Part shown: in pieces, positions 1 through 64,000 of the stretch
Numbering within the stretch: the first letter of the stretch is position 1
Layout: each line of letters begins with the position of its first letter
Source: Oceanobacillus sojae
Lineage (GTDB): Bacteria; Bacillota; Bacilli; Bacillales; Amphibacillaceae
Assembly: GCF_900162665.1 (NCBI RefSeq)
Contig: NZ_LT727811.1
Span: 314,063 to 378,062, forward strand
DNA length: 64,000 nucleotides
Direction of reading: 5' to 3'
The notes under the pieces: generated by a model
The model's input: the letters and a program-made list of their open reading frames with translations, nothing else
Database searches by the model: none
Told to the model about the DNA's origin: nothing
Position numbers and translations under genes: made by a program

Positions 1-469
1 ATAAGACAATTGTCCGGTCATCATTGTCGATTAAAAGCTTACTTGATGGAGGGTTACTTTGTTTTGATAACTGCTTATCTTTACTTTCCAATTGCCGCAT
101 CCGCTTGCGGAGCCGATTCATTGCCTTTTGAAATCTTTCTGTATCATATGGCTTCAGCATATAGTCAACCGCTTCTATTTCAAATGCTTCGACCGCATAA
201 TCATCGTATGCCGTTGTAAAAATAAATAATGGTGTTTCTATATAAGCAATCTCTACTATTTTTTTCGCTGCTTCCACGCCACGTATTCCCGGCATATGCA
301 CATCCAGAAAAATAACATCAGGCTCATGCTCTTTATATAGCTCTATCAGCTGTTCTCCTGTCTCCGCGCTCGGCAGAAGCTTTACGTCTTTTTCCTTTTC
401 CAATAAATATATTAACTCTTCCTGTGCCAATTGTTCATCCTCTGCAATCATGGTATGGATTTTCATCAT
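1..469 (-). CDS. LytT/LytR-type response regulator, C-terminus cut by window edge
   Basis: This is a partial minus-strand gene that runs off the left edge, so only about 156 residues are visible. They form a CheY-like receiver: acidic pocket in MIAEDEQ, phosphoacceptor Asp in VIFLDVHMPG, and the conserved Lys in MLKPYD. The missing part would hold the DNA-binding domain; LytTR type is inferred from the upstream LytS-type kinase. GGAAG lies 6 bases before the first of two adjacent ATGs. The start is 15 bases after the kinase gene ends, so kinase and regulator form one operon with the symporter further upstream. Confidence 0.88.
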   Translation of the reverse strand, partial: MMKIHTMIAEDEQLAQEELIYLLEKEKDVKLLPSAETGEQLIELYKEHEPDVIFLDVHMPGIRGVEAAKKIVEIAYIETPLFIFTTAYDDYAVEAFEIEAVDYMLKPYDTERFQKAMNRLRKRMRQLESKDKQLSKQSNPPSSKLLIDNDDRTIVL

Positions 470-483
470 AAGAATCTTCCTTT

Positions 484-2226
484 CTATTCGTCACGGTATG
501 GAATCGTAAAATAGACCTCACAGCCGCCTTCAGATAAATTCCGTACATGCAATCGTGCTTCTTTACCAAGCAGATTAATTAAGCGCTGATTGACATTATA
601 TAAGCCAGTCCCACCATGCTGTTTTCCTGCCAGCACGGTCTCTCCGGCCTGTAATAAAAGGTGATCAGGAAATCCTTGACCATTATCCCGGACGCTTATT
701 TTTATTCGCTCCCCAATCCGCTTCATCCTCACATCTACTTTTCCTCCCTCTGAAACATGCTCTAATCCATGCCTGACACTGTTTTCAACTAACGGCTGAA
801 TCGATGATGGCGGGATTAGCAAGTGAGCGATTCCCTCCGGCTGTAAAAAATGTATTTGCAGTCTGCTCGTAAATCGGGTCTGGATAATCTCGATATACGC
901 TTGAACATGCTCTGTTTCCTTTTCAAGCGGTACCAGCTGTGTCGATACAAGCTTCAGGTTAAATCGCATAAATTGTGCTAATTGAACCGTTATATGTCTT
1001 GCCTTTTCAGGATCTTTCCGGAATAAAGCAGCAATCATATGCAGTGTATTAAATAGAAAGTGCGGATTAATTTGTGCTTGTAAATTACTCAGCTCTGCAT
1101 CACGTGTATGCAATTCAAGGCGCTCAGCTTTAATTGTTTTTAATTGATTAGCAATCAGTTGACCAAGCCCCTCAGCCAGCATCAGCTCTACTGGACCGAT
1201 ATGCTGCGGCTTGCGAAAGTATAACTTAATCAGCCCAATAGTTTGCTGCGCCTCCAAAATCGGAATAATAATTACGGCTTCCAAGGGACAATTTTTATGC
1301 GTACATTGAATTTCAGATTGAGAATAAGCGACCAGTATCTCCTTTGATGCTAATGCCTGTCTGGAAATCTGTGTCGTTAACTGATTACCGATTTTATGAT
1401 GGTCTCCTCCCAGCCCCTTATGTGCCATTACTTCCCTTTCGTCTGTCACTGTAACAGCGGCTAATTTCAGACGTGCATAGAGCAAATCGGCGATTCCTTC
1501 TGCCTTGTTCTGAAACGATTCCTCCTTTAGAAAAGGCAATGCCTCCTCAGCAATCGTTAATGCCTGTCTCGTTGCAAATGCTGCTTCATTTTCCTGTTCT
1601 CTGAGTACAATAGCAATCATTGCGGTAAAAATAGCAATCGCAATACTGTTGGATAATACAACCGGCAAGCCGATAACATTAATCAGCTCAATCATGGTTC
1701 TGTCCTGCGAATCAAAAATAAGTAATAAATGCATCAATAAAATGGGAGGAAATATACCAATAAACAATGCCTTTATCGGTGATATAACACGTTCCTGTGA
1801 AAAGAAACGCGCCGTAAATCCTGCGAGCAGACCTGTCAACGGGTTCACGAGACTGTTGGCCAGAAAACCAATTCCTCCTAGAAAAAACAAATGCGCACCA
1901 GCAATAATTCCAGCTCCCAAACCAACTGCCGGACCTCCCAGCAGCCCGGCAATTACAATAGCAACCAGGCTGGAGCTTACCACCATTTGGTCATCTTTCA
2001 CATTCCAGACGAATTCATTCACCACTGTAAAGTCATTCCCGATCACTACTCCGGTTAACGTACCGGCAATCCCGAACAAACCAAATACACATGCATGAAT
2101 CCCGGCCATCTTAAAGCTGAATTCATTGTAAAGCAATGATCTGAAGCCCGGACTTCGTGTCAGAACAAAAGCAATAACTAATAATAGACCTAAACGTTCG
2201 AATAAAACGACTGTCAGATTCATCAC
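484..2226 (-). CDS. LytS-family sensor histidine kinase
   Basis: The 580-residue protein has an N-terminal multi-helix membrane sensor of the 5TMR-LYT type (about residues 5-210), a GAF-like region (about 225-365), and a His_kinase/HATPase module. The phospho-acceptor is H389 in NPHFLFN; the N box is PLVENSVRHG (478-487), and the glycine boxes are DNGQGFP (514-520) and GGTGLYNV (538-545). All catalytic boxes are intact. The start overlaps the stop of the symporter gene (GTGATG, after AAGGAG), so translation is coupled. LytST relatives sense small carboxylates such as pyruvate in Bacillus; the linkage to a solute symporter suggests a similar role here, which is inference. Confidence 0.93.
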   Translation of the reverse strand: MMNLTVVLFERLGLLLVIAFVLTRSPGFRSLLYNEFSFKMAGIHACVFGLFGIAGTLTGVVIGNDFTVVNEFVWNVKDDQMVVSSSLVAIVIAGLLGGPAVGLGAGIIAGAHLFFLGGIGFLANSLVNPLTGLLAGFTARFFSQERVISPIKALFIGIFPPILLMHLLLIFDSQDRTMIELINVIGLPVVLSNSIAIAIFTAMIAIVLREQENEAAFATRQALTIAEEALPFLKEESFQNKAEGIADLLYARLKLAAVTVTDEREVMAHKGLGGDHHKIGNQLTTQISRQALASKEILVAYSQSEIQCTHKNCPLEAVIIIPILEAQQTIGLIKLYFRKPQHIGPVELMLAEGLGQLIANQLKTIKAERLELHTRDAELSNLQAQINPHFLFNTLHMIAALFRKDPEKARHITVQLAQFMRFNLKLVSTQLVPLEKETEHVQAYIEIIQTRFTSRLQIHFLQPEGIAHLLIPPSSIQPLVENSVRHGLEHVSEGGKVDVRMKRIGERIKISVRDNGQGFPDHLLLQAGETVLAGKQHGGTGLYNVNQRLINLLGKEARLHVRNLSEGGCEVYFTIPYRDE

Positions 2227-3764
2227 GATCGATCTCTCCTTATATCAAACCCTGTTTGCGCACGAAGATAGAATGATGAAAATGGAATTGCACTTTCTTT
2301 TTCCCGTGACAGTACTGTCCCAAGATATGCCCCTAAAAATCCGGCAGGAATCGCAATGATTCCCGGATTATAAAGCGGGATTAAAGGCTCGACAGCAATC
2401 CAGCCGCCATCCGGGTTCATGATATGCGGACCTAAGAGCAAAAGCAGCAGGGATACTGTTAATCCGGAGATCATTCCGGTAATTGCTCCAGTCTGGTTAA
2501 AGCGCCGCCAGTAAATAGTAAATAAAAGCACAGGCAAATTACTGGATGCTGCCACAATAAATGTTAAGGAAACAAGAAAGGTTACATTCATATACCGTAA
2601 CCCAAGTGCAAGCAAAGTAGATAAAAGCCCGATAAAAAATGCCGTCCAGCGTGCTGCGCGTACACGTTTCCTTTCCGAAGTGTTCCCTTTTTTAATAATA
2701 TGATAATAAATATCATGGGAAAAAGCGGTCGTTGCCGAAATGACCAAGCCAGCTACAACAGCCACAATGGTTGTAAATGCTATTGCCGCAATAAACGCCA
2801 TTAAAAAGTCCCCGCCCAGGCTTTCTGCTAATAATGGTGCAGCTAAATTTCCAAACGGGTCCAGCATAATCAGCTCTTCAAACCCAACTAAAGCAACAGC
2901 TCCCAATCCTAAAATGAGTGCAATCAAATAAAATGCACCAATAATCCAGCTCGCTGTTAAAAGTGATCTGCGTACTTCTACCGTATTCCGCACTGTAAAA
3001 AGCCGGATTAAAATATGTGGAAGCCCGGCAGTACCCAGTATTAAGGCAAGATGAAGGGAAAGCGTTTCCAAAGGATTGTTGAATAAATGCCCCGGCAATG
3101 AAAATTGGTCTCCTAAAGGAGAGCCCAGTGTAACCTGTTCTAAAAGGCCAGAAATACTCCAGTTAAATCGTGACAATACAATAAGAGCAAGCAAAAATGT
3201 TCCCGATAAAAGCAGTACTGTTTTAATAATTTGTACCCAGGACGTTGCAAACATCCCTCCAAAAACAACATAAATCGTCATCAATAATCCTATAATTAAC
3301 ACCGAAGCAGAATAATTAATATCCAGTAATAACCGAATTAACAGGCCTGCAGCAACTAATTGGGGAATCATATAAAAAATGGAGATAATTAAAGCTCCAA
3401 TGGCCATTATTCCCCGCATCTTATAGCTTGGAAAACGTGCGCAAATAACATCTCCTAATGAATACTTTCCTAAACGATGCACCGGTTCAGCAATAAAAAA
3501 TAAAACAATTAAATAAGAAACTAAAAATCCAATTGCATATAAAAAACCATCGAAGCCATTAATAGCAATGGTACCGACAATACCCAGGAAGGAAGCCGCA
3601 CTGATATAATCCCCTGCAATAGCCATCCCGTTTTGCGTACCTGTTAAACTGCCGGCAGCTATATAGAACTGATTTGTCGTTTTACTTTGTCTTGCCGCCC
3701 AATAAGTAATAATCAAGGTACAAACGACAATACAGAGAAAAAAGAGCAGATAGGTAATGTTCAT
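2223..3764 (-). CDS. Sodium:solute symporter, acetate/pyruvate (ActP/MctP-like) type
   Basis: A roughly 513-residue SSS-family carrier with about 13 membrane helices. The early glycine/serine-rich stretch AAGSLTGTQNGMAIAGDYISA carries the sodium-site region typical of monocarboxylate members. A longer frame begins 7 codons upstream, but AGAAGGTGA sits correctly before the ATG at 3764, so that start is preferred. It is the first gene of an operon followed by LytS- and LytT-type genes, overlapping LytS. The likely substrate is a small monocarboxylate such as acetate or pyruvate; the exact substrate is not visible from the sequence. Confidence 0.87.
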   Translation of the reverse strand: MNITYLLFFLCIVVCTLIITYWAARQSKTTNQFYIAAGSLTGTQNGMAIAGDYISAASFLGIVGTIAINGFDGFLYAIGFLVSYLIVLFFIAEPVHRLGKYSLGDVICARFPSYKMRGIMAIGALIISIFYMIPQLVAAGLLIRLLLDINYSASVLIIGLLMTIYVVFGGMFATSWVQIIKTVLLLSGTFLLALIVLSRFNWSISGLLEQVTLGSPLGDQFSLPGHLFNNPLETLSLHLALILGTAGLPHILIRLFTVRNTVEVRRSLLTASWIIGAFYLIALILGLGAVALVGFEELIMLDPFGNLAAPLLAESLGGDFLMAFIAAIAFTTIVAVVAGLVISATTAFSHDIYYHIIKKGNTSERKRVRAARWTAFFIGLLSTLLALGLRYMNVTFLVSLTFIVAASSNLPVLLFTIYWRRFNQTGAITGMISGLTVSLLLLLLGPHIMNPDGGWIAVEPLIPLYNPGIIAIPAGFLGAYLGTVLSREKESAIPFSSFYLRAQTGFDIRRDRS

Positions 3765-3950
3765 AAACTCACCTTCTATTTTCAAGGTTGATATTTGAAG
3801 AGAACTAGTTTCTATTGCTAAGTTAATAAATATTCAAAATATGTAAAAATTGTTTATATTTCATCATTTCATTTACTATAAATTGTATATTATGCGAGGG
3901 GAGAAGTAAAGATTTGCTTATCAGCCGATTATGCACACCTTCTTCCAAGA

Positions 3951-3993
3951 AAAAACAACAATACAGCCATTTAACAGGTCTATTGTTGTTTTT
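3951..3993. terminator. Bidirectional intrinsic terminator
   Basis: The arms AAAAACAACAATA and TATTGTTGTTTTT (3951-3963 and 3981-3993) form a 13-base stem with T runs on one side and A runs on the other. It follows the RDD gene on the minus strand and lies upstream of the symporter operon, isolating the two. Confidence 0.7.
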
Positions 3994-4032
3994 CTTTACT
4001 TTTATACCTTTTTAGCTGGCCCATCCAGTTAG

Positions 4033-4422
4033 CTATATCTCTCGCACTTTCACTCCTGCTGCGTGTTCATAAGGAAATTGACTTCCATCTTCTCCTTCAA
4101 ACCTTTCACGATTTTTAAAATAACTATACGCACCTATCGAATCCCGATATGCCATACGTTTCAAAACCTGGCTGCTGGTTAACTGTTCACCATTTGTACT
4201 CTCCAGCTTCAACCCTGCCAGCCTATAGCCAAGCGTCTGTCCTCCACATTTTAACTGTGCATATTCCAATGACCATTGAATCAGCGTTGGATGAACCAGA
4301 TTGTAATATGTCGGACTCTTAAATTTCTTTTCCAGTATGCTTTCCGTTACAAGGGAGACAGTCGTTGATACAGCTAAATCAATCAGATAAGCCTTCACTC
4401 TTTTTTTCGTAATATCCCGCAT
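4033..4422 (-). CDS. RDD-family membrane-associated protein
   Basis: The 129-residue protein matches the RDD family: KKRVKAYLIDLAVS near the N-terminus carries the Arg and Asp of the signature, and GGQTLGYRLAGLKLES followed by QVLKRMAYRD is the usual second half. It is short for the family and its hydrophobic segments are weak. The function of RDD proteins is mostly unknown, with some members linked to ion exchange. It stands alone between a terminator and the divergent aldolase gene. Confidence 0.7.
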   Translation of the reverse strand: MRDITKKRVKAYLIDLAVSTTVSLVTESILEKKFKSPTYYNLVHPTLIQWSLEYAQLKCGGQTLGYRLAGLKLESTNGEQLTSSQVLKRMAYRDSIGAYSYFKNRERFEGEDGSQFPYEHAAGVKVREI

Positions 4423-4631
4423 CTTTTTCCACCTTTTTCTTTTTATCTTATAAAAATACGAACGGGGTGTCTATTTTCAACCTTCATCGTTGATAGATTA
4501 AAAAAAGAAAATATTCTTCCTTCACGCAGAATACTATAATCAAGTATTATTTAGTGCTACAATAGAAAGTGAGGTTACTTCAAACTGTTTTCAAAGCCAT
4601 TATCGGCTAAAACTAAAAAGGAGTGAAAGTG

Positions 4632-5519
4632 ATGCAGCAAAATCAATTAGAAAAAATGAAAAATGACAAAGGATTTATCGCAGCACTGGATCAAAGTGGA
4701 GGAAGTACACCAAAGGCCTTAGCTGCCTATGGAATCCCGGAGGATGCTTATCAGGGTGAAGAAGAAATGTTTGATTTAGTCCACGAAATGCGGACAAGAA
4801 TTATTACATCGCCTTCCTTTAATTCGGATCAGATTATTGGTGCCATTCTTTTTGAACAAACCATGGATCGTGAAATCGAAGGCAAATATACAGGTGATTA
4901 TCTCGCTGAGGAAAAAGGCATCGTTCCATTCCTGAAAGTGGACAAAGGGCTCGCAGAAGAAGCAGACGGCGTCCAGCTGATGAAGCCGATTGATAATTTA
5001 CAAGAAACATTAGACCGCGCAAATGAGCGTCATATTTTCGGTACAAAAATGCGCTCTGTAATCAAAGAGGACAACCGTGAAGGCATCAAAAAGGCAGTCG
5101 ACCAGCAATTTGAAATTGGAAAGCAGATTATTGCAGCAGGGCTGGTTCCTATTATCGAGCCGGAAGTAGACATTAACAGTCCTTCTAAAGAAGATTGTGA
5201 AGATATTTTGAAAGCAGAAATCTTGGAGCATTTAAACCAGCTCCAATCCGACCAATTAGTTATGCTGAAATTAACTATCCCGACAAAAAACAATTTATAT
5301 AGAGAATTAATTGATCATCCAAATGTTGTCCGTGTTGTTGCATTGTCCGGTGGTTATTCCACTGATGACGCAAACGCGAAGCTAAAAGACAACAACGGAC
5401 TTATCGCCAGCTTTTCCAGAGCATTAAGTCAGGATTTAAATGCAAATCAATCTCCGGAAGAATTTGATGCAGCTCTGAAAAAAGCTGTTGATTCTATCTA
5501 TGAAGCTTCTATTTCGTAA
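4632..5519 (+). CDS. fda: Fructose-bisphosphate aldolase, class I
   Basis: The product cleaves fructose 1,6-bisphosphate to dihydroxyacetone phosphate and glyceraldehyde 3-phosphate through a Schiff base. The 295-residue protein matches the staphylococcal-type class I enzyme: [16 protein letters not shown] at the N-terminus, [13 protein letters not shown], and a Schiff-base lysine in [16 protein letters not shown] lies 8 bases before the ATG at 4632; the GTG three codons earlier falls inside the ribosome site. It is monocistronic and ends in a strong terminator. Gluconeogenic or salvage use is possible, since two further aldolases occur in this window. Confidence 0.92.
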
Positions 5520-5539
5520 ATAGAGCTTGTAAAAAATGA

Positions 5540-5587
5540 ACAGAGCCGCCCTGCTTTAACATACCAAAGCAGGACGGCTCTGTTTTA
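5540..5587 (+). terminator. Intrinsic terminator of the class I aldolase gene
   Basis: The arms ACAGAGCCGCCCTGCTTT and AAAGCAGGACGGCTCTGT form a long GC-rich stem (one mismatch) with an 8-base loop, followed by TTTT. It lies 20 bases after the stop codon. Confidence 0.93.
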
Positions 5588-5618
5588 TATTATTTGGGTT
5601 ATATTTTTAACAAACTGC

Positions 5619-5969
5619 CTATTTCCTCAAAATTTCCTCCTGTCTATATTGTTTACCGCCTTTAATAATGGAATGAATATCTTTCGTGTGTTTAATATCC
5701 TCGAGGGGGTTGTTATTTAATAATAGTAAGTCTGCTATTTTGCCTTCGTTAATAGAACCAACATCCTCTAGCTGGATTGATCCGGCTGCTTTTATTGTGG
5801 CGGCCTGAAGAGCTTCTGACTCTGTTAGCCCAATCTCGACAAGTATCTCAAGTTCTCTGTGTAATCCCATCCCGGGAAAGGTATAAAATCCGCCCGGTGT
5901 ATCTGTACCGGCCACAACTGTTCCGCCTAAATCAAAATAGGTTTTTGCGATATCTTTTATAAAGTTATT
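5619..5969 (-). pseudogene. 3' remnant of an amidohydrolase (imidazolonepropionase-like)
   Basis: Only the C-terminal part of a metal-dependent amidohydrolase is left. It shows VVAGTDTPGG, with the family's metal-binding Asp, then the LTESEALQAATIKAA helix, GSINEGKIADLLLL, and NPLEDI before the closing beta strand. Complete relatives are roughly 400 residues or more; here the frame is open for 117 codons and then meets TAA at 5970-5972. No metal-binding HxH motif is present. The upstream break coincides with a short inverted repeat, which suggests a deletion. It is not expected to be active. Confidence 0.8.
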
Positions 5970-5971
5970 TT

Positions 5972-6014
5972 ATCGGATAGAAAGAAAATGAAATCATTGC
6001 CCTCTCTATCCGAT
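5972..6014. repeat. Short inverted repeat at the amidohydrolase break point
   Basis: ATCGGATAGA (5972-5981) and TCTATCCGAT (6005-6014) are perfect inverted copies with a 23-base loop. The left arm begins exactly where the amidohydrolase remnant loses its reading frame. It could be a weak terminator for the chemotaxis gene or a scar. Confidence 0.5.
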
Positions 6015-6071
6015 TAAAAATAAAAAGTTTATACAGACTGCCAATCAACATTTAACTGTATGTGTAAATTA

Positions 6072-8072
6072 TTAACGATCAGACAGCTTGAAATTCTCTA
6101 CCAGCTGCTGTAAATCTTCTGCAACCCTTGTCAGATCCAAAGCTGCGTTTGCAATCTCTTCCATGGAAGCAAGCTGCTGCTGTGTAGATGCAGAAACATT
6201 TTCTGTTTCCTGCGATACAGCCTCTCCAATGGACCCAACCTCTTCAAATGTATTTGTAAAATGCTTTGTTGTAGAAGCAATTTCTTGAATTCCAGTATTA
6301 ACCTGCATGATTTGATTCGTTATGGAATCTACATAGCTCGTTATATTCGTGAACGATTTATCTGCATTATTGGCGATACTGATTCCTTTTTCTACTTCAT
6401 CTGTTGCAGCTTTCATGGCATTCACCGTATTCGTTGTTTCATTTTGAATAGCATTAATCATCTCTTTTATCTGTTCCGCAGAATCAGAAGATTTCTCTGC
6501 TAATTTCCGGACTTCATCTGCCACAACGGCAAAGCCTTTCCCATGCTCTCCCGCTCTCGCTGCTTCTATCGTCGCGTTTAAAGCAAGTAAATTCGTCTGC
6601 TCAGATATATCTGTAATAACATCAATAATATTGCTAATCTGAGCGGACTGATTACCAAGCCCTTGAATACTATTAGACAGTTCATACGTATTTTTCTTGA
6701 TGTATTCCATTTGATCAATAGTGGTACTTAACGCCGTATTTCCCTCTTTTACTGCTATCATGGCATCTGTTGCCGTATCCGAAACCTGGTTGGAACTGGA
6801 TTCAATATTATAGATAGACTCCGTCATTTCCTGTGCCAGCTTTGAACTGTGTGTAATGCTCGTATTAAGGCTATTCATTCCTTCAGCAGCTTCCTGCATG
6901 GAGGCAGAAATCTGTTCTGTAGCAGATGTGTTCTGGTCCGTGCTTGCATTTAGTTCCTCTGCAGAAGAAGCTAAATGATTCGATTTATCTCTAACCTGCT
7001 GAATGATGCCATTTAAATTCTCACGCATTTTATTAAATGAAAGCGCTAAAGTACCTATTTCATCTTTTCGATCTAAATTCACACTGACACTTAAGTCTCC
7101 CTGACTCATTGTATTACTTGCATCAGCTAAGTGATTAATAGGTCTAGAAATAGAACGAATGATAAATACAATTAATACTCCACCTAAAATAAGAGCAATA
7201 ATAATAACAAATACAGTCGTATTTAAAATTGGACTGACATTTTCAGCTATCTCACTATCAAACATTGTCCCCGCAATTTTCCATCCTGTTATCTCACTGG
7301 TATCAAATGCCAATTGCTTTTGATCACCTTCGAAGCTGTAATTGAATTGTCCTGTTTCTGATTCATATAATTTATCAAAAAAATCTTCGGCTGCTTCTGT
7401 TCCAGCTTCCATATCAGGATGACTAATATATTTATGATCTCCATCCAATAAGAATAAGTAGCCATTTTTACCGATAGTGACTGAATTGATAATATCCGTA
7501 AGACTCCCAAGTTCCAGGTTTACTGCAACAACGCCGTTATTATCTGCGGCAGCTTTTGCAATGGTAACCACCACTTGATTCGAAGAGGCAGAAACATAAG
7601 GATCTGTTACAATAATTTCTCCTTTTTGTTCCATCGCCTGCTGATACCATGGTCTTTCTCTTGGGTCATAATCAGGAGGATTTTTAAAGGATGTAGGATA
7701 ATTCATAAATTCTCCTGATTCTGTTCCTACATAGGTTTGCTCAAAAGCAACATCCTTGGCATTTTGTATGTCCCCTAAAATTTCACTTGTTGCCGCGTCA
7801 TTATTATTTTTAATATCAGTTGTTGAAATTGCTGTTGATAAATACTCAATGTTATCCATCTGATCATTCATAAATTGATCAATTGTCTGCCGCATAATTT
7901 CTACATTTTTTTGTGTAGAATCCAGCATACTGTCTTCTATATTCGATTTTGCACTTTGATAGGAAATAGTCCCGATAGCTATGCTGGGCACTAATAATAT
8001 GATTAAAAATGATACAATTAGCCTATTTCTTAAACTTAATGATTTTGTTTTTACTTTTTCTCTCTTTCCCAA
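6072..8072 (-). CDS. Methyl-accepting chemotaxis protein with dCache sensor
   Basis: The 666-residue transmembrane receptor has one N-terminal helix (about 15-37), an extracellular double-Cache domain (about 40-280, with the [10 protein letters not shown] ligand-domain motif), and a second helix (about 283-305). A HAMP segment ([10 protein letters not shown] onward) leads into the cytoplasmic signalling rod, whose conserved hairpin tip contains [20 protein letters not shown] and [16 protein letters not shown]. Dimers would signal to CheA through CheW. The start is TTG at 8072, supported by AGGAGG eight bases upstream. The ligand is unknown; dCache_1 sensors often bind amino acids or carboxylates. 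Confidence 0.94.
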
Positions 8073-8257
8073 TCCTGTATCCTCCTAGTATATATATAAA
8101 TAGCCATAAACATTATATCGGCCAAAAGTATCATTACTTTAAGAGGTTATTACAAAGTAAAAATAATCAAATAAATGCTATAATTAAAAAATATTGAGTT
8201 AATCTTTTGTGAAAGCTTCATTAATTGAATAAGAGGTAATCTCATGCTTTTCTCCCT

Positions 8258-8307
8258 CCAAACAAAAGAATTCCTTCCTGATTACAGAAAGGAATTCTTT
8301 TGTTTGG
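8258..8307. terminator. Long hairpin, probable terminator of the YfcC gene
   Basis: A perfect 19-base stem (8258-8276 with 8289-8307) and a 12-base loop sit directly after the YfcC stop codon. U-rich sequence is inside the descending arm on the minus strand instead of after it, so this is a strong hairpin but not a textbook terminator. Confidence 0.65.
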
Positions 8308-8315
8308 TATTTCAG

Positions 8316-9755
8316 TTAAACTGTCCAGATAAACAGATGCACAATCGTAAGAATAATTGCTCCAGTAATATAAAACAGAAGGATTAATGGAATAACCCAG
8401 CGGAACCAGGTTGTCCATGGAATTTTGGCAATTGCTAACGAAGCCATTAGCACCCCGGAAGTAGGTGTAATCGCATTGGATATACCATCTCCCAGCTGGA
8501 AAGCCATTACAGCAGTCTGTCTGCTCACTCCTGTAAGATCTGATAATGGTGTCATAATCGGCATTGTTAAGGCTGCCTGTCCACTTCCTGATGGTACCAA
8601 GAAATTAAGAATACTTTGGAACACATACATTCCTATTGCGGAGAAAGCAGTTGGAAGCTGGCTTACCAGACTGGACGCAGCAAACAGAATCGTGTCAATC
8701 GTATTGCTTTCCTCTAAAACAACAAGAATTCCATATGCAAAGCCGACAACTAATGCCCCGACAATCAGGTCCTTACAGCCGGCAATAAAAGAATGGGCAA
8801 TTTCATTCACACGCAGTTTTCCAACAAAACCGGCGATAACCCCCATAATTAAAAAGAGAGAAGCTATCTCCAGAATAAACCAGTGTAAATAAATGACTCC
8901 AATTGCCAGAATAATAATTGTAGCTATTAATAGCCCGATAATAATACCTTGTCTGGCAGTGAGCTTCGTATATTGTCCGCTTAACGAATCATCAATCTTT
9001 CTTTCTTTATCTACTTTATACATGAAGCTTTTCTCTGGGTTCTTCTTTACTTTTCTTGCATATATCATGACAAAAGCTATACTTATCGAAACAAAGATTA
9101 CCCACATCACTAAACGGACAGCCATTCCGGAAAATGTCGGAAGTTCCGCAATTCCTTGAGCTACCCCGACCGTAAATGGATTCATAAACGAAGCTGTAAA
9201 TCCTGCACCAGAGCCCATAATAACCATAGCCGCCCCTGTCAGAGAATCAAAACCTAATTTCATTGCTAAAGGAACCAGAATCATAATAAATGGAATCGTC
9301 TCCTCAGACATTCCAAACGTTCCTCCACCCAGAGCAAACAATGTCATGATAACCGGAATCAAATAAATTTCTTTATCCGCCATTTTCATCGATAAATTGG
9401 CAAGTCCTGTTTCAATCGCTTTTGTTGCATTTAAAATTCCAAAAGCTCCGCCCACAATAAATATAAAGAAGATAATATCTGCGCTTTGTGTCATCCCTTT
9501 ATGAACCGTTTCAAAAATTTCAAAGAATCCGGTCGGGCTGCCTTCCACTTCATGGTATGTATCATTAATGACAACGGTTCTTTCCTGATCACCAACGATT
9601 TTCGTTTCCCGGTCATATTCTCCTGCCGGAATAAAATATGTCAATATTGCTGTAATAATAATCAAGCCAAACATAAGCGCAAAAACATGTGGAAATTCCC
9701 ATTTCTTCTTCGGCTTCTGCGTGTTTCCTTCTGCTGTATTTGCACTACCGCTCAT
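8316..9755 (-). CDS. YfcC-family (DcuC-like) carboxylate/amino-acid carrier
   Basis: The 479-residue polytopic protein has about 11-12 helices. Typical family features are KKKWEFPHVFALMFGLIII at the start, ILTYFIPAGEYDR, the duplicated re-entrant-like GGGTFGMSEET and VPSGSGQAALTMPIMTPLSDL, and TPTSGVLMASLAIAKI near the end. YfcC proteins belong to the anaerobic C4-dicarboxylate carrier superfamily and are often adjacent to peptidases. Here the M20 hydrolase lies just upstream on the same strand, so a peptide-like or acylated amino acid substrate is plausible. A terminator-like hairpin lies between the two genes, so separate or partly read-through transcripts are possible. Confidence 0.88.
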   Translation of the reverse strand: MSGSANTAEGNTQKPKKKWEFPHVFALMFGLIIITAILTYFIPAGEYDRETKIVGDQERTVVINDTYHEVEGSPTGFFEIFETVHKGMTQSADIIFFIFIVGGAFGILNATKAIETGLANLSMKMADKEIYLIPVIMTLFALGGGTFGMSEETIPFIMILVPLAMKLGFDSLTGAAMVIMGSGAGFTASFMNPFTVGVAQGIAELPTFSGMAVRLVMWVIFVSISIAFVMIYARKVKKNPEKSFMYKVDKERKIDDSLSGQYTKLTARQGIIIGLLIATIIILAIGVIYLHWFILEIASLFLIMGVIAGFVGKLRVNEIAHSFIAGCKDLIVGALVVGFAYGILVVLEESNTIDTILFAASSLVSQLPTAFSAIGMYVFQSILNFLVPSGSGQAALTMPIMTPLSDLTGVSRQTAVMAFQLGDGISNAITPTSGVLMASLAIAKIPWTTWFRWVIPLILLFYITGAIILTIVHLFIWTV

Positions 9756-9787
9756 GGCAGCATCTCCTCTCTAATTTCAGATAAAAA

Positions 9788-9830
9788 AACAGGCAGTTTA
9801 CTACTTTTATAAAGAAATAAACTACCTGTT
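9788..9830 (-). terminator. Intrinsic terminator of the M20 hydrolase gene
   Basis: AACAGGCAGTTTA (9788-9800) pairs with TAAACTACCTGTT (9818-9830) with one G-U, and a run of seven T follows on the minus strand. It sits between the hydrolase and the carrier gene. Confidence 0.8.
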
Positions 9831-9857
9831 ACAATGAAATATCATCCCATTCTATAC

Positions 9858-11009
9858 TTACCGATTTTCAAATTCCTCTTTAATCGCATGTAGTAAATCT
9901 TTGTTGAGTATAATGTCATATCCTGTATGTGCCAGAGATAGAACTGCATCATGAATTGCCGCTTCTCCATCTGACGTTATTGTTTTTTCTGCAAATTCCG
10001 TTGTATGGAAAACAAGTCCCGGTTCATTCAAACCCGCATATGGATGAATAGATGGAACGACCTGACTGACATTACCCATATCTGCTGATCCTGTTGCCGG
10101 AACAGCTGGATAGACAGGGTTAGCGCTATATGCCTTCATATGCTTTGTGAATGTATCTGATAAAGCCTGGTTCGTAATCATATTATCGTAGCTCAATTCA
10201 TAATTTGAAACTTCTACAGAAGCTCCTGTCATCAGGCAGGCTCCTTCCGCAATATTTCTTACTTTTACACCAAGCTCATCCACCAGTTTCCGCTCATCAG
10301 CACGAATGTAAAATTGCGCTGTGGCTTCTGCCGGCACAATTCCCGCTGCTTCTCCGCCTTTTGTAATAATCCCATGAATTCTCACATCATCCGGTACATG
10401 TTCCCGGAGTGCATTTATCCCATTAAATAATTGAATCACCGCGTCTAAGGCATTAATTCCTTTTTCTGGAGAAGCTGCTGCATGTGCTGCTTTACCAGTA
10501 AAATCGAATTGAAGGGCATCCATTGCCAGCATTGGGCCACTTTCCGAAGATACATCTGCGCCATGCACCATCATAGCCACATCAATATCATCAAAGGTTC
10601 CCTGCTCGCTCATCGGTACTTTTGCACCGCTCGTTTCTTCTGCAGGTGTACCTAAGACAACTACCTTCCCGCCAATTTCATCTACATGCTGGCGCAGAAT
10701 TACCCCGGCTCCAACAGCAAAGGTAGCAATTAAGTTATGCCCGCAGCCATGTCCAATTCCAGGCAGTGCATCATATTCTGCCAAATAAGCGATCGTCGGC
10801 CCCGGCTTACTGCTTGTATACTCTGCGCGAAAAGCAGTCGGACGGTCAACAATGCCTGTTTCTACTTCAAAATCATAGGATTTTAAATATTTAACCAGTA
10901 ACTTCATAGATTCAAATTCCTGATCTCCCAGTTCTGGATTTTCATATAATTGGTTACTGATTTGAATCAGCTCGTCCTGAATAGCTTCATAGTTCTTTTC
11001 TAATGACAT
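9858..11009 (-). CDS. M20-family amidohydrolase/dipeptidase (ACY1L2-like)
   Basis: The 383-residue cytosolic metallohydrolase is expected to cleave a terminal amide or dipeptide. Zinc-site motifs are AYLAEYDALPGIGHGCGHN (first metal ligands) and TPAEETSGAKVPM (catalytic Glu pair), and a late PATGSADMGNVSQVVPSIHPY carries the final ligand region. The small dimerisation domain lies between about residues 170 and 290. AGGAGG precedes the ATG. Upstream of the YfcC carrier, it probably hydrolyses what that protein imports. The exact substrate cannot be read from the sequence. Confidence 0.88.
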   Translation of the reverse strand: MSLEKNYEAIQDELIQISNQLYENPELGDQEFESMKLLVKYLKSYDFEVETGIVDRPTAFRAEYTSSKPGPTIAYLAEYDALPGIGHGCGHNLIATFAVGAGVILRQHVDEIGGKVVVLGTPAEETSGAKVPMSEQGTFDDIDVAMMVHGADVSSESGPMLAMDALQFDFTGKAAHAAASPEKGINALDAVIQLFNGINALREHVPDDVRIHGIITKGGEAAGIVPAEATAQFYIRADERKLVDELGVKVRNIAEGACLMTGASVEVSNYELSYDNMITNQALSDTFTKHMKAYSANPVYPAVPATGSADMGNVSQVVPSIHPYAGLNEPGLVFHTTEFAEKTITSDGEAAIHDAVLSLAHTGYDIILNKDLLHAIKEEFENR

Positions 11010-11173
11010 TTGCTGATAAACCTCCTAATTCTGATATTTCATTCTATCATAAATGTATTTTTATACTAAATTCATGCAAATTTATGCGTTGTTTTGAATT
11101 ATAACACAGATTATTTAAGAATGGGAGAAGCATCGCAACAGCTTAATTTATATTATATATTACCCCAAAACAA

Positions 11174-11216
11174 AAAGAGTTAAGCGACTTATTCATGACC
11201 AGTCACTTAACTCTTT
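11174..11216. terminator. Intrinsic terminator after the fructose-type PTS gene
   Basis: AAAGAGTTAAGCGACT (11174-11189) and AGTCACTTAACTCTTT (11201-11216) pair with one mismatch. The stem lies 16 bases after the PTS stop codon; on the minus strand it is followed by TTTTTGTTTT. Confidence 0.85.
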
Positions 11217-11231
11217 CTAAATATATCATTA

Positions 11232-13139
11232 TTAAAAAATAGAGCTCATTTCTTTCCCTTTTTTCCTGTCTTCCTCTGATAAAGGTTTCTTTAAAAATCC
11301 TAAGATACAACAGGTAATAATAGAACCTAATAAAATACATCCAATATACAATAAAGGTTTATTACTTGCTATCGGTATGACAAAAATACCTCCATGCGGC
11401 GCCTTCAAAGAAATATCCAGCGCCATACAAATACCTCCACCTATTGCAGCTCCAATGATATTCGCTGGTATAACTCTCAGAGGATCTGCTGCAGCAAATG
11501 GTATGGCTCCTTCTGTGATAAAGCTGGCTCCAAGTACATAACTGGCTTTTCCAGCCTCTCTTTCCGAGCCTGTAAATCTATTTTTAAAAATCGTCGTTGC
11601 CAAAGCAATTCCAATTGGAGGAACCATTCCGCCAACCATTAGTGCAGCAGAAGGTTCAAAAATATTAGCTGCAAACATCGCTAAACCAAAAGCAGACGCA
11701 GTTTTATTGATAGGACCTCCCATATCAGAAGCCATCATTCCTGCCAATAAAGCTCCTAAAATAGCAGCATTAACTCCTGTTAAACCTCTTAACCAGTCCT
11801 CTAAAAATTCATTTAATGCTGCCATCGGTGTATTTAAAACGAAAAACATAAAAGCTCCGACGACTAAAGTACTCAATAAAGGTACAACTAATACAGAAAC
11901 TAATCCTTGGAATGATTTCGGGATTTTTCTCATAGACTGAGCAATAAATTTTGCAGCAAAGCCCCCTACAAAACCGGCGATCATTCCTCCAAGGAACCCG
12001 GCATCTCCTATATTCGCCATCATCCCGCCAATCATTGCAGGTGCTAATCCCAGCTTACCTGCTATACTATAACCGATGAATCCCGCTAAAATCGGCACCA
12101 TTAATGCAAAGGCAGCATCGCCCCCGACTTGGCTAAAGAAATGGGCAAATATATTATACTGCTCACTTTCAGGGTCTGCGGCATAAATTCCAAACATAAA
12201 GGATATTGCTATAAATATCCCACCTACAACCACGAACGGAATCATGTAAGAAACACCGCTCATAATATGCTTATAAAATTGCAGACCTCCATTTTCTTCA
12301 GAAGCTTCCTCTTTCTCTTCGTTTACTTCTGCAGAATTTCTGTTTATCTCTTTTATATTATAGGATAACGCCTGATCAATTAGCTCATCAGCATGGTTAA
12401 TCGCTTTTTTCACAGGTACATCTACATATTTCTTTCCTTTGAATCCAGATGTGTCCACGTTGACATCATGTGCAACCACAATAGCATCTGCATTTTGAAT
12501 ATCTTTGGCAGTCAGGTTGTTTTCGGGACCGTTTGCACCGTTTGTCTGTATTTTTGCTTGCATTCCCCGTTTTCGGGCTGCCTCTTTCAATGCCTCGGCT
12601 GCCATATATGTATGCGCAATCCCTGTCATACATCCTGTAATTCCAATTAAATATTTATCGCTGTCATTTTTTCCTATATTTTCACTCTTTTTTTGTTTCT
12701 CATATTCCTCTATAGCCCCCACAATTTCCTTGGTAGACAGGGCAACCAGCAGCTTTGCTCTAAAGGTTTCATCCATCAGGAAAGTTGAAAGCCTGGATAA
12801 TAACTCCAGATGATCATCGGAAGCATTCTCTGGTGCAGCAATCATAAAGATAAGATTGGTATGCTGTCCTCCATAATCAATTCCTTCTAATGTTCTCCCA
12901 AATATAATGGCAGGCTTTGATATGGTTTTGCTTTTAGCATGAGGAATTGCAACACTATAGCCAACAGCTGTAGAAATTTCACTTTCTCTCTTATAGATAG
13001 CCTGCTTAAATTCTTCTGGATTACTAGTAAGCTTATTGTCAGCTAATCTTCCCACTAATTCATTGATCACTTCATTCTGATTTTTTCCTTTTAAATTTAA
13101 AATAATATTATCTTCTGTGAGAATATCAATAAATTCCAT
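11232..13139 (-). CDS. PTS fructose-type EIIABC permease
   Basis: The product phosphorylates and imports a ketohexose, or a related sugar, at C-1. The 635-residue fusion is in A-B-C order. EIIA spans about 1-150, with the active His in SVAIPHAKSKT. EIIB is about 165-270, with the phosphocysteine in GITGCMTGIAHTYMAAEAL. EIIC is about 290-625, with FVVVGGIFIAISFMFGIYA, MASDMGGPINKTASAF and [19 protein letters not shown]. It is the last gene of the regulator-aldolase-PTS operon, 21 bases after the aldolase gene. Fructose is the default substrate, but the neighbouring class II aldolase and the PRD regulator instead of FruR leave room for another hexose. Confidence 0.92.
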   Translation of the reverse strand: MEFIDILTEDNIILNLKGKNQNEVINELVGRLADNKLTSNPEEFKQAIYKRESEISTAVGYSVAIPHAKSKTISKPAIIFGRTLEGIDYGGQHTNLIFMIAAPENASDDHLELLSRLSTFLMDETFRAKLLVALSTKEIVGAIEEYEKQKKSENIGKNDSDKYLIGITGCMTGIAHTYMAAEALKEAARKRGMQAKIQTNGANGPENNLTAKDIQNADAIVVAHDVNVDTSGFKGKKYVDVPVKKAINHADELIDQALSYNIKEINRNSAEVNEEKEEASEENGGLQFYKHIMSGVSYMIPFVVVGGIFIAISFMFGIYAADPESEQYNIFAHFFSQVGGDAAFALMVPILAGFIGYSIAGKLGLAPAMIGGMMANIGDAGFLGGMIAGFVGGFAAKFIAQSMRKIPKSFQGLVSVLVVPLLSTLVVGAFMFFVLNTPMAALNEFLEDWLRGLTGVNAAILGALLAGMMASDMGGPINKTASAFGLAMFAANIFEPSAALMVGGMVPPIGIALATTIFKNRFTGSEREAGKASYVLGASFITEGAIPFAAADPLRVIPANIIGAAIGGGICMALDISLKAPHGGIFVIPIASNKPLLYIGCILLGSIITCCILGFLKKPLSEEDRKKGKEMSSIF

Positions 13140-13160
13140 GACTCTCCCTCGCTCTGCTAT

Positions 13161-14030
13161 TTATTTAAAATAAAGATGCGCATGATTTGTTGAATGAAAT
13201 AAATCCATTTTTTTCTTTACAACTTCTTTTGCTGCATTACGGGCACTCGGCATAATTACATCCGGTTCATATGCACTTTGATTTTCAGTTAAGAAGCTGC
13301 GCATCTCCTGGAAGAAAGCGTTTTTCATATCAGTTGAAAGGTTAATTTTTGAAACCCCATGCAAATAAGTCTGCGAAATTTCCTCATCTTTATTGTCACT
13401 TCCTCCATGAAGAACCAAAGGAATATCAACTTGCTGATTGATTTCCTGAAGTAAACCTAATTTTAATTCTGGTTTTCCAGCATGTTTATATTGACCATGG
13501 GAAGTTCCAATAGCAACAGCCAGTGTATCGACACCTGTCTCCTCAACAAATACCTTCGCATCCTGAGGATCCGTATATAAGATTTCGTCTGCTCCGCCTT
13601 CTGAGCTATTATCATTCGATCCGATCGTTCCTAATTCCGCCTCTACAGATACATTAACAGCATGCGCCAGCTTCACTACTTCTTTCGTAATCGCTATATT
13701 GTCTTCAAAGGAAGCATGGGAAGCATCTATCATCACAGAGGTAAAACCATTTCGAATAGCCCGCATGACATCTTGAACAGAAGCTCCATGATCTAAATGA
13801 ATAGCTACTGGTATAGATGTACGCTGACAAATCTCTCTTACGTAAGCTGTAAATTCATCTCCCAGCAGTTCAATTTCATTTGGATGAATTTGTATAATAG
13901 CAGGTGCATTCTTTTCTTCTGCTGCCTCAATTACTACTCTTACAAACTCACTATTGGCTACATTATAAGACCCCACTGCAAACTGATTTTCATATGCTGT
14001 TTTTAATAAATCTTTCATATTTAATAACAT
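13161..14030 (-). CDS. Class II ketose-bisphosphate aldolase (GatY/KbaY/Fba family)
   Basis: This zinc-dependent aldolase cleaves a 1,6-bisphosphorylated ketohexose to two triose phosphates. The roughly 289-residue protein contains AIHLDHGASVQDV with the catalytic Asp and zinc His, VEAELGTIG, AIGTSHGQYK with a further zinc His, and VLHGGSDNKDEE with the last. The frame can start at GTG 14039, but that codon belongs to the AGGAGTG ribosome site; three in-frame ATGs follow and the third (14030) has the best spacing. It lies between the PRD regulator and the PTS, with no kinase in this operon, so a 1-phosphate kinase must come from elsewhere, possibly the pfkB gene at 50301. Confidence 0.88.
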   Translation of the reverse strand: MLLNMKDLLKTAYENQFAVGSYNVANSEFVRVVIEAAEEKNAPAIIQIHPNEIELLGDEFTAYVREICQRTSIPVAIHLDHGASVQDVMRAIRNGFTSVMIDASHASFEDNIAITKEVVKLAHAVNVSVEAELGTIGSNDNSSEGGADEILYTDPQDAKVFVEETGVDTLAVAIGTSHGQYKHAGKPELKLGLLQEINQQVDIPLVLHGGSDNKDEEISQTYLHGVSKINLSTDMKNAFFQEMRSFLTENQSAYEPDVIMPSARNAAKEVVKKKMDLFHSTNHAHLYFK

Positions 14031-14046
14031 CATCATCACTCCTCAT

Positions 14047-15888
14047 TTAAATTTGATTCCAACAATGTATGAATTCTTCTTTTGTTTCCATTTGAACAAG
14101 CTTCATAACATCTTTTATATTTTTCGTTTTCTGAAAGAATTCCGTAAATATATATTCATTTCTTTCCACATCATCAGAAGGTAAATAAATAATAATCAAT
14201 TGAACCAGTTCATTTCCCCATTCAATTGCTTTCTGGTTTATACCAATGATGACTTCTTCCTTATATTCCTGCATTTCAGAATAAGGATGTGGAATAGCTA
14301 CTAAATTACCAATAGAGGTATAAGACATTTTTTCTCTTTTCATAACCGCTTCAATAAACTGTTCTCGTTGATTGCTTTGAAGAAGATGTTGAATCACCTG
14401 ATCTGGATTATTTTCGTTTATCCAAAAAATAGTTGCACGTTCTATGATAGAATTTTGAGATTCAAGAAAAAATCGGATCTTTTTTATTTCTCCATTATGA
14501 AGCCCATTTTGAATCATAATAACGTCTTTTTCGGTCTCTGGAGTAAACGCTAAATCGATGCCGATATACAAACAATTCTCCTGAAAAGCATAGTCCTGAG
14601 AGCATTTCTCTATTTTATAAATCTCCAATTCGTTAAAATAGGTTGCTATTTTGGATGAGATCAGCTTTGTACGCTCATAATTTCTGCTGTATAAAATGAT
14701 TGTCTTTATTCTTTTCTTATCCTGAGCTTCGAAAATATTTTGAATATGATAAGCTAAATAGGCTATTTCACTATCATGAATTTCAACATTAAATTCCTTT
14801 TCAATCTTCAATGCAATATTCGAAGCAATGCTAAATGAGAAAAAATACTCTGATTTCGTTTCCTTCACAAACGGATTATAAATAAGCAGGTTATGGGATA
14901 CCGGGTAAATAATCCGATAAATATGATTCAAAATATTACTTTTAAATTTCTTTTGAGAATAGGTCGGTACTTGGTAAGCCTGCTCTATATTGAACAAAAT
15001 CTGTTCAATTTTCTTTACAGTATGCCGGTCTTTGCTCTCTACTCCAGGCTCTTCCAGATCTAAGTGCAGCGACATTAAATAATTGGTTAAGTAAATACAT
15101 TCACTTTCTGAAACGATTACATATTGGAGAATACCATTACAAAAAGCACTTGCCACTTCGAATTCTTTAAAATCTTTAAAATCCATTTCTTCACTTAATT
15201 CCATAGCAACGTGACTGCCGTTTTCAATTCGTGAAATCATAATAATTAGTTGGACGGATATCTTTTTATACATTAAAAACTCTAAGTTTAAATCAAATTT
15301 TATATTAATTTCCTCTACCAGATTTAAAACGCTTTCTATTACATCCTCATGAACCCAATTACAGAAGTTCTTTGTTAAAAAGTCTCTATAGACCTCCTTC
15401 TTTACGGATATGGAAGTGAAAAGATTTTCCAGCAGAACACGCTTTTGTATCTCGGTCCCCACCAGCATAATACCTTTAAATACTTTTGTATCTATTGCAA
15501 CATCGATCCCCAGCTTATCCATGTTCATTGTCAATTTCTGAATTCTGCTTCGGATGGTTTGAGGCGAATAAAAGAATTTATCAGCAATTTCATCATAGGT
15601 AGTATAATCATCTCTGGTCATCAGAAATTGCACAATTTCAAAATCCAGCAATGTCTCTTCCAGCTCTGCTTCATTGACTATCGGCATATTTATATCTTCT
15701 GTTTGAAGCTTGTAGCCTTCTGAGGAAGAAACTATAGAAATTTGATTAGACTTTTCATTAATCTCCTTGATATAATTGCGAATCGTTCGATCTGTCACCC
15801 CAATAGCTTCAGCAATTTGGACAGCAGGGACATACTCCTGTTCCTGATTTGATAGAAAGTTAATTAATTGATTGTGTTTCTTACTCAC
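14047..15888 (-). CDS. PRD-containing transcriptional activator with EIIA-like domain (MtlR/BglG superfamily)
   Basis: The roughly 613-residue regulator is built as HTH_11 (about residues 5-60, with IAEAIGVTDRTIRNYIKEI), a second HTH/Mga-like region (about 85-150), PTS-regulation domains (about 170-390, including HIYRIIYPVSHNLL and IAYLAYHIQNIF), an EIIB-like segment, and a C-terminal EIIA with a putative phospho-His in GNLVAIPHPYSEM. PTS phosphorylation of such domains controls DNA binding. GTG at 15888 is preferred because AGGAAGG lies 11 bases upstream; ATG at 15912 has no ribosome site. It is the first gene of the operon and probably activates it. Confidence 0.87.
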   Translation of the reverse strand: MSKKHNQLINFLSNQEQEYVPAVQIAEAIGVTDRTIRNYIKEINEKSNQISIVSSSEGYKLQTEDINMPIVNEAELEETLLDFEIVQFLMTRDDYTTYDEIADKFFYSPQTIRSRIQKLTMNMDKLGIDVAIDTKVFKGIMLVGTEIQKRVLLENLFTSISVKKEVYRDFLTKNFCNWVHEDVIESVLNLVEEINIKFDLNLEFLMYKKISVQLIIMISRIENGSHVAMELSEEMDFKDFKEFEVASAFCNGILQYVIVSESECIYLTNYLMSLHLDLEEPGVESKDRHTVKKIEQILFNIEQAYQVPTYSQKKFKSNILNHIYRIIYPVSHNLLIYNPFVKETKSEYFFSFSIASNIALKIEKEFNVEIHDSEIAYLAYHIQNIFEAQDKKRIKTIILYSRNYERTKLISSKIATYFNELEIYKIEKCSQDYAFQENCLYIGIDLAFTPETEKDVIMIQNGLHNGEIKKIRFFLESQNSIIERATIFWINENNPDQVIQHLLQSNQREQFIEAVMKREKMSYTSIGNLVAIPHPYSEMQEYKEEVIIGINQKAIEWGNELVQLIIIYLPSDDVERNEYIFTEFFQKTKNIKDVMKLVQMETKEEFIHCWNQI

Positions 15889-15980
15889 CTTAATCCCAAC
15901 CTTCCTATGCATCTAATTTATAATATAATGAAAGCCGTCGCTATATTAGGTAAATTTCCTCCCCTCTAGGAAATTTATTC

Positions 15981-15994
15981 TGTAGGCGTTTACA
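15981..15994. promoter_or_regulatory. cre-like site upstream of the PRD regulator operon
   Basis: TGTAGGCGTTTACA, read on the other strand as TGTAAACGCCTACA, fits the catabolite-responsive element with one mismatch. It lies about 95 bases upstream of the regulator start, where CcpA control of a PTS operon would be expected. Confidence 0.5.
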
Positions 15995-16061
15995 TACAGA
16001 AATGGTTTTTCTTAGGATTTCAGTATCTTAAATATATTTACAAGAGAAAAAATCTAATATA

Positions 16062-16078
16062 AAAAGAGATACTCTTTT
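16062..16078 (-). terminator. Small hairpin with T tract, possible terminator reading left
   Basis: AAAAGAG and CTCTTTT (16062-16068, 16072-16078) form a 7-base stem with a 3-base loop. On the minus strand it ends in TTTTTATATT. No minus-strand gene ends here. Confidence 0.35.
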
Positions 16079-16120
16079 GTATTTCGCTTTCTTTAATTAG
16101 AACCAATCAGACACATTAAG

Positions 16121-16160
16121 AAAAGCCAAGTCCCTACTATAGACTCGGCTTTTTTCTTAT
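16121..16160 (+). terminator. Orphan intrinsic terminator between divergent genes
   Basis: AAAAGCCAAGTC (16121-16132) pairs with GACTCGGCTTTT (16143-16154) with one mismatch, followed by TTCTT. Its T tract faces rightwards, yet no rightward gene lies upstream in the gap between 15888 and 16260. The rest of this 370-base gap holds only the cre-like site and the small hairpin. Confidence 0.7.
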
Positions 16161-16259
16161 ATATATTTTGCTTATATGAATGAATAATAGCTGCGTTCTA
16201 AGCATTATTTCATGTATAATAAACGTTATTCTGAATGATTCAAAAGGAGATTTACACCA

Positions 16260-16847
16260 ATGCCAATTTCTGCTTTCCTCACATTTGTTTTTATCAGCAG
16301 TTTTACACCTGGCCCAAATAATTTTATGGCTATTTCTTTTGCAAACCGCTATGGATTTCGAAATACGCTTTCCTTTTGTATTGGCGTTGGATCAGGTTTT
16401 TTTCTGATTGCTTTAATTTGCAGTTTTTTTAACCGGGCTCTAATTGACATTTTGCCTTTCATTGAAACGCCATTAAAACTTTTGGGTGTTTTCTACATGC
16501 TATATCTAGCCTTTAAAACATTTACCAGTTCAGGAAGCAGCGGAGAGATATCCACAAAAGCACATAAGAATTTATTTGTCGTTGGCACATTGATGCAATT
16601 CATTAATCCAAAAGCAATTTTATATGGCATCGCAGTTGTATCTACCTTCCTGCTGCCTTATTACAGCTCCTATTCAAGCTATATACTCTTTTGCCTTTTT
16701 CTTGGTATTGTAGGTATTTTCAGTTCTGTTACTTGGAGCATATTTGGCTCCATCCTCCAAAATTTTTTAGTCCGCTACCAGACTATATTTAATATTGTTA
16801 TGGGCTTATTGCTTGTTTATAGTGCATTTGCTATTTTGATGACTTGA
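16260..16847 (+). CDS. LysE/RhtB-family amino acid exporter
   Basis: A 195-residue inner-membrane protein with about six helices. The N-terminal signature FTPGPNNFMAISFANRYGFRNTL is the classic LysE-family start, followed by IGVGSGFFLIALI. It probably exports an amino acid or related metabolite. AAGGAG lies 8 bases before the ATG. It is a single gene between two leftward operons, with an orphan terminator before it and a large inverted repeat after it. Confidence 0.9.
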   Translation: MPISAFLTFVFISSFTPGPNNFMAISFANRYGFRNTLSFCIGVGSGFFLIALICSFFNRALIDILPFIETPLKLLGVFYMLYLAFKTFTSSGSSGEISTKAHKNLFVVGTLMQFINPKAILYGIAVVSTFLLPYYSSYSSYILFCLFLGIVGIFSSVTWSIFGSILQNFLVRYQTIFNIVMGLLLVYSAFAILMT

Positions 16848-16940
16848 GTAATTGATAATACACATGCAATAATTTTAAAACTAAATAAATACCCAAGAAT
16901 TGCTTCAATTGTATGCATGAGTGAATAAATGATTATACAA

Positions 16941-17027
16941 AAAAACCATACCTCTATAGAAGTTTGTTAAAAGCATGATGTTCCATTTTGCCTTTAAAAA
17001 CAACTTTATAACGGGTATGGTTTTTCC
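16941..17027. terminator. Large composite inverted repeat between convergent genes
   Basis: Outer arms AAAAAACCATACC (from 16941) and GGTATGGTTTTT (ending 17027) enclose inner arms TATAGAAGTTTGTT and AACAACTTTATA, making an interrupted stem over about 87 bases. It lies between the convergent LysE and aldolase genes, where a two-way terminator is expected. It is unusually long. Confidence 0.55.
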
Positions 17028-17036
17028 TATATTATT

Positions 17037-17684
17037 TTATTGCCATTTACGAAGCGGTTTATAACCTGAATGATGAAGGAAGTCATACACTGTTTCTTCA
17101 CTTAATCCATTCATGTTAATATTCTTTTCTAAAGCTGTAACATGCATCCGGGCTGTATACTCTAGCGTCTGTAATGCAGTACGGGCTTCTTTAAGACTTG
17201 TATCACAAACGATTATTCCATGATTTTCTAATAAAAACACATTGGAATCCTTTGCTCTTTCTTTAACTGCCTGTGCTAATTCTTTACTCCCGGGATGATA
17301 AAATGGAATCCTTACAATTCTTTCAAGATAATACATCGACTCCACAAAATAATTAGATGGTAAACTTAGATCGGAATTTGCAATCAATGTACTGTAGAAA
17401 GGAGAGGCATGCAAAACTGCATTTATCTCTGGTCTTTCTTCATAAATACCCTCGTGCATCAAGTACTCTTTGGAAGGCTTCTCTCCGTCGATCTGTCTCC
17501 CGCTTTCACATAATGAAAAGCTGTCCATATCCAGCTCTCCTAAGTACGTGCCGGTAGCTGAAATGATATATCCATTTCCCTGTCTTGCGCTAATATTTCC
17601 GGCTGTACCCCAAGCCAAATCTTTATCCATCATAAATTTCCCTGTCATTTGCAATTCTTTCAATACATGATTATCCACTATCAT
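17037..17684 (-). CDS. otnC: Class II aldolase/adducin family, probable 3-oxo-tetronate 4-phosphate decarboxylase
   Basis: The 215-residue zinc enzyme of the L-fuculose-phosphate aldolase superfamily shows AWGTAGNISARQGNGYIISATG at the N-terminus, a zinc pair in VLHASPFYS, and the later VFLLENHGIIVCD histidine. In described four-carbon acid sugar pathways the OtnC member decarboxylates 3-oxo-tetronate 4-phosphate to dihydroxyacetone phosphate. The OtnK-type kinase and TRAP carrier in the same operon support that role. It is the last gene of the operon, 20 bases after DctM. Sugar-aldol cleavage of a different substrate is the alternative. Confidence 0.75.
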   Translation of the reverse strand: MIVDNHVLKELQMTGKFMMDKDLAWGTAGNISARQGNGYIISATGTYLGELDMDSFSLCESGRQIDGEKPSKEYLMHEGIYEERPEINAVLHASPFYSTLIANSDLSLPSNYFVESMYYLERIVRIPFYHPGSKELAQAVKERAKDSNVFLLENHGIIVCDTSLKEARTALQTLEYTARMHVTALEKNINMNGLSEETVYDFLHHSGYKPLRKWQ

Positions 17685-17704
17685 ATCACCCTTTCATTAT
17701 TATT

Positions 17705-18979
17705 TTATTTCATCCATTCAACAACACTCATTGTCAATCCAGGAATGAATGTAATTGCTAGTAAACAGATCAATATAGCTATATAAAATGGTATCAAGCT
17801 TCTTGTTAAATGATCTATACGAATATTGGCTATTTTGGATACTACAAATAAGTTCAATCCTAATGGAGGTGTAACCATGCCAATTGCAAGCGTTACAATC
17901 ATTACAATACCAAAATGAACGGGACTAATTCCAAGCTCAATAGCTACGGGAACAAGTATTGGTGCCAAAATAATGATTGCAGCATTCGTCTCCATAAACA
18001 TACCAACGAGTAATAACAGCAACACAACAATACCTAAAAATACCATTGGATTATCCGAAATAGATGTTATGAAACTGGCAACCTGCTGTGGAATGTTTTC
18101 AATGGTTAAAATCCAGCTGAATAATCCTGCAGTTGCAAGAATAAGCATAAGCGTAGAAGTGGTTAACGATGCCGCTGTCAAAATTTCTTTAATATTTTCT
18201 TTTGTAATTGTCCTATAAAGCAGGACACTCACTATAAAGGCATAAGCAACTGCCACTCCGGCTGCTTCTGTCGCGGTAAAAATCCCGCTGTAAATGCCTC
18301 CCAGAATAATTACGGGCATAATTAGTGCCGGAATTGCATCTACAAAAGCTTTCCAAATTTCTTTCGCTGATTTCTTTGATTCTTTTGTGTAATTTCGCTT
18401 TTTTGCCAGAATATATACTGTTACGATTAAACCAATACCAATAATAATCCCCGGAACCATCCCGGCAACAAATAGATCCCCAATAGAAGCTCCAACAGCA
18501 GTGCCGTATAGAATCAATGGGATACTCGGGGGAATAATTATACCTAATGTACCCGATATAGCCTGGACCCCTCCAGCTACTCCCTTTTCATACCCTCTTT
18601 TTATCATAGCAGGAACCAAAATAGCTCCAAGGGCGGCTGTTGCAGCTACACTTGATCCGGAAATAGCCGCAAAAAACATTGTTGTTACTACTGTCACAAT
18701 GGCTAAACCGCCAGATACATGCCCTGTAATCGCATTAGCCAAATTAATTAATCTTTGTGAAATTCCTCCATACTCCATTAATGCTCCGGCTAATATAAAT
18801 AGCGGAATAGCAAGCAGAGGAAATGAATCCAAAGAAACAAATGCTCTTTGAGCCAATGCAAGCAATGGAATATCACCTGCTACCAGGAGAGCTAAGCTGG
18901 ATGAAATCCCCAATGAAATAGCGACCGGTACCCCTAAAAGAAATAATAAAAGTAAAGATATAACTAGTACAAAAATCAT
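17705..18979 (-). CDS. dctM: TRAP transporter large membrane subunit (DctM)
   Basis: The 424-residue protein has about 12 membrane segments and is the transport channel of a sodium-coupled TRAP system. Family motifs are FPLLAIPLFILAGALMEYGG, AAISGSSVAATAALGAI, and GTLGIIIPPSIPLILYG. The ATG overlaps the DctQ stop by 4 bases, so translation is coupled. With DctP and DctQ it probably imports a four-carbon sugar acid for the kinase and aldolase of this operon. Confidence 0.95.
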   Translation of the reverse strand: MIFVLVISLLLLFLLGVPVAISLGISSSLALLVAGDIPLLALAQRAFVSLDSFPLLAIPLFILAGALMEYGGISQRLINLANAITGHVSGGLAIVTVVTTMFFAAISGSSVAATAALGAILVPAMIKRGYEKGVAGGVQAISGTLGIIIPPSIPLILYGTAVGASIGDLFVAGMVPGIIIGIGLIVTVYILAKKRNYTKESKKSAKEIWKAFVDAIPALIMPVIILGGIYSGIFTATEAAGVAVAYAFIVSVLLYRTITKENIKEILTAASLTTSTLMLILATAGLFSWILTIENIPQQVASFITSISDNPMVFLGIVVLLLLLVGMFMETNAAIIILAPILVPVAIELGISPVHFGIVMIVTLAIGMVTPPLGLNLFVVSKIANIRIDHLTRSLIPFYIAILICLLAITFIPGLTMSVVEWMK

Positions 18980-19467
18980 TGGATATCACCTTCCACGGTT
19001 TTTTTATGCGGGTCTATTAATGCTGCAATAACATTAAAGAACATTAAAAGTGACCCGACCGGTATAGCAGCATATGCCCAAGCCATGGAATACTGTAAAG
19101 TTGGAGTAGACTGACCAATGACTAAATAAGTTAAATGCGCTCCATAATAAGCTAATGCTATACAAAAAATAGCACTTATCCATAAAATAATTTTCTCAAG
19201 TTTTTTTCTTGTTTTCGGACTCGAAACCTGCAGCAGAAAATCAATTGCTATATGCTGGTTCGTACGGAATGCGAGACCGGACCCTAGAAAAACAATATAA
19301 ATCATTAAATATTTTGCCAATTCTTCTGTCCAGCTGAGGGGTATATTAATAATAAATCGCGTACTTACCTGTAATACGACTAGAACAGCTAAGACAATTA
19401 GTAAACCAGCCAACAAATACTTGATAACACTATTTATTTTATCGATTGCTCTAATATACTTATTCAT
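18976..19467 (-). CDS. dctQ: TRAP transporter small membrane subunit (DctQ)
   Basis: The 163-residue protein has four predicted helices. The family core is QVSTRFIINIPLSWTEELAKYLMIYIVFLGSGLAFR and then HIAIDFLL. It couples the binding protein to the DctM channel. It starts 6 bases after the binding protein gene and overlaps DctM, which fits fixed stoichiometry. Confidence 0.93.
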   Translation of the reverse strand: MNKYIRAIDKINSVIKYLLAGLLIVLAVLVVLQVSTRFIINIPLSWTEELAKYLMIYIVFLGSGLAFRTNQHIAIDFLLQVSSPKTRKKLEKIILWISAIFCIALAYYGAHLTYLVIGQSTPTLQYSMAWAYAAIPVGSLLMFFNVIAALIDPHKKTVEGDIQ

Positions 19468-19472
19468 AAGTT

Positions 19473-20462
19473 CTACTCCCTCATACCTTGTATGGTGTCA
19501 TATAACTCTCTTCCATACTTATCAGCTAATTTTTCATTAATATCCTGCACTGCCTCTCTAAATGGCTCTTGATCAACTTCAACAATTTCTACATCTGCAT
19601 CCAACATGGCTTGGACAGCTTCCTCTTCTTCCTGAAAGACCAAATCATTTTGATAATTTCTTGCCTCTTCCGCTGCTTCTAGAACAGCATCTCTTTCGTC
19701 TTCCGTCAGTCCTTCAAATGTTTTATCACTCATTAGGAGCTGAACATAGCCAAATACGTGATCTGTCATCACCAGATAGTCCTGCACTTCCTGGATACGG
19801 GCACTGGCAGTAAATTCTATTGGGTTTTCCTGTGCGTCTATGACACCCGTTTGCAGAGATGAGTAAACTTCACCAAAATTCATTGGAGTCGGACTAGCCC
19901 CCATTGCTTTCCACCCCTCTACGGATGCTTCAATATTAGGCACGCGAATTTTTATTCCCCTTAAATCTTCCGGTTTCTCTACTAATCTATTCGTGGTTAA
20001 TTCTCTGGGACCGCGTAACCAAAACTCCAGACCTCTGACTCCCGTCTCTTCTAACATATCATCCTGCAAACGCTTACCTTCATCACCGTAAACAAACTCT
20101 TCTAAGTGACCTAAATCATGAAATAGATAAGGTAATTCTAAAATAGAATAAGGTTCATAGAAGTTGGACATTACTCCAGCTACTAAAGCAAAATCTACCG
20201 TACCTATCTGCATTCCTTCTACTAAATCACGATCTTCTCCCAAAGTAGAGCTGGGATAAACCTCTACTTTGACAGAACCATCTGTTTTTTCTTCGACCAG
20301 CTCAGCAAATTTCAACGACCCCTTATGCCAAGCATTAGATTCACTTTGAATATGTCCAAGCCGTAATACTTTTGTCTCTTTTTCATCCGCATTTCCCTGA
20401 TTACAAGCAGTCAACAGCAGAGCTGTAATTGATAAGAGTAAAAATACTATTTTTGATTTCAT
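19473..20462 (-). CDS. dctP: TRAP transporter solute-binding lipoprotein (DctP)
   Basis: The roughly 329-residue extracytoplasmic binding protein has a lipoprotein signal, LLLSITALLLTACNQ, with the lipid-anchor Cys in the lipobox. The mature part carries the DctP fold: LRLGHIQSESNAWHKG, PSSTLGEDRDLVEGMQIG, and the carboxylate-binding Arg in the KIRVPNIEASVEGWKAMGASPTPM region. AGGGGGAT precedes the ATG at 20462; the longer frame would extend a signal peptide that is already complete. Ligand identity is inferred from neighbours as a sugar acid. Confidence 0.92.
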   Translation of the reverse strand: MKSKIVFLLLSITALLLTACNQGNADEKETKVLRLGHIQSESNAWHKGSLKFAELVEEKTDGSVKVEVYPSSTLGEDRDLVEGMQIGTVDFALVAGVMSNFYEPYSILELPYLFHDLGHLEEFVYGDEGKRLQDDMLEETGVRGLEFWLRGPRELTTNRLVEKPEDLRGIKIRVPNIEASVEGWKAMGASPTPMNFGEVYSSLQTGVIDAQENPIEFTASARIQEVQDYLVMTDHVFGYVQLLMSDKTFEGLTEDERDAVLEAAEEARNYQNDLVFQEEEEAVQAMLDADVEIVEVDQEPFREAVQDINEKLADKYGRELYDTIQGMRE

Positions 20463-20472
20463 TTTTATCCCC

Positions 20473-21501
20473 CTATTCAAAAGAAACAAGCACTTTCACA
20501 GAGTTATCCAGCTTTTTATCGACCATCTTAAATCCTTCTCCAGCTTGTTCATAATGCAATTTATGAGATATAACTTTAGCAACGTTTAATTCACCTTTTG
20601 TGATAATTTCCAAAGCCTTCTCCGAGTCAGGACGATTGTATGTCATACATCCAACCACTTCTTTTTCATTTTGCTGCAGCTGCTCAATATCCATTTCCTG
20701 TTGACCATGGAACATAGCTACAGTTACTACACGACCGCCTTTTTTTAATAAATTCAGCGCATCATTAACAATCCCCGGAACTCCGGCAGTAATGAAAACT
20801 TTATCAAATGATCCCTTATCCAATGTCTGTTTCGCTTCATTAATCCAATTTTGATTGTCTTTAATATTAATGACACTGGAAGCTCCCATTTCTTTTGCTT
20901 TGTCTAAAGAATAATCAAGCACATCTGTCACAACAACGTCTTCTGCGCCTTTATCTTTAACAGCAATAAGTGTTAAGAGACCAATTGGACCTGCTCCTAA
21001 AATAGCAACTCTGTCTGTTGGCTTCACATCCCCTTTATAAGCAGCGTGCACACCGACCGCCAAGGGCTCCACAAGCACTCCTTCATCATACGTAACAGTA
21101 TCAGGCAAAAGAAGAACCTGAGCTTCCGGTGCAATAAAGTACTCTGCCATAGTTCCCAGCCAGTCTCCCATTCCCGGAGCTAAACGGTTATCTGAATAGT
21201 TAACATTACCCGTCATAATCCCTTCACTTTCCCCTGTACCAATCTGAGGTTCAACAGTAACCCGGTCTCCCACTTTAAAATGAGTTACCTTCTCCCCTAC
21301 TTCAACTACCTCTCCAGCAACTTCATGCCCAATAATAACCGGGGGCTTTCTAAAAGGATGCAAGCCTTTATAGGTGTGAATATCCGAGCCGCAAATCCCT
21401 GCTACCGACACTTTAATCTGAACCTCATCTTCCTTCAACTCTGGTAATGCTGCTTCTTTAACAACTACTTTCTCTGCATCGTCTACAAATACTGCCTTCA
21501 T
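20473..21501 (-). CDS. Zinc-type medium-chain alcohol/polyol dehydrogenase without the structural zinc cysteines
   Basis: The 342-residue MDR oxidoreductase should oxidise a hydroxyl of a sugar or sugar acid with NAD(P). The catalytic zinc ligands are visible: Cys in VAGICGSDIHTYKG, His-Glu in VIIGHEVAGEV, and Glu in LVEPLAVGVHAA. The nucleotide site is AILGAGPIGLLTL. The structural-zinc lobe, usually with four closely spaced cysteines after the VTVEPQI strand, reads GTGESEGIMTGNVNYSDN with no cysteine. In this operon it may replace the LtnD- or PdxA-type dehydrogenases known from other four-carbon acid sugar pathways; that is inference. Confidence 0.88.
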   Translation of the reverse strand: MKAVFVDDAEKVVVKEAALPELKEDEVQIKVSVAGICGSDIHTYKGLHPFRKPPVIIGHEVAGEVVEVGEKVTHFKVGDRVTVEPQIGTGESEGIMTGNVNYSDNRLAPGMGDWLGTMAEYFIAPEAQVLLLPDTVTYDEGVLVEPLAVGVHAAYKGDVKPTDRVAILGAGPIGLLTLIAVKDKGAEDVVVTDVLDYSLDKAKEMGASSVINIKDNQNWINEAKQTLDKGSFDKVFITAGVPGIVNDALNLLKKGGRVVTVAMFHGQQEMDIEQLQQNEKEVVGCMTYNRPDSEKALEIITKGELNVAKVISHKLHYEQAGEGFKMVDKKLDNSVKVLVSFE

Positions 21502-21528
21502 GATTCTCTCTCCCTATTCCAAACTCAT

Positions 21529-22149
21529 CTATTGGAAATAAATCATTTTTGAATCTATCAAATGATCTCTCATCAATTCCGAGCTTCGGTTGTCTTTTGC
21601 TTTAAGTGCTTCCAGGATTTCTATATGTTCCTGGTAGAACTTCCTTACTCTTCCTGGATCTTTCTTTAAATGACGTAACGTAATTCTACGCAAATGGTCT
21701 TGATAGTTTAATAAAATCTTAGTAATCTCTGTATTCCCGGCAAATTCACTAATCGCTAAGTGAAATTCATGATCCAGTGTTGCGAATAAGCTGACATCTT
21801 CTTCTTCTGCCGCTTTCTCCGTAGCATGAACAATCTCTTCTAATTCATTGCATTGTTCTTTTGTTATGCGTTTATAAATCTCATTACAATTAAAAGTTTC
21901 TAAAGCAACCCGCAGATTATAAATATCATTAATTCTTTCAATGGATATATCATTCACAATAATTCCCTGCTTTGAAGAAACGGTTACAAATCCTTCTGAT
22001 TCTAATCGAACCAGTGCATTTTTTATTGGTGTTTTACTCATCCCCAAATCATCTATCAATGTTCTTTCTGATAGAAATCTTCCGGGTTCATAGTTTTCTT
22101 CTAATATTCTTTCTTTGATTTTCTGATAAGCAACATCTTTTAATAACAT
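21529..22149 (-). CDS. GntR-family regulator, FadR/FCD subfamily
   Basis: The roughly 206-residue repressor has an N-terminal winged helix (AYQKIKERILEENYEPGRFLSE, then MSKTPIKNALVRLESEGFV) and an alpha-helical FCD ligand domain with the metal/ligand histidines in LDHEFHLAIS and QEHIEILEAL. ATG at 22149 has AAGGGA twelve bases upstream; ATG at 22161 abuts the ribosome site and is less likely. FCD regulators commonly bind carboxylates and sugar acids. A palindrome at 23533-23548, just downstream of the operon promoter, is the likely operator. Confidence 0.88.
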   Translation of the reverse strand: MLLKDVAYQKIKERILEENYEPGRFLSERTLIDDLGMSKTPIKNALVRLESEGFVTVSSKQGIIVNDISIERINDIYNLRVALETFNCNEIYKRITKEQCNELEEIVHATEKAAEEEDVSLFATLDHEFHLAISEFAGNTEITKILLNYQDHLRRITLRHLKKDPGRVRKFYQEHIEILEALKAKDNRSSELMRDHLIDSKMIYFQ

Positions 22150-22173
22150 AATTACGCTCATTCCCTTAGTTTA

Positions 22174-23511
22174 TTAAGAGCCGGACTGATAGACTTTCTC
22201 AAAGAATTGCGGTCCGCCTAACTGGCCACTCTTCAATGCAATCTCTAGTCCATCAAATTTAGGTCTCTCTGAATATGCTAAACATAAAGGGGCACCCGGC
22301 GCAATAGAATCCAGCACTTCCAGTCCAAAAATATCTAAATTAGATGTGACAAACCCTGAAGTATCGCCCCCAGATATAATTAATCTCTTAATCTCTATCT
22401 GGTCTAAAACCTTCTTGGTCCACTCTCCCAATTTCCTTCCGATATAAATCCCTCTATCTTCCTTAGAAATACCTTCTTCCAGTAAATGCTGTTTTGTTTT
22501 TTCAATTATTGGATCATCTGGCCCTTTAGCTGTATAAATAATTACCTTTTTCTTAAGCTCTATTTTCTTCACTATTTTTTCCAGGAATCCTTCCGCTTTT
22601 TCCTCATCAGTAAATAATTCATAAGGTATTTGTTCTAGATGAAAACCAGCCTCCTCTGCGTTCTCCAGCTGCTGCTTTGTCACTTCAGATACACTGCCGG
22701 AAACAGAGAATATTTTCTCTATCTTGGAGGATACTATGTCTTTTTCTGTTCGAGAACCTGCTTGATTCCTTTTTATTGCATCCCCCAAAGCATATTCAAT
22801 GCCGGAGGACCCTAATAGAAATTGAGTATCTGTTCCCTTCATTTCCCAAAGTACTTGAGATACCTTCTCCATATGAACATCATTTAGCGAATCAAATAAT
22901 ACAATATTATCTTCTTCAGCATGTTTCTCAATAATTTCTGATACATTCTGTTCTTCCAAGTCTAAGACACTGACTTTATCTATCCGCTGCTCTGTCTGTT
23001 TCTGCAAATGCACAGCTAAATCAGCTTCATCCATCGGAGTTACTGGATGCCTGGACATTACAGGGTGTCTGTCCAGGCGATATACTTTATCCTGAAAAGC
23101 TGCAAAATGATTCCCAAATGCTGTATATCTCCCTAACATAGGAGCCGCTACTAGCAAAGGGAAACTGCCTTTATTAAAATAATTCCGGGCAAGATCACCG
23201 GCAAACCCGATACTTCCTACGTCAGGTGAAGAATCAAAGGTAGAACAAACTTTATAATGAACAAAATATGGCTTTATTTTTTGAAAAAAATCATAAACAG
23301 GAACTAATTCTTTTTCCATGCCATTTCTATTTTTCGCGCGGGCAGTTCCCGCTACACCAACACAATCAACATCCTGGAAACGCTCCATCATCTTTTCATT
23401 TGGTATTTTTAAAAATAAAATTGTTTTTAAGCCATATTGATCCAGTGCTTCCATTGCATCTGTTGATCCAGTGAAATCGTCTCCATAAAAACCTAATATC
23501 AATCTTTTCAA
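22174..23511 (-). CDS. otnK: Four-carbon acid sugar kinase (DUF1537, OtnK-like)
   Basis: The roughly 445-residue kinase has the DUF1537 N-terminal domain beginning LILGFYGDDFTGSTDAMEAL, the substrate-side YKVCSTFDSSPDVGSIG, and the C-terminal nucleotide domain with LIISGGDTSGFVTSNLDI and SIAPGAPLCLAYSE. Members phosphorylate 3-oxo-tetronate or D-threonate/erythronate with ATP. The OtnC-type aldolase in the same operon favours OtnK function. AGGAGG stands 8 bases before the TTG at 23511; the GTG at 23520 overlaps the ribosome site. It is the first gene of the operon. Confidence 0.87.
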   Translation of the reverse strand: MKRLILGFYGDDFTGSTDAMEALDQYGLKTILFLKIPNEKMMERFQDVDCVGVAGTARAKNRNGMEKELVPVYDFFQKIKPYFVHYKVCSTFDSSPDVGSIGFAGDLARNYFNKGSFPLLVAAPMLGRYTAFGNHFAAFQDKVYRLDRHPVMSRHPVTPMDEADLAVHLQKQTEQRIDKVSVLDLEEQNVSEIIEKHAEEDNIVLFDSLNDVHMEKVSQVLWEMKGTDTQFLLGSSGIEYALGDAIKRNQAGSRTEKDIVSSKIEKIFSVSGSVSEVTKQQLENAEEAGFHLEQIPYELFTDEEKAEGFLEKIVKKIELKKKVIIYTAKGPDDPIIEKTKQHLLEEGISKEDRGIYIGRKLGEWTKKVLDQIEIKRLIISGGDTSGFVTSNLDIFGLEVLDSIAPGAPLCLAYSERPKFDGLEIALKSGQLGGPQFFEKVYQSGS

Positions 23512-23532
23512 GTATCCCACCTCCTAAAATCT

Positions 23533-23548
23533 AACATAGATCTAAGTT
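23533..23548. promoter_or_regulatory. Palindrome downstream of the otnK promoter, candidate GntR operator
   Basis: AACATAGATCTAAGTT is an inverted repeat with one mismatch pair, centred on 23540/23541. It lies between the -10 box and the otnK start, where a bound FCD repressor would block initiation. Confidence 0.5.
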
Positions 23549-23561
23549 GAATCTAAAAAAG

Positions 23562-23590
23562 ATGTTAACATCGCTGTTTTATTTTGTCAA
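23562..23590 (-). promoter_or_regulatory. Sigma-A promoter of the otnK operon
   Basis: On the minus strand TTGACA (23590-23585) is followed after exactly 17 bases by TAACAT (23567-23562). This is a near-consensus promoter about 50 bases before the otnK start codon. Confidence 0.75.
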
Positions 23591-23599
23591 CGCTTTCTA
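23585..23599. promoter_or_regulatory. cre-like site overlapping the otnK -35 box
   Basis: On the minus strand TAGAAAGCGTTGACA matches the CcpA consensus WTGNAANCGNWNNCW with one mismatch and contains the -35 hexamer. CcpA binding here would repress directly by occlusion. Confidence 0.55.
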
Positions 23600-23692
23600 A
23601 AAATATATTTTATAACTATTCGAAGTAACCTTGATTGAATCCACATTCTCTTATATAAAATCTCACTTTTTTTATAACTTTAATGTCTATCC

Positions 23693-23720
23693 TTGCATCG
23701 CCCTCTCTCTTTAGTACAAT
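23693..23720 (+). promoter_or_regulatory. Sigma-A promoter for the small membrane peptide and sigma-54 activator
   Basis: TTGCAT (23693-23698) and TACAAT (23715-23720) are 16 bases apart, about 38 bases before the small ORF. The rest of the divergent gap 23600-23692 shows nothing clear. Confidence 0.6.
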
Positions 23721-23757
23721 AACAATAAGACAATGGATAAAAGCGAGGAGACTTGTA

Positions 23758-23829
23758 ATGAAAAGAGGCATTTTGTTTATTTTTGGCTTCTTACTTGGAG
23801 CGTTTATTTATTTTTTGTTTTTGCATTAA
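23758..23829 (+). CDS. Predicted 23-residue single-helix membrane peptide
   Basis: The ORF starts at an ATG placed 8 bases after GAGGAG and encodes MKRGILFIFGFLLGAFIYFL plus FLH, a basic N-terminus and one hydrophobic helix with small-residue packing positions. It ends 25 bases before the activator gene and shares its promoter. No known family is recognised. It may be a true small protein or a leader whose translation affects the activator; the strong ribosome site argues for translation. Confidence 0.5.
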   Translation: MKRGILFIFGFLLGAFIYFLFLH

Positions 23830-23854
23830 TTCATTCTAAAATGATTAGAGAGAA

Positions 23855-25288
23855 GTGATTAGATTGGACGAAGCATTTAAAGTTATTACGGACAGCATCA
23901 ATGAAGGAGTTATCATAGTAAATGCAGACTTCATCTTTACATATGCAAATAAAGCCAGCAATGCGTTTGGCCTTAACTATAAAAGAGTTATTGGAAAATC
24001 TATTTTTGATGTCTTTCCTTATTTAAAAAAAGAAAATAGTACAATGGTTCAAGTTTTAGATACAAAGCAGCCAATTATAGATAGGAGACAAACCTTTTAT
24101 ACTTATCAGGGAGAGCGAAAAACAACCATCACATCTACTTACCCTATTTTAGCAAATGGAAAAGTGACCGGAGTATTTGAATTGTTTCGTGATATTACTA
24201 CTGTCGAGGCATTGAATACTGAATTACATAATCTGCAGGCAGAAAAACAAATAAATCAAAAAACAGCCATAACCCAACATCCCGGCTCTACATTTATTGG
24301 GGAAAGTGATACTATCTATAAAATAAAATCCAATTTATCTATTTATACAGCAAGTTTATCTCCTATTTTTATTTATGGAGAAACAGGTACAGGGAAAGAA
24401 GTACTTGTAAAAACGATTCATAAAAAGATGCAGGGTGATCAAAAATTACCTTTAATCACTCAAAACTGTGCAGCTATTCCTGAAAACCTGCTGGAATCTT
24501 ATTTATTTGGAACCACTAAAGGGAGTTACACTGATGCTGTAGATAGAAAAGGATTATTCGAGCTGGCTAACGAAGGTGTATTGTTTTTAGATGAGATTAA
24601 TTCTCTACCGCTTAATCTGCAAGCAAAACTTTTACGTGTTCTACAAGATCAACGTATCCGAAAAGTTGGAGATACAACAGACTTTGATGTTCAAGTAAAG
24701 CTGATCGTTGCTTCTAACCGAAAACCACAAGAATTGCTTGCTGAAGGGCTTATACGTAAAGACTTCTATTATCGATTGAATGTATTAAATATTGAGCTCC
24801 CGCCGCTACGTGAACGAAAAGAAGATATCCCTCTGCTGGTGGATCAATTTATTCTAAACTTTAATACATTGTTTTCCAAAGAAATAGCCGGCATCACCTC
24901 TAAAGGGCTGGATAGGCTTATAAATTATGATTGGCCTGGCAATATTCGCGAACTTCAAAATGTCATTGAGCGAATCATGAATGCAAAACAGGAGGGAGTA
25001 ATTGAACCAGAAGATATTGAATTTGATACCTTTCTTAACGATGCACATGTCATTCATCAAAGATATTCTCACTACTCCAGGTCTTATATGGGATCAAAAA
25101 TATCACTTAAAGATATTGTACAAGAGACGGAAACAGAACATATCAAGAAAGAATTAGAGCTAACAAGTGGAAATATCTCACAAGCAGCAAGAAATTTAGA
25201 TATTCCTCAACAAACATTAAGTAATAAAGTAAGAAAATATAATTTAGAGCGGTTTGTTCTAGAAGTTAAATTACTCAAAAAAGAGTAA
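23855..25288 (+). CDS. Sigma-54-dependent transcriptional activator (PAS-AAA+-Fis)
   Basis: The 477-residue enhancer-binding protein has a PAS sensor (about 5-118, with EGVIIVNADFIFTYANKA), an AAA+ domain (about 145-380) and a Fis-type HTH (about 435-465, SGNISQAARNLDIPQQTLSN). Walker A is GETGTGKE (175-182) and Walker B VLFLDEIN (242-249). The sigma-54 contact loop, normally GAFTGA, reads GSYTDA at 223-228. The start is GTG at 23855 after AGAGAGAA; a TTG three codons later is an alternative. No receiver domain is present, so it senses a ligand or state through PAS. Its target is almost certainly the operon from 25422, which has a consensus -24/-12 promoter. Confidence 0.92.
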   Translation: MIRLDEAFKVITDSINEGVIIVNADFIFTYANKASNAFGLNYKRVIGKSIFDVFPYLKKENSTMVQVLDTKQPIIDRRQTFYTYQGERKTTITSTYPILANGKVTGVFELFRDITTVEALNTELHNLQAEKQINQKTAITQHPGSTFIGESDTIYKIKSNLSIYTASLSPIFIYGETGTGKEVLVKTIHKKMQGDQKLPLITQNCAAIPENLLESYLFGTTKGSYTDAVDRKGLFELANEGVLFLDEINSLPLNLQAKLLRVLQDQRIRKVGDTTDFDVQVKLIVASNRKPQELLAEGLIRKDFYYRLNVLNIELPPLRERKEDIPLLVDQFILNFNTLFSKEIAGITSKGLDRLINYDWPGNIRELQNVIERIMNAKQEGVIEPEDIEFDTFLNDAHVIHQRYSHYSRSYMGSKISLKDIVQETETEHIKKELELTSGNISQAARNLDIPQQTLSNKVRKYNLERFVLEVKLLKKE

Positions 25289-25335
25289 TCACCCATAATA
25301 CCTGTTTTGTTTTTGGTAATTTTCTTTTATCTCAT

Positions 25336-25365
25336 TTAAAAACCTTGAGAACTCAAGGTTTTTAA
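25336..25365. terminator. Palindrome, probable terminator of the activator gene
   Basis: Perfect 14-base arms around a central AA, with core AACCTTGAG and CTCAAGGTT. It lies 48 bases after the activator stop and is followed by T-rich sequence. It ends only 3 bases before the -24 box, too near for a usual activator site, so terminator is favoured. Confidence 0.6.
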
Positions 25366-25368
25366 TTT

Positions 25369-25383
25369 TGGCACAATTTTTGC
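25369..25383 (+). promoter_or_regulatory. Sigma-54 (-24/-12) promoter
   Basis: TGGCAC, five bases (AATTT), then TTGC is an exact match to the sigma-54 consensus. It lies 39 bases before the first decarboxylase-family start codon and directly after the gene for a sigma-54 activator. No sigma-A -35 box is evident. Confidence 0.9.
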
Positions 25384-25421
25384 TTATATATCTATAAAAG
25401 ATATTAAAGGAGAAATGTCAA

Positions 25422-26159
25422 ATGAACAAATACGAATATACCATTTTACCAGAATATTCACCACTATATCCAAAGCTTCCCTACCGCTATCACGATTACC
25501 AAAAAGTAAGCGTTTACTGTCGAGGTAACAAAGAAGCTTTACAGCGTTTTTTGCCAAAAGAATTTGAGTTAACATCAGATATTTTTGAAGTTTTCATCTT
25601 AAAGAATAATGAAATTGATGGATTAGACAACTATAGTGAAGGAGGTGTTGTTATCCAATGTGCTTACAAAGATAAAAAAGGAGCATGTGTTGCTTTTGAA
25701 TATGTAGATACAGATGATGCACTATGCGCTGGTCGTGAAATCTGGCGATATCCTAAGAAAATGGGTGAAGTTGAGTTTTATGGAGATGCTCAAAAAATCA
25801 GTGGCAGTGTATCAAGAAAGGGGAAAAAGATTATTGATATCACCTTTGAAGCAAATGAAAAAGAATTTGAAGTTCCTATACTCAGTCCCAGACTACAGGT
25901 AAAACGCATGCCGCACCCTGAAGCAGAAGGGACCGATACAAATAGCATTGTTCAAAACGTCTTAAAAGATGCTCAAGTGAAAAAACAGGTATTTGGAAAA
26001 GCTGATTTAAACATTGAAAAATCTGAAAAAGATCCTTTGTATCTGTTAGATATTCAAGAAGTGCTGGGTGCTGTATATTTAGAAGGCGCTTTCACATTGA
26101 CATACGGAAAAGTAATCGACAAAATTCAAGATACAAAGCCAACTAACCAGCTAACGTAA
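25422..26159 (+). CDS. Acetoacetate decarboxylase family protein, paralogue 1
   Basis: The 245-residue protein belongs to the ADC fold. The family core GREIWRYPKKMGEVEF holds adjacent lysines (112-113) at the place of the Schiff-base pair Lys115/Lys116 of clostridial acetoacetate decarboxylase. YSEGGVVIQ places a Glu (E73) like the catalytic glutamate, and VYCRGNKE has a conserved Arg. Decarboxylation of acetoacetate or a related beta-keto acid is the simplest role, but ADC-fold enzymes also catalyse aldol/dehydration reactions. It is the first gene after the sigma-54 promoter, with AAAGGAG before the ATG. Confidence 0.85.
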   Translation: MNKYEYTILPEYSPLYPKLPYRYHDYQKVSVYCRGNKEALQRFLPKEFELTSDIFEVFILKNNEIDGLDNYSEGGVVIQCAYKDKKGACVAFEYVDTDDALCAGREIWRYPKKMGEVEFYGDAQKISGSVSRKGKKIIDITFEANEKEFEVPILSPRLQVKRMPHPEAEGTDTNSIVQNVLKDAQVKKQVFGKADLNIEKSEKDPLYLLDIQEVLGAVYLEGAFTLTYGKVIDKIQDTKPTNQLT

Positions 26160-26200
26160 AATTAATTAAAATTCAAATCATTTTATGGAGGAATATATTT

Positions 26201-26983
26201 ATGAAAAGACCATTTGAAGTTTGGAATGCAGATAATATGCCCGTACAAGCTCCTTTTTTTAAAAGCCCATCTATACCATATTTTTGCAAAGACCTAAGCA
26301 GTATTAATATTTACTGTCGAACCAGTCCAGAAATTATAAAAAAATATTTAGAGCCGACTCCTTTTGAATATGTAAGTAATAACTTTATCGTTAACTTTGG
26401 AGATTATGCTAACGGCACATCAGCTACTTACCATGATTTAGGGATTATTGTTCCCGTTAAATATAAAGATTTAATTGGAGGATATTATCTTTTTGAATAT
26501 GAAGATTTAGCTTCATCTGTAAGTGCCGGGAGGGAGCTGTGGGGCTACCCTAAAAAAACTGCAGATTTTAAAAAAGAAGAAAAAGATGGAAAAACTTCTG
26601 TTTCCGTTTTTAGAGAGGATGCGGAGATTGTTCATTTTGAAGTTGATTTAAACAAAAAACCGAGACAGGAATTACCTGTTGTTCCGCAATATCCGCACAT
26701 TTTACTTTATACGATGCCCCGGCATGATGGTCCCGGTATTTTAACACAGAAAGTTTTAAGCAGAGACAGCAGCCCTGACTTTGTAACAAAGAAAAAAGTT
26801 GAAGGTTATGCAGACATAAAATTATCTGGATATGAGAATTTCCCTATTATTGAACCTTTAGATGAATTAAACCCAGTTGAGGTTTATGGAGCCAGTTATA
26901 CTATTGGAGATTATGCTGCCACACATGAGAATGGCTGGGCAAAGGTTGTTGACGTCATTATCCCGGATAAAGACTTGAAATAA
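26201..26983 (+). CDS. Acetoacetate decarboxylase family protein, paralogue 2
   Basis: The 260-residue ADC-fold protein is clearly diverged from its neighbour. GRELWGYPKKTADF keeps the lysine pair (118-119), and YCRTSPEIIKKYL parallels the conserved Arg region of paralogue 1. The glutamate position reads TYHDLGIIVPV, with Asp79 where paralogue 1 has Glu73. The two may form a hetero-oligomer or act on successive or different keto acids. ATGGAGGA precedes the start, and the gap to paralogue 1 is 41 bases with no terminator. Confidence 0.84.
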   Translation: MKRPFEVWNADNMPVQAPFFKSPSIPYFCKDLSSINIYCRTSPEIIKKYLEPTPFEYVSNNFIVNFGDYANGTSATYHDLGIIVPVKYKDLIGGYYLFEYEDLASSVSAGRELWGYPKKTADFKKEEKDGKTSVSVFREDAEIVHFEVDLNKKPRQELPVVPQYPHILLYTMPRHDGPGILTQKVLSRDSSPDFVTKKKVEGYADIKLSGYENFPIIEPLDELNPVEVYGASYTIGDYAATHENGWAKVVDVIIPDKDLK

Positions 26984-27012
26984 ATAACATAACAAAAATA
27001 GGGGGATTACTG

Positions 27013-27147
27013 ATGAACCAGATACCATTTATTGTGCAAGCTTTATTTATTGGCGGACCCATTTTTTGTATTGTTCTTTATGGAATTAGTATTCATCTAG
27101 TAAAAAAACATCACGAGAAAGAATACAAAGAGGGAGTGGAAGATTAA
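27013..27147 (+). CDS. Small (44-residue) membrane protein, likely symporter accessory subunit
   Basis: The ORF encodes one hydrophobic helix (about 5-30: IVQALFIGGPIFCIVLYGIS) and a charged tail (KKHHEKEYKEGVED). GGGGGAT precedes the ATG. It ends 3 bases before the symporter start. Some SSS-family transporters have a small membrane partner encoded directly upstream, as PanF with YhdT, so an accessory subunit is the best guess. The family is not recognised with certainty. Confidence 0.7.
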   Translation: MNQIPFIVQALFIGGPIFCIVLYGISIHLVKKHHEKEYKEGVED

Positions 27148-27150
27148 AAT

Positions 27151-28617
27151 ATGATAACATCCTCTCTTATTATAGTAGGTGTATTTATCCTTTATCTTTT
27201 GGCGATTTTTTATTTAGGAGTCCTTGCTGGAAAAGGCATGAATGATAATGAAGAAAGTTATTTTTTAGGGAATCGCAGTTTTGGCTTCTATTCTTCAGCA
27301 ATGAGCTCGGCAGCAACTGATACAAGTGGTTGGATTTTTATTGGTGCTGCAGGTTATGCTTATGTTTCTGGAGCAGAATTTATGTGGATGCTGCCAGCTT
27401 ACGCGTTTGGAGGAATTTTAAGCTGGTTAATTGTTGGTCCGGCTTTACGCAGACAAAGCAGTAAACTGGGAGCTAGAGATCTTGCTGACTATTTTGAGAA
27501 AAAGCTTAATGATAAGACACATTTAATAAAAGTTACCGCAACATGTATAATTATATTATTTTTCATTCCCTATCTGGGCTCCCAATTAACAGCAGCAGGT
27601 AAAACAATGAATGTAGTAATGAATATGGATTACAATCTCGCAATGGTTATTACTGCTGTGGTAGTGGTAGCTTACTGTTTTTTTGGCGGCTATCGGGCAG
27701 TAATGTGGACAGATACTTTTCAAGGAACGTTAATGATATTGATATTAGGCGCATTACCAGTATATTTAATTTTTAGTTTAGGCGGTTGGGGAGCTTTTTG
27801 GGGGCAACTATTAGCTATCGATCCTATCTTAGGAACAGCAGCCAGTGGAAAGTCTGGCGCGTTGGCTTTTGGTTTAGTTTTTGGAATGATGGTTATGGGG
27901 CTGGGGACAGTAGGACAGCCGCAAAATCTCCAGAGATACTTTACCACTAAAGATGCTACAGAAACCTTTTATAAAGGAATGTGGGTAAAAGCAGCTTTTA
28001 ATATTATTTCCATGACTGGAGCTTGTCTGCTTGGGTTAGCAGCTCGAATTTATTTACCAAACCTTACCGACTCAGAAAATGCATTTCCGGCATTGGTCTA
28101 TGAATTGATGCCTCCAGTCATAATTGGAATCATCATTGCGGGAATTTTTGCAGCCATTCAATCGACCTATAGCTCGCAACTTTTAGTAGTCGTTCAGAGT
28201 ATAGGTGATGATTTAATGAAAGTCTTCAGCAAAAAACAGCGCAGTTCAAAAGAATCGGTTAATTTATCCAGACTAATCATGATTGGGATGGGGATACTTT
28301 CGCTTGGCTTAGCTTTAATTAATCTTGATACAGTATTCAAACTTATACTATATGCTCAATCCGTAATGGCTGCAGCTTTTGGTCCATTGTTACTTATGTT
28401 GCTATTTTGGCCCTCTAGAGTGAATAAATGGGGATCTTTTTCCGGGATGGTTACAGGTGCTTTTGTTACAAGTGTGTGGTATGCAACAGGTATGAGTGAA
28501 TATGTTTGGGAAATTGTACCGGGATCACTATCTGCAATTCTTGTTCTTCTATTAGTAACAAAGCTTACAAATAAAAAAGAATTAACGTTTACAGAGGAGA
28601 AAAAAGTAAAATCATAA
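27151..28617 (+). CDS. Sodium:solute symporter (PutP-like SSS family)
   Basis: The 488-residue carrier has about 13 helices. The sodium-site region reads SSAATDTSGWIFIGAAGYAY, close to the SDMSGW motif of PutP-type members, and GGYRAVMWTDTFQGTLMIL is the usual middle signature. The late QSTYSSQLLVVVQSIGDDL contains sodium-site serines. PutP-like proteins carry proline or carboxylates. As the last gene of the sigma-54 operon with two ADC-family enzymes it probably imports their keto-acid substrate, which is inference. Confidence 0.9.
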   Translation: MITSSLIIVGVFILYLLAIFYLGVLAGKGMNDNEESYFLGNRSFGFYSSAMSSAATDTSGWIFIGAAGYAYVSGAEFMWMLPAYAFGGILSWLIVGPALRRQSSKLGARDLADYFEKKLNDKTHLIKVTATCIIILFFIPYLGSQLTAAGKTMNVVMNMDYNLAMVITAVVVVAYCFFGGYRAVMWTDTFQGTLMILILGALPVYLIFSLGGWGAFWGQLLAIDPILGTAASGKSGALAFGLVFGMMVMGLGTVGQPQNLQRYFTTKDATETFYKGMWVKAAFNIISMTGACLLGLAARIYLPNLTDSENAFPALVYELMPPVIIGIIIAGIFAAIQSTYSSQLLVVVQSIGDDLMKVFSKKQRSSKESVNLSRLIMIGMGILSLGLALINLDTVFKLILYAQSVMAAAFGPLLLMLLFWPSRVNKWGSFSGMVTGAFVTSVWYATGMSEYVWEIVPGSLSAILVLLLVTKLTNKKELTFTEEKKVKS

Positions 28618-28763
28618 TCTATTTTAAAAGCCCTAACTCTCAAAATGGATCAAAAAGAAAGAAAATGAACTTTTCCTTACACTCCTTTTAACTATGCCGA
28701 TAACAAATTAAATGTATCAATAAGTGATTCTTCTAGTATTGGTTAAATTTTATATTTCTCATA

Positions 28764-28798
28764 AAAAACCAAGTCCTCCTAAAAGAGACTTGGTTTTT
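28764..28798. terminator. Bidirectional terminator between symporter and nucleoside hydrolase
   Basis: AAAAACCAAGTC (28764-28775) and GACTTGGTTTTT (28787-28798) form a 12-base stem with T tracts in both directions, between convergent genes. The preceding 28618-28760 has no other feature. Confidence 0.85.
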
Positions 28799-28810
28799 CA
28801 TCATACATAT

Positions 28811-29758
28811 TCACTTAATTGCCACTAAAACATCAAACAAATTCTTTTTAAACCGGCCACGGTCCACCGCCTCACATACACGGACATTCGGCTCCTTCTC
28901 CAAGCGGTTATTCACATCCACCAGACTATATCCTCTTGTAAGCTCCCCTTTGGTTTCCACATCTACATAATAATCATGAGATTTCACCATGATTCGTTCA
29001 TCTGCTGCAATAGCTACTAACAGCGTATCCGGATGCGTCGTTCCGTTCAGACGATGCACAGATTTATTAAACTGCATCACGACACGATTAATATCTATAA
29101 AAAATTGTGAGCCTGCTGTCTCCAAATCTGCAATTTCCGCATGGTCGTTGTCATCCATAATAGAATAATCGATACACATGTCCCAGCCGACCATCGTAAT
29201 TGGGATGCCAGAATGGAGTACAAGCTTTGCTGCTTCCGGATCGACATAGAAATTATACTCTGCTGCCGGCGTGATATTCCCTAGTGTATTATTCGTACCG
29301 CCCATGATATAAATATGCGGAATATCCTTGATAATCGATGGGTCCTTTTTGATTGCCATGGCAATATTCGTTAACGGCGCTATCGCTAACAAGCTCACTT
29401 CTCCCGGATACTCTTTGATTTTCTCAATGATAAAATCAACAGCATGTCCTTCTTCCGGGCGCTGTGCTGCTTTTGGAAAATGTGCACCACCCATACCGTC
29501 CTCTCCATGAACATCTTCTACTGTCCGGTGTTTTTCCTGCCCTGTTGCGAGCAGCGGGCGCTCTAATCCTTTATAGACAGGAACTTTTTCTTCCGGGTTA
29601 GCGACTTGAATAGTATAAAGTGCATTTTCCACCTCTTGATCAAAATCTACATTCCCGCCGGTAATCGTGACACCTTCCACTTTAAAATGATGCATCGCCG
29701 TTAAAAGTGCAATAGTATCATCTCCGGCTGTGTCTGTATCAATAATAACTCTTCTCAT
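28811..29758 (-). CDS. Ribonucleoside hydrolase (IunH family)
   Basis: The 315-residue cytosolic enzyme hydrolyses the N-glycosidic bond of nucleosides to give ribose and base. The calcium-binding aspartate cluster is IIDTDTAGDDTIALL near the N-terminus; SLLAIAPLTNIAMAIKKDP, IYIMGGTNNTLGNITPAAEYNFYVDPEAA and a late HPDTLLVAIA Asp complete the site. It starts 1 base after the neighbouring hydrolase gene stops, so both are co-expressed. Exact purine or pyrimidine preference is not readable. Confidence 0.92.
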   Translation of the reverse strand: MRRVIIDTDTAGDDTIALLTAMHHFKVEGVTITGGNVDFDQEVENALYTIQVANPEEKVPVYKGLERPLLATGQEKHRTVEDVHGEDGMGGAHFPKAAQRPEEGHAVDFIIEKIKEYPGEVSLLAIAPLTNIAMAIKKDPSIIKDIPHIYIMGGTNNTLGNITPAAEYNFYVDPEAAKLVLHSGIPITMVGWDMCIDYSIMDDNDHAEIADLETAGSQFFIDINRVVMQFNKSVHRLNGTTHPDTLLVAIAADERIMVKSHDYYVDVETKGELTRGYSLVDVNNRLEKEPNVRVCEAVDRGRFKKNLFDVLVAIK

Positions 29759-29759
29759 T

Positions 29760-30701
29760 TTATTTCTCCTGTCTCGCTAATTCCGTAATGTAATCAAAAA
29801 AAGCATCCCGGTTTACTTCATAAACAAACTGAACAGGACGTCCAGATTCTGATATCTCCGTTTTCCCCTGGCTGGCTCCACCAGGATGAACAATGCTTTT
29901 GACTTCTTTTTTCTTTACCAGATCAGGCTTCCCGATTGTTGCTGTTGTTAAAACGTCCCACAGGAAGTAGGTTGAGTTGGTTTGAAAATGCACAAGCGGC
30001 GGAACCATCGCATAGCATTGCCCAAGGAAATCAATCCCGATATCCCGGCGTTCCGCAGCCCATTTATCTCTGACATCTATGGTTAATGGAACCATATTTG
30101 TGCTTTCTAAAGCAATTAAATCAATTGCAATCGAACTATCCCATACCGTTTTTACAGCCTCCGGATCCCAAAAAGCATTCCATTCTGCGGTTCCATCATG
30201 CTCCGGCTCCTCAACATTTCCATTTTCTAAAAATGTTCCGCCCATCCAGACAAGCTTTTCAATTTTCTCTTCAATATCTGGAGCAATTTCCAAAGCCCTT
30301 GCTAAATCGGTTAATGGGCCGACAAATACAAGCGTCACTTTTTCACTGCTCTCTCGCAGGATGTTCACCAAATGTTGATGTGCAGTTGCTTCTGCAAGCT
30401 TTGCTTCTATCTTTCCAGACTCATTTAATAAAGGTAAGGCATCTACAAAAAATGCATGCATGCGCCAGTCTTTTGGAAATGGATTTTTTCCGCGGGAAGT
30501 AGATGCAGCTACCTCCACATTCTGGCCTTTTCCAAAGCGGTCGATAATTTTACGGCTTGCATAAACAGCAGGCTCCAAATAACAGTCTGCAGGAATAACT
30601 CCGACGCCAGTCAACTCCACATTATCCATCTGTAATAATAAAAACAGCGAGATTAGATCATCTACTCCGCCATCATGATTTAAGTATACCTTCTTCTTCA
30701 T
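29760..30701 (-). CDS. Nucleoside hydrolase family protein with altered Asp motif
   Basis: A 313-residue member of the same superfamily. The N-terminal cluster is VYLNHDGGVDDLISLF, so the first Asp of DxDxxxDD is Asn, while the general-base Asp and the DD pair remain. TLVFVGPLTDLARALEIAP, LVWMGGTFLENGN, EWNAFWDPEAVKTVW and FLWDVLTT supply the rest of the site. AGAGGAG precedes its ATG. It pairs with the following hydrolase in a two-gene operon; a separate nucleoside or ribosylated compound may be its substrate. Confidence 0.88.
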   Translation of the reverse strand: MKKKVYLNHDGGVDDLISLFLLLQMDNVELTGVGVIPADCYLEPAVYASRKIIDRFGKGQNVEVAASTSRGKNPFPKDWRMHAFFVDALPLLNESGKIEAKLAEATAHQHLVNILRESSEKVTLVFVGPLTDLARALEIAPDIEEKIEKLVWMGGTFLENGNVEEPEHDGTAEWNAFWDPEAVKTVWDSSIAIDLIALESTNMVPLTIDVRDKWAAERRDIGIDFLGQCYAMVPPLVHFQTNSTYFLWDVLTTATIGKPDLVKKKEVKSIVHPGGASQGKTEISESGRPVQFVYEVNRDAFFDYITELARQEK

Positions 30702-30827
30702 GAATAAACTCCTCTTTTCTTTTAAAGCTGCCCCACATAAGGCGCTTCTATATTTGCATCTTACTATTGCCTTAGTAAAAGATTATTATATTTCGAACCA
30801 AAAGTCCTCTGCAGACAAATACCTATT

Positions 30828-31826
30828 TTATAACTTTTTATAATTAGAGCTTGTCCGTTCAATTAATACGGGCTCCAGCTTGATATCAACTTTTTCCGTG
30901 GATACTTCATTTTCAATACGGTTGAGAAGCACCTCAAGTGTTGTTTTCACCATATCTTCAATTGGCTGGTGAATACTGGAAATCCCCATAATTTTAGAAA
31001 GGTATGTATCATCAAAGCCAATTAAACTGATGTCTTCAGGTATTCGAATCTTTCTTTCCTGAGCTATCTCCAAAAATTCCAGAGCCACCAGATCATTCCC
31101 GGCAAAAATACATGTGAAGTCAAGCTGCTCTTGCTTCTCTTTTAAGTATGCTTCAATATCCTGCCGGATCAGATAATTGTTTGTAGAAGTCTCTTCCACA
31201 CGGATAAAATTGTTCAAATCAAACTCGAAGCCATTTTCGTACAATACACTTTTATATCCTAAAAATTTATCGTCCAGTGCTGTTCCAATAAATCCAAATT
31301 TTGTATGCCCTGCATGTATAAATTTTTCAGCGGCAATTTTTCCCGCCTGCATATGGTCAAGACCGACGCTATCCAATGATTGATGGTTCTGTGTAATGAT
31401 TACCGTAGGGATACCAAGTTTATTCATTCGTTTTAAGTTGTACTCCCCCGTAGGTATACAAATTACTCCATCCGCCTGACGTGCTATGAAATTCTGAATG
31501 CTCTCCCATTCTGTAATTGGATTATGTTTAGAGTTATGCAGGAGAATACTGTATCCTAGTTTTCTGGCTTCGGATTCTAATACATCAACCAGTTCTACAA
31601 AATAAGGATTATATGTTTCTGTGACACACACACCAATAATTTTGGATTGGCTTCTTTTCAAAGTTTGTGCAGCGCTATTCGGAATATACCCTACATCTTC
31701 AATAACCTTAAGCACCCGTTTTGCTGCATCTTCATTAACTTTTTCATTCCCATTAATAACACGGGAGACAGTAGATTGTGAAACATTTGCCAATTTAGCA
31801 ATTTCTTTCATTGTCAATTTAGCCAT
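30828..31826 (-). CDS. LacI-family repressor of the adjacent sucrose/fructan genes
   Basis: The 332-residue regulator has the LacI helix-turn-helix and hinge (MKEIAKLANVSQSTVSRVINGNEKVNEDAAKRVL) and a periplasmic-binding-like sensor with IGFDDTYLSKIMGISSIHQP. It lacks a PTS-type phospho site. A GAATTCGTATTC site lies 23 bases before its own start and a perfect GAATACGTATTC at 32065 covers the divergent permease promoter region, so it likely represses itself and the permease-GH32 operon until sugar is present. Confidence 0.92.
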   Translation of the reverse strand: MAKLTMKEIAKLANVSQSTVSRVINGNEKVNEDAAKRVLKVIEDVGYIPNSAAQTLKRSQSKIIGVCVTETYNPYFVELVDVLESEARKLGYSILLHNSKHNPITEWESIQNFIARQADGVICIPTGEYNLKRMNKLGIPTVIITQNHQSLDSVGLDHMQAGKIAAEKFIHAGHTKFGFIGTALDDKFLGYKSVLYENGFEFDLNNFIRVEETSTNNYLIRQDIEAYLKEKQEQLDFTCIFAGNDLVALEFLEIAQERKIRIPEDISLIGFDDTYLSKIMGISSIHQPIEDMVKTTLEVLLNRIENEVSTEKVDIKLEPVLIERTSSNYKKL

Positions 31827-31848
31827 AGCAGACTCCTTCCCTTTCCGT

Positions 31849-31860
31849 GAATTCGTATTC
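31849..31860. promoter_or_regulatory. LacI operator near the regulator gene
   Basis: GAATTCGTATTC differs by one base from the perfect palindrome at 32065 and is followed by the same TC. It lies just upstream of the LacI start codon, suggesting autoregulation. Confidence 0.65.
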
Positions 31861-31997
31861 TCATAAGTGGATTATTATTTCATATAAGGTCTTCAAAATA
31901 AAATCTATTGATAATAACAAACCATAAACCGCCTGAATCATTCCCGTTTAATATAGCAATATCAGGCAGTTAATTCCAATAAAATACATAGTTGAAC

Positions 31998-32012
31998 AAG
32001 AAATCGTTTTCT
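31998..32012. promoter_or_regulatory. cre-like site upstream of the permease promoter
   Basis: AAGAAATCGTTTTCT fits the CcpA consensus with one mismatch and ends 7 bases before the -35 box of the permease promoter. It has the same deviant base as the site at 23585. Confidence 0.45.
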
Positions 32013-32019
32013 AAAACCA

Positions 32020-32048
32020 TTGACTTACTATTTTTCAAGGAATATAAT
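32020..32048 (+). promoter_or_regulatory. Sigma-A promoter of the permease-GH32 operon
   Basis: TTGACT (32020-32025) and TATAAT (32043-32048) with a 17-base spacer form a near-perfect promoter. The LacI operator starts 16 bases downstream of the -10 box. The remaining leader to 32196 is about 120 bases and contains an orphan AAAGGAGG. Confidence 0.85.
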
Positions 32049-32064
32049 AAATAACATCGTTTAT

Positions 32065-32076
32065 GAATACGTATTC
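32065..32076. promoter_or_regulatory. LacI operator downstream of the permease promoter
   Basis: GAATACGTATTC is a perfect 12-base palindrome with a central CG, as usual for LacI/GalR proteins, placed around the expected start of transcription. Confidence 0.8.
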
Positions 32077-32196
32077 TCAATTCATTCACAAAGGAGGTCA
32101 TAAAAAACGTTTAACTTTATTTGTTTCGCTTTTCCAATTCATGAACCATCCCTTTTACAATATTATTTTACTACATTTAGAGAATAGGTGATAACA

Positions 32197-33444
32197 ATGC
32201 ATATGTTTAAAAATAAAAATTACTGGTTTTCATCTGGTTATTTATTTCTTTTCTTTATTACATGGTCCATCTGGTGGTCCTTTTATTCCATTTGGTTAAA
32301 CGGAACGCTTGGTTTAACAGGATCTGAAACAGGAACCGTTTTTTCAATCAATTCATTTCTTTCATTGATATTTATGCTCCTATATGGTGTTATTCAGGAT
32401 AAAATCGGCACCAAAAAATATTTAATCTGGTTTCAGAGTATTTTCCTTATTGGGACTGGACCATTTATCATTTATGTATACGAACCGCTCCTGCAATCAA
32501 ACTTTATGGTCGGCGCTATTCTGGGTGGTTTTTATTTTGGTGCCGGTTTCATTGCAGGGGTTGCATTCCTTGAATCATACGCTGAGAAACTCAGCCGGAA
32601 ATTCAACTTCGAATATGGGACATCAAGAATGTGGGGTTCTATTGGATACGCATGTGCTACGCTGACTGCAGGCTTATTGCTCAGCATTAACCCCCATCTT
32701 AATTTCTGGATTGCTTCCGTTGCAGGAGTGGGATTCTTTCTCTTAAACTGCTTCTTTAAAGTTGATGTACATGAAACAGAGGAAGATAAGACAGCAAGTT
32801 TACGTATAAAGGATATTGTCTCCATTGTTAAAGTGAAAAAGTTCTGGTATTTTGTTCTATTCCTTTTTGGAACTGCTTGTATTTACACGATTTATGATGT
32901 TCAGCTGTTCCCAGTTTATTTCACACAGCATTTCACTGATACGGACATTGGATATCAAGTATTTGGATATTTAAATTCATTCCAGGTTTTTCTTGAATCA
33001 GCTATGCTGTTTGCTGCACCATTTATTGTTAATAAAGTTGGAGCAAAGCGATCATTGATTTTAGCCGGTGTTATTATGGGTACCCGCATTATAGGTTCTG
33101 CACTTGTCGACAGTACGATTGCTATTTCATTGATCAAGCTTCTTCACGGGATTGAACTGCCTATCCTGCTCATTGCTATTTTTAAATATATTGCACTCAA
33201 TTTTGACCAAAGGCTTTCTGCTACAATTTACCTGATTGGTTTTAAAATATCAGGTGAAATCGGTGTTATTGCCTTTTCGTCTGTAATTGGCAAGCTTTAC
33301 GATAACACTGGTTTTATAACGACATTTTTTGTCCTTGGCACAATTGTCTATGTTTTCACAGTTGCTGCTATCTTTTTCTTAAGTAATCACAAATCAAAAC
33401 GAAATGAGGTTATCCAATATGAACCAGCAGAAGACACACAATGA
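32197..33444 (+). CDS. MFS oligosaccharide:proton symporter (LacY/CscB family)
   Basis: The roughly 415-residue permease has 12 predicted helices. YWFSSGYLFLFFITWSIWWSFYSIWL near the start and the AEKLSRKFNFEYGTSRMWGSIGYA loop with its conserved Arg are typical of the oligosaccharide:H+ symporter family of LacY, RafB and CscB. Together with the GH32 gene it probably imports unphosphorylated sucrose or fructo-oligosaccharide. ATG at 32197 is preferred, after TAGGTGAT; the GTG at 32188 lies inside that site. It overlaps the GH32 gene by 26 bases. Confidence 0.9.
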   Translation: MHMFKNKNYWFSSGYLFLFFITWSIWWSFYSIWLNGTLGLTGSETGTVFSINSFLSLIFMLLYGVIQDKIGTKKYLIWFQSIFLIGTGPFIIYVYEPLLQSNFMVGAILGGFYFGAGFIAGVAFLESYAEKLSRKFNFEYGTSRMWGSIGYACATLTAGLLLSINPHLNFWIASVAGVGFFLLNCFFKVDVHETEEDKTASLRIKDIVSIVKVKKFWYFVLFLFGTACIYTIYDVQLFPVYFTQHFTDTDIGYQVFGYLNSFQVFLESAMLFAAPFIVNKVGAKRSLILAGVIMGTRIIGSALVDSTIAISLIKLLHGIELPILLIAIFKYIALNFDQRLSATIYLIGFKISGEIGVIAFSSVIGKLYDNTGFITTFFVLGTIVYVFTVAAIFFLSNHKSKRNEVIQYEPAEDTQ

Positions 33445-34915
33445 ACAGCTTTCACTCGCCAATCAGTCAGTAGCCAATTTAAAAGATGAGTTAAAGGATG
33501 CTTCATATCGTCTCCACTATCATTTTATGGCTCCTGCAGGCTGGATAAATGACCCTAACGGTCTTATCCAACATAACGGGATTTACCATTTATTTTACCA
33601 GTTCAACCCGTATAGCTTTCACTGGGGCCCGATGCACTGGGGACATGCCACAAGCACAGATCTTGTTCACTGGAACCATGAACCAGTTGCCTTAGCCCCA
33701 TCTGAAGCCTATGAGTATGATGAAGCCAAAAGCGAAATGGGGTGTTTCTCCGGCTCTGCAGTAATGAACGGCGATGTCATGACGCTGTTTTACACAGGAC
33801 ATCTAGAAGGAAAAGAAAATAAGGAAGTACAGGCTATTGCAACTTCAACAGACGGGATACATTTCACAAAACATCCTGCAAATCCAGTTATCAGTGAAAG
33901 TCCTGAAGGTTTAAGCAATGAATTCCGGGACCCGAAAGTATGGAAACACGGAGAATTCTGGTATATGGTTATAGGAACAGCCGTAGATAATGATGGAGCA
34001 ATTGCACTATACAAATCCAGCAATCTTACGGAATGGGAATATGTAGGTATTGCTGCAAAAAGTGACGGTACGCAGGGTGATATGTGGGAATGCCCAGATC
34101 TATTTCCACTTGGGGATAAGTATGTATTGATTACATCTCCAATGAACATGGATAATGGAAAAAGCACAGTTATGACAGGCAGCATGGATTATGAGAAAGG
34201 CATCTTCACACCCGAATCACAACGGGAAATTGACTATGGAATCGACTTCTATGCTGCACAGACTTTTGAAGACGAAAAAGGACGGCGTATTCTTATTGCC
34301 TGGATGGATTTCCCCTTTACAGAATTCCCATCCAAAGTGGATAAGTGGTCCGGCGCAATGACAATCCCCCGTGAGCTTACATTGGGCGAAGACGGGATTG
34401 TACGCTCCTATCCGGTTCAGGAACTAAATGCACTCCGGGACGTCCATGAGCATTATGATACACTTACGCTGTCAAAAGAGGATGCTTATAACCTTAATTC
34501 CAATAAGACTTTCAAACATAGCTATGAAATAAAATGTAAATGGACATTACCTGAAAATAATGAAGATGGAAAAGTTGGCTTGCGCCTGCGTCAATCAGAA
34601 GATGGTTCTGAGCAAACAATCGTTTTCTATGACCCAGCAACAAATGAAGTAATTGTAGACACAAGGAATTCTGGAAAACTTTCACATAAGGCTGTTAATA
34701 AAGCGCCCTTGCGCACTAACAGTAATGAAATTACACTTCATGTGTATGTCGATACATGCTCTGTTGAGGTATTTGTGAACGATGGTGAGGCAACGCTCTC
34801 CACAAGAATTTATCCAGAGCTTGCAAGCAATGGTATAGAGTTGTATACAGAGGGAACGGAAGCCGCGGCAGAATATACTGACATTTGGTCTCTTAAAAAT
34901 ACCAGGATTTCTTAA
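33419..34915 (+). CDS. Glycoside hydrolase family 32 beta-fructosidase
   Basis: This 498-residue enzyme releases fructose from sucrose, fructo-oligosaccharide or sucrose phosphate. The catalytic nucleophile is in GWINDPNG, the transition-state Asp in EFRDPKVW, and the acid-base Glu in WECPDLF. A five-bladed propeller is followed by a beta-sandwich (about 360-498). No signal peptide is present, so it acts inside the cell on what the permease imports. ATG at 33419 is chosen, after ATGAGG; an upstream ATG at 33404 overlaps that site. Since the partner is not a PTS, free sucrose or oligofructose is more likely than sucrose 6-phosphate. Confidence 0.94.
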   Translation: MNQQKTHNEQLSLANQSVANLKDELKDASYRLHYHFMAPAGWINDPNGLIQHNGIYHLFYQFNPYSFHWGPMHWGHATSTDLVHWNHEPVALAPSEAYEYDEAKSEMGCFSGSAVMNGDVMTLFYTGHLEGKENKEVQAIATSTDGIHFTKHPANPVISESPEGLSNEFRDPKVWKHGEFWYMVIGTAVDNDGAIALYKSSNLTEWEYVGIAAKSDGTQGDMWECPDLFPLGDKYVLITSPMNMDNGKSTVMTGSMDYEKGIFTPESQREIDYGIDFYAAQTFEDEKGRRILIAWMDFPFTEFPSKVDKWSGAMTIPRELTLGEDGIVRSYPVQELNALRDVHEHYDTLTLSKEDAYNLNSNKTFKHSYEIKCKWTLPENNEDGKVGLRLRQSEDGSEQTIVFYDPATNEVIVDTRNSGKLSHKAVNKAPLRTNSNEITLHVYVDTCSVEVFVNDGEATLSTRIYPELASNGIELYTEGTEAAAEYTDIWSLKNTRIS

Positions 34916-34920
34916 AATGA

Positions 34921-34976
34921 AACGGATCTTTCATGACGGGCGAATTCATTTCGTTCCTGCTTATGAAAGATCCGTT
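34921..34976. terminator. Hairpin between convergent GH32 and BCCT genes
   Basis: AACGGATCTTTCAT and ATGAAAGATCCGTT (34921-34934, 34963-34976) are perfect 14-base arms with a 28-base loop. It starts 5 bases after the GH32 stop. Downstream sequence is AT-rich without a strict T run. Confidence 0.7.
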
Positions 34977-35033
34977 ATATTTATATTATGAGCATAATTT
35001 TACATACCCTGTTTTCCCTGCCATTCACGTTTA

Positions 35034-36617
35034 TCAATCGTTCTGCTTTTCAGGAGAATACCTTGCTTTTCGAACATTTTTCACCCAGGCCCGGTCCTCG
35101 TCCATCATTTTTTTAGCGGCATAGACCGTTAGAACCTGAATAATAATAATTGGTATTCCCATTAATCCCGACAGCACTTCCAACGGAGAAAGGCCTCCTA
35201 CACTCATAAGCGTCAGAGCAAGCACTGTAATCAATACTGCCACTAAGATTCTTAATGATTTATAAGGTGCAGATTTCGTCATATCCTGATTGGACATATA
35301 GGTTGCTACGGTATAAGTTGTTGAATCTAATGTAGTAATTAAGAAAATCGTCGCAATAATCGTAAATAAGATGATAGTTAATGTCGGTAATGGCAATGAG
35401 CTCAAAATAGCGGGAATCGATTGCTCCAAGCCTTGATTTTGGACAATATCCAGCACTGGCACTGCACCCGTCACCTGCCTGTGAACACTTAATCCACCAA
35501 GAACACCTGTCGCAATCCAGGATAATAGTGTAGGCGCCAATAGATACGTTAAAATCATTTCTTTAATCGTTCTGCCTTTGGATACAATCGCCGCAAAAAC
35601 ACCGTGAAGCATCGCCCAAGTTGCATTGTAAGCAAACCAAAAGACGGTATGACTCTCAATATGTGTACCTCCCTCCATATCAAGTGAATTGGTATACAGA
35701 GAAAAGTTCATATAATTAGTGATTAAATATCGTGCGGAATCAGAAAAGAAATTCATAATAAAGATTCCCGGTCCAATGATAAGAATAAGGAGAGCAAAAG
35801 CTCCTGCAAGATACATGTTAAATGTACTTAACCGTTTGATCCCTTTGTCAATACCTACATAAGCGCTGATAGAAAAACCTAAAACCCAAATCAAAGTAAC
35901 AATTACTGTAAAAGGAAATGTTACTTCAATATTCAATATCTCCGCCAGATTATACGTAACAATCGGTGTACCAAGACCTAATGTCACTGCGGCTCCGGCT
36001 AAAATACTGACCAAGAATAAAATATCAAGAATAATCCCGCCAATTCCATCTGTAAACCTGTCGCCGAATATAACACGGCATGCTTCTGAAATACGCATTC
36101 GTGGTTTCTTCCGGACATACAAAAGATATGCCATCGCCGGAGCTACCATAACAAAGACGGCAAAGGTCTGAAAGGTCCATAAAAACATGCTGTAGGAATT
36201 CCCGGCAAGAATTGCTTCCATTGATCCTGCTTCCAGCCCAAACGGCGGGTCATTCGCGACTTCACTCCATTGCGTCAAACCCGTCCGCATAATTGTTGAA
36301 CCAAGCCCCATTGCAATCAAAATAGATGCGTATTCAAACAAGTTGTATCTTGGTTTCTTTGCCGGATCACCTAACACTACTTTCCCATACTTAGAAAACG
36401 AAAAATATACTGCTGCTATAACGATAATCAAGGCATACCATAAATAACCCCATTTAAAGGAATCTACTAATGTATTAAAAATGCTGTCCAATAATTCCTT
36501 AGATTCACTTGTATACATTGCAAATAGAGCACTAAATATTGCTATAATCACAATAGAAGGAATTACAATGCTTTTCTCAACTAAGCTTTTTTTCTTCTGT
36601 CGTCCAGGCGCCTCCAT
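35034..36617 (-). CDS. BCCT-family betaine/choline/carnitine transporter
   Basis: The 527-residue carrier has about 12 helices. The family signature is visible in MGLGSTIMRTGLTQWSEV, FWTFQTFAVFVMVAPAMAYL-like helix 4, and FWFAYNATWAMLHGVFAAIVSKGRTIKE, which corresponds to the conserved aromatic betaine-site helix. It imports a quaternary amine for osmoprotection or as a nutrient. The Gly-x-Gly stretch of helix 3 differs from OpuD-like proteins, so a substrate other than glycine betaine is possible. It is monocistronic; AAAGGAG precedes the ATG. Confidence 0.9.
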   Translation of the reverse strand: MEAPGRQKKKSLVEKSIVIPSIVIIAIFSALFAMYTSESKELLDSIFNTLVDSFKWGYLWYALIIVIAAVYFSFSKYGKVVLGDPAKKPRYNLFEYASILIAMGLGSTIMRTGLTQWSEVANDPPFGLEAGSMEAILAGNSYSMFLWTFQTFAVFVMVAPAMAYLLYVRKKPRMRISEACRVIFGDRFTDGIGGIILDILFLVSILAGAAVTLGLGTPIVTYNLAEILNIEVTFPFTVIVTLIWVLGFSISAYVGIDKGIKRLSTFNMYLAGAFALLILIIGPGIFIMNFFSDSARYLITNYMNFSLYTNSLDMEGGTHIESHTVFWFAYNATWAMLHGVFAAIVSKGRTIKEMILTYLLAPTLLSWIATGVLGGLSVHRQVTGAVPVLDIVQNQGLEQSIPAILSSLPLPTLTIILFTIIATIFLITTLDSTTYTVATYMSNQDMTKSAPYKSLRILVAVLITVLALTLMSVGGLSPLEVLSGLMGIPIIIIQVLTVYAAKKMMDEDRAWVKNVRKARYSPEKQND

Positions 36618-36866
36618 TTTAAGTTCTCCTTTCTCTACTACCTGATTAGAAAAAATAGATATGAATATGGCATATGTTTTACACCTACTAATACCACAGA
36701 AGAAAAGTTACAAAACATGGGTGAGGTAAATGACACTGCAATCAACATATTTTTATAGATGGACCATCTGCGATTTAATTTTACATTTACCATTCATATT
36801 GCATATTTTTCACAAAAAAAGAGATTACGTTACAATCAGGATTACCTCAAAAATAAATAAAAAAAG
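36618..36866. other. Upstream region of the BCCT gene
   Basis: This AT-rich non-coding stretch carries AGATGGACCATCT (36757-36769), a palindrome with 6-base arms that could be an operator. No clear promoter or RNA structure was identified. Confidence 0.3.
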
Positions 36867-36911
36867 GATTCGGGCAAATATCAAATCATTCATTTGATAT
36901 TTGCCCGAATC
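36867..36911 (-). terminator. Intrinsic terminator of the UTRA GntR gene
   Basis: A perfect 20-base stem (36867-36886 with 36892-36911) and a 5-base loop are followed on the minus strand by CCTTTTTTTATTT. It lies 60 bases after the regulator stop codon. Confidence 0.92.
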
Positions 36912-36971
36912 TCCTTTTAACGTCATATTCCTATACTATTTGTTTCTTTATATTATTCTAGTTTAAAAATG

Positions 36972-37688
36972 TTAAGTCAATTCTACTATATAGTCAAACT
37001 TATCTCCACGCGCAATGCCCAGTGTATAACCGATCAGATACTCATTATGATACGCATATCGTTTAATCATCATTGCTGACTGATTAGAAGGTAATTGAAA
37101 ATATTTCGCTTCCTCTTCACGTAATGTAGTGGCCTTGAAGCTTTCAATTGCCTTTGTAACTCCAAGCGAATAGTCCTCTATAAAAATTTGGTACATCGAT
37201 CTTGACTCTAAATCTTCTTTTGAGAGGTTCGGAAAAAACTTTTTCGGTAAATAAGTTGTCTCATAAAGCAAGGGTTCATCATCCGCAAGCCGCAGCCGGA
37301 CCACTTTAATAACTATTTCGAAAGGGGTGATTTTTAATTTACTCGCCAGCCGGTCATCTACTACAGTCTCTTCAAAATTTAGGACAATTGTAGAGGGAAC
37401 CTTTCCATTCTTTTTCATCTCTTCTGTGAAACTATAAAGTTTTACAAGGTGCTGGTTGTAGCGTTTCGATGATACAAACGTGCCAGCACCATGAACTTTA
37501 TAAATATATCCTTCTCTTTCCAATTCTTGCAAGGCCTGACGCACAGTTATTCTGCTCAGCCTATAAATTTCACATAGCTCCCGTTCCGGAGGCAGTCTTT
37601 CTCCTTCAAGATAATAACTTTCATCTATTTTTTTTATTAAATCCTCCATTAATTGTAAATAAAGAGGCAATCTATTATTTTTATCCAT
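36972..37688 (-). CDS. GntR-family regulator with UTRA domain (HutC subfamily)
   Basis: The roughly 238-residue repressor has a winged helix (PLYLQLMEDLIKKIDESYY, LCEIYRLSRITVRQALQELEREGYIYKVHGAGTFV) and a UTRA effector domain (about 90-235, with PLLYETTYLPKKFFPNL). UTRA regulators often control sugar or amino-sugar phosphate genes. ATG at 37688 is chosen with GGGAAG ten bases upstream; a longer frame lacks a site. No obvious target is adjacent; the ascorbate-type PTS operon starting at 42042 with its GGT...ACC palindromes is a candidate. 37689-37910 holds no further clear feature. Confidence 0.9.
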   Translation of the reverse strand: MDKNNRLPLYLQLMEDLIKKIDESYYLEGERLPPERELCEIYRLSRITVRQALQELEREGYIYKVHGAGTFVSSKRYNQHLVKLYSFTEEMKKNGKVPSTIVLNFEETVVDDRLASKLKITPFEIVIKVVRLRLADDEPLLYETTYLPKKFFPNLSKEDLESRSMYQIFIEDYSLGVTKAIESFKATTLREEEAKYFQLPSNQSAMMIKRYAYHNEYLIGYTLGIARGDKFDYIVELT

Positions 37689-37910
37689 TATTTCATATCT
37701 TCCCTGCACATATATTCTTTATCCATGAAATCTATACATGAATAAAGGAAGTTAATAAAATACTGCTAAATTACTGCGATTATATCATAGGAAAGAATAG
37801 ATATATATGGCTTACTCCATAACCATCAATAAAAAATCGCAGTTATTAAATCCAAAACCAGCACCCTGCCTATAACCAACTACTATTTCCTTCCCTCTAA
37901 AACAGTCTTA

Positions 37911-39042
37911 TTATTCAGATTCATCCTGCCCAGGAACAAATAACTTCACATTGTCTATTACCGCAGAACCTTCATAATAATTAATATGGGGTATACCCAA
38001 CAGAAAATAATCTGGATAAGCAGAATCCTCGGGCCATTGTTCAACAGAATAGCTGCCATGAGGACCTTCAAAAGTTAATGTAGAATTGAATTCTCCATTA
38101 TATTCTTCTGATGTATTATTGTAATGCCAGATTGGCCTTCCATCTTCAATAAAATCTCTTTCATATCTAAGTGTTTGCTGACCAACATGTTTAAAGTTGC
38201 CTGACATCTCCATTATATAACTATTATCTGTACGTTCTATTGCAAATGTATAAGATTCTTCCGGCATGAGCTCAGGCTGTATTTCTGCATTGGAAATAAT
38301 AGAGTATTCTGTATCATCATCATAGAAAGAACCACATTCTGTTTCAAACATAAACGAATTATAGCCAATGGATTCATCTCTAAACGTATCGCCGGCAAAA
38401 AAGATTCCATTAATGGCATTATTGGAACTTTGCTCGTCCGCCCGGCTGTATAATTCTCCAGTTTGCGGATTACAAACAGCATAACCACTATTCCATGAAG
38501 AACTAACATTATATGCATCCATCCCCACTTTACGGTGATTATGGATAAAAACATTATTATGTGGAGCTGGATTCTCATAATCCATAATGGACAATAATCA
38601 AACCAGAATCAAAACTAGTAGCCAGCTCAGCAGCTTGTTGACTATCCTGACTCACATTAGTAAAAGAAGCTTCTGTATCGGGTTGACCATCTTTATCATA
38701 ATCCCGCACTGCAAACTCGGCTGTCAGCCATCCCTCTTCACCAAAGCTGGCCCGCTTCCTTAATAAATCAAAGCTTTCCAGCTGCTTCTCAAAATCATTT
38801 CCACCTTGAATTTGAAAAAATTCTCCATCATCATCTAAATGATCTACATGCCAAGGGCTATTATCTCCATAACTGTCTATTTCCCATGGTATGTCATCAA
38901 ATGATAGCAAATCTTGAAAATCTTCATGGTACATCAACTTCCATCCATCTTTTTCTTCTGCAGCTGCCATTTTGCTATCTATAAAAGTAAAAAACAGCAA
39001 TAATACCAACCCTGTAAAGAACATCTTTCGTTTACGAATCAT
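37911..39042 (-). pseudogene. Secreted protein with ConA-like C-terminus, interrupted by a one-base frameshift
   Basis: Two frames belong to one gene of about 379 codons. The first (39042 to 38575) encodes a signal peptide (MFFTGLVLLLFFTF...MAAAEE) and ends in SFDSGLIIVHYGL. The second continues from about 38590 with DYENPAPHNNVFIHNHRKV and ends in a jelly-roll-like segment GSAVIDNVKLFVPGQDESE. Removing one C in ATTGTCCATTATGG (about 38582-38595) would rejoin them. The N-terminal part (YHEDFQDLLSFDDIPWEID) resembles laminarinase-like sandwich proteins, but no family is firmly recognised. AAAGGAGG precedes the start. A true disruption or a sequencing error are both possible. Confidence 0.75.
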
Positions 39043-39137
39043 GTAAGTTGTTCCTCCTTTAAAAAGTTTTTACTTACTATAAGGAAGCACTCTTAATTAA
39101 ATATTAATTCTGTATATTCAAATCACATTGAACTTAT

Positions 39138-40490
39138 TTATTCAATAGATGCCTGCTTCTTTTTATAAAAAATACTTAACAGGACTAATGCAATCACCGC
39201 TAATATAAATCCTGGAATCGGTATTTTCAAAGTAAAGAACAATTTAATTAGCGCAAGGACAATAATACCATCTGGAACCAGGAAGGCCAGACCTTCTACT
39301 CCATAAATATCTAATCCAAATAAAGGATAGAAAAGTGCAACTGGTATTGTCAGGATGATACCATATACAAATCCAGATACCATTGCTCCTCTTCTGCCTC
39401 CCATAGCATTCCCAAATATACCTGCAATACCTCCCGTAAAGAATCCACCAATAATTGATGGCAGGGGAACAATTGTGCCAAATAGTATGGAAATAAACAT
39501 TCCGATGACCATACCTATGATGGAAAAGATGAACCCTAACATCAGCGCGTTCGGTGCATATGGAAAGAAAATAGGTACATCCAGAGCAGGTTTAGCTCCA
39601 GGGACAAGCTTTAAAGCAATCCCTCTAAAAGCAGGAACAATTTCACCAAGAAACATTCTGACACCTTGTAATAGAACAAGTACTCCCGCAGCAAAACCTA
39701 GAGCATTTAGTGTGCTGAATACAAGGTAGTTCTGTCCGTCAGATAATGGATTGACTACTTCCGGCCCTGCAAATAGAGCAGTAATAATATAAATTACAAA
39801 CATAACAATTGATACGGATACTGCTGTATCTTTAAAAAAGCTTAATTTCTCCGGCATTTTAATCGATTCACTATCATGCGCTTTATTCCCTGTCATTTTC
39901 CCAACCAAAGCAGATAATACGACCCCAGTGGTTGTCAGATGTCCATAGGCTACTTTATCATTCCCTGTGATTTTCCTGACAATGGGTTGTGCAATCGCTG
40001 GCAATAATACTAATGTCATTCCATGAATCAATGATCCAAAGATAATTCCATTTGTTTCAGATACACCTAAATCATAGAAAGCCCAAGCCAGTGCTCCCGC
40101 CAAAATCCACATCATATGACCAGTCAGAAAAATATACTTAAAAGGGGTAATACGAGCCAACAACACATTTGTTAAAAACCCAAATAATAAAATAAAAGAT
40201 GTCATTCTTCCAATGGCTGCTACAGAGTCAACCAGAGCTGCTACAATGGCTTCATCTACTGGAACAACTCCCTTTAAATTAAATGCTTGCTCAAACATTT
40301 CTGCAAAAGGAGCTAAATTTGTAACGATTAATGATGAGCCTGCCCCTAAAATGAGTATACCTAAAATCGTTTTTATCGTGCCTTTTACAACTTCTGTTAC
40401 TTCTTTCTTTTGCAGTAATAAGCCGAGCAATGCTACAAGACCTAGAGTAATGGCCGGAACTGTTAAAATTTCTGCTATTGCCCTTAACAT
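39138..40490 (-). CDS. PTS EIIC of the ascorbate (UlaA/SgaT) family
   Basis: The 450-residue membrane transporter has about 11 helices. LTVPAITLGLVALLGLLLQKK, GILILGAGSSLIVTNLAPF, ITPFKYIFLTGHMMW and ALMLGFIFSIIGMVIGMF are characteristic of UlaA-type EIIC. It works with the separate EIIB and EIIA upstream. No UlaD/E/F pentulose enzymes are nearby, so L-ascorbate is unlikely to be the substrate; the SIS isomerase suggests an amino sugar or ketose. AAGGAGG precedes the start. Confidence 0.92.
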   Translation of the reverse strand: MLRAIAEILTVPAITLGLVALLGLLLQKKEVTEVVKGTIKTILGILILGAGSSLIVTNLAPFAEMFEQAFNLKGVVPVDEAIVAALVDSVAAIGRMTSFILLFGFLTNVLLARITPFKYIFLTGHMMWILAGALAWAFYDLGVSETNGIIFGSLIHGMTLVLLPAIAQPIVRKITGNDKVAYGHLTTTGVVLSALVGKMTGNKAHDSESIKMPEKLSFFKDTAVSVSIVMFVIYIITALFAGPEVVNPLSDGQNYLVFSTLNALGFAAGVLVLLQGVRMFLGEIVPAFRGIALKLVPGAKPALDVPIFFPYAPNALMLGFIFSIIGMVIGMFISILFGTIVPLPSIIGGFFTGGIAGIFGNAMGGRRGAMVSGFVYGIILTIPVALFYPLFGLDIYGVEGLAFLVPDGIIVLALIKLFFTLKIPIPGFILAVIALVLLSIFYKKKQASIE

Positions 40491-40552
40491 TTTTTGACCT
40501 CCTTATATTGGCAACTCAATTATTTCAGCATCGTTTATAAATAAACCCTCCA

Positions 40553-40828
40553 TTACCCATTTTGATTTAAATATCCAAGTAGTTTTTTCTCTATTTCGTC
40601 ATCGTCTGTAAGGTTGTGAATATATATTTTATCTATCTCTACTCCTTCCAGCGCTGATTCTAAATCAGCTGAAGCCATAATTAAATCTGCTGTTCTTCCT
40701 TTTGCCGATCCGGCGTCAAGTGCACTTACTTCCGCTTTTATTCCTTCTTTTGCCAATATATCGTCAACTGTCATTTTAAGCATTAAACTCGTTCCAAATC
40801 CCATCCCGCATACTGTAATAATTTCCAT
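40553..40828 (-). CDS. PTS EIIB, ascorbate/galactitol type
   Basis: The 91-residue phosphocarrier has its active cysteine at position 7 in ITVCGMGFGTSLMLKM. This loop is typical of the lactate/ascorbate EIIB fold. It accepts phosphate from EIIA and passes it to the sugar bound by EIIC. The gene lies between the SIS protein and EIIC; CGGAGGG precedes the ATG. Confidence 0.92.
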   Translation of the reverse strand: MEIITVCGMGFGTSLMLKMTVDDILAKEGIKAEVSALDAGSAKGRTADLIMASADLESALEGVEIDKIYIHNLTDDDEIEKKLLGYLNQNG

Positions 40829-40851
40829 TATGAATCCCTCCGTTTATAAGT

Positions 40852-41586
40852 TTATAAGCAAGTTATCCGATTTCGATACTTTTCTATATATTGCTTATTT
40901 ATTTGATCACCTTTGTCTAAATTAGAGCTGACATAAACAGGAGGCGCTTCTCCACTTTTCACCAGATTATCAATTGCTTGGACTACAACACTTTGCAGGA
41001 TAGTAAAACCAATAATTGATGAAGTTGGTCCAAAGCTTGCTTCCAATCCATCAACTTTCATAATTGCATCTCCGGCATCACCATGATTATCTAATACAAC
41101 ATCAGCTAATTGATAGAGTTTTTTCCCGTCTTTATGTCTGGATTCCACTTCTTCTGTGAACGCCATTGATGTTAATACAATGACTTTCATTCCTCTTTCT
41201 TTCGCTTCTAATGCCATTTCAATCGGAACAGCGTTTCTTCCGGATGTAGATACAATTAACATTACATCTTGAGATGCCACGTTTTCGTTATTAAGTATCA
41301 CCTTGGCCAGCCCTTCCTGTCTTTCTGAGAAAGTGCTTAACGGAGCCGACGGAGCCAATGATAACGGCGGTGATAAAATTGCATTAACCGGCACCAAGCC
41401 TCCCGCACGATAAAATAGCTCCATGGCATACATCTGTGAATGACCGCATCCAAATACATGTAATACACCTTTATCTTTTATCGATGTTTCAATAATTTTA
41501 GCTGCTTCCAATATATTCTTTTCTTCTTTCTGTGAAACTTCTTTTAAGATATCTTCTACTTTTGAAAAAAATTGTTTGTATAACAT
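40852..41586 (-). CDS. SIS-domain sugar-phosphate isomerase/binding protein (UPF0309 type)
   Basis: The 244-residue protein has a single SIS fold: HVFGCGHSQMYAMELFYRAGG holds the phosphate-binding turn and MLIVSTSGRNAVPIEMALEAKERGMKVIVLTS the second SIS motif. A catalytic role would be ketose-aldose isomerisation or amino-sugar handling of the PTS product. It lies 3 bases after EIIA and before EIIB, an unusual insertion between PTS components, which points to intimate involvement with the imported sugar. Which sugar is unknown. Confidence 0.88.
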   Translation of the reverse strand: MLYKQFFSKVEDILKEVSQKEEKNILEAAKIIETSIKDKGVLHVFGCGHSQMYAMELFYRAGGLVPVNAILSPPLSLAPSAPLSTFSERQEGLAKVILNNENVASQDVMLIVSTSGRNAVPIEMALEAKERGMKVIVLTSMAFTEEVESRHKDGKKLYQLADVVLDNHGDAGDAIMKVDGLEASFGPTSSIIGFTILQSVVVQAIDNLVKSGEAPPVYVSSNLDKGDQINKQYIEKYRNRITCL

Positions 41587-41589
41587 AAA

Positions 41590-42042
41590 CTACTCCTCCA
41601 ATTTCTTTTTAATCATTTCTAATACTTTCTTTGCATCCGTTGCCGTTCTGATTCTCTCGACCAGTTGCCCATCCTTCAATATTTTCATTAGTTCCGCCAT
41701 TAATTGCAGATGAGAATCATGATCTACAGCCCCCAGAGCAAACAATAAATCAACTGGGTCTTTTTCACCTGCTCCAAATTCAATTGGCTTTTCAAGCGTA
41801 AGTAAACTTAAACAAATCTCGTTCACGTTTCCTTCAGGTCGCGCATGAAATAATGCAATGCCCGGAGCAATTACAATATAAGGGCCAAACTCATGCACAG
41901 ACTCTATCATGTCTGCTATATACTCCTTTTTAATAGATTGATTATCCAATAATGGTTCGCCGGCTTTTTTTGCTGCCTCCCTCCAATCGATAACGCTTTC
42001 ATTTAATAAAATCGTATTTTGACTTAACGCTTGATAAATCAT
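41590..42042 (-). CDS. PTS EIIA, mannitol/fructose (UlaC-like) type
   Basis: The 150-residue protein carries the active histidine in IVIAPGIALFHARPEG and the SLLTLEKPIEFG strand typical of UlaC/FrvA-type EIIA. It receives phosphate from HPr. ATG at 42042 is preferred, after GGGGAG; the frame's upstream GTG (42081) lies in the leader between operator and ribosome site. It is the first gene of the PTS operon. Confidence 0.9.
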   Translation of the reverse strand: MIYQALSQNTILLNESVIDWREAAKKAGEPLLDNQSIKKEYIADMIESVHEFGPYIVIAPGIALFHARPEGNVNEICLSLLTLEKPIEFGAGEKDPVDLLFALGAVDHDSHLQLMAELMKILKDGQLVERIRTATDAKKVLEMIKKKLEE

Positions 42043-42084
42043 CTTCTCCCCGCTTTCTTGTATAAAATATAAAACTTTCACCTT

Positions 42085-42110
42085 AATTGGTTATGTTGAC
42101 ATAACCAATT
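42085..42110. promoter_or_regulatory. Perfect 26-base palindromic operator upstream of the UlaA-type PTS
   Basis: AATTGGTTATGT and ACATAACCAATT are perfect arms around TG. It lies just upstream of the EIIA ribosome site. The minus-strand box AAATTGGTTATG is repeated at the site near 42180-42195. Confidence 0.75.
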
Positions 42111-42179
42111 TGGATATTTATAAAAGGTCTCTTAAATTTTGAGTAGACCTTTATCCTTGTAAGCTATGCCATTACTACT

Positions 42180-42195
42180 ATTGGTCATAACCAAT
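42180..42195. promoter_or_regulatory. Second operator copy upstream of the UlaA-type PTS
   Basis: ATTGGTCATAACCAAT has 6-base arms and shares the AATTGGTTATG box (minus strand) with the palindrome 80 bases downstream. Between them AAAGGTCT and AGACCTTT (42123-42130, 42145-42152) form another inverted repeat. Two spaced operators suggest looping or a wide promoter. Confidence 0.65.
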
Positions 42196-42350
42196 TTAAA
42201 TATATTCTAATTGAAACCGCTTTATTTGTAAACCCTTATTTTTGAATTTTTATAAGATGACGCGCCAAAACATATATATGTAACTTTTGATTCGTTCTTA
42301 TATCATAAAAATGATGATTAATATAATAACAATACTTTTTAGAAAAAAAT

Positions 42351-42390
42351 AGTTTCTCTTTATACTATCATTCCTGAATAAAGAGAAACT
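42351..42390 (-). terminator. Intrinsic terminator of the ketopantoate reductase gene
   Basis: AGTTTCTCTTTAT and ATAAAGAGAAACT (42351-42363, 42378-42390) are perfect 13-base arms; on the minus strand ATTTTTTTCT follows. The non-coding stretch 42196-42350 shows nothing else. Confidence 0.85.
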
Positions 42391-42408
42391 GTAAATACCA
42401 TCTATATG

Positions 42409-43272
42409 CTAATCCTTCATCTCACTTGCCAAAAGCAGACTATAAACTGTATCCAAACAAGGCGTACCAAGGTCGTGCTCTCTGCTTTTCTCATATAAGA
42501 AACCTTGAATATAATCCACTTCCATTGCCTGGCCGTTTATCATATCGTAATACATACTTGTGCCCATTTGGGAAGGATATCCGGCATAGATTTGCATAAT
42601 TTCCTCTGTTATCTTTTCCTGGAAGTAAACACCTTCTGCAGCAGCAATTTCAACTCCTTCTTGAATTAGCTTTTTACACAGGTTCTGTATTTTTTTCTCC
42701 TGCAAAATAAATGCCGTATTTCTGCTTAGTGCTGTTACGGAGTTTATGGCGACATTAACAATTAATTTATACCAGACCTCCTTACGGTAATCAGCTCGTA
42801 ATTGAATATCAAGATTACTTGCCGCCATCTCTTCTTTTAATTTTTTGGTTACTCTATTTTCTGGTAAAATCAGGGTTCGGTCACGAAAATGCGTGACAAA
42901 ATCCCCTTTCTTTTGCCCGCTAATATAAACAACAGCCTGGTATACTTCACCTGGAATTTGAAATTTATCCAGCTGTCCATAGCCATTCTGACAAAGAACA
43001 CAAACCGTATTTTCGTGTGTCAGCTTATCCAAAGACGGTATAACCCCTTCCAATTGCGTTCCTTTCACCGCGATAAACAAATAATCAAAAACTGTTTCCG
43101 TTTCAAAAATAGCTTCTATTGGATAAGTGGTATTTTCTGGTTTATCCACTCGTTCGATATGCACTTCTCCCTTTTTTCTACCTAGAAATGTCACATGATA
43201 CCCGCTGTTTTGCAATGATTCGCCGATGACAGAACCGACTGCACCTGGTCCAATAACACCAAATTTATACAT
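42409..43272 (-). CDS. panE: 2-dehydropantoate 2-reductase (ketopantoate reductase)
   Basis: This 287-residue NADPH enzyme reduces ketopantoate to pantoate. GVIGPGAVGSVIGESL is the Rossmann loop, FIAVKGTQLEG the nucleotide-side segment, and the catalytic Lys lies in REVWYKLIVNVAINSVTAL with its conserved Asn. The late substrate Ser/Glu region is SQMGTSMYYDMINGQAMEVDYIQG. It is divergent from panBCD, 104 bases away, so the window encodes the full route from ketoisovalerate to pantothenate. Confidence 0.88.
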   Translation of the reverse strand: MYKFGVIGPGAVGSVIGESLQNSGYHVTFLGRKKGEVHIERVDKPENTTYPIEAIFETETVFDYLFIAVKGTQLEGVIPSLDKLTHENTVCVLCQNGYGQLDKFQIPGEVYQAVVYISGQKKGDFVTHFRDRTLILPENRVTKKLKEEMAASNLDIQLRADYRKEVWYKLIVNVAINSVTALSRNTAFILQEKKIQNLCKKLIQEGVEIAAAEGVYFQEKITEEIMQIYAGYPSQMGTSMYYDMINGQAMEVDYIQGFLYEKSREHDLGTPCLDTVYSLLLASEMKD

Positions 43273-43376
43273 TTCTGCTTCTCCACCTTTTTCCTCAAGC
43301 TAATAACTTGCCATTGTGAATCTATACAGATAATTTTATAATAAGAAGAAGAATAAAAATAGTAGGTGATCTAGAA

Positions 43377-45422
<2,046 letters not shown>

Positions 45423-45446
45423 ACTGTCCGGAAATAAAATAAGCAG

Positions 45447-45486
45447 AAACGTGCTGTCTCTATACAGAAAAAGAGCAGCACGTTTT
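45447..45486 (+). terminator. Intrinsic terminator of panBCD
   Basis: AAACGTGCTG and CAGCACGTTT (45447-45456, 45476-45485) form a stem, extended by TCTCT/AGAG, followed by TTAATT. It lies 25 bases after the panD stop. 45487-45694 holds no other clear feature. Confidence 0.85.
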
Positions 45487-45694
45487 AATTTATGCTTATA
45501 TCTGATTGATAATAATAAGCTCCCAAATTACTCCTTTACTTCTTTTTGCACAAATTGAAAACTACACAAATTAGTCATTTTATTTTCCTGTATGGGCAGC
45601 AATTATATTGTAAAATAGAAGTGATTTCTCATGAAAAAAATATAGGCTGATACTCCAGATAGCATTTCATTCTAAGCTGAAGTTGGTGTTGATA

Positions 45695-46069
45695 ATGAAA
45701 AAGGCATTATTAATCAGCTGCGGATCCCTGTCGCTCGGTTTAGGAATAATCGGTATTATTTTACCGCTGTTACCTACGACGCCATTTTTGTTATTGTCCG
45801 CAGCATGCTATGCGAAAAGCTCCGAAAAATTATATAATTGGCTGCTTGAAAATAAATACTTTGGTTCTTATATTAAAAATTACCGTGCGGGAAAAGGGAT
45901 TCCGTTAAAAGTAAAAATTACTGCCGTATCCGTTTTATGGTTATCCCTGTCATTTACCATTTATTTTGTGATTCCACTGGTTGCCGTAAAGATTTTGCTC
46001 GCCATGATAGGCTCCTACTTTACATGGTTTATCCTGAAACAAAAAACACTTAAGGAGCATGCTTTCTAA
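45695..46069 (+). CDS. DUF454 (YbaN-family) membrane protein
   Basis: The 124-residue inner-membrane protein matches the YbaN family: LGIIGIILPLLPTTPFLLLSAACYAKSSEKLYNWLLENKYFG, followed by two more helices. The PLLPTTPFLL motif is diagnostic. The function is unknown. ATG at 45695 is chosen because four weak upstream codons (TTG/GTG) have no ribosome site; GGTG lies upstream of the ATG. Confidence 0.88.
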   Translation: MKKALLISCGSLSLGLGIIGIILPLLPTTPFLLLSAACYAKSSEKLYNWLLENKYFGSYIKNYRAGKGIPLKVKITAVSVLWLSLSFTIYFVIPLVAVKILLAMIGSYFTWFILKQKTLKEHAF

Positions 46070-46107
46070 TCATGTTTTCTCCATTTCCATAAAGAGCAAA
46101 GACTAAG

Positions 46108-46160
46108 TACGCGACGTCGTGTCGCAACGCCTTTGTGACCTACATCCTGCAGGCTCGAAC
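46108..46160. repeat. GC-rich paired-hairpin sequence, possible interspersed repeat
   Basis: GCGAC-GTCGT-GTCGC is a small hairpin, followed shortly by ACCTACATCCTGCAGG, another short inverted motif. The stretch is more GC-rich than its surroundings and non-coding. Similar paired motifs are known as interspersed repeats in Bacillaceae; only one copy is seen here. Confidence 0.4.
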
Positions 46161-46193
46161 GCATGCTATTTGATTTTGGGGGTAGCTTTCAAT

Positions 46194-46646
46194 ATGACAT
46201 TTTATGAAATTCTCGTATTTATACATATATTTTCTGCTATTTTAGGGATGGGACCCGGTTTTGTGATGACGCCAATTGCTAAAAAGGCTTCTAATATAAC
46301 AGAGCTGCGGCATGCGTATGCACTGCGAAACAAGTTGCACAAATTTGTTATGATCGGCGGCACATTGCTATTGGTAACCGGATTATGGATGGGATTTTTA
46401 AATATGTATCTTTTCCAGCAGGGATGGTATATTACAAGTTTAGTTCTTTTCTTACTTGCGCTGGTGTCCGGTCCTACTGTATTAGTTTCCAGTTCTAAGC
46501 CCATTAAAGCTTTATTAAAGGAACATAAAGGGGAAGACATTCCTGCAGAATATTTCACATTGTCTAAGCGATTATTTTTCTATGAGCATCTGATTAATAC
46601 GATGTTTTTAATTATTATCGCTTTGATGATTACAAAGCCTTTTTGA
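46194..46646 (+). CDS. DUF2269-like integral membrane protein
   Basis: The 150-residue protein has four predicted helices: YEILVFIHIFSAILGMGPGF with the conserved His of the family, FVMIGGTLLLVTGLWMGF, ITSLVLFLLALVSGPTVLV, and a C-terminal helix with FFYEHLINTMFLIIIAL. It resembles DUF2269/COG5528 proteins of unknown role. ATG at 46194 is chosen; the 25-codon longer frame runs through the GC-rich hairpin element and lacks a ribosome site. Confidence 0.7.
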   Translation: MTFYEILVFIHIFSAILGMGPGFVMTPIAKKASNITELRHAYALRNKLHKFVMIGGTLLLVTGLWMGFLNMYLFQQGWYITSLVLFLLALVSGPTVLVSSSKPIKALLKEHKGEDIPAEYFTLSKRLFFYEHLINTMFLIIIALMITKPF

Positions 46647-46665
46647 GTATAAAGGTTATACTGCT

Positions 46666-46718
46666 AAAAGCATCGGTGTTGCAGGTTGGGAAGCCATCAA
46701 AACACACGATGCTTTTGT
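46666..46718 (+). terminator. Intrinsic terminator of the DUF2269-like gene
   Basis: AAAAGCATCG (46666-46675) and CGATGCTTTT (46707-46716) form the base of a stem with additional GTGTT/AACAC pairing, followed by GTTGT. It lies 20 bases after the stop codon. Confidence 0.7.
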
Positions 46719-46727
46719 TGTAAGATA

Positions 46728-46743
46728 TCTGAGATATCTCAGA
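46728..46743. promoter_or_regulatory. Isolated 16-base perfect palindrome
   Basis: TCTGAGATATCTCAGA is perfectly self-complementary and lies in a gap with no intact gene. It could be an operator of the decayed gene to its right or a leftover. Confidence 0.35.
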
Positions 46744-46776
46744 AACCCGTTGTTCCTCCATCGCCTTGTATTCTTC

Positions 46777-46970
46777 TCATAAAACTGCCGGATATTCAAT
46801 GAAGAGATTAGCTACATAACCATTGGCTAAGATTGATTTTTTATAAATATTATTTGTTTCGTCAAAATAGGAAATTACATACCACTCGTCTTCCAGTCTT
46901 TCATAACTGATCGCTTCCCTTCTTCCTCTTCTGCCTCTTTAGAGTTGTTGTTATTCTCATTTCCTTAACT
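46777..46970 (-). pseudogene. Decayed small protein with acidic linker
   Basis: On the minus strand an Asn/Glu-rich segment (NENNNNSKEAEEEEGKRSV) is followed in another frame by SYERLEDEWYVISYFDETNN and KSILANGYVANLFIEYPAVL, then TGA at 46777-46779. The pieces read as one lipoprotein-like gene with at least one frameshift and no usable start. It abuts the end of the 102-residue gene at 46972. Confidence 0.5.
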
Positions 46971-46971
46971 G

Positions 46972-47280
46972 TTACATCCCTCCCCCGCCGGAGCTTCTTA
47001 TTACTCTTTTCACATACCCGCATCGCCGGCAACGATAAATAAGACGAAATGAAACTTCATCATCCCAGCCAATATGCTCGAACTTATGGAATCCTATTCT
47101 GCAAAGCAGATTCTTTTCACTCCTGGTTATTAAATAATAAGTCAAAAGAATGATTATACCAACAATTATGGAAATATAATAGAGGTAATACATATTAAAT
47201 AGTGCACCAGCATCTGTAATAATAAGCGCCGCTCCGAGAAAAATGAGGGAGTAACCTATTAAGGGAGCTTTATTCTTCAT
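46972..47280 (-). CDS. Small membrane protein with C-terminal zinc-ribbon-like tail
   Basis: The 102-residue hypothetical protein has two helices (about 7-27 and 32-53), then a cytoplasmic tail LLCRIGFHKFEH...YRCRRCGYVKR with three cysteines and two histidines in a pattern that could bind zinc. It ends in SSGGGGM. No family or function is recognised. It is a single gene next to a decayed gene. Confidence 0.6.
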   Translation of the reverse strand: MKNKAPLIGYSLIFLGAALIITDAGALFNMYYLYYISIIVGIIILLTYYLITRSEKNLLCRIGFHKFEHIGWDDEVSFRLIYRCRRCGYVKRVIRSSGGGGM

Positions 47281-47496
47281 ATGGCACCTCGTATTTTAAA
47301 ATTTGTCCTTTATATTATTTAAAAGTCATTTTCCCTGACATTGGATTATTAAACAAAAAAATTGATTGCGTACAATTGTGAATGAAATGCAATTAATTTA
47401 CAGAGAATATTTAGAGGGTATACAATTAAATATAGGAAAGCATTTAACTTCTTGCACAAAGATTTAATTAATTACTTGAATAGGAGAGGATTTCTC

Positions 47497-47787
47497 ATGA
47501 GGTCAACTTCTGAAAATAAATTAAGAGGAAACAACAATCGTTCCTCCCTGCTTTATTTCATCATAACGGGATTTATCACTATCATCTTATCTTTCTTTTT
47601 CACTGGAAGAGCTATTGCTGAGGGAGATAATGATAATTTTGGTCTGAACTTCTTTTTACTTATTGCTGTCTGGGCTTTTGGAGCAACTTTTTATTATTTA
47701 TTTCAATTAAAAAGGATTGGTGCCTTCATTTCAATCCTTCCTATCATTTTCTATATATGCTGGTTTATAATATCTTTTTTCATGTAA
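47497..47787 (+). CDS. Small three-helix membrane protein of unknown function
   Basis: The 96-residue protein has a short charged N-terminus (MRSTSENKLRGNNNR) and three hydrophobic segments (SLLYFIITGFITIILSFFFTG, LNFFLLIAVWAFGATFYYL, AFISILPIIFYICWFII). AGGAGAGG lies 8 bases before the ATG at 47497; the longer frame has no site. Neighbouring 47281-47496 shows no clear promoter. No family is recognised. Confidence 0.6.
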   Translation: MRSTSENKLRGNNNRSSLLYFIITGFITIILSFFFTGRAIAEGDNDNFGLNFFLLIAVWAFGATFYYLFQLKRIGAFISILPIIFYICWFIISFFM

Positions 47788-47791
47788 AGGA

Positions 47792-47827
47792 AAAGCAGCG
47801 TAATCCTTATTTGGATTATGCTGCTTT
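47792..47827. terminator. Bidirectional intrinsic terminator
   Basis: AAAGCAGCGTAATCC and GGATTATGCTGCTTT pair almost fully with a 6-base loop, 5 bases after the small membrane gene and 70 bases after the symporter gene on the other strand. Confidence 0.8.
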
Positions 47828-47896
47828 CATTAGGATACTTTTCTTAATAAGCCCTAAAAGATTCGGACAAGAGAAAAAAATCCAATTTTTTTATTC

Positions 47897-49138
47897 CTAT
47901 CCATTCATCTGCTTTTTATCCTTCCGCTTTTCCCGCTCAGATAAAATATAGGCACATGCCGCATCACCAGAGATATTGAGAGACGTTCTTAACATATCAA
48001 GAACCCGGTCAATACCAATAATTAATGCGATCCCTTCAACAGGAAGACCAACCTGATTCAGCACCATGGCCAGCATAATCAATCCAACACCCGGCACACC
48101 AGCAGTACCAACACTTGCTAGGGTGGCAACAAGCACAACCATTAAAAGATCGATCATCGTAAGAGGCAAATCATAAACCTGCGAAATAAAGACAGTCGCA
48201 ACAGCCTGCATAATAGCTGTCCCATCCATATTAATGGTTGCTCCAAGCGGCTGTACGAAGCTGCTGATTTCTTTCTTTACACCCAGATTTTCTTGTGCTG
48301 TTTTCATCGCTAAGGGAAGCGTTGCATTCGAACTAGCTGTACTAAACCCTACTGTCATCGCCGGGAAAAATTCTTTATAGAATTTAATTGGATTCCCGTG
48401 TCCTAAGAATCCGATAGCCAAAGAATAAATAAGCAAAGCATGCAGCAGCAGCCCTGCTATGACTGTTAACATATAACTCAACATCGAGCCAACTGCGTCC
48501 AGTCCGGCACCTCCAATTGCTGATGCAATTAGAGCAAAAGCGCCATACGGGGCAAAACGCATAACCAACATAACAAGCCATCCCAAAATATCATTTGCTT
48601 GTTCAAATAAGTTAAAAATACCTTTTGTCTTATTACTCAAATAGGCCAATGCAATTCCTATAAATACAGCAAAGGCAATAATTTGCAGCATTTCTCCAGA
48701 AGACATTGCCGCTATCGGATTAGACGGTATAATATTAATCAATGTCTCCATAATAGGCGGTGCTTCACTTGGTGTATAATCGCCCAGGTTGGATGTATCA
48801 AAAATGCCAGTTCTCCCTGGCTTCACTAGATAAGCTAATGCCAAACCAATACTGATAGCAATCGCTGTAGTTGTTAAAAAGAAAGCAATCGTAAAAACAC
48901 CGATTCTTCCCAATTTTGCTGGTTCGCCAAGACCTGCTGTTCCTAAAACAATGGACACAAATACTAAAGGGACAACCAGCATCATAATAAGATTAATAAA
49001 TACTTGACCAACCGGGTCTAACACATACCTATCCAGAGGACCAAAAAAGCTTTCAGGTGCAAATGTCATTGCCATCCCGACAACGGCTCCTGCTACCAAC
49101 GCAATAAGTATATTTCTAGTCAGATTTTTAGCTTTCAT
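47897..49138 (-). CDS. Dicarboxylate/amino acid:cation symporter (DAACS, GltT/GltP-like)
   Basis: The 413-residue carrier has the GltPh-like fold: eight helices and two re-entrant loops. HP1 is in FSTASSNATLPLAM (the SSSSATLP-type motif), the sodium/substrate helix in PLGATINMDGTAIMQAVATVFI, HP2 in VGTAGVPGVGLIM, and the TM8 Asp/Asn in GIDRVLDMLRTSLNISGDA. The Arg and Asp around this motif suggest glutamate, aspartate or C4-dicarboxylate. It is monocistronic and has a cre-like site 40 bases upstream. Confidence 0.94.
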   Translation of the reverse strand: MKAKNLTRNILIALVAGAVVGMAMTFAPESFFGPLDRYVLDPVGQVFINLIMMLVVPLVFVSIVLGTAGLGEPAKLGRIGVFTIAFFLTTTAIAISIGLALAYLVKPGRTGIFDTSNLGDYTPSEAPPIMETLINIIPSNPIAAMSSGEMLQIIAFAVFIGIALAYLSNKTKGIFNLFEQANDILGWLVMLVMRFAPYGAFALIASAIGGAGLDAVGSMLSYMLTVIAGLLLHALLIYSLAIGFLGHGNPIKFYKEFFPAMTVGFSTASSNATLPLAMKTAQENLGVKKEISSFVQPLGATINMDGTAIMQAVATVFISQVYDLPLTMIDLLMVVLVATLASVGTAGVPGVGLIMLAMVLNQVGLPVEGIALIIGIDRVLDMLRTSLNISGDAACAYILSEREKRKDKKQMNG

Positions 49139-49177
49139 CGCAAGACACCCTCTCTATTCAAATTTAATCCACACAAA

Positions 49178-49191
49178 AGAAAGCGCTGTCA
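49178..49191. promoter_or_regulatory. cre-like site upstream of the DAACS gene
   Basis: On the minus strand TGACAGCGCTTTCT matches the CcpA consensus with one mismatch, about 40 bases before the symporter start. The remaining gap to 49407 has no clear gene. Confidence 0.5.
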
Positions 49192-49407
49192 TAAAATAAG
49201 AAAACAAAGATAACTATGTTGTAGTGACTGAAAAACCTGAAAAAAATGCAGATCCACTTAAAATTACAAGTGTTTCTACATTTTTATGAATATGCCAGGT
49301 CGTATATTCCAATTTCAAAAATTAGCACGCAGAGAATTATTTCCTTAATATTCCCATTGGGATTTATTTACTTAGGTTATAAAGCATCCTATTTTTTCTC
49401 CAAAAAA

Positions 49408-50184
49408 CTACTTAAACCGAATCACATACGCATCCAGAAATATCCTTGCCAGTACCTGCAGCGGCAACCGTGAACGCACCTCATAATCAGGAAAAAAGCT
49501 CTGCTTCGACTTATAACCCAACAGATTAATATCACACAGCTGAAACAGACTGCTCTCCTTATTCGTTGTAAGCAGAATCGTTTTTACGTTATTTTGCTTA
49601 CAAAATTGTGCAGCCTCCACCAGCTCTCTGGTCTCTCCATTTAACGAAACAAAGATAACTAAATCATCCCTGGTAAATTTTTTCGCTTTAATACGGATAA
49701 TATTCGGATCTGTATGCTCTTCGCAATGTTTGTCAAGGAGCTGCAGCTTTACTGTCATCTCATTAGAAATATGCTCTGAAAAGCCCCTGGCGAATATCGT
49801 AATTTTTTTACTATATTTCACAGCAACTAATGCGTCTTCTATCAGAGAGGAATCCAGATAATTTAACGTATTTATCACTTCCTCCTGATTTTTGAAGATG
49901 GCCGACTGGATTTGCGAATCAATATTTTTAATTTTCTCCAGCGCTCCCGGAAACTGCTGTGATTTCTCCGAGATAAATTGAAATTTAAAATCTGTAAATC
50001 CCCGGTATTGAAGCTTCTTCATACATCGGACAATCGTGGAAGTAGAGACATTTGCTTCCTCACTCAACTGAGTAATCGAAATATCCCCCATCGTCGAATA
50101 GTGCGATTCTATATAATTTAATAAATGCTTATCGCTGCTGCTTAATTCATTATAGTAATGCTGAATCCGCTGTTGAAAATTCAC
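49408..50184 (-). CDS. MurR/RpiR-family regulator of the ketohexose PTS operon
   Basis: The roughly 258-residue regulator has an N-terminal HTH_6 (ITQLSEEANVSTSTIVRCMKKLQYRGFTDFK) and a C-terminal SIS domain (about 110-240, with IFARGFSEHISNEMTVKL and LVIFVSLNGETRELVEAA) that should bind a sugar phosphate. GTG at 50184, with GGGTG six bases upstream, is preferred over GTG 50193. It is divergent from the pfkB-PTS-lacD operon; a TGAAA-N4-TTTCA repeat in the shared gap may be its site. Confidence 0.9.
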   Translation of the reverse strand: MNFQQRIQHYYNELSSSDKHLLNYIESHYSTMGDISITQLSEEANVSTSTIVRCMKKLQYRGFTDFKFQFISEKSQQFPGALEKIKNIDSQIQSAIFKNQEEVINTLNYLDSSLIEDALVAVKYSKKITIFARGFSEHISNEMTVKLQLLDKHCEEHTDPNIIRIKAKKFTRDDLVIFVSLNGETRELVEAAQFCKQNNVKTILLTTNKESSLFQLCDINLLGYKSKQSFFPDYEVRSRLPLQVLARIFLDAYVIRFK

Positions 50185-50203
50185 ACAAAACACCCGCTTA
50201 TTT

Positions 50204-50217
50204 TGAAATCTTTTTCA
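50204..50217. promoter_or_regulatory. Candidate RpiR operator in the divergent gap
   Basis: TGAAATCTTTTTCA has 5-base perfect arms and lies between the regulator and the kinase gene. A TATAAT at 50240-50245 is the probable rightward -10 box. Confidence 0.45.
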
Positions 50218-50300
50218 TCTATTTTCTAACTATAACACATATAATGCAAACATTTTCATTTTCTGCTGTGCCATACTTTAAGAAGGAAAGGATGAATGCC

Positions 50301-51221
50301 ATGATCTATACATGTACGTTAAATACAGCAATTGATATGTTCATCGAAATGGAGGATTTTCTTCCTGATAAGGTGAATCGAAGTATATACGATGAATTCC
50401 AGCCAAACGGCAAGGGAGTTAACATATCGATTATTCTAAATAAACTTGGTACCCCTTCTACAGCTATCGGTTATATAGCCGGCTTCAGCGGTCATTATAT
50501 TCAGGATGAGCTTAAAAAAATGGGTATCGCCATGGATTTTACAGAAGTAGACGGCGTCACAAGAATTAATGCGTTTGTAAAATCAAATCAGGGCGAGTAT
50601 AAAATCGTCAATAGCGGTCCGGAAATAACGGATATAAAAATAGATGAATTATTAGGTAAAATCTCCGGATTTACAAAGGAAGATGTTTTATTTGTATCAG
50701 GCAGCCTGCCCAAAGGCGTGGAACCGTCCATTCTGACAGCAATCGCGAAGCACGCTTCTGATATCGGGTTTCGATTAATTTTAGATATAAGTCACCCGAT
50801 CTTAAGTGAATTAGTTCACTATCAGCCTTATTTAATTAAACCGAATGACGATGAGCTCCAAAACCTGTTCCCAGAGGATAACTTAGATTCAGAACAGGCA
50901 ATCATTCACGCAGCCCAAAAATTATTAGATAAAGGCTGTCAAAATATCTTAGTATCTATGGGAGGACGAGGTGCTTACTTTGTCAATAAAGAAACAGCAC
51001 TCTACTGCCCTGCACCAAAAGGGGAGGTAGTGAATACAGCATGTGCCGGAGATACGACATTAGCTACTTTTTACAGTACTTTACAGACTAACACACCTGA
51101 AACAGCATTAAAAAAAGCTGTGGCTGCTGGCTCCTCTACTGCTTTCCGTTCAGGACTAACAGATTTCGAGGATGTCGGACAATTGATGGAAAACTTAGAA
51201 GTAAAAATAGTAACCGTATAA
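50301..51221 (+). CDS. PfkB-family hexose-1-phosphate kinase (1-phosphofructokinase/tagatose-6-P kinase type)
   Basis: The 306-residue kinase phosphorylates a ketohexose phosphate with ATP. MIYTCTLNTAIDMFIEM and FQPNGKGVNISIILNKLGTPS are typical of the FruK/LacC branch. The second PfkB signature reads VVNTACAGDTTLATF: the catalytic Asp of GAGD is kept but the first Gly is Cys. ATG at 50301 follows AAAGG; two upstream ATGs are inside or before the site. It is first in the operon with a PTS and LacD, implying it makes the 1,6-bisphosphate for LacD. Confidence 0.88.
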   Translation: MIYTCTLNTAIDMFIEMEDFLPDKVNRSIYDEFQPNGKGVNISIILNKLGTPSTAIGYIAGFSGHYIQDELKKMGIAMDFTEVDGVTRINAFVKSNQGEYKIVNSGPEITDIKIDELLGKISGFTKEDVLFVSGSLPKGVEPSILTAIAKHASDIGFRLILDISHPILSELVHYQPYLIKPNDDELQNLFPEDNLDSEQAIIHAAQKLLDKGCQNILVSMGGRGAYFVNKETALYCPAPKGEVVNTACAGDTTLATFYSTLQTNTPETALKKAVAAGSSTAFRSGLTDFEDVGQLMENLEVKIVTV

Positions 51222-51239
51222 ATGAAAGGGTGAAAAATC

Positions 51240-53138
51240 ATGACATATCGTTTTTTAGGCGTTACCGGCTGTCCAACAGGAATTGCGCATACATTTATGG
51301 CTGCAGAAGCGCTCGAGAAAACTGCTGAAGAAAAAGGCGTTTCCATTAAAGTAGAGACACACGGGCAAAGAGGCACAGAAAATCAGTTTACTGCGCAGGA
51401 AATTAAAGATGCAGAGGTCATTATTATTGCTGCTGATAAAAACGTGGACATTGACCGTTTCCATGGTAAAAAAGTGATTAACGTTTCTGTTTCAAAAGGG
51501 ATTAAAAACCCTGGGGAATTAATCGATAGAGCTATCTCAGGAGATGTCGCTGTCTATAAAGGATCAGGGGAAGCTGCTCCCTCAAATAACGACAACAGCG
51601 ACCAGGGCTCAGCCAATATCTGGCACCAGCTCTATGTGCATTTGATGAATGGTGTCAGCCATATGCTTCCTTTAGTTGTTGCCGGCGGGGTGATGATTGC
51701 TGTTTCCTTTATGTTTGGAATTTATTCAGCAGACCCTGAATCATCCCAGTATAATGTCATTGCCGAACAAATGAATACCATTGGCGGATTGGCTATGGGA
51801 CTGATGGTTCCTGTATTAAGTGCATATATCGCGCAATCCATCGGTAACAGACCCGGCCTTATTATTGGTTTTATTGTCGGTATGATTGCTGATACAAACG
51901 GTACAGGATTTTTAGGCGGAATTGTTGGCGGTTTCTTAGCTGGTGGTCTTGTTTTACTGCTCATGAAAGCATTAAAGAATCTGCCAAAATCATTAGACGG
52001 CTTAAAAGCAATTTTCTTAATTCCGGTCCTAGGTATCTTTATTGGCGGATTTGCGATGTGGTATCTATCCGTTCCAATGGAAGCAATTAATCAGGGAATG
52101 ATGGACTTCCTAAGCAGTTTCCAGGATTCGAACCCACTCTTATTAGGATTGATTGTAGGTGTTATGAGTGCATTTGATATGGGCGGCCCGGTCAACAAGG
52201 CTGCTTATGTAACAGGAACAGCACTCCTTGCACAAGGCAATTTCTTATTTATGGCAGGTGTGTCTGCTGCTTGTATCGTGCCACCGCTGGCAACAGGATT
52301 CTCTGTATTGTTCGCCCGGCGCAGTTATAACCAGGCCGAAGCAAGTGCCGGCTATGTCAATTTTCTATTAGGCTCAACGCACATTACAGAGGGTGCAATT
52401 CCTTTTGCAGCTAAAAGACCTTTTACCATTATCCCGATTATTATGGTAGGTTCTTCTATCGCTGCCATGCTGACTTATACATTTAAAGTAGAAGTACCAG
52501 CGCCGCATGGAGGATTTATTGTTCTTCCTGTTGTTACACATGCTTTCTTATGGGTACTGGCAATTCTGATTGGTGCTGTGATTTCCGGATTCTTAATGGC
52601 ATTGGAACAAAAAAGACATCAACGGAAAAACAATCCTGAGCAAGCTGCTGCACCAGCGCAAAAAGAACAGCCTGCTTCCAAAGAGCAAGGCAGTCTTTTA
52701 GAAACAAATCAAATTTATCTGCAGCAAAAGCTGGGTTCCAAGGATGAAGTTCTGACATTTATAGCAGAAAAAGCGGAAGCATTAAATATTGCAACCGATG
52801 CAGAAAAAGTAGTAAATGGGCTGCAAAAAAGAGAATCAGAAGGCTCAACAGGTATGGAGAACGGAATTGCTATCCCGCATGTGAAGAGCGAAACGATTCA
52901 GCAGGCAAAATTAATGGTTGTCCAATTAGCAGAAGGCATTGATTGGCCGGCAATGGATGGAAAACCGACAGACTTTGTTATCAGTATTCTGGTGCCGGAT
53001 GGAAGCAGCAATGAACATTTAGATATTTTATCTGCTCTTTCCAGAAAATTGATGAACCAGGAATTTGTCGATCAATTAAAAGCTTCTCCAACTGAAGCTG
53101 AAATAAAAGAATTATTACTTGGAGGCGTTAAAAAATGA
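51240..53138 (+). CDS. PTS fructose-family EIIBCA permease
   Basis: The 632-residue fusion is in B-C-A order. EIIB spans about 1-100, with the phosphocysteine in [23 protein letters not shown] is about 130-460, with [35 protein letters not shown] and [20 protein letters not shown] Gln/Ala-rich linker leads to EIIA (about 485-632) with the active His in [12 protein letters not shown]. The other fructose-type PTS in this window is A-B-C. Coupling to PfkB and LacD suggests tagatose or fructose uptake as the 1-phosphate. Confidence 0.92.
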
Positions 53139-54073
53139 AAAATTTAGATAAACTAATCAATGACCAGGGTATTATTTCCGCACTTGCTATTGATCAGCGC
53201 GGGGCACTAAGAAGAATGATGGGCGATGATATTTCCGGTGAGCAGATCTCCGATTTCAAACAGCTTGTGTCTGAAGAGCTTACTCCTTATGCTTCTTCTA
53301 TCCTGCTTGATCCTGAATATGGATTAGCAGCTGCGAAGAAAAGAGACGCAAACTGCGGATTAATCCTGGCCTATGAACAAACTGGCTATGATAAGCAGGA
53401 GCCTGGACGTTTTCCGGATTTAATTCCAAATTGCTCCGTGAAAAACCTGAAAGCAGAGGGTGCTGATGCCATTAAATTGCTGATTTATGTTGACGTAGAT
53501 GAAAGCAAAGAAATTAATGAAGTGAAAGAAGCCTTTGTAGAGCGTGTCGGCAGTGAGTGTGTCGCAGAAGACATTCCATTGTTCTTAGAAATTCTTACCT
53601 ATGACGATTCGATCGGTAATGAAAAAGGATTAGAATTTGCTAAAGTAAAACCGAAAAAAGTTATCGAAGCAATGAAACGCTACAGTGAACCAAGATTTAA
53701 TGTGGATGTATTAAAGGTAGAGGTTCCTGTCAATATGAATTTTGTGGAAGGCTATGCAGAAGGGGAAACAGCTCAAACCCAAGCAGAAGCAAAAGCCGTT
53801 TTCAAAGAACAATCAGAGGCAACTGACCTGCCATTCATTTTCTTAAGTGCAGGAGTTACACCGGAATTATTCCAGGAAACATTGCGTTTTGCCAAGGAAG
53901 CAGAATCTACCTTTAATGGTGTTCTCTGCGGCAGAGCAACCTGGAGCGGGGCAACGTCTGAATTTAAAAATGTTGATGGAGAAGCTGCTGCTAAGTGGCT
54001 GCAAACAGAAGGCGTAAAAAATATTCAAGAATTGGATAAGGTTGTTCAAGAAACAGCAACATCTATTTCTTAA
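53135..54073 (+). CDS. lacD: Tagatose 1,6-bisphosphate aldolase (LacD family, class I)
   Basis: The 312-residue Schiff-base aldolase cleaves tagatose 1,6-bisphosphate, and usually other ketohexose bisphosphates, to triose phosphates. [17 protein letters not shown] at the N-terminus, LLDPEYGL, and the Schiff-base Lys in [18 protein letters not shown] are LacD hallmarks; [15 protein letters not shown] follows. It overlaps the PTS gene by 4 bases (ATGA). No LacAB isomerase is present, so the substrate reaches it by the PTS 1-phosphate and PfkB. Confidence 0.93.
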
Positions 54074-54079
54074 TAAATG

Positions 54080-54117
54080 CAGAAAAAGCTCAGTGATATA
54101 TTACCGGGCTTTTTCTG
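54080..54117 (+). terminator. Intrinsic terminator of the ketohexose operon
   Basis: CAGAAAAAGCTC (54080-54091) and GGGCTTTTTCTG (54106-54117) pair with one G-U. It starts 7 bases after the lacD stop. Confidence 0.8.
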
Positions 54118-54206
54118 TCATATCCTTTCTACTTCTTATTCATAGTATGTTATTATTCATTTTGTTACATGCTAATCATGGGACTATGTTATAAGGAGAG
54201 AAACCC

Positions 54207-54704
54207 ATGCCTAAAAAATACATAATTATCGGAAGTACCCTTGCTTTCATTATCATTATTTTGCTCATATCTATTTTCTACTTTAAAATCTCCTTTACCT
54301 CCCTGCCGACAAATCTGCCAATCGTTCTGGCTGATGAATTCACCAGCGAAGGGGAACGGAAACATGTTGATTCGATTACTATTATGAAGTCTGATTCCAG
54401 TCACATGAATAGTGATGAACCTGTGCTTCCTGAAAGTGAGGAAGAAATTGTTTTAAATAGATCGAATGATATCACCAGAATGCTGATTGAAGATGTCCGG
54501 ATCTACAACGGTGGAAGAATCACCAGTGATAGTCAGGAATATACCGTCGAAATGAGCCTGTCTGATGACACACATCTATATCTCTATATCACGAACGAAT
54601 ATATCCGGATTGTTCCGCCAGATCAAAAAGGAAAGGTATATAAAGTTCTCGATAAAGAAAATGCTGTTTATGCATATTTCCGCTCTTTCTATGAAGAAAA
54701 ATAA
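54207..54704 (+). CDS. Membrane-anchored hypothetical protein
   Basis: The 165-residue protein has one N-terminal membrane helix (about 5-27: YIIIGSTLAFIIIILLISIFYF) and an extracytoplasmic, acidic beta-rich part (VDSITIMKSDSSHMN, DEPVLPESEEEIVLN, YTVEMSLSDDTHLYLYITN). AAGGAG precedes the ATG. No family is recognised; the overall look is of a small cell-surface protein of Bacillaceae. It is likely monocistronic. Confidence 0.65.
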   Translation: MPKKYIIIGSTLAFIIIILLISIFYFKISFTSLPTNLPIVLADEFTSEGERKHVDSITIMKSDSSHMNSDEPVLPESEEEIVLNRSNDITRMLIEDVRIYNGGRITSDSQEYTVEMSLSDDTHLYLYITNEYIRIVPPDQKGKVYKVLDKENAVYAYFRSFYEEK

Positions 54705-54794
54705 AGCTGATTTGCCAGCCTGTATCGTTCCAGAAACTATCTAAACATGCTATCCTAGAGAGAGAGTATTTATTAGAGGCAGGAGGGTTTCAGG

Positions 54795-55226
54795 TTGAAG
54801 AAAACGGTACAGGTTGTTGCAGCGATTATAGAGAATGAGCACCGTGAGATTTTATGCGCATTACGCTCCGGCCAGATGTCCCTTCCAAACATGTGGGAAT
54901 TCCCTGGTGGAAAGGTAAAAGAAGGCGAAAACCTATTTACCGCATTAGAGCGTGAATTATATGAAGAAATGTCCTGCAGGATTCAAGCTCAAGAGGTTTT
55001 CCATGAAAATGTCCATGAATATGATACCTTTATTATTCAGCTTATCGTCATTAAAGCAGAATTAGTTCAAGGCGTTCCCCAAACAAATGAACATGCCAAG
55101 CTTATCTGGCTGCAGAGAGAAAATTTACCTTCTTTACATTGGGCACCTGCTGATATGCCGGCTGTTGAGGCACTTATGAATGAACCTTTAAAAGAACAAT
55201 CTGCCTCTTTTAGACGACAAAAATGA
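54795..55226 (+). CDS. Nudix hydrolase, MutT/NudG-like
   Basis: The 143-residue enzyme hydrolyses a nucleoside diphosphate-linked substrate, probably an oxidised or modified (d)NTP. The Nudix box is GGKVKEGENLFTALERELYEEM with the Glu residues of REx2EE kept, preceded by the MWEFP segment typical of MutT-type pyrophosphatases. The start is TTG at 54795 with GGAGGG upstream. It ends shortly before a strong terminator and is monocistronic. Confidence 0.9.
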   Translation: MKKTVQVVAAIIENEHREILCALRSGQMSLPNMWEFPGGKVKEGENLFTALERELYEEMSCRIQAQEVFHENVHEYDTFIIQLIVIKAELVQGVPQTNEHAKLIWLQRENLPSLHWAPADMPAVEALMNEPLKEQSASFRRQK

Positions 55227-55268
55227 GATCTTCCGGTTTTCGGCATCCAAAATGAAACATCTTGCCGG

Positions 55269-55307
55269 GAAACCTGCACAGGCAATCAGATTGCCTGTGC
55301 AGGTTTC
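55269..55307. terminator. Strong terminator between convergent Nudix and GNAT genes
   Basis: Perfect 18-base arms (55269-55286, 55290-55307) and a 3-base loop are followed by TTTTTG on the plus strand. On the other strand it lies just after the GNAT stop. Confidence 0.95.
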
Positions 55308-55321
55308 TTTTTGTTTCACAA

Positions 55322-56215
55322 TCAATATTTGAAAATATATGAATCCCATGATTTCCTCTTATTTAATTCCAGGAAATCAAATAAACCCATCGCAACAGGA
55401 TTAGTAGAATCGACCTCTATTTCTACTGTCTGCACGCCATTATCTTTGAGCACCTGTAATTGACGGAATAACAACTGTTTCAATAGTTTGATATCCTGTT
55501 TTGTTTGATCTAAGCCAAGCCAGCCGATTTCATAATGATTTTCTGTATCACCAGGATGAAGCATGGTGTATGCGGCGATTTCTTCCTCTATAAATAAAAC
55601 AGAACTCCTACTTTCATCCGGACAATCATTACTTAAAATTTCTTCCCATTCAGTAAGTGTAAAGCATCCAACAGGGTTATCTGCATGTGTCTGTTCATAA
55701 TCTGTTTTTATTTTGGATAAGAACTGCTGCTTCTTTTTCAAATCGGACATCACTTCTTTTAGAGGAGTTATCTTTTCATCTATAGCCTGGCTATCTAAAT
55801 GCTGCAGCATCCATGTCACTCCAACTGTTTCTTCAAACGTCCTCCGGAATAGATGAAATCCTTTTTCTTCAACAATGGCAATGTTATCTTTTTCATTGGA
55901 GCAGCAGGAGTAAATCCACTTATCCTGGGTGGATTTACTCCCAAGCAGTGGAGCAAGCAGCTCATATATATACACATTTTCATCTTGCTCCTCCCCTGCA
56001 AAGAAGCGGATATATTTTGCTGATGGATGGAAAGTGTTTAGCCAGCTGAGTGCCAGCGCAATTGCATTTCCATCTTTTTCAGCAATATATAATTCATGGT
56101 ACTTCTCAGATTGAAGAATTGATTGTACTGCCTTCAGCTTATCTTTTAAAGAAGGATGTATATCTATATGAGTAAAGTTTTTTACTTTTTTTATTTCTGC
56201 CACGGTTATCACCAC
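55322..56215 (-). CDS. GNAT-like acetyltransferase, two-domain
   Basis: The 297-residue protein looks like a tandem GNAT. The N-terminal half (about 1-130) has AEKDGNAIALALSWL and EEKGFHLFRRTFEET. The C-terminal half (about 170-297) has VLFIEEEIAAYTMLH, IGWLGLD, and the late VEIEVDSTNPVAMGLFDFLEL, where an acetyl-CoA-binding helix and an Asn-rich loop are usual. No typical QxxGxG/A pyrophosphate motif is seen clearly. The acceptor is unknown. Confidence 0.68.
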   Translation of the reverse strand: MVITVAEIKKVKNFTHIDIHPSLKDKLKAVQSILQSEKYHELYIAEKDGNAIALALSWLNTFHPSAKYIRFFAGEEQDENVYIYELLAPLLGSKSTQDKWIYSCCSNEKDNIAIVEEKGFHLFRRTFEETVGVTWMLQHLDSQAIDEKITPLKEVMSDLKKKQQFLSKIKTDYEQTHADNPVGCFTLTEWEEILSNDCPDESRSSVLFIEEEIAAYTMLHPGDTENHYEIGWLGLDQTKQDIKLLKQLLFRQLQVLKDNGVQTVEIEVDSTNPVAMGLFDFLELNKRKSWDSYIFKY

Positions 56216-57589
<1,374 letters not shown>

Positions 57590-57605
57590 ATTTTAGATAA
57601 ATATT

Positions 57606-57650
57606 AAAACGTAATAGGGAGCAGAAAAAGTATGCTTCCTATTACGTTTT
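57606..57650 (+). terminator. Intrinsic terminator of ldh
   Basis: AAAACGTAATAGGGAGCA (from 57606) and TGCTTCCTATTACGTTTT (to 57650) pair with a small mismatch, followed by TTC. It also serves the leftward kinase gene on the opposite strand. Confidence 0.88.
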
Positions 57651-57655
57651 TTCAC

Positions 57656-59095
57656 CTACTCTTTACCCTCTAGCACTGCCACAACGTCTTTTAACGTTTC
57701 CGGCTGCCCAACATTCCCGGGAAAAATAATATAAGCAGCGTTTGGAAATTTGCTCTCAGGTCCAGTTTTCCAAACAGGGATACCCGGCTTCACCTGTCCT
57801 GCTACCTCTGCACGTTTCACAGATAACCCTTCTGTTCCAATACTGCTGGAAGTAATTCCGCCCTTTGCAACAATATAACTCGGCTGTACTGCCAAATCCT
57901 TTACAATACTCGTTACCGCATCTGAAATTTTTACAGATTGCTTTAATTCTTCTTCTTTTTTATTTTCTCCAAGATCCAGACGTTCTCTGCGCGTATAGTA
58001 AACAACAGATTGTCCATTTTTAATTGCTTCTTCACAGGCTAAACGTACCCGTTCTGTTTCTTTTCTGAACTTTTCTTCATCCTGAACAAGATGTACATCA
58101 AATTCAATTCCCTGTACCAGCCCGCTATCCAACAGATGCTGTAATTGCTCTGTTGTCTTTTTCACATGGGAACCGACTGCCACCAGTCCGCCGTTTTCCC
58201 TGCTTTTAGAAATAAGCATTTCTTCTCTGGTTAATAAAGGCTTATCACTGATATCTCCAAGTACCTTCGTTAAGGAAGCAGCGCTGCGGCAGATAAAATG
58301 CTTCCCGGTACGAATAGCTTTGATTAATGCCGTAGCAAAAACCTCTACATCCTCATAGCCGGCTGCGTTTACTACGATTTTTTGAAAACCCTTTGCCTGC
58401 AGCAGTTGATCTTTAATTTTATTTACATTTTGGTTACGCAAATCCTCTAAAGAGATATAAATCGTATTTTCTTTTGTATAACGGCCATTCGTTTTTTCCT
58501 CTACCCATTCCCCCAGATTAGAAGCAGTAAATCCAAATGTTCTATCCTTCGCAAATTCTGTATCCCCGGCAGGAACCAGGACATCTCCATCCTGAACATA
58601 GTGAACATTATTTATGGTGAATCTTCCGCCCTCTTTGAAAAATGGAATAATGACCTCTCCATCAAAGGAAACTGCTCCCTTTTCTTCGATAGTTTCTTTC
58701 AGAATCTCTGTTTCCAGCGGGTAGTGCCCACGCATTGTAGAATCTGAACGGCTGATTAAAATATAAGGAATGGCTTTTTCCTCAGATACTGTCTGGACCC
58801 GCTCAGCAATGTCTGTATGACAACGAATCGTTTCCTGTTCAGTAAATCCGCGTGAGTTTGTCAAAATGAAAAACATACTTACCTCTTCTTCAAACCCTGC
58901 TTCAATCGAGGCTTTATCCCAATTTGTATAAACAGATACACCATGTACCGTCTGAATTCCTGTGGGATCATCATCAAGGACAACAATTTTATACGGAGAA
59001 TCCGCTAATTCTGCTTGCAGAGCGGATAGCGTTTGCTGTCTATCAACTGCTTTGATGCTGCTCAAAGTCTCTTTCGCATTTAGCGTTTCTGCCAT
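57656..59095 (-). CDS. Four-carbon acid sugar kinase family (DUF1537), second copy
   Basis: The 479-residue kinase has the DUF1537 N-terminal core IVVLDDDPTGIQTVHGVSVYT, ILISRSDSTMRGHYPLETE, and the C-terminal part with VAKGGITSSSIGTEGLSVKRAEV, KTGPESKFPNAAYIIFPGNVG. It is clearly a different subfamily from the kinase at 22174, closer to the longer DtnK/YgbK-like type; the exact substrate is uncertain. It follows the beta-hydroxyacid dehydrogenase gene by 1 base, so the pair probably oxidises and then phosphorylates a sugar acid. No aldolase is present in this operon. Confidence 0.85.
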   Translation of the reverse strand: MAETLNAKETLSSIKAVDRQQTLSALQAELADSPYKIVVLDDDPTGIQTVHGVSVYTNWDKASIEAGFEEEVSMFFILTNSRGFTEQETIRCHTDIAERVQTVSEEKAIPYILISRSDSTMRGHYPLETEILKETIEEKGAVSFDGEVIIPFFKEGGRFTINNVHYVQDGDVLVPAGDTEFAKDRTFGFTASNLGEWVEEKTNGRYTKENTIYISLEDLRNQNVNKIKDQLLQAKGFQKIVVNAAGYEDVEVFATALIKAIRTGKHFICRSAASLTKVLGDISDKPLLTREEMLISKSRENGGLVAVGSHVKKTTEQLQHLLDSGLVQGIEFDVHLVQDEEKFRKETERVRLACEEAIKNGQSVVYYTRRERLDLGENKKEEELKQSVKISDAVTSIVKDLAVQPSYIVAKGGITSSSIGTEGLSVKRAEVAGQVKPGIPVWKTGPESKFPNAAYIIFPGNVGQPETLKDVVAVLEGKE

Positions 59096-59096
59096 A

Positions 59097-59999
59097 TTAC
59101 TGCACCTCTTCTCTTTTCACAGTCACATTTGCTAATTTTTCATAATGCTGCACGATACTTGCATGGTCTAATGTTTCTTTGCCGTCGCTTGCTAAGGAAT
59201 GGAAAATCTCCAATAGCTGACTGGATAACGGAAGCGGTACATGCAAATCATGTGCTGTATTCATTACATTGGTAATATCCTTCATATTTATATCCACACG
59301 GCCGCCAGCTGTAAAATTACGATCCAGCATCATCGGAACTTTTGCATCCAATACGGTACTTCCAGCCATACCGGAACGAATAGCCTGATACATCTTCTCT
59401 ACATCAATCCCCGCTTTTGCAGCAAGTGTCACTGCCTCTGAAACAGCCGCAATATTTAAGTTAACGATAATCTGATTAGCCAATTTTGCTGTAGACCCAC
59501 AACCGGAATCACCAACTAAAACAACTTCTTTTCCCACCGCTCTCAATATTGGCTTTACATTTTCAAAATCAGCTGATGCACCTCCGACCATAATAGCAAG
59601 TGTGCCATCAATTGCTCCCGTCTCTCCACCGCTTACCGGTGCATCTAAAAATGAAACGCCATGCTCTGCTGCATCCAGAGATAATTGCTTGGATTCTGTC
59701 GGTAATACAGAGCTCATGTCCACAATAACTGTTCCTTCCTTTGCACCCTCGATAACGCCGTTCATGCCAAAAATAGCTGCGCGGACATGGGCTCCCTTTG
59801 GAAGCATGGTAATAACTACTTCACTATTTTGAGCCACTTCTTTTCCGGTCGCCGCCGGTATTGCTCCCGCTGCCGCAACTGTTTTCACAGCCTCTGGATT
59901 CAAGTCAAAAGCAGTCACCCTGAAGCCAGCTTTTAATAGATTCTTTGTCATCGGCATCCCCATAATTCCTAATCCAATAAATCCTACACTTTGTTTCAT
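59097..59999 (-). CDS. Beta-hydroxyacid dehydrogenase (LtnD/GarR/HIBADH family)
   Basis: The roughly 300-residue NAD(P) enzyme has the Rossmann start VGFIGLGIMGMPMTKNLLKAGF, the substrate loop DAPVSGGETGAIDGTLAIMVGG, and the catalytic Lys in STAKLANQIIVNLNIAAVSEA. Relatives oxidise L-threonate (LtnD), reduce tartronate semialdehyde or act on 3-hydroxyisobutyrate. The kinase downstream favours LtnD-like use. ATG at 59999 follows GGTGGAGAG; the longer frame has no site. It is the middle gene of the RpiR-dehydrogenase-kinase unit. Confidence 0.87.
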   Translation of the reverse strand: MKQSVGFIGLGIMGMPMTKNLLKAGFRVTAFDLNPEAVKTVAAAGAIPAATGKEVAQNSEVVITMLPKGAHVRAAIFGMNGVIEGAKEGTVIVDMSSVLPTESKQLSLDAAEHGVSFLDAPVSGGETGAIDGTLAIMVGGASADFENVKPILRAVGKEVVLVGDSGCGSTAKLANQIIVNLNIAAVSEAVTLAAKAGIDVEKMYQAIRSGMAGSTVLDAKVPMMLDRNFTAGGRVDINMKDITNVMNTAHDLHVPLPLSSQLLEIFHSLASDGKETLDHASIVQHYEKLANVTVKREEVQ

Positions 60000-60073
60000 C
60001 TTTCTCTCCACCTTTTCTTATGTATTAAACGCATACCTGCCAGTATTTTTATATTTCTTCACCATTTGCTCGC

Positions 60074-60919
60074 CTACTTCTTCATTCTTGTCACGGCCAG
60101 ACGGGATAAATTAATTTGTTTTGTCCCCTCTTCCCCAAGCACCGCAGCCATCTTTGTATACAGTGTATCCATCATTGTTAACTGAATAAGCCTTGAAACC
60201 ATTGCATCAGACTGCCTGTTTGTTTCATTTGCCTGCGTTAACAGCAAACAATCTGCCATCCCTGCCAGTGAAACGTTTTCATTAGAGGTAATAACAATTA
60301 AAAATGCTCCGTTATTTTTAGCTATTTCACTAACATGAATAGTATCAATGGTTTCTCCAGAATGGGAAATAGCTATCACAACATCCCCCTCTGACATATG
60401 ACTGGCATAAATGGCTTGATAATGCGGGTCTTTCACTGCAATTGATTTTCCGCCGAGCCGCATAAATTTATGTGCACAATCCTCCGCAACTGTTCCTGAT
60501 AATCCCTGTCCAATGAAATAAATTTGATTCGCTGAAATAAACCTGTCCACTGCTTCTTCCATCTTATCTTCATTCATTTTTGCTTTTGTCAGCTTCATTG
60601 CATGTAAATATTGCTTCCCAATCTTTTCAAACATGGTGCCGATATCGTCCTCAGATAAGATATCCACAAGTGCAGGGCTTTCCTGTGGATATTCCGTCTG
60701 CTCCTGCGCCAGAGCTACCTTCAATTCCTGATAGCTGTTATAACCAAGCTTCCGGTAAAGGCGCACAACACTTGGCTCACTAACCTGGCTCAACCCGGCC
60801 AGCTCATTCATAGATAGTAAGAATGGTTTCTTATGTATCTCTAATTGATGTATAATCTTATTTTCTGTATTTGTAAGCGATTTCTTATTTTCTTGAATTC
60901 GATGCTTAAAACTCTTCAT
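60074..60919 (-). CDS. MurR/RpiR-family regulator of the acid-sugar kinase operon
   Basis: The roughly 281-residue regulator has HTH_6 (LSMNELAGLSQVSEPSVVRLYRKLGYNSYQELK) and a SIS domain (about 120-260: IYFIGQGLSGTVAEDCAHKF, VVIAISHSGETIDTIHVSEIA). ATG at 60919 follows GGGGGAAG; the ORF extended to 60976 would cover the promoter. Upstream are a promoter and two TAGT...ACTA palindromes, one on the -10 box. It likely represses its own operon until a sugar-acid phosphate accumulates. Confidence 0.9.
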   Translation of the reverse strand: MKSFKHRIQENKKSLTNTENKIIHQLEIHKKPFLLSMNELAGLSQVSEPSVVRLYRKLGYNSYQELKVALAQEQTEYPQESPALVDILSEDDIGTMFEKIGKQYLHAMKLTKAKMNEDKMEEAVDRFISANQIYFIGQGLSGTVAEDCAHKFMRLGGKSIAVKDPHYQAIYASHMSEGDVVIAISHSGETIDTIHVSEIAKNNGAFLIVITSNENVSLAGMADCLLLTQANETNRQSDAMVSRLIQLTMMDTLYTKMAAVLGEEGTKQINLSRLAVTRMKK

Positions 60920-60942
60920 TTCTTCCCCCTCATCTATTATGT

Positions 60943-60956
60943 TAGTAATATTACTA
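60943..60956. promoter_or_regulatory. Palindromic operator over the rpiR -10 box
   Basis: TAGTAATATTACTA is a perfect 14-base palindrome and contains the predicted -10 TAATAT. Confidence 0.65.
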
Positions 60957-60976
60957 CACATATTAAAGATAGACAA
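60948..60976 (-). promoter_or_regulatory. Sigma-A promoter of the rpiR-dehydrogenase-kinase operon
   Basis: On the minus strand TTGTCT (60976-60971) and TAATAT (60953-60948) are 17 bases apart, 29 bases before the regulator start. Confidence 0.6.
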
Positions 60977-60988
60977 GTTATATTTTTC

Positions 60989-61020
60989 AGAAAAACGTTT
61001 TTCTTTGTAGTTTTACTACA
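60989..61020. promoter_or_regulatory. Two further palindromes upstream of the rpiR promoter
   Basis: AGAAAAACGTTTTTCT (60989-61004) is a perfect palindrome; TGTAGT-TTT-ACTACA (61006-61020) repeats the TAGT/ACTA half-sites of the site at 60943. Together they suggest a multi-operator control region. Confidence 0.5.
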
Positions 61021-61031
61021 TAATAATCAGT

Positions 61032-61075
61032 GTATAAGCATTCTATAATCAAAGTATAAGCATTCTATAATCAAA
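61032..61075. repeat. Two tandem copies of a 22-base repeat
   Basis: The unit starting GTATAAGCATTCTATAATC occurs twice head to tail (61032-61053 and 61054-61075) without a mismatch. Each copy carries TATAAT in CTATAATC. It lies between the regulator's control region and the dioxygenase terminator. Confidence 0.8.
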
Positions 61076-61079
61076 ATTA

Positions 61080-61132
61080 AATAAAGAAATAGCCTATCCG
61101 AAAATAATTTTCAAATAAGCTATTCCTTTATT
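61080..61132 (-). terminator. Terminator of the dioxygenase gene
   Basis: ATAAAGAAATAGC (61081-61093) and GCTATTCCTTTAT (61119-61131) pair with one mismatch; TTTAATTTTG follows on the minus strand. Confidence 0.7.
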
Positions 61133-61143
61133 GTTATGATACA

Positions 61144-61911
61144 TTATTTATCATCCACATCAGCTACAACCGTTTGCTGATAATCAATTAGGATGACAGA
61201 GCGCACCCCTGCCTCATCACCATCGCCTTTTTCTATAGGGCTGACATAATGAGAAACTGCTGCATCCGCTACGCCATAAGATTCCAGAGGCTTCGTGATT
61301 TCAAAAATCTCTTTCACATCTTCCTGGTCAACCGTATCAAAATTTTCTCCTGCTGCCTTTGGAACACCAATGGCATTGGTACCGCCCTTAACATTCTCTC
61401 TTTTGATTAAATGCGCAAAGGTAAACGGCTCTCCATCCTGGTGAAAACAGTTTGGTGAAGAAACAGCTTTATCCGTATCATTTTCCACATAAAGCTTTAC
61501 AAAATGCACACCAACATGAATCGGCATGATGCGGTCTTCTTTCTTCCAAAATGTTTCATGATAATTAAACAGGATAATTTTTTCTAATAATTTATTTTGC
61601 TGTATTTCTTTATCTATACAAGGAAATTCACGATAAGAGCCCGGATACTCCGGATTAAATTTCCCTTGGAAATAAGCGGAATATTCCTCTCCATCTTTTG
61701 TCAAAGTTGGAAGCCATTCGATCTGGCCAGAGGTTGGCAGCACAAGTGCACGTGAATATCTTCTATAACGGTTTAACCCTTTGGCGTATTCATCAGCAGG
61801 CAGGTCCTCGAAATAATTTAATAAAGCCTGATAGTCAGCTTCTATCCCTTCATAGTCTAATTGCCGCATCAGGTCATACCGTGCATAGCCATTATTTTTT
61901 AAATTACTCAT
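61144..61911 (-). CDS. 2-oxoglutarate/Fe(II) dioxygenase, L-isoleucine 4-hydroxylase type
   Basis: The 255-residue protein matches the 2OG-Fe_Oxy_2 family, whose known member is the Bacillus thuringiensis isoleucine dioxygenase. The facial-triad motif HxD is seen in NCFHQDGEPFTFAHLIKRENVKGGTN, and the distal His in VADAAVSHYVSPIEKGD with an Arg in GVRSVILIDYQ for 2-oxoglutarate. Hydroxylation of a free hydrophobic amino acid is the likely reaction. It is monocistronic with no clear pathway neighbours; a LysE-type exporter in the window (16260) is far away. Confidence 0.82.
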   Translation of the reverse strand: MSNLKNNGYARYDLMRQLDYEGIEADYQALLNYFEDLPADEYAKGLNRYRRYSRALVLPTSGQIEWLPTLTKDGEEYSAYFQGKFNPEYPGSYREFPCIDKEIQQNKLLEKIILFNYHETFWKKEDRIMPIHVGVHFVKLYVENDTDKAVSSPNCFHQDGEPFTFAHLIKRENVKGGTNAIGVPKAAGENFDTVDQEDVKEIFEITKPLESYGVADAAVSHYVSPIEKGDGDEAGVRSVILIDYQQTVVADVDDK

Positions 61912-62130
61912 CTATATTACTCCTTTATTATAAATACTTTTTATTGCTCTGATAGTCTTTATTACCAAGACAATTACAAAGTATTATTTTAGAGGATTTG
62001 AATTGAAAAAACAAATAGGCCAGAAGATGATTCAAATTACATATTGGCATGATTAAATAGGAAATACATGCATTTACAAGGCTTTTTATAGTTTCTCAAA
62101 TATTCTTTTATCCCAGCCATAAAAAATAAA

Positions 62131-62171
62131 AAAGCAAAAGACGAAACCCTGAGGGACCCGTCTTTTGCTTT
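62131..62171 (-). terminator. Intrinsic terminator of the AbgA-like gene
   Basis: AAAGCAAAAGACG (62131-62143) and CGTCTTTTGCTTT (62159-62171) are perfect 13-base arms; TTTTATTTTTT follows on the minus strand. It lies 14 bases after the hydrolase stop. The stretch 61912-62130 has no other gene. Confidence 0.9.
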
Positions 62172-62184
62172 CTTGCCTATTCTT

Positions 62185-63477
62185 CTATTCAGATATCCTG
62201 CCGATCTTCTTGGCAGATTGAAATAAAATCTCCACCGCCGGCAGTAATGTATCCTCATGAATATCAAACTTCTCATTATGATGCCCTGCCGCTAATTCTG
62301 TTCCAAAAATACAGTAAGTAGCCTGACCGCCCCTGCGCTGTACTCTGTCCATAAAATACGTTGCATCCTCTGATCCGGAACTATCACTGCTTTCCAGCAA
62401 TGCTCCGTCAATTTTCGGATGCGATTCTGCACATTGTTTTAAAATCTCTGCCACTCCTAAAGAGCAATCACAATTCAAGGCTTCTCCAGCTACCTCCACC
62501 TTAGCATCAAGCTGATACATTTTTGCAGCGCCATCCACTATGGATTGCACCTGCTCCTTCACATACTGATTTATTTCTGATGTCTCCCCGCGTGTTTCTG
62601 CAATTAACATCGCATGGTCAGGAATAATATTTCTCCCAGATCCTGCATGCAATTCACCAACATTAACACGGGAGGATCCATCTGAATGCCGGGTAATAGC
62701 ATGCATATTTAACGCTGCAGAAGCTGCTGCAAGCAAGGCATTTTTTCCTTCCTGCGGCTTCGCGCCAGCATGTGCGGCTACTCCTTTGAAAGTAATATTC
62801 AACTTAGATGTGGCCAAAAAACCATTGCTTGCTGCTACAAAATGCTGATGAGGTACTCCAGTTCCGATATGGGAAGCAATAAAGTAATCTACATTATCTA
62901 CTACTCCTGCCTCAGCCATTGATTTTGCCCCACGTGTCCCTTCCTCGGCCGGCTGGAAAATAAGCTTGATTGTTCCACTGAGCTGATCTTTATTTTCTGC
63001 AAGCCTCAAAGCCAGTCCTAGACCAATTGCAGTATGGGAATCATGGCCGCACGCATGCATGGTACCCGCAGCAGCAGAGCGAAATCCAGCTTGATTCGGT
63101 ACATGGTCAGCTGCCTCAGATTCATGGATTGGCAAAGCATCCATATCAACCCGGTAAGCAATCGTTGGACCTGGTTGAGCAGTTCGAAGTGTCGCAACAA
63201 TACCAGTATATCCTTCTGAAAAATACTCCACATATCTCGTGTCAGTACCATTTTCCAAAGCCCACTCCAAATGCTGCTTTGTTTCCTCTTCGCCCGGTTT
63301 TCCCATGCAGCTTTCTTCTGCCATTACTTCTTTGCCAAGTGCCAGTTCATATCCTAGTTTCTCCAGTACACCCGCCACCTTGGAAGCAGTACGAATTTCC
63401 AGGAAACCCTGTTCAGGATACTGATGAAAATCTCTGCGCCATCCAATCAATTGTTCTGACAATTCTTCCGGCTTCAT
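62185..63477 (-). CDS. M20 amidohydrolase, AbgA-like (p-aminobenzoyl-glutamate hydrolase type)
   Basis: The 430-residue metallohydrolase shows RVDMDALPIHE, then AAGTMHACGHDSHTAIGLGLAL with the first metal ligands, QPAEEGTRGAKSMAEAG with the catalytic Glu pair, and a late ELAAGHHNEKFDIHED. A charged insert of about 40 residues after residue 45 (EESCMGKPGEEETKQHLEWAL) is typical of AbgA. It lies 29 bases after an AbgT-type carrier gene, so both should handle p-aminobenzoyl-glutamate or a related acylated amino acid. AAGGAGATATG-like site precedes the start. Confidence 0.9.
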   Translation of the reverse strand: MKPEELSEQLIGWRRDFHQYPEQGFLEIRTASKVAGVLEKLGYELALGKEVMAEESCMGKPGEEETKQHLEWALENGTDTRYVEYFSEGYTGIVATLRTAQPGPTIAYRVDMDALPIHESEAADHVPNQAGFRSAAAGTMHACGHDSHTAIGLGLALRLAENKDQLSGTIKLIFQPAEEGTRGAKSMAEAGVVDNVDYFIASHIGTGVPHQHFVAASNGFLATSKLNITFKGVAAHAGAKPQEGKNALLAAASAALNMHAITRHSDGSSRVNVGELHAGSGRNIIPDHAMLIAETRGETSEINQYVKEQVQSIVDGAAKMYQLDAKVEVAGEALNCDCSLGVAEILKQCAESHPKIDGALLESSDSSGSEDATYFMDRVQRRGGQATYCIFGTELAAGHHNEKFDIHEDTLLPAVEILFQSAKKIGRISE

Positions 63478-63506
63478 AAGATCATATCTCCTTTTCCTTA
63501 TCTATT

Positions 63507-64000
63507 TTATAAATGTGTATGGATTCCTGGTCCAAATGGCATTCCTGTAAAGTAAAATACCAAAATCAATATAATCCATGTAATCAGGAACGTAATAGTA
63601 TATGGAAGCATTAAAGAAATATACGTCCCAATACTTGCCTTTTTATCGTATCTTTGCATAAATGCCAAAATAATCACCAGATACGGGAATAACGGCGTAA
63701 CAATATTTGTTGAGGAATCCGCAACGCGATAGGCTACCTGTGTAAATGCAGGATGATAACCAAGCTGCATGAACATTGGTACAAATATTGGTGCTTCAAT
63801 AGCCCATTTTGCTGATCCCGATGTAATAAGAAAGTTCAGCATCGCTGTAAAAATAATATAACCGATAATCAGACCCATCCCGGTAAAATTAACAGATGTC
63901 AAAAATTCTGCCCCATTCACTGCCAGCCACGTCCCAAGATTACTCCAGTTAAAGTAAGCTGTAAATTGAGCAATGGCGAAAACAAGCACAATATAACTTG
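63507..64000 (-). CDS. AbgT-family p-aminobenzoyl-glutamate transporter, N-terminus cut by window edge
   Basis: About 164 C-terminal residues are visible; the frame stays open to position 64000 (SYIVLVFAIAQFTAYFNWSN). AbgT hallmarks are ITSGSAKWAIEAPIFVPMFMQLGYHPAFTQVAYRVADSSTN and the PLFPYLVIILAFMQRYDKKAS loop. The N-terminal part is outside. It forms an operon with the AbgA-like hydrolase downstream. Sulfonamide-export activity has been reported for some AbgT proteins, so import is not the only possible role. Confidence 0.9.
   Translation of the reverse strand, partial: SYIVLVFAIAQFTAYFNWSNLGTWLAVNGAEFLTSVNFTGMGLIIGYIIFTAMLNFLITSGSAKWAIEAPIFVPMFMQLGYHPAFTQVAYRVADSSTNIVTPLFPYLVIILAFMQRYDKKASIGTYISLMLPYTITFLITWIILILVFYFTGMPFGPGIHTHL

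Follow-up and report, generated by a model that had tools for sequence, protein, structure and literature searches.

The AtoSC-controlled ato operon of Escherichia coli is a described case in which a sigma-54 activator governs the use of short keto acids, AtoC being a two-component regulator. The unit analysed here resembles the ato operon in being under sigma-54 activator control, but its activator has a PAS input and scored 253.7 bits with the AtoC model (NF008469), below the 714-bit equivalog cut-off, and the unit has no CoA transferase. Authentic acetoacetate decarboxylase (ADC) shares its fold, Pfam family and PKK lysines with the two enzymes of the unit, ADC1 and ADC2, but it has Arg29 and Glu61, both of which ADC1 and ADC2 lack, and it falls in a separate clade from either. 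Judging by PDB titles, ADC-like aldolase-dehydratases and MppR (4zbt/6eej, 4jmc) are alike in fold and in Schiff-base carbonyl chemistry; the sequence match to 4zbo was weak (2.9e-4 with a profile of both ADC groups, 0.3 with a profile of ADC2 alone). Saccharolobus solfataricus likewise has two ADC-family genes, Sso1221 and Sso1222, with consecutive locus numbers and beside catabolic dehydrogenases; in the available text both were strongly induced on phenol, an aldolase-type role being the suggestion of its authors (PMC7820114). By its published description, to which our comparison is confined, this is an archaeal phenol cluster, unlike the unit described below. The first-pass annotation had called a pair of ADC paralogues beside one carrier unfamiliar from the literature; with Sso1221 and Sso1222 an ADC-family pair is not wholly without precedent (PMC7820114, in the text available). 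No description of such a unit or its enzymes was found in the literature searched, a scope that leaves out most subscription journals.

The window, a stretch of 64,000 nucleotides of Oceanobacillus sojae DNA, holds between 23855 and 28617 an activator gene, a -24/-12 site, ADC1, ADC2, a gene for a 44-residue membrane protein and a gene for an SSF symporter (Table 1). All of these parts had been named in the first-pass annotation and were recovered by domain scans and open reading frames, except that the activator frame begins at 23855 and not at 23693. Uptake with keto-acid processing is the best general reading of the unit, and we propose, with a probability of roughly 0.6, that it is an operon, induced by its substrate, for taking up and breaking down a keto-bearing organic acid other than acetoacetate.

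Table 1. Positions of the parts of the unit in the window.
Feature	Position	Strand	Remarks
PAS-AAA+-Fis sigma-54 activator (EBP)	23855..25288	+	contact loop GSYTDA; start codon uncertain
Inverted repeat AAAAACCTTGAG-AA-CTCAAGGTTTTT	25338..25363	.	just 5' of the -24 element
-24/-12 (sigma-54) promoter TGGCACAATTTTTGCT	25369..25384	+	53 bases 5' of the ADC1 start codon
ADC1, ADC-like superfamily, 245 aa	25422..26159	+	PF06314 3.7e-41
ADC2, ADC-like superfamily, 260 aa, diverged in its own clade	26201..26983	+	PF06314 3.1e-31
Membrane protein of 44 aa with a single hydrophobic stretch by eye, likely symporter partner	27013..27147	+	
SSF-family symporter, 488 aa, long branch in the unit's SSF subfamily	27151..28617	+	PF00474 5.6e-66

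ADC1 and ADC2 were identical at 74 of 225 aligned residues (33%), and their scores of 103 and 49 bits were under the 150-bit NCBIfam cut-off for acetoacetate decarboxylase. In the tree they belonged to two clades, with support of 95/88 for ADC1 and 100/96 for ADC2 and a Shinella row in each. The Schiff-base lysine pair (K115 and K116) that had been reported for both window proteins was indeed found in each as PKK, and it was kept in 21 of 22 ADC1/ADC2 rows, Shinella RS29060 having PKH. The residues Arg29, Glu61 and Glu76, which have roles in authentic acetoacetate decarboxylase, gave a different pattern: Arg29 and Glu61 were replaced in all 22 rows, while Glu76 was present in 8/8 ADC1 rows and was Asp in 14/14 ADC2 rows. 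All three were kept in the crystallised ADC-named proteins used for comparison (3bgt, 3c8w and 3bh2, the last presumably the Clostridium acetobutylicum ADC) and in three of five other rows of the phylum; G626 and G560 retained Glu76 alone. Neither the residue table nor the tree includes four further phylum rows of the ADC family (G869, G604, G643 and G1186). Foldseek searches with each of the two predicted ADC structures returned only ADC-superfamily chains among matches with E <=0.001 (24/24 for each). Confidence in the AlphaFold models was low near the lysines (mean pLDDT 64.6 and 67.1 in the two models), and for this reason we make no claim about active-site geometry.

These data bear directly on the possibility that the unit takes up and decarboxylates acetoacetate or a simple beta-keto acid by means of two ordinary decarboxylases that differ slightly in range. 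Membership in PF06314, the PKK lysines, the Glu76 kept in ADC1 and the sigma-54 control of acetoacetate use known for AtoC (PMC3162934, Table 1) are all in keeping with it, but the replaced residues, the scores beneath the family cut-off and the absence of a CoA transferase, ligase or thiolase from the window unit's genes argue against it, and we consider it improbable. The earlier link to acetoacetate was not supported: both proteins are without residues common to the crystallised decarboxylases and sit in clades of their own. Plain acetoacetate decarboxylation by ADC1 and ADC2 appears unlikely because Arg29 and Glu61 are missing and ADC2 has Asp in place of Glu76; from the residue patterns, a pair of imine-forming enzymes (lyases, hydratases or decarboxylases) acting on another keto compound seems more likely.

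Every one of the seven ADC1-type genes collected from Bacilli (in the window, G087, G151, G149, G232, G454 and G1219) had an ADC2-type gene no more than 1.7 kb away, together with the small protein and the SSF gene, and no lone ADC1 gene of the window's class was found among the samples searched. The first-pass annotation had asked whether the two ADC genes are unlinked in relatives; their linkage in 7/7 loci of this class supports its proposal of a dedicated, linked, sigma-54-type unit. ADC2-type genes were accompanied by the SSF gene and the small protein in 11 of 12 cases, the exception being G018, which had no SSF gene beside ADC2. Chance neighbours were ruled out, as ADC2-type units were present in 12 genomes. 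The unit is rare and patchy, with ADC2-type matches in 3/15 genomes of the family of G356 and in 1/42 of the order of G1219. A search of viral contigs with ADC2 gave no match. Plasmid matches numbered 34 records for ADC2 (20 listed) and 89 for ADC1 (10 listed); notable among the matches listed were Shinella WSC3-e, WSD5-1 and Teo12, and the other plasmid rows listed had either <30% identity or 32-33% with 45% query coverage.

The steady company of ADC1 and ADC2 in the seven loci, and the adjacency of their genes in the window and G1219, would also be expected if they were two chains of one hetero-oligomeric enzyme, in a family whose enzymes form homo-oligomers. Such an arrangement is doubtful, since 5 of the 12 units have ADC2 with no ADC1 neighbour, a 24.7-kb stretch of a Shinella zoogloeoides plasmid, outside the window's class, carried an ADC1-type gene and its neighbours with no ADC2-type gene, and the window ADC2 is strongly diverged while ADC1 is not, which is unusual for tightly packed chains.

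The symporter scored 223.5 bits with PF00474 (cut-off 22.8). It had been described as PutP-like, and the likeness stands in that the sodium/proline symporter PutP belongs to the same SSF family and is its best curated relative; its score with the PutP equivalog TIGR02121, however, was 321.8 bits, far beneath the cut-off of 515.5, and unlike PutP it has a small membrane protein gene on its 5' side. No Pfam or NCBIfam family was found for this 44-residue protein, even at E up to 10, and its relatives gave weak sub-cut-off family matches. A similar small protein was encoded 5' of the SSF gene in 11/11 units and at two SSF loci without ADC genes. Because it accompanies this SSF subfamily even where ADC genes are missing, the small protein is likely a partner of the symporter. 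SSF relatives also occurred in three genomes (G127-G129) outside the 41 with a PF06314 match. In G128 and G129 they had as neighbours genes for a GntR protein, a member of the fumarylacetoacetate hydrolase family and an apparent nucleoside hydrolase, and this context was tried as a source of the substrate but gave none.

In a narrower version of the reading that we favour, the imported compound might be a proline derivative or pyrrolidine, the keto derivative of which would be processed by the ADC enzymes toward pyrroline-5-carboxylate (P5C). Besides PutP being the closest curated model of the SSF protein (405.7 bits for the G1219 copy, below the same cut-off), several neighbourhoods point this way: the G087 unit abuts genes for a Pro_dh proline dehydrogenase and for a PutP (678.7 bits) and a P5C dehydrogenase (817.2 bits) that both exceed their cut-offs; near the G1219 cluster are a P5C dehydrogenase (728.6 bits, again exceeding the cut-off) and an activator with 48% identity to that of the window; and a ProC gene (228.4 bits, over the cut-off) lies 3' of ADC2 in Shinella. 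Catabolic genes do cluster by chance, though, and no gene of this kind was recognised next to the unit, either in the window or at the remaining fetched loci of its class, where genes were judged by sequence starts and scanned in part. With a true PutP beside the G087 unit, moreover, the carrier of the unit itself would be expected to take another compound, and the proline version has only a slim chance.

The promoter had been described as exact but is near-consensus: the site at 25369 matches 11 of the 12 scored positions of the consensus TGGCACG-N4-TTGCW. The 64 kb contain 12 sites with at most two mismatches, of which this was the sole one with a single mismatch, and none of 2000 shuffles of the surrounding intergenic sequence attained its score. 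RpoN is encoded in the O. sojae genome. A -24/-12 site was present 5' of 10/12 ADC2-type units, and for the nine units that were shuffled its score was attained in 0 to 24 of 2000 shuffles; in the stretches read for L032 and G018, no site of at least 10/12 was found. The inverted repeat may terminate transcription of the activator gene or else serve as an operator. By eye, a comparable repeat stands at an equal distance from the -24 element in G087, G151 and G149. In G149 the repeat is present without an activator beside it.

The window activator has PAS_4 (1.6e-13), Sigma54_activat (4.6e-55) and HTH_8 (3.9e-8) domains, and with its AAA+ interaction domain, HTH_8 and signal domain it was assigned to the sigma-54 EBPs. 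An activator gene lies directly 5' in 8 of 12 ADC2-type units. That of G151 is split by an IS110-family insertion, and in G149 the promoter is present without an activator next to the unit, the best activator match elsewhere in that genome being at 35%. The window and G087 activators were 81% identical and share the contact loop GSYTDA, which differs from GAFTGA at three positions; the other five aligned activators have GSFTGA or GGFTGA. That this loop marks a protein no longer acting as a sigma-54 activator, with the promoter match a relic, is very unlikely, for although most GAFTGA mutants are described as inactive or unable to activate (PMC7175178, in the text available), a working precedent exists for every one of the single changes (A2S in LevR, F3Y in TouR and G5D in FlgR; PMC3162934, Fig. 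3 legend), the available text on NorR describes its G266D variant as active and constitutive (PMC2941729), and the promoter is retained in both genomes.

Genes for an SDR, an aldehyde dehydrogenase, a CoA ligase and a crotonase accompany the ADC pair in G1219 and Shinella. Seven matching genes of L032 were 55-70% identical to those of G1219, the ADC2 of the Shinella locus L049 was 52% identical to that of G1219, and one Shinella plasmid cluster carried members of both the ADC1 and ADC2 clades. The Shinella record annotates genes of both clades as "acetoacetate decarboxylase family protein". This gene company suggests a cross-phylum catabolic pathway that would include the SDR, aldehyde dehydrogenase, CoA ligase and crotonase. 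The best match to the G1219 CoA ligase was at only 27-30% in the other ten genomes tested (29% in the window genome), and as the CoA-ligase/crotonase set is absent from the other sigma-54 units, their product may differ. Acesulfame degradation is described as proceeding via acetoacetate (PMC11500405, in the text available); that paper does not link the Shinella cluster to it, the word "decarboxylase" being absent from its main text.

For the uptake-and-catabolism operon that we favour, the PAS domain of the activator would sense either the compound itself or a condition tied to it, and the activator would drive RNA polymerase-sigma-54 at the conserved -24/-12 site before ADC1. The SSF protein and its putative small partner would import the compound with sodium. 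A lysine of the PKK motif of ADC2 would form an imine with the ketone, and ADC2 would then make or break a C-C bond or remove water or CO2, after which ADC1 may act on the ADC2 product or on the substrate in an alternative form; we place ADC2 before ADC1 because, in the window's class, ADC2 occurs without ADC1 and not the reverse. Judging from gene company, products would pass to general metabolism in units of the window type and to the SDR, aldehyde dehydrogenase, CoA ligase and crotonase in G1219 and Shinella. Points that count against this operon are the departing contact loop, the G149 unit with no activator beside it, the L032 and G018 loci with no site of the required score, the Shinella ADC1-type gene with no ADC2-type partner, the restricted occurrence of the CoA-ligase/crotonase set and the rarity of the unit. 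Strong divergence and reordering mark the half of the window unit made up of ADC2, small protein and symporter, and do not mark the activator and ADC1; that carrier and ADC2 changed together suggests an altered substrate range. More tentatively, and at somewhat less than even odds, ADC1 and ADC2 may be two unassigned enzyme types of one cross-phylum pathway, of which a sigma-54 short form spread through the Bacilli, with carrier and ADC2 here replaced or shifted together to another substrate and the switch and ADC1 kept.

The gene set recurs in other bacteria and so is probably a real, as yet unnamed, nutrient-use pathway, the remainder of which the Shinella, G1219 and L032 clusters may show. 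Both ADC clades are labelled as a decarboxylase family yet are without the residues that accompany that reaction, and the small membrane protein is likely an accessory chain added to one symporter subfamily. A compact, conserved, switch-controlled unit of one carrier and two enzymes offers a good handle on the true substrate.

The first-pass annotation had described a sigma-54 unit with two ADC-fold genes and had proposed their linkage in relatives as a check, and both points held up: the unit is real, all of its parts were located at 23855-28617, and it is conserved. The two genes, referred to here as ADC1 and ADC2, were the only PF06314 matches in the window genome, which also contains a sigma-54 gene.

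Parts of the sigma-54 unit and their positions in the window
Feature	Position	Strand	Remark
Activator gene	23855-25288	+	sigma-54 type
-24/-12 site	25369-25384	+	
ADC1	25422-26159	+	PF06314
ADC2	26201-26983	+	PF06314
44-residue membrane protein gene	27013-27147	+	
SSF symporter gene	27151-28617	+	

A PF06314 search of 159 genomes of the family gave matches in 41, mostly weak; all four genomes with an ADC1-type gene (the window genome, G087, G149, and G151) had an ADC2-type gene nearby, and G018 had ADC2 with ADC1 absent. Sampling at the level of the order (397 genomes) and the class (398 genomes) added both types in G232, G454, and G1219 and ADC2 without ADC1 in G356, G442, and G461; the other class-sample genomes with a match, 37 in all, scored 85.2 bits or less. 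An Alkalihalobacillus locus (L032), from a scan of genome contigs, likewise had ADC2 without ADC1 on the stretch read. Against a 398-genome sample of the phylum, the ADC1 profile found no more ADC1 of similar score (473 bits for the window, 97 for the next genome). Across the class-level collection, all seven ADC1-type genes had ADC2 less than 1.7 kb away (the gaps measured 12 to 1658 bases), and ADC1 was not beside the ADC2-type gene in five of the 12 units. The spread is patchy, with the unit in 3/15 genomes of the family of G356 and 1/42 of the order of G1219. The order ADC1-small protein-SSF-ADC2 was found in five of the seven two-ADC units; the arrangement is ADC1-ADC2-small protein-SSF in the window and ADC1-ADC2-SDR-ALDH-small protein-SSF-ECH-ligase-SDR in G1219.

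In a maximum-likelihood tree of 30 rows, the ADC1 clade (eight rows, support 95/88) and the ADC2 clade (14 rows, 100/96), each including a Shinella row, lay apart from six further rows, three of them crystallised proteins that carry the name ADC and three others from the phylum; the very long branches of G626 and G560 make the deeper branching uncertain, and another four rows that were not extractable were left out of both tree and residue table. Predicted models built from three-row alignments were of moderate quality (pLDDT 64.6 and 67.1), and for both of them every one of the 24 Foldseek matches at E of 0.001 or lower was an ADC-superfamily chain. The lysine pair was retained in 21/22 ADC1 and ADC2 rows. 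Sites aligned with Clostridium Arg29, Glu61, and Glu76, which we take to have catalytic roles in acetoacetate decarboxylase, were also compared: no ADC1 or ADC2 row had Arg or Glu at the first two, which in ADC1 are occupied by Tyr or Phe and by Phe, respectively, and the third was Glu in 8/8 ADC1 rows and Asp in 14/14 ADC2 rows, the alignment being less well anchored at 29 and 61 than at 76 and the lysines. The residues at 29 and 61, together with the Asp at 76 in ADC2, count against a unit acting on acetoacetate.

The window -24/-12 site matched 11/12 scored consensus positions, was the sole single-mismatch site within the 64-kb window, and had a score reached by none of 2000 shuffles of the same intergenic stretch. 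Such a site was present in ten of the 12 units, 46 to 60 bases 5' of ADC1 or, in G356, G442, and G461, preceding the small protein gene instead; L032 and G018 had no site of at least 10/12 in the stretches read. For nine units the shuffles (of 2000) reaching the score numbered 0, 3, 0, 24, 0, 0, 0, 2, and 3, the value of 24 belonging to G149, whose stretch is longer; G1219, the tenth unit with a site, was scored outside this set. The activator lies immediately upstream in eight units. In G151 (L034 11609-14670) an IS110-family transposase, which spans two reading frames, breaks it into two pieces, and the frames of ADC1, small protein, SSF, and ADC2 are open; in G149 no activator adjoins the unit, and the best match elsewhere in the genome was 35% identical. 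Among seven aligned activators the sigma-54 contact loop was GSYTDA in the window and G087 only, the remaining five having GSFTGA or GGFTGA there. The legend of Figure 3 in PMC3162934 holds a working precedent for each of the three loop changes, a passage of PMC7175178 has GAFTGA mutants mostly failing, and one in PMC2941729 has NorR made constitutive by the same Gly-to-Asp change, because of which the window activator may, by analogy, be leaky. An inverted repeat at 25338-25363, close to the -24 element and a candidate terminator or operator, keeps the same spacing in G087, G151, and G149, the last retaining it although without an adjoining activator gene. Near the ADC cluster of G1219 (L093 786-3934), an activator 48% identical to that of the window stands beside a P5C dehydrogenase gene that has an 11/12 -24/-12 site of its own.

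Identity between the window and G087 was 81% for the activator and 87% for ADC1, and 37% for ADC2 and 44% for the SSF; in the trees the window ADC2 (0.98) and SSF (2.46) branches were long and that of ADC1 (0.09) was short. In the 397-genome order sample, the window's own genome aside, SSF matches with E up to 1e-135 (46-48% identity) were five SSFs of ADC2 units and three of one other genus. The ADC2-small protein-SSF half is thus still of the unit type, yet either a remote version swapped in or a block that evolved rapidly as one. The simplest reading of these sequence comparisons is that ADC2 and the carrier have a substrate in common.

A small protein of 34-44 residues with one hydrophobic stretch, covered by no curated family in Pfam or NCBIfam, precedes the SSF gene in all 11 SSF-bearing units. 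It also precedes related SSF genes in two further genomes, G128 and G129, with no ADC gene near them in the stretches read. Since it occurs with or without ADC genes, it is best read as a probable partner of this SSF subfamily; some other SSF carriers have small accessory proteins.

Next to the unit, at 19473-23520 (-), lies a sugar-acid set of TRAP-type binding protein, Zn-dehydrogenase, GntR-type regulator, and kinase, the last closest to 3-oxo-isoapionate kinase but below the cut-off (433 vs 700 bits). At 28811-31826 (-) are two differing nucleoside hydrolases in tandem and a LacI-type regulator. In G128 and G129 (L104 and L105), a gene whose start closely resembles that of the second hydrolase likewise lies near the related SSF gene.

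A wider set of enzymes accompanies the ADC genes elsewhere. A Shinella plasmid cluster (L049) combines an SDR, an ADC1-type gene, aldehyde dehydrogenase, Zn-ADH, AMP ligase, ECH, and two regulators with an amino-acid-type ABC carrier, a third ADC-family gene, an ADC2-type gene, and a ProC gene; the ADC2 proteins of L049 and G1219 share 52% identity despite the different phyla. In the third ADC-family protein (RS29060, 10963-11703) the PKK lysine pair is replaced by PKH. On another Shinella plasmid the series SDR-ADC1-ALDH-ADH-ligase-ECH-IclR recurs at 89-92%, with no ADC2 gene within the 24.7 kb read. G1219 and L032 have in common, at 55-70% identity, ECH, a two-part CoA ligase, ALDH, SSF, ADC2, and SDR; matches to this ligase in ten further genomes tested reached only 27-30%. 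Genes with names confirmed by model scores would fit a proline derivative or a pyrrolidine as substrate, namely those for PutP, proline dehydrogenase, and P5C dehydrogenase beside the unit in G087, for P5C dehydrogenase in its vicinity in G1219, and for ProC after ADC2 in Shinella, and we consider such a substrate improbable. The unit is best filed as a sigma-54-switched catabolic operon whose two enzymes represent separate, uncharacterised branches within the ADC-like superfamily.
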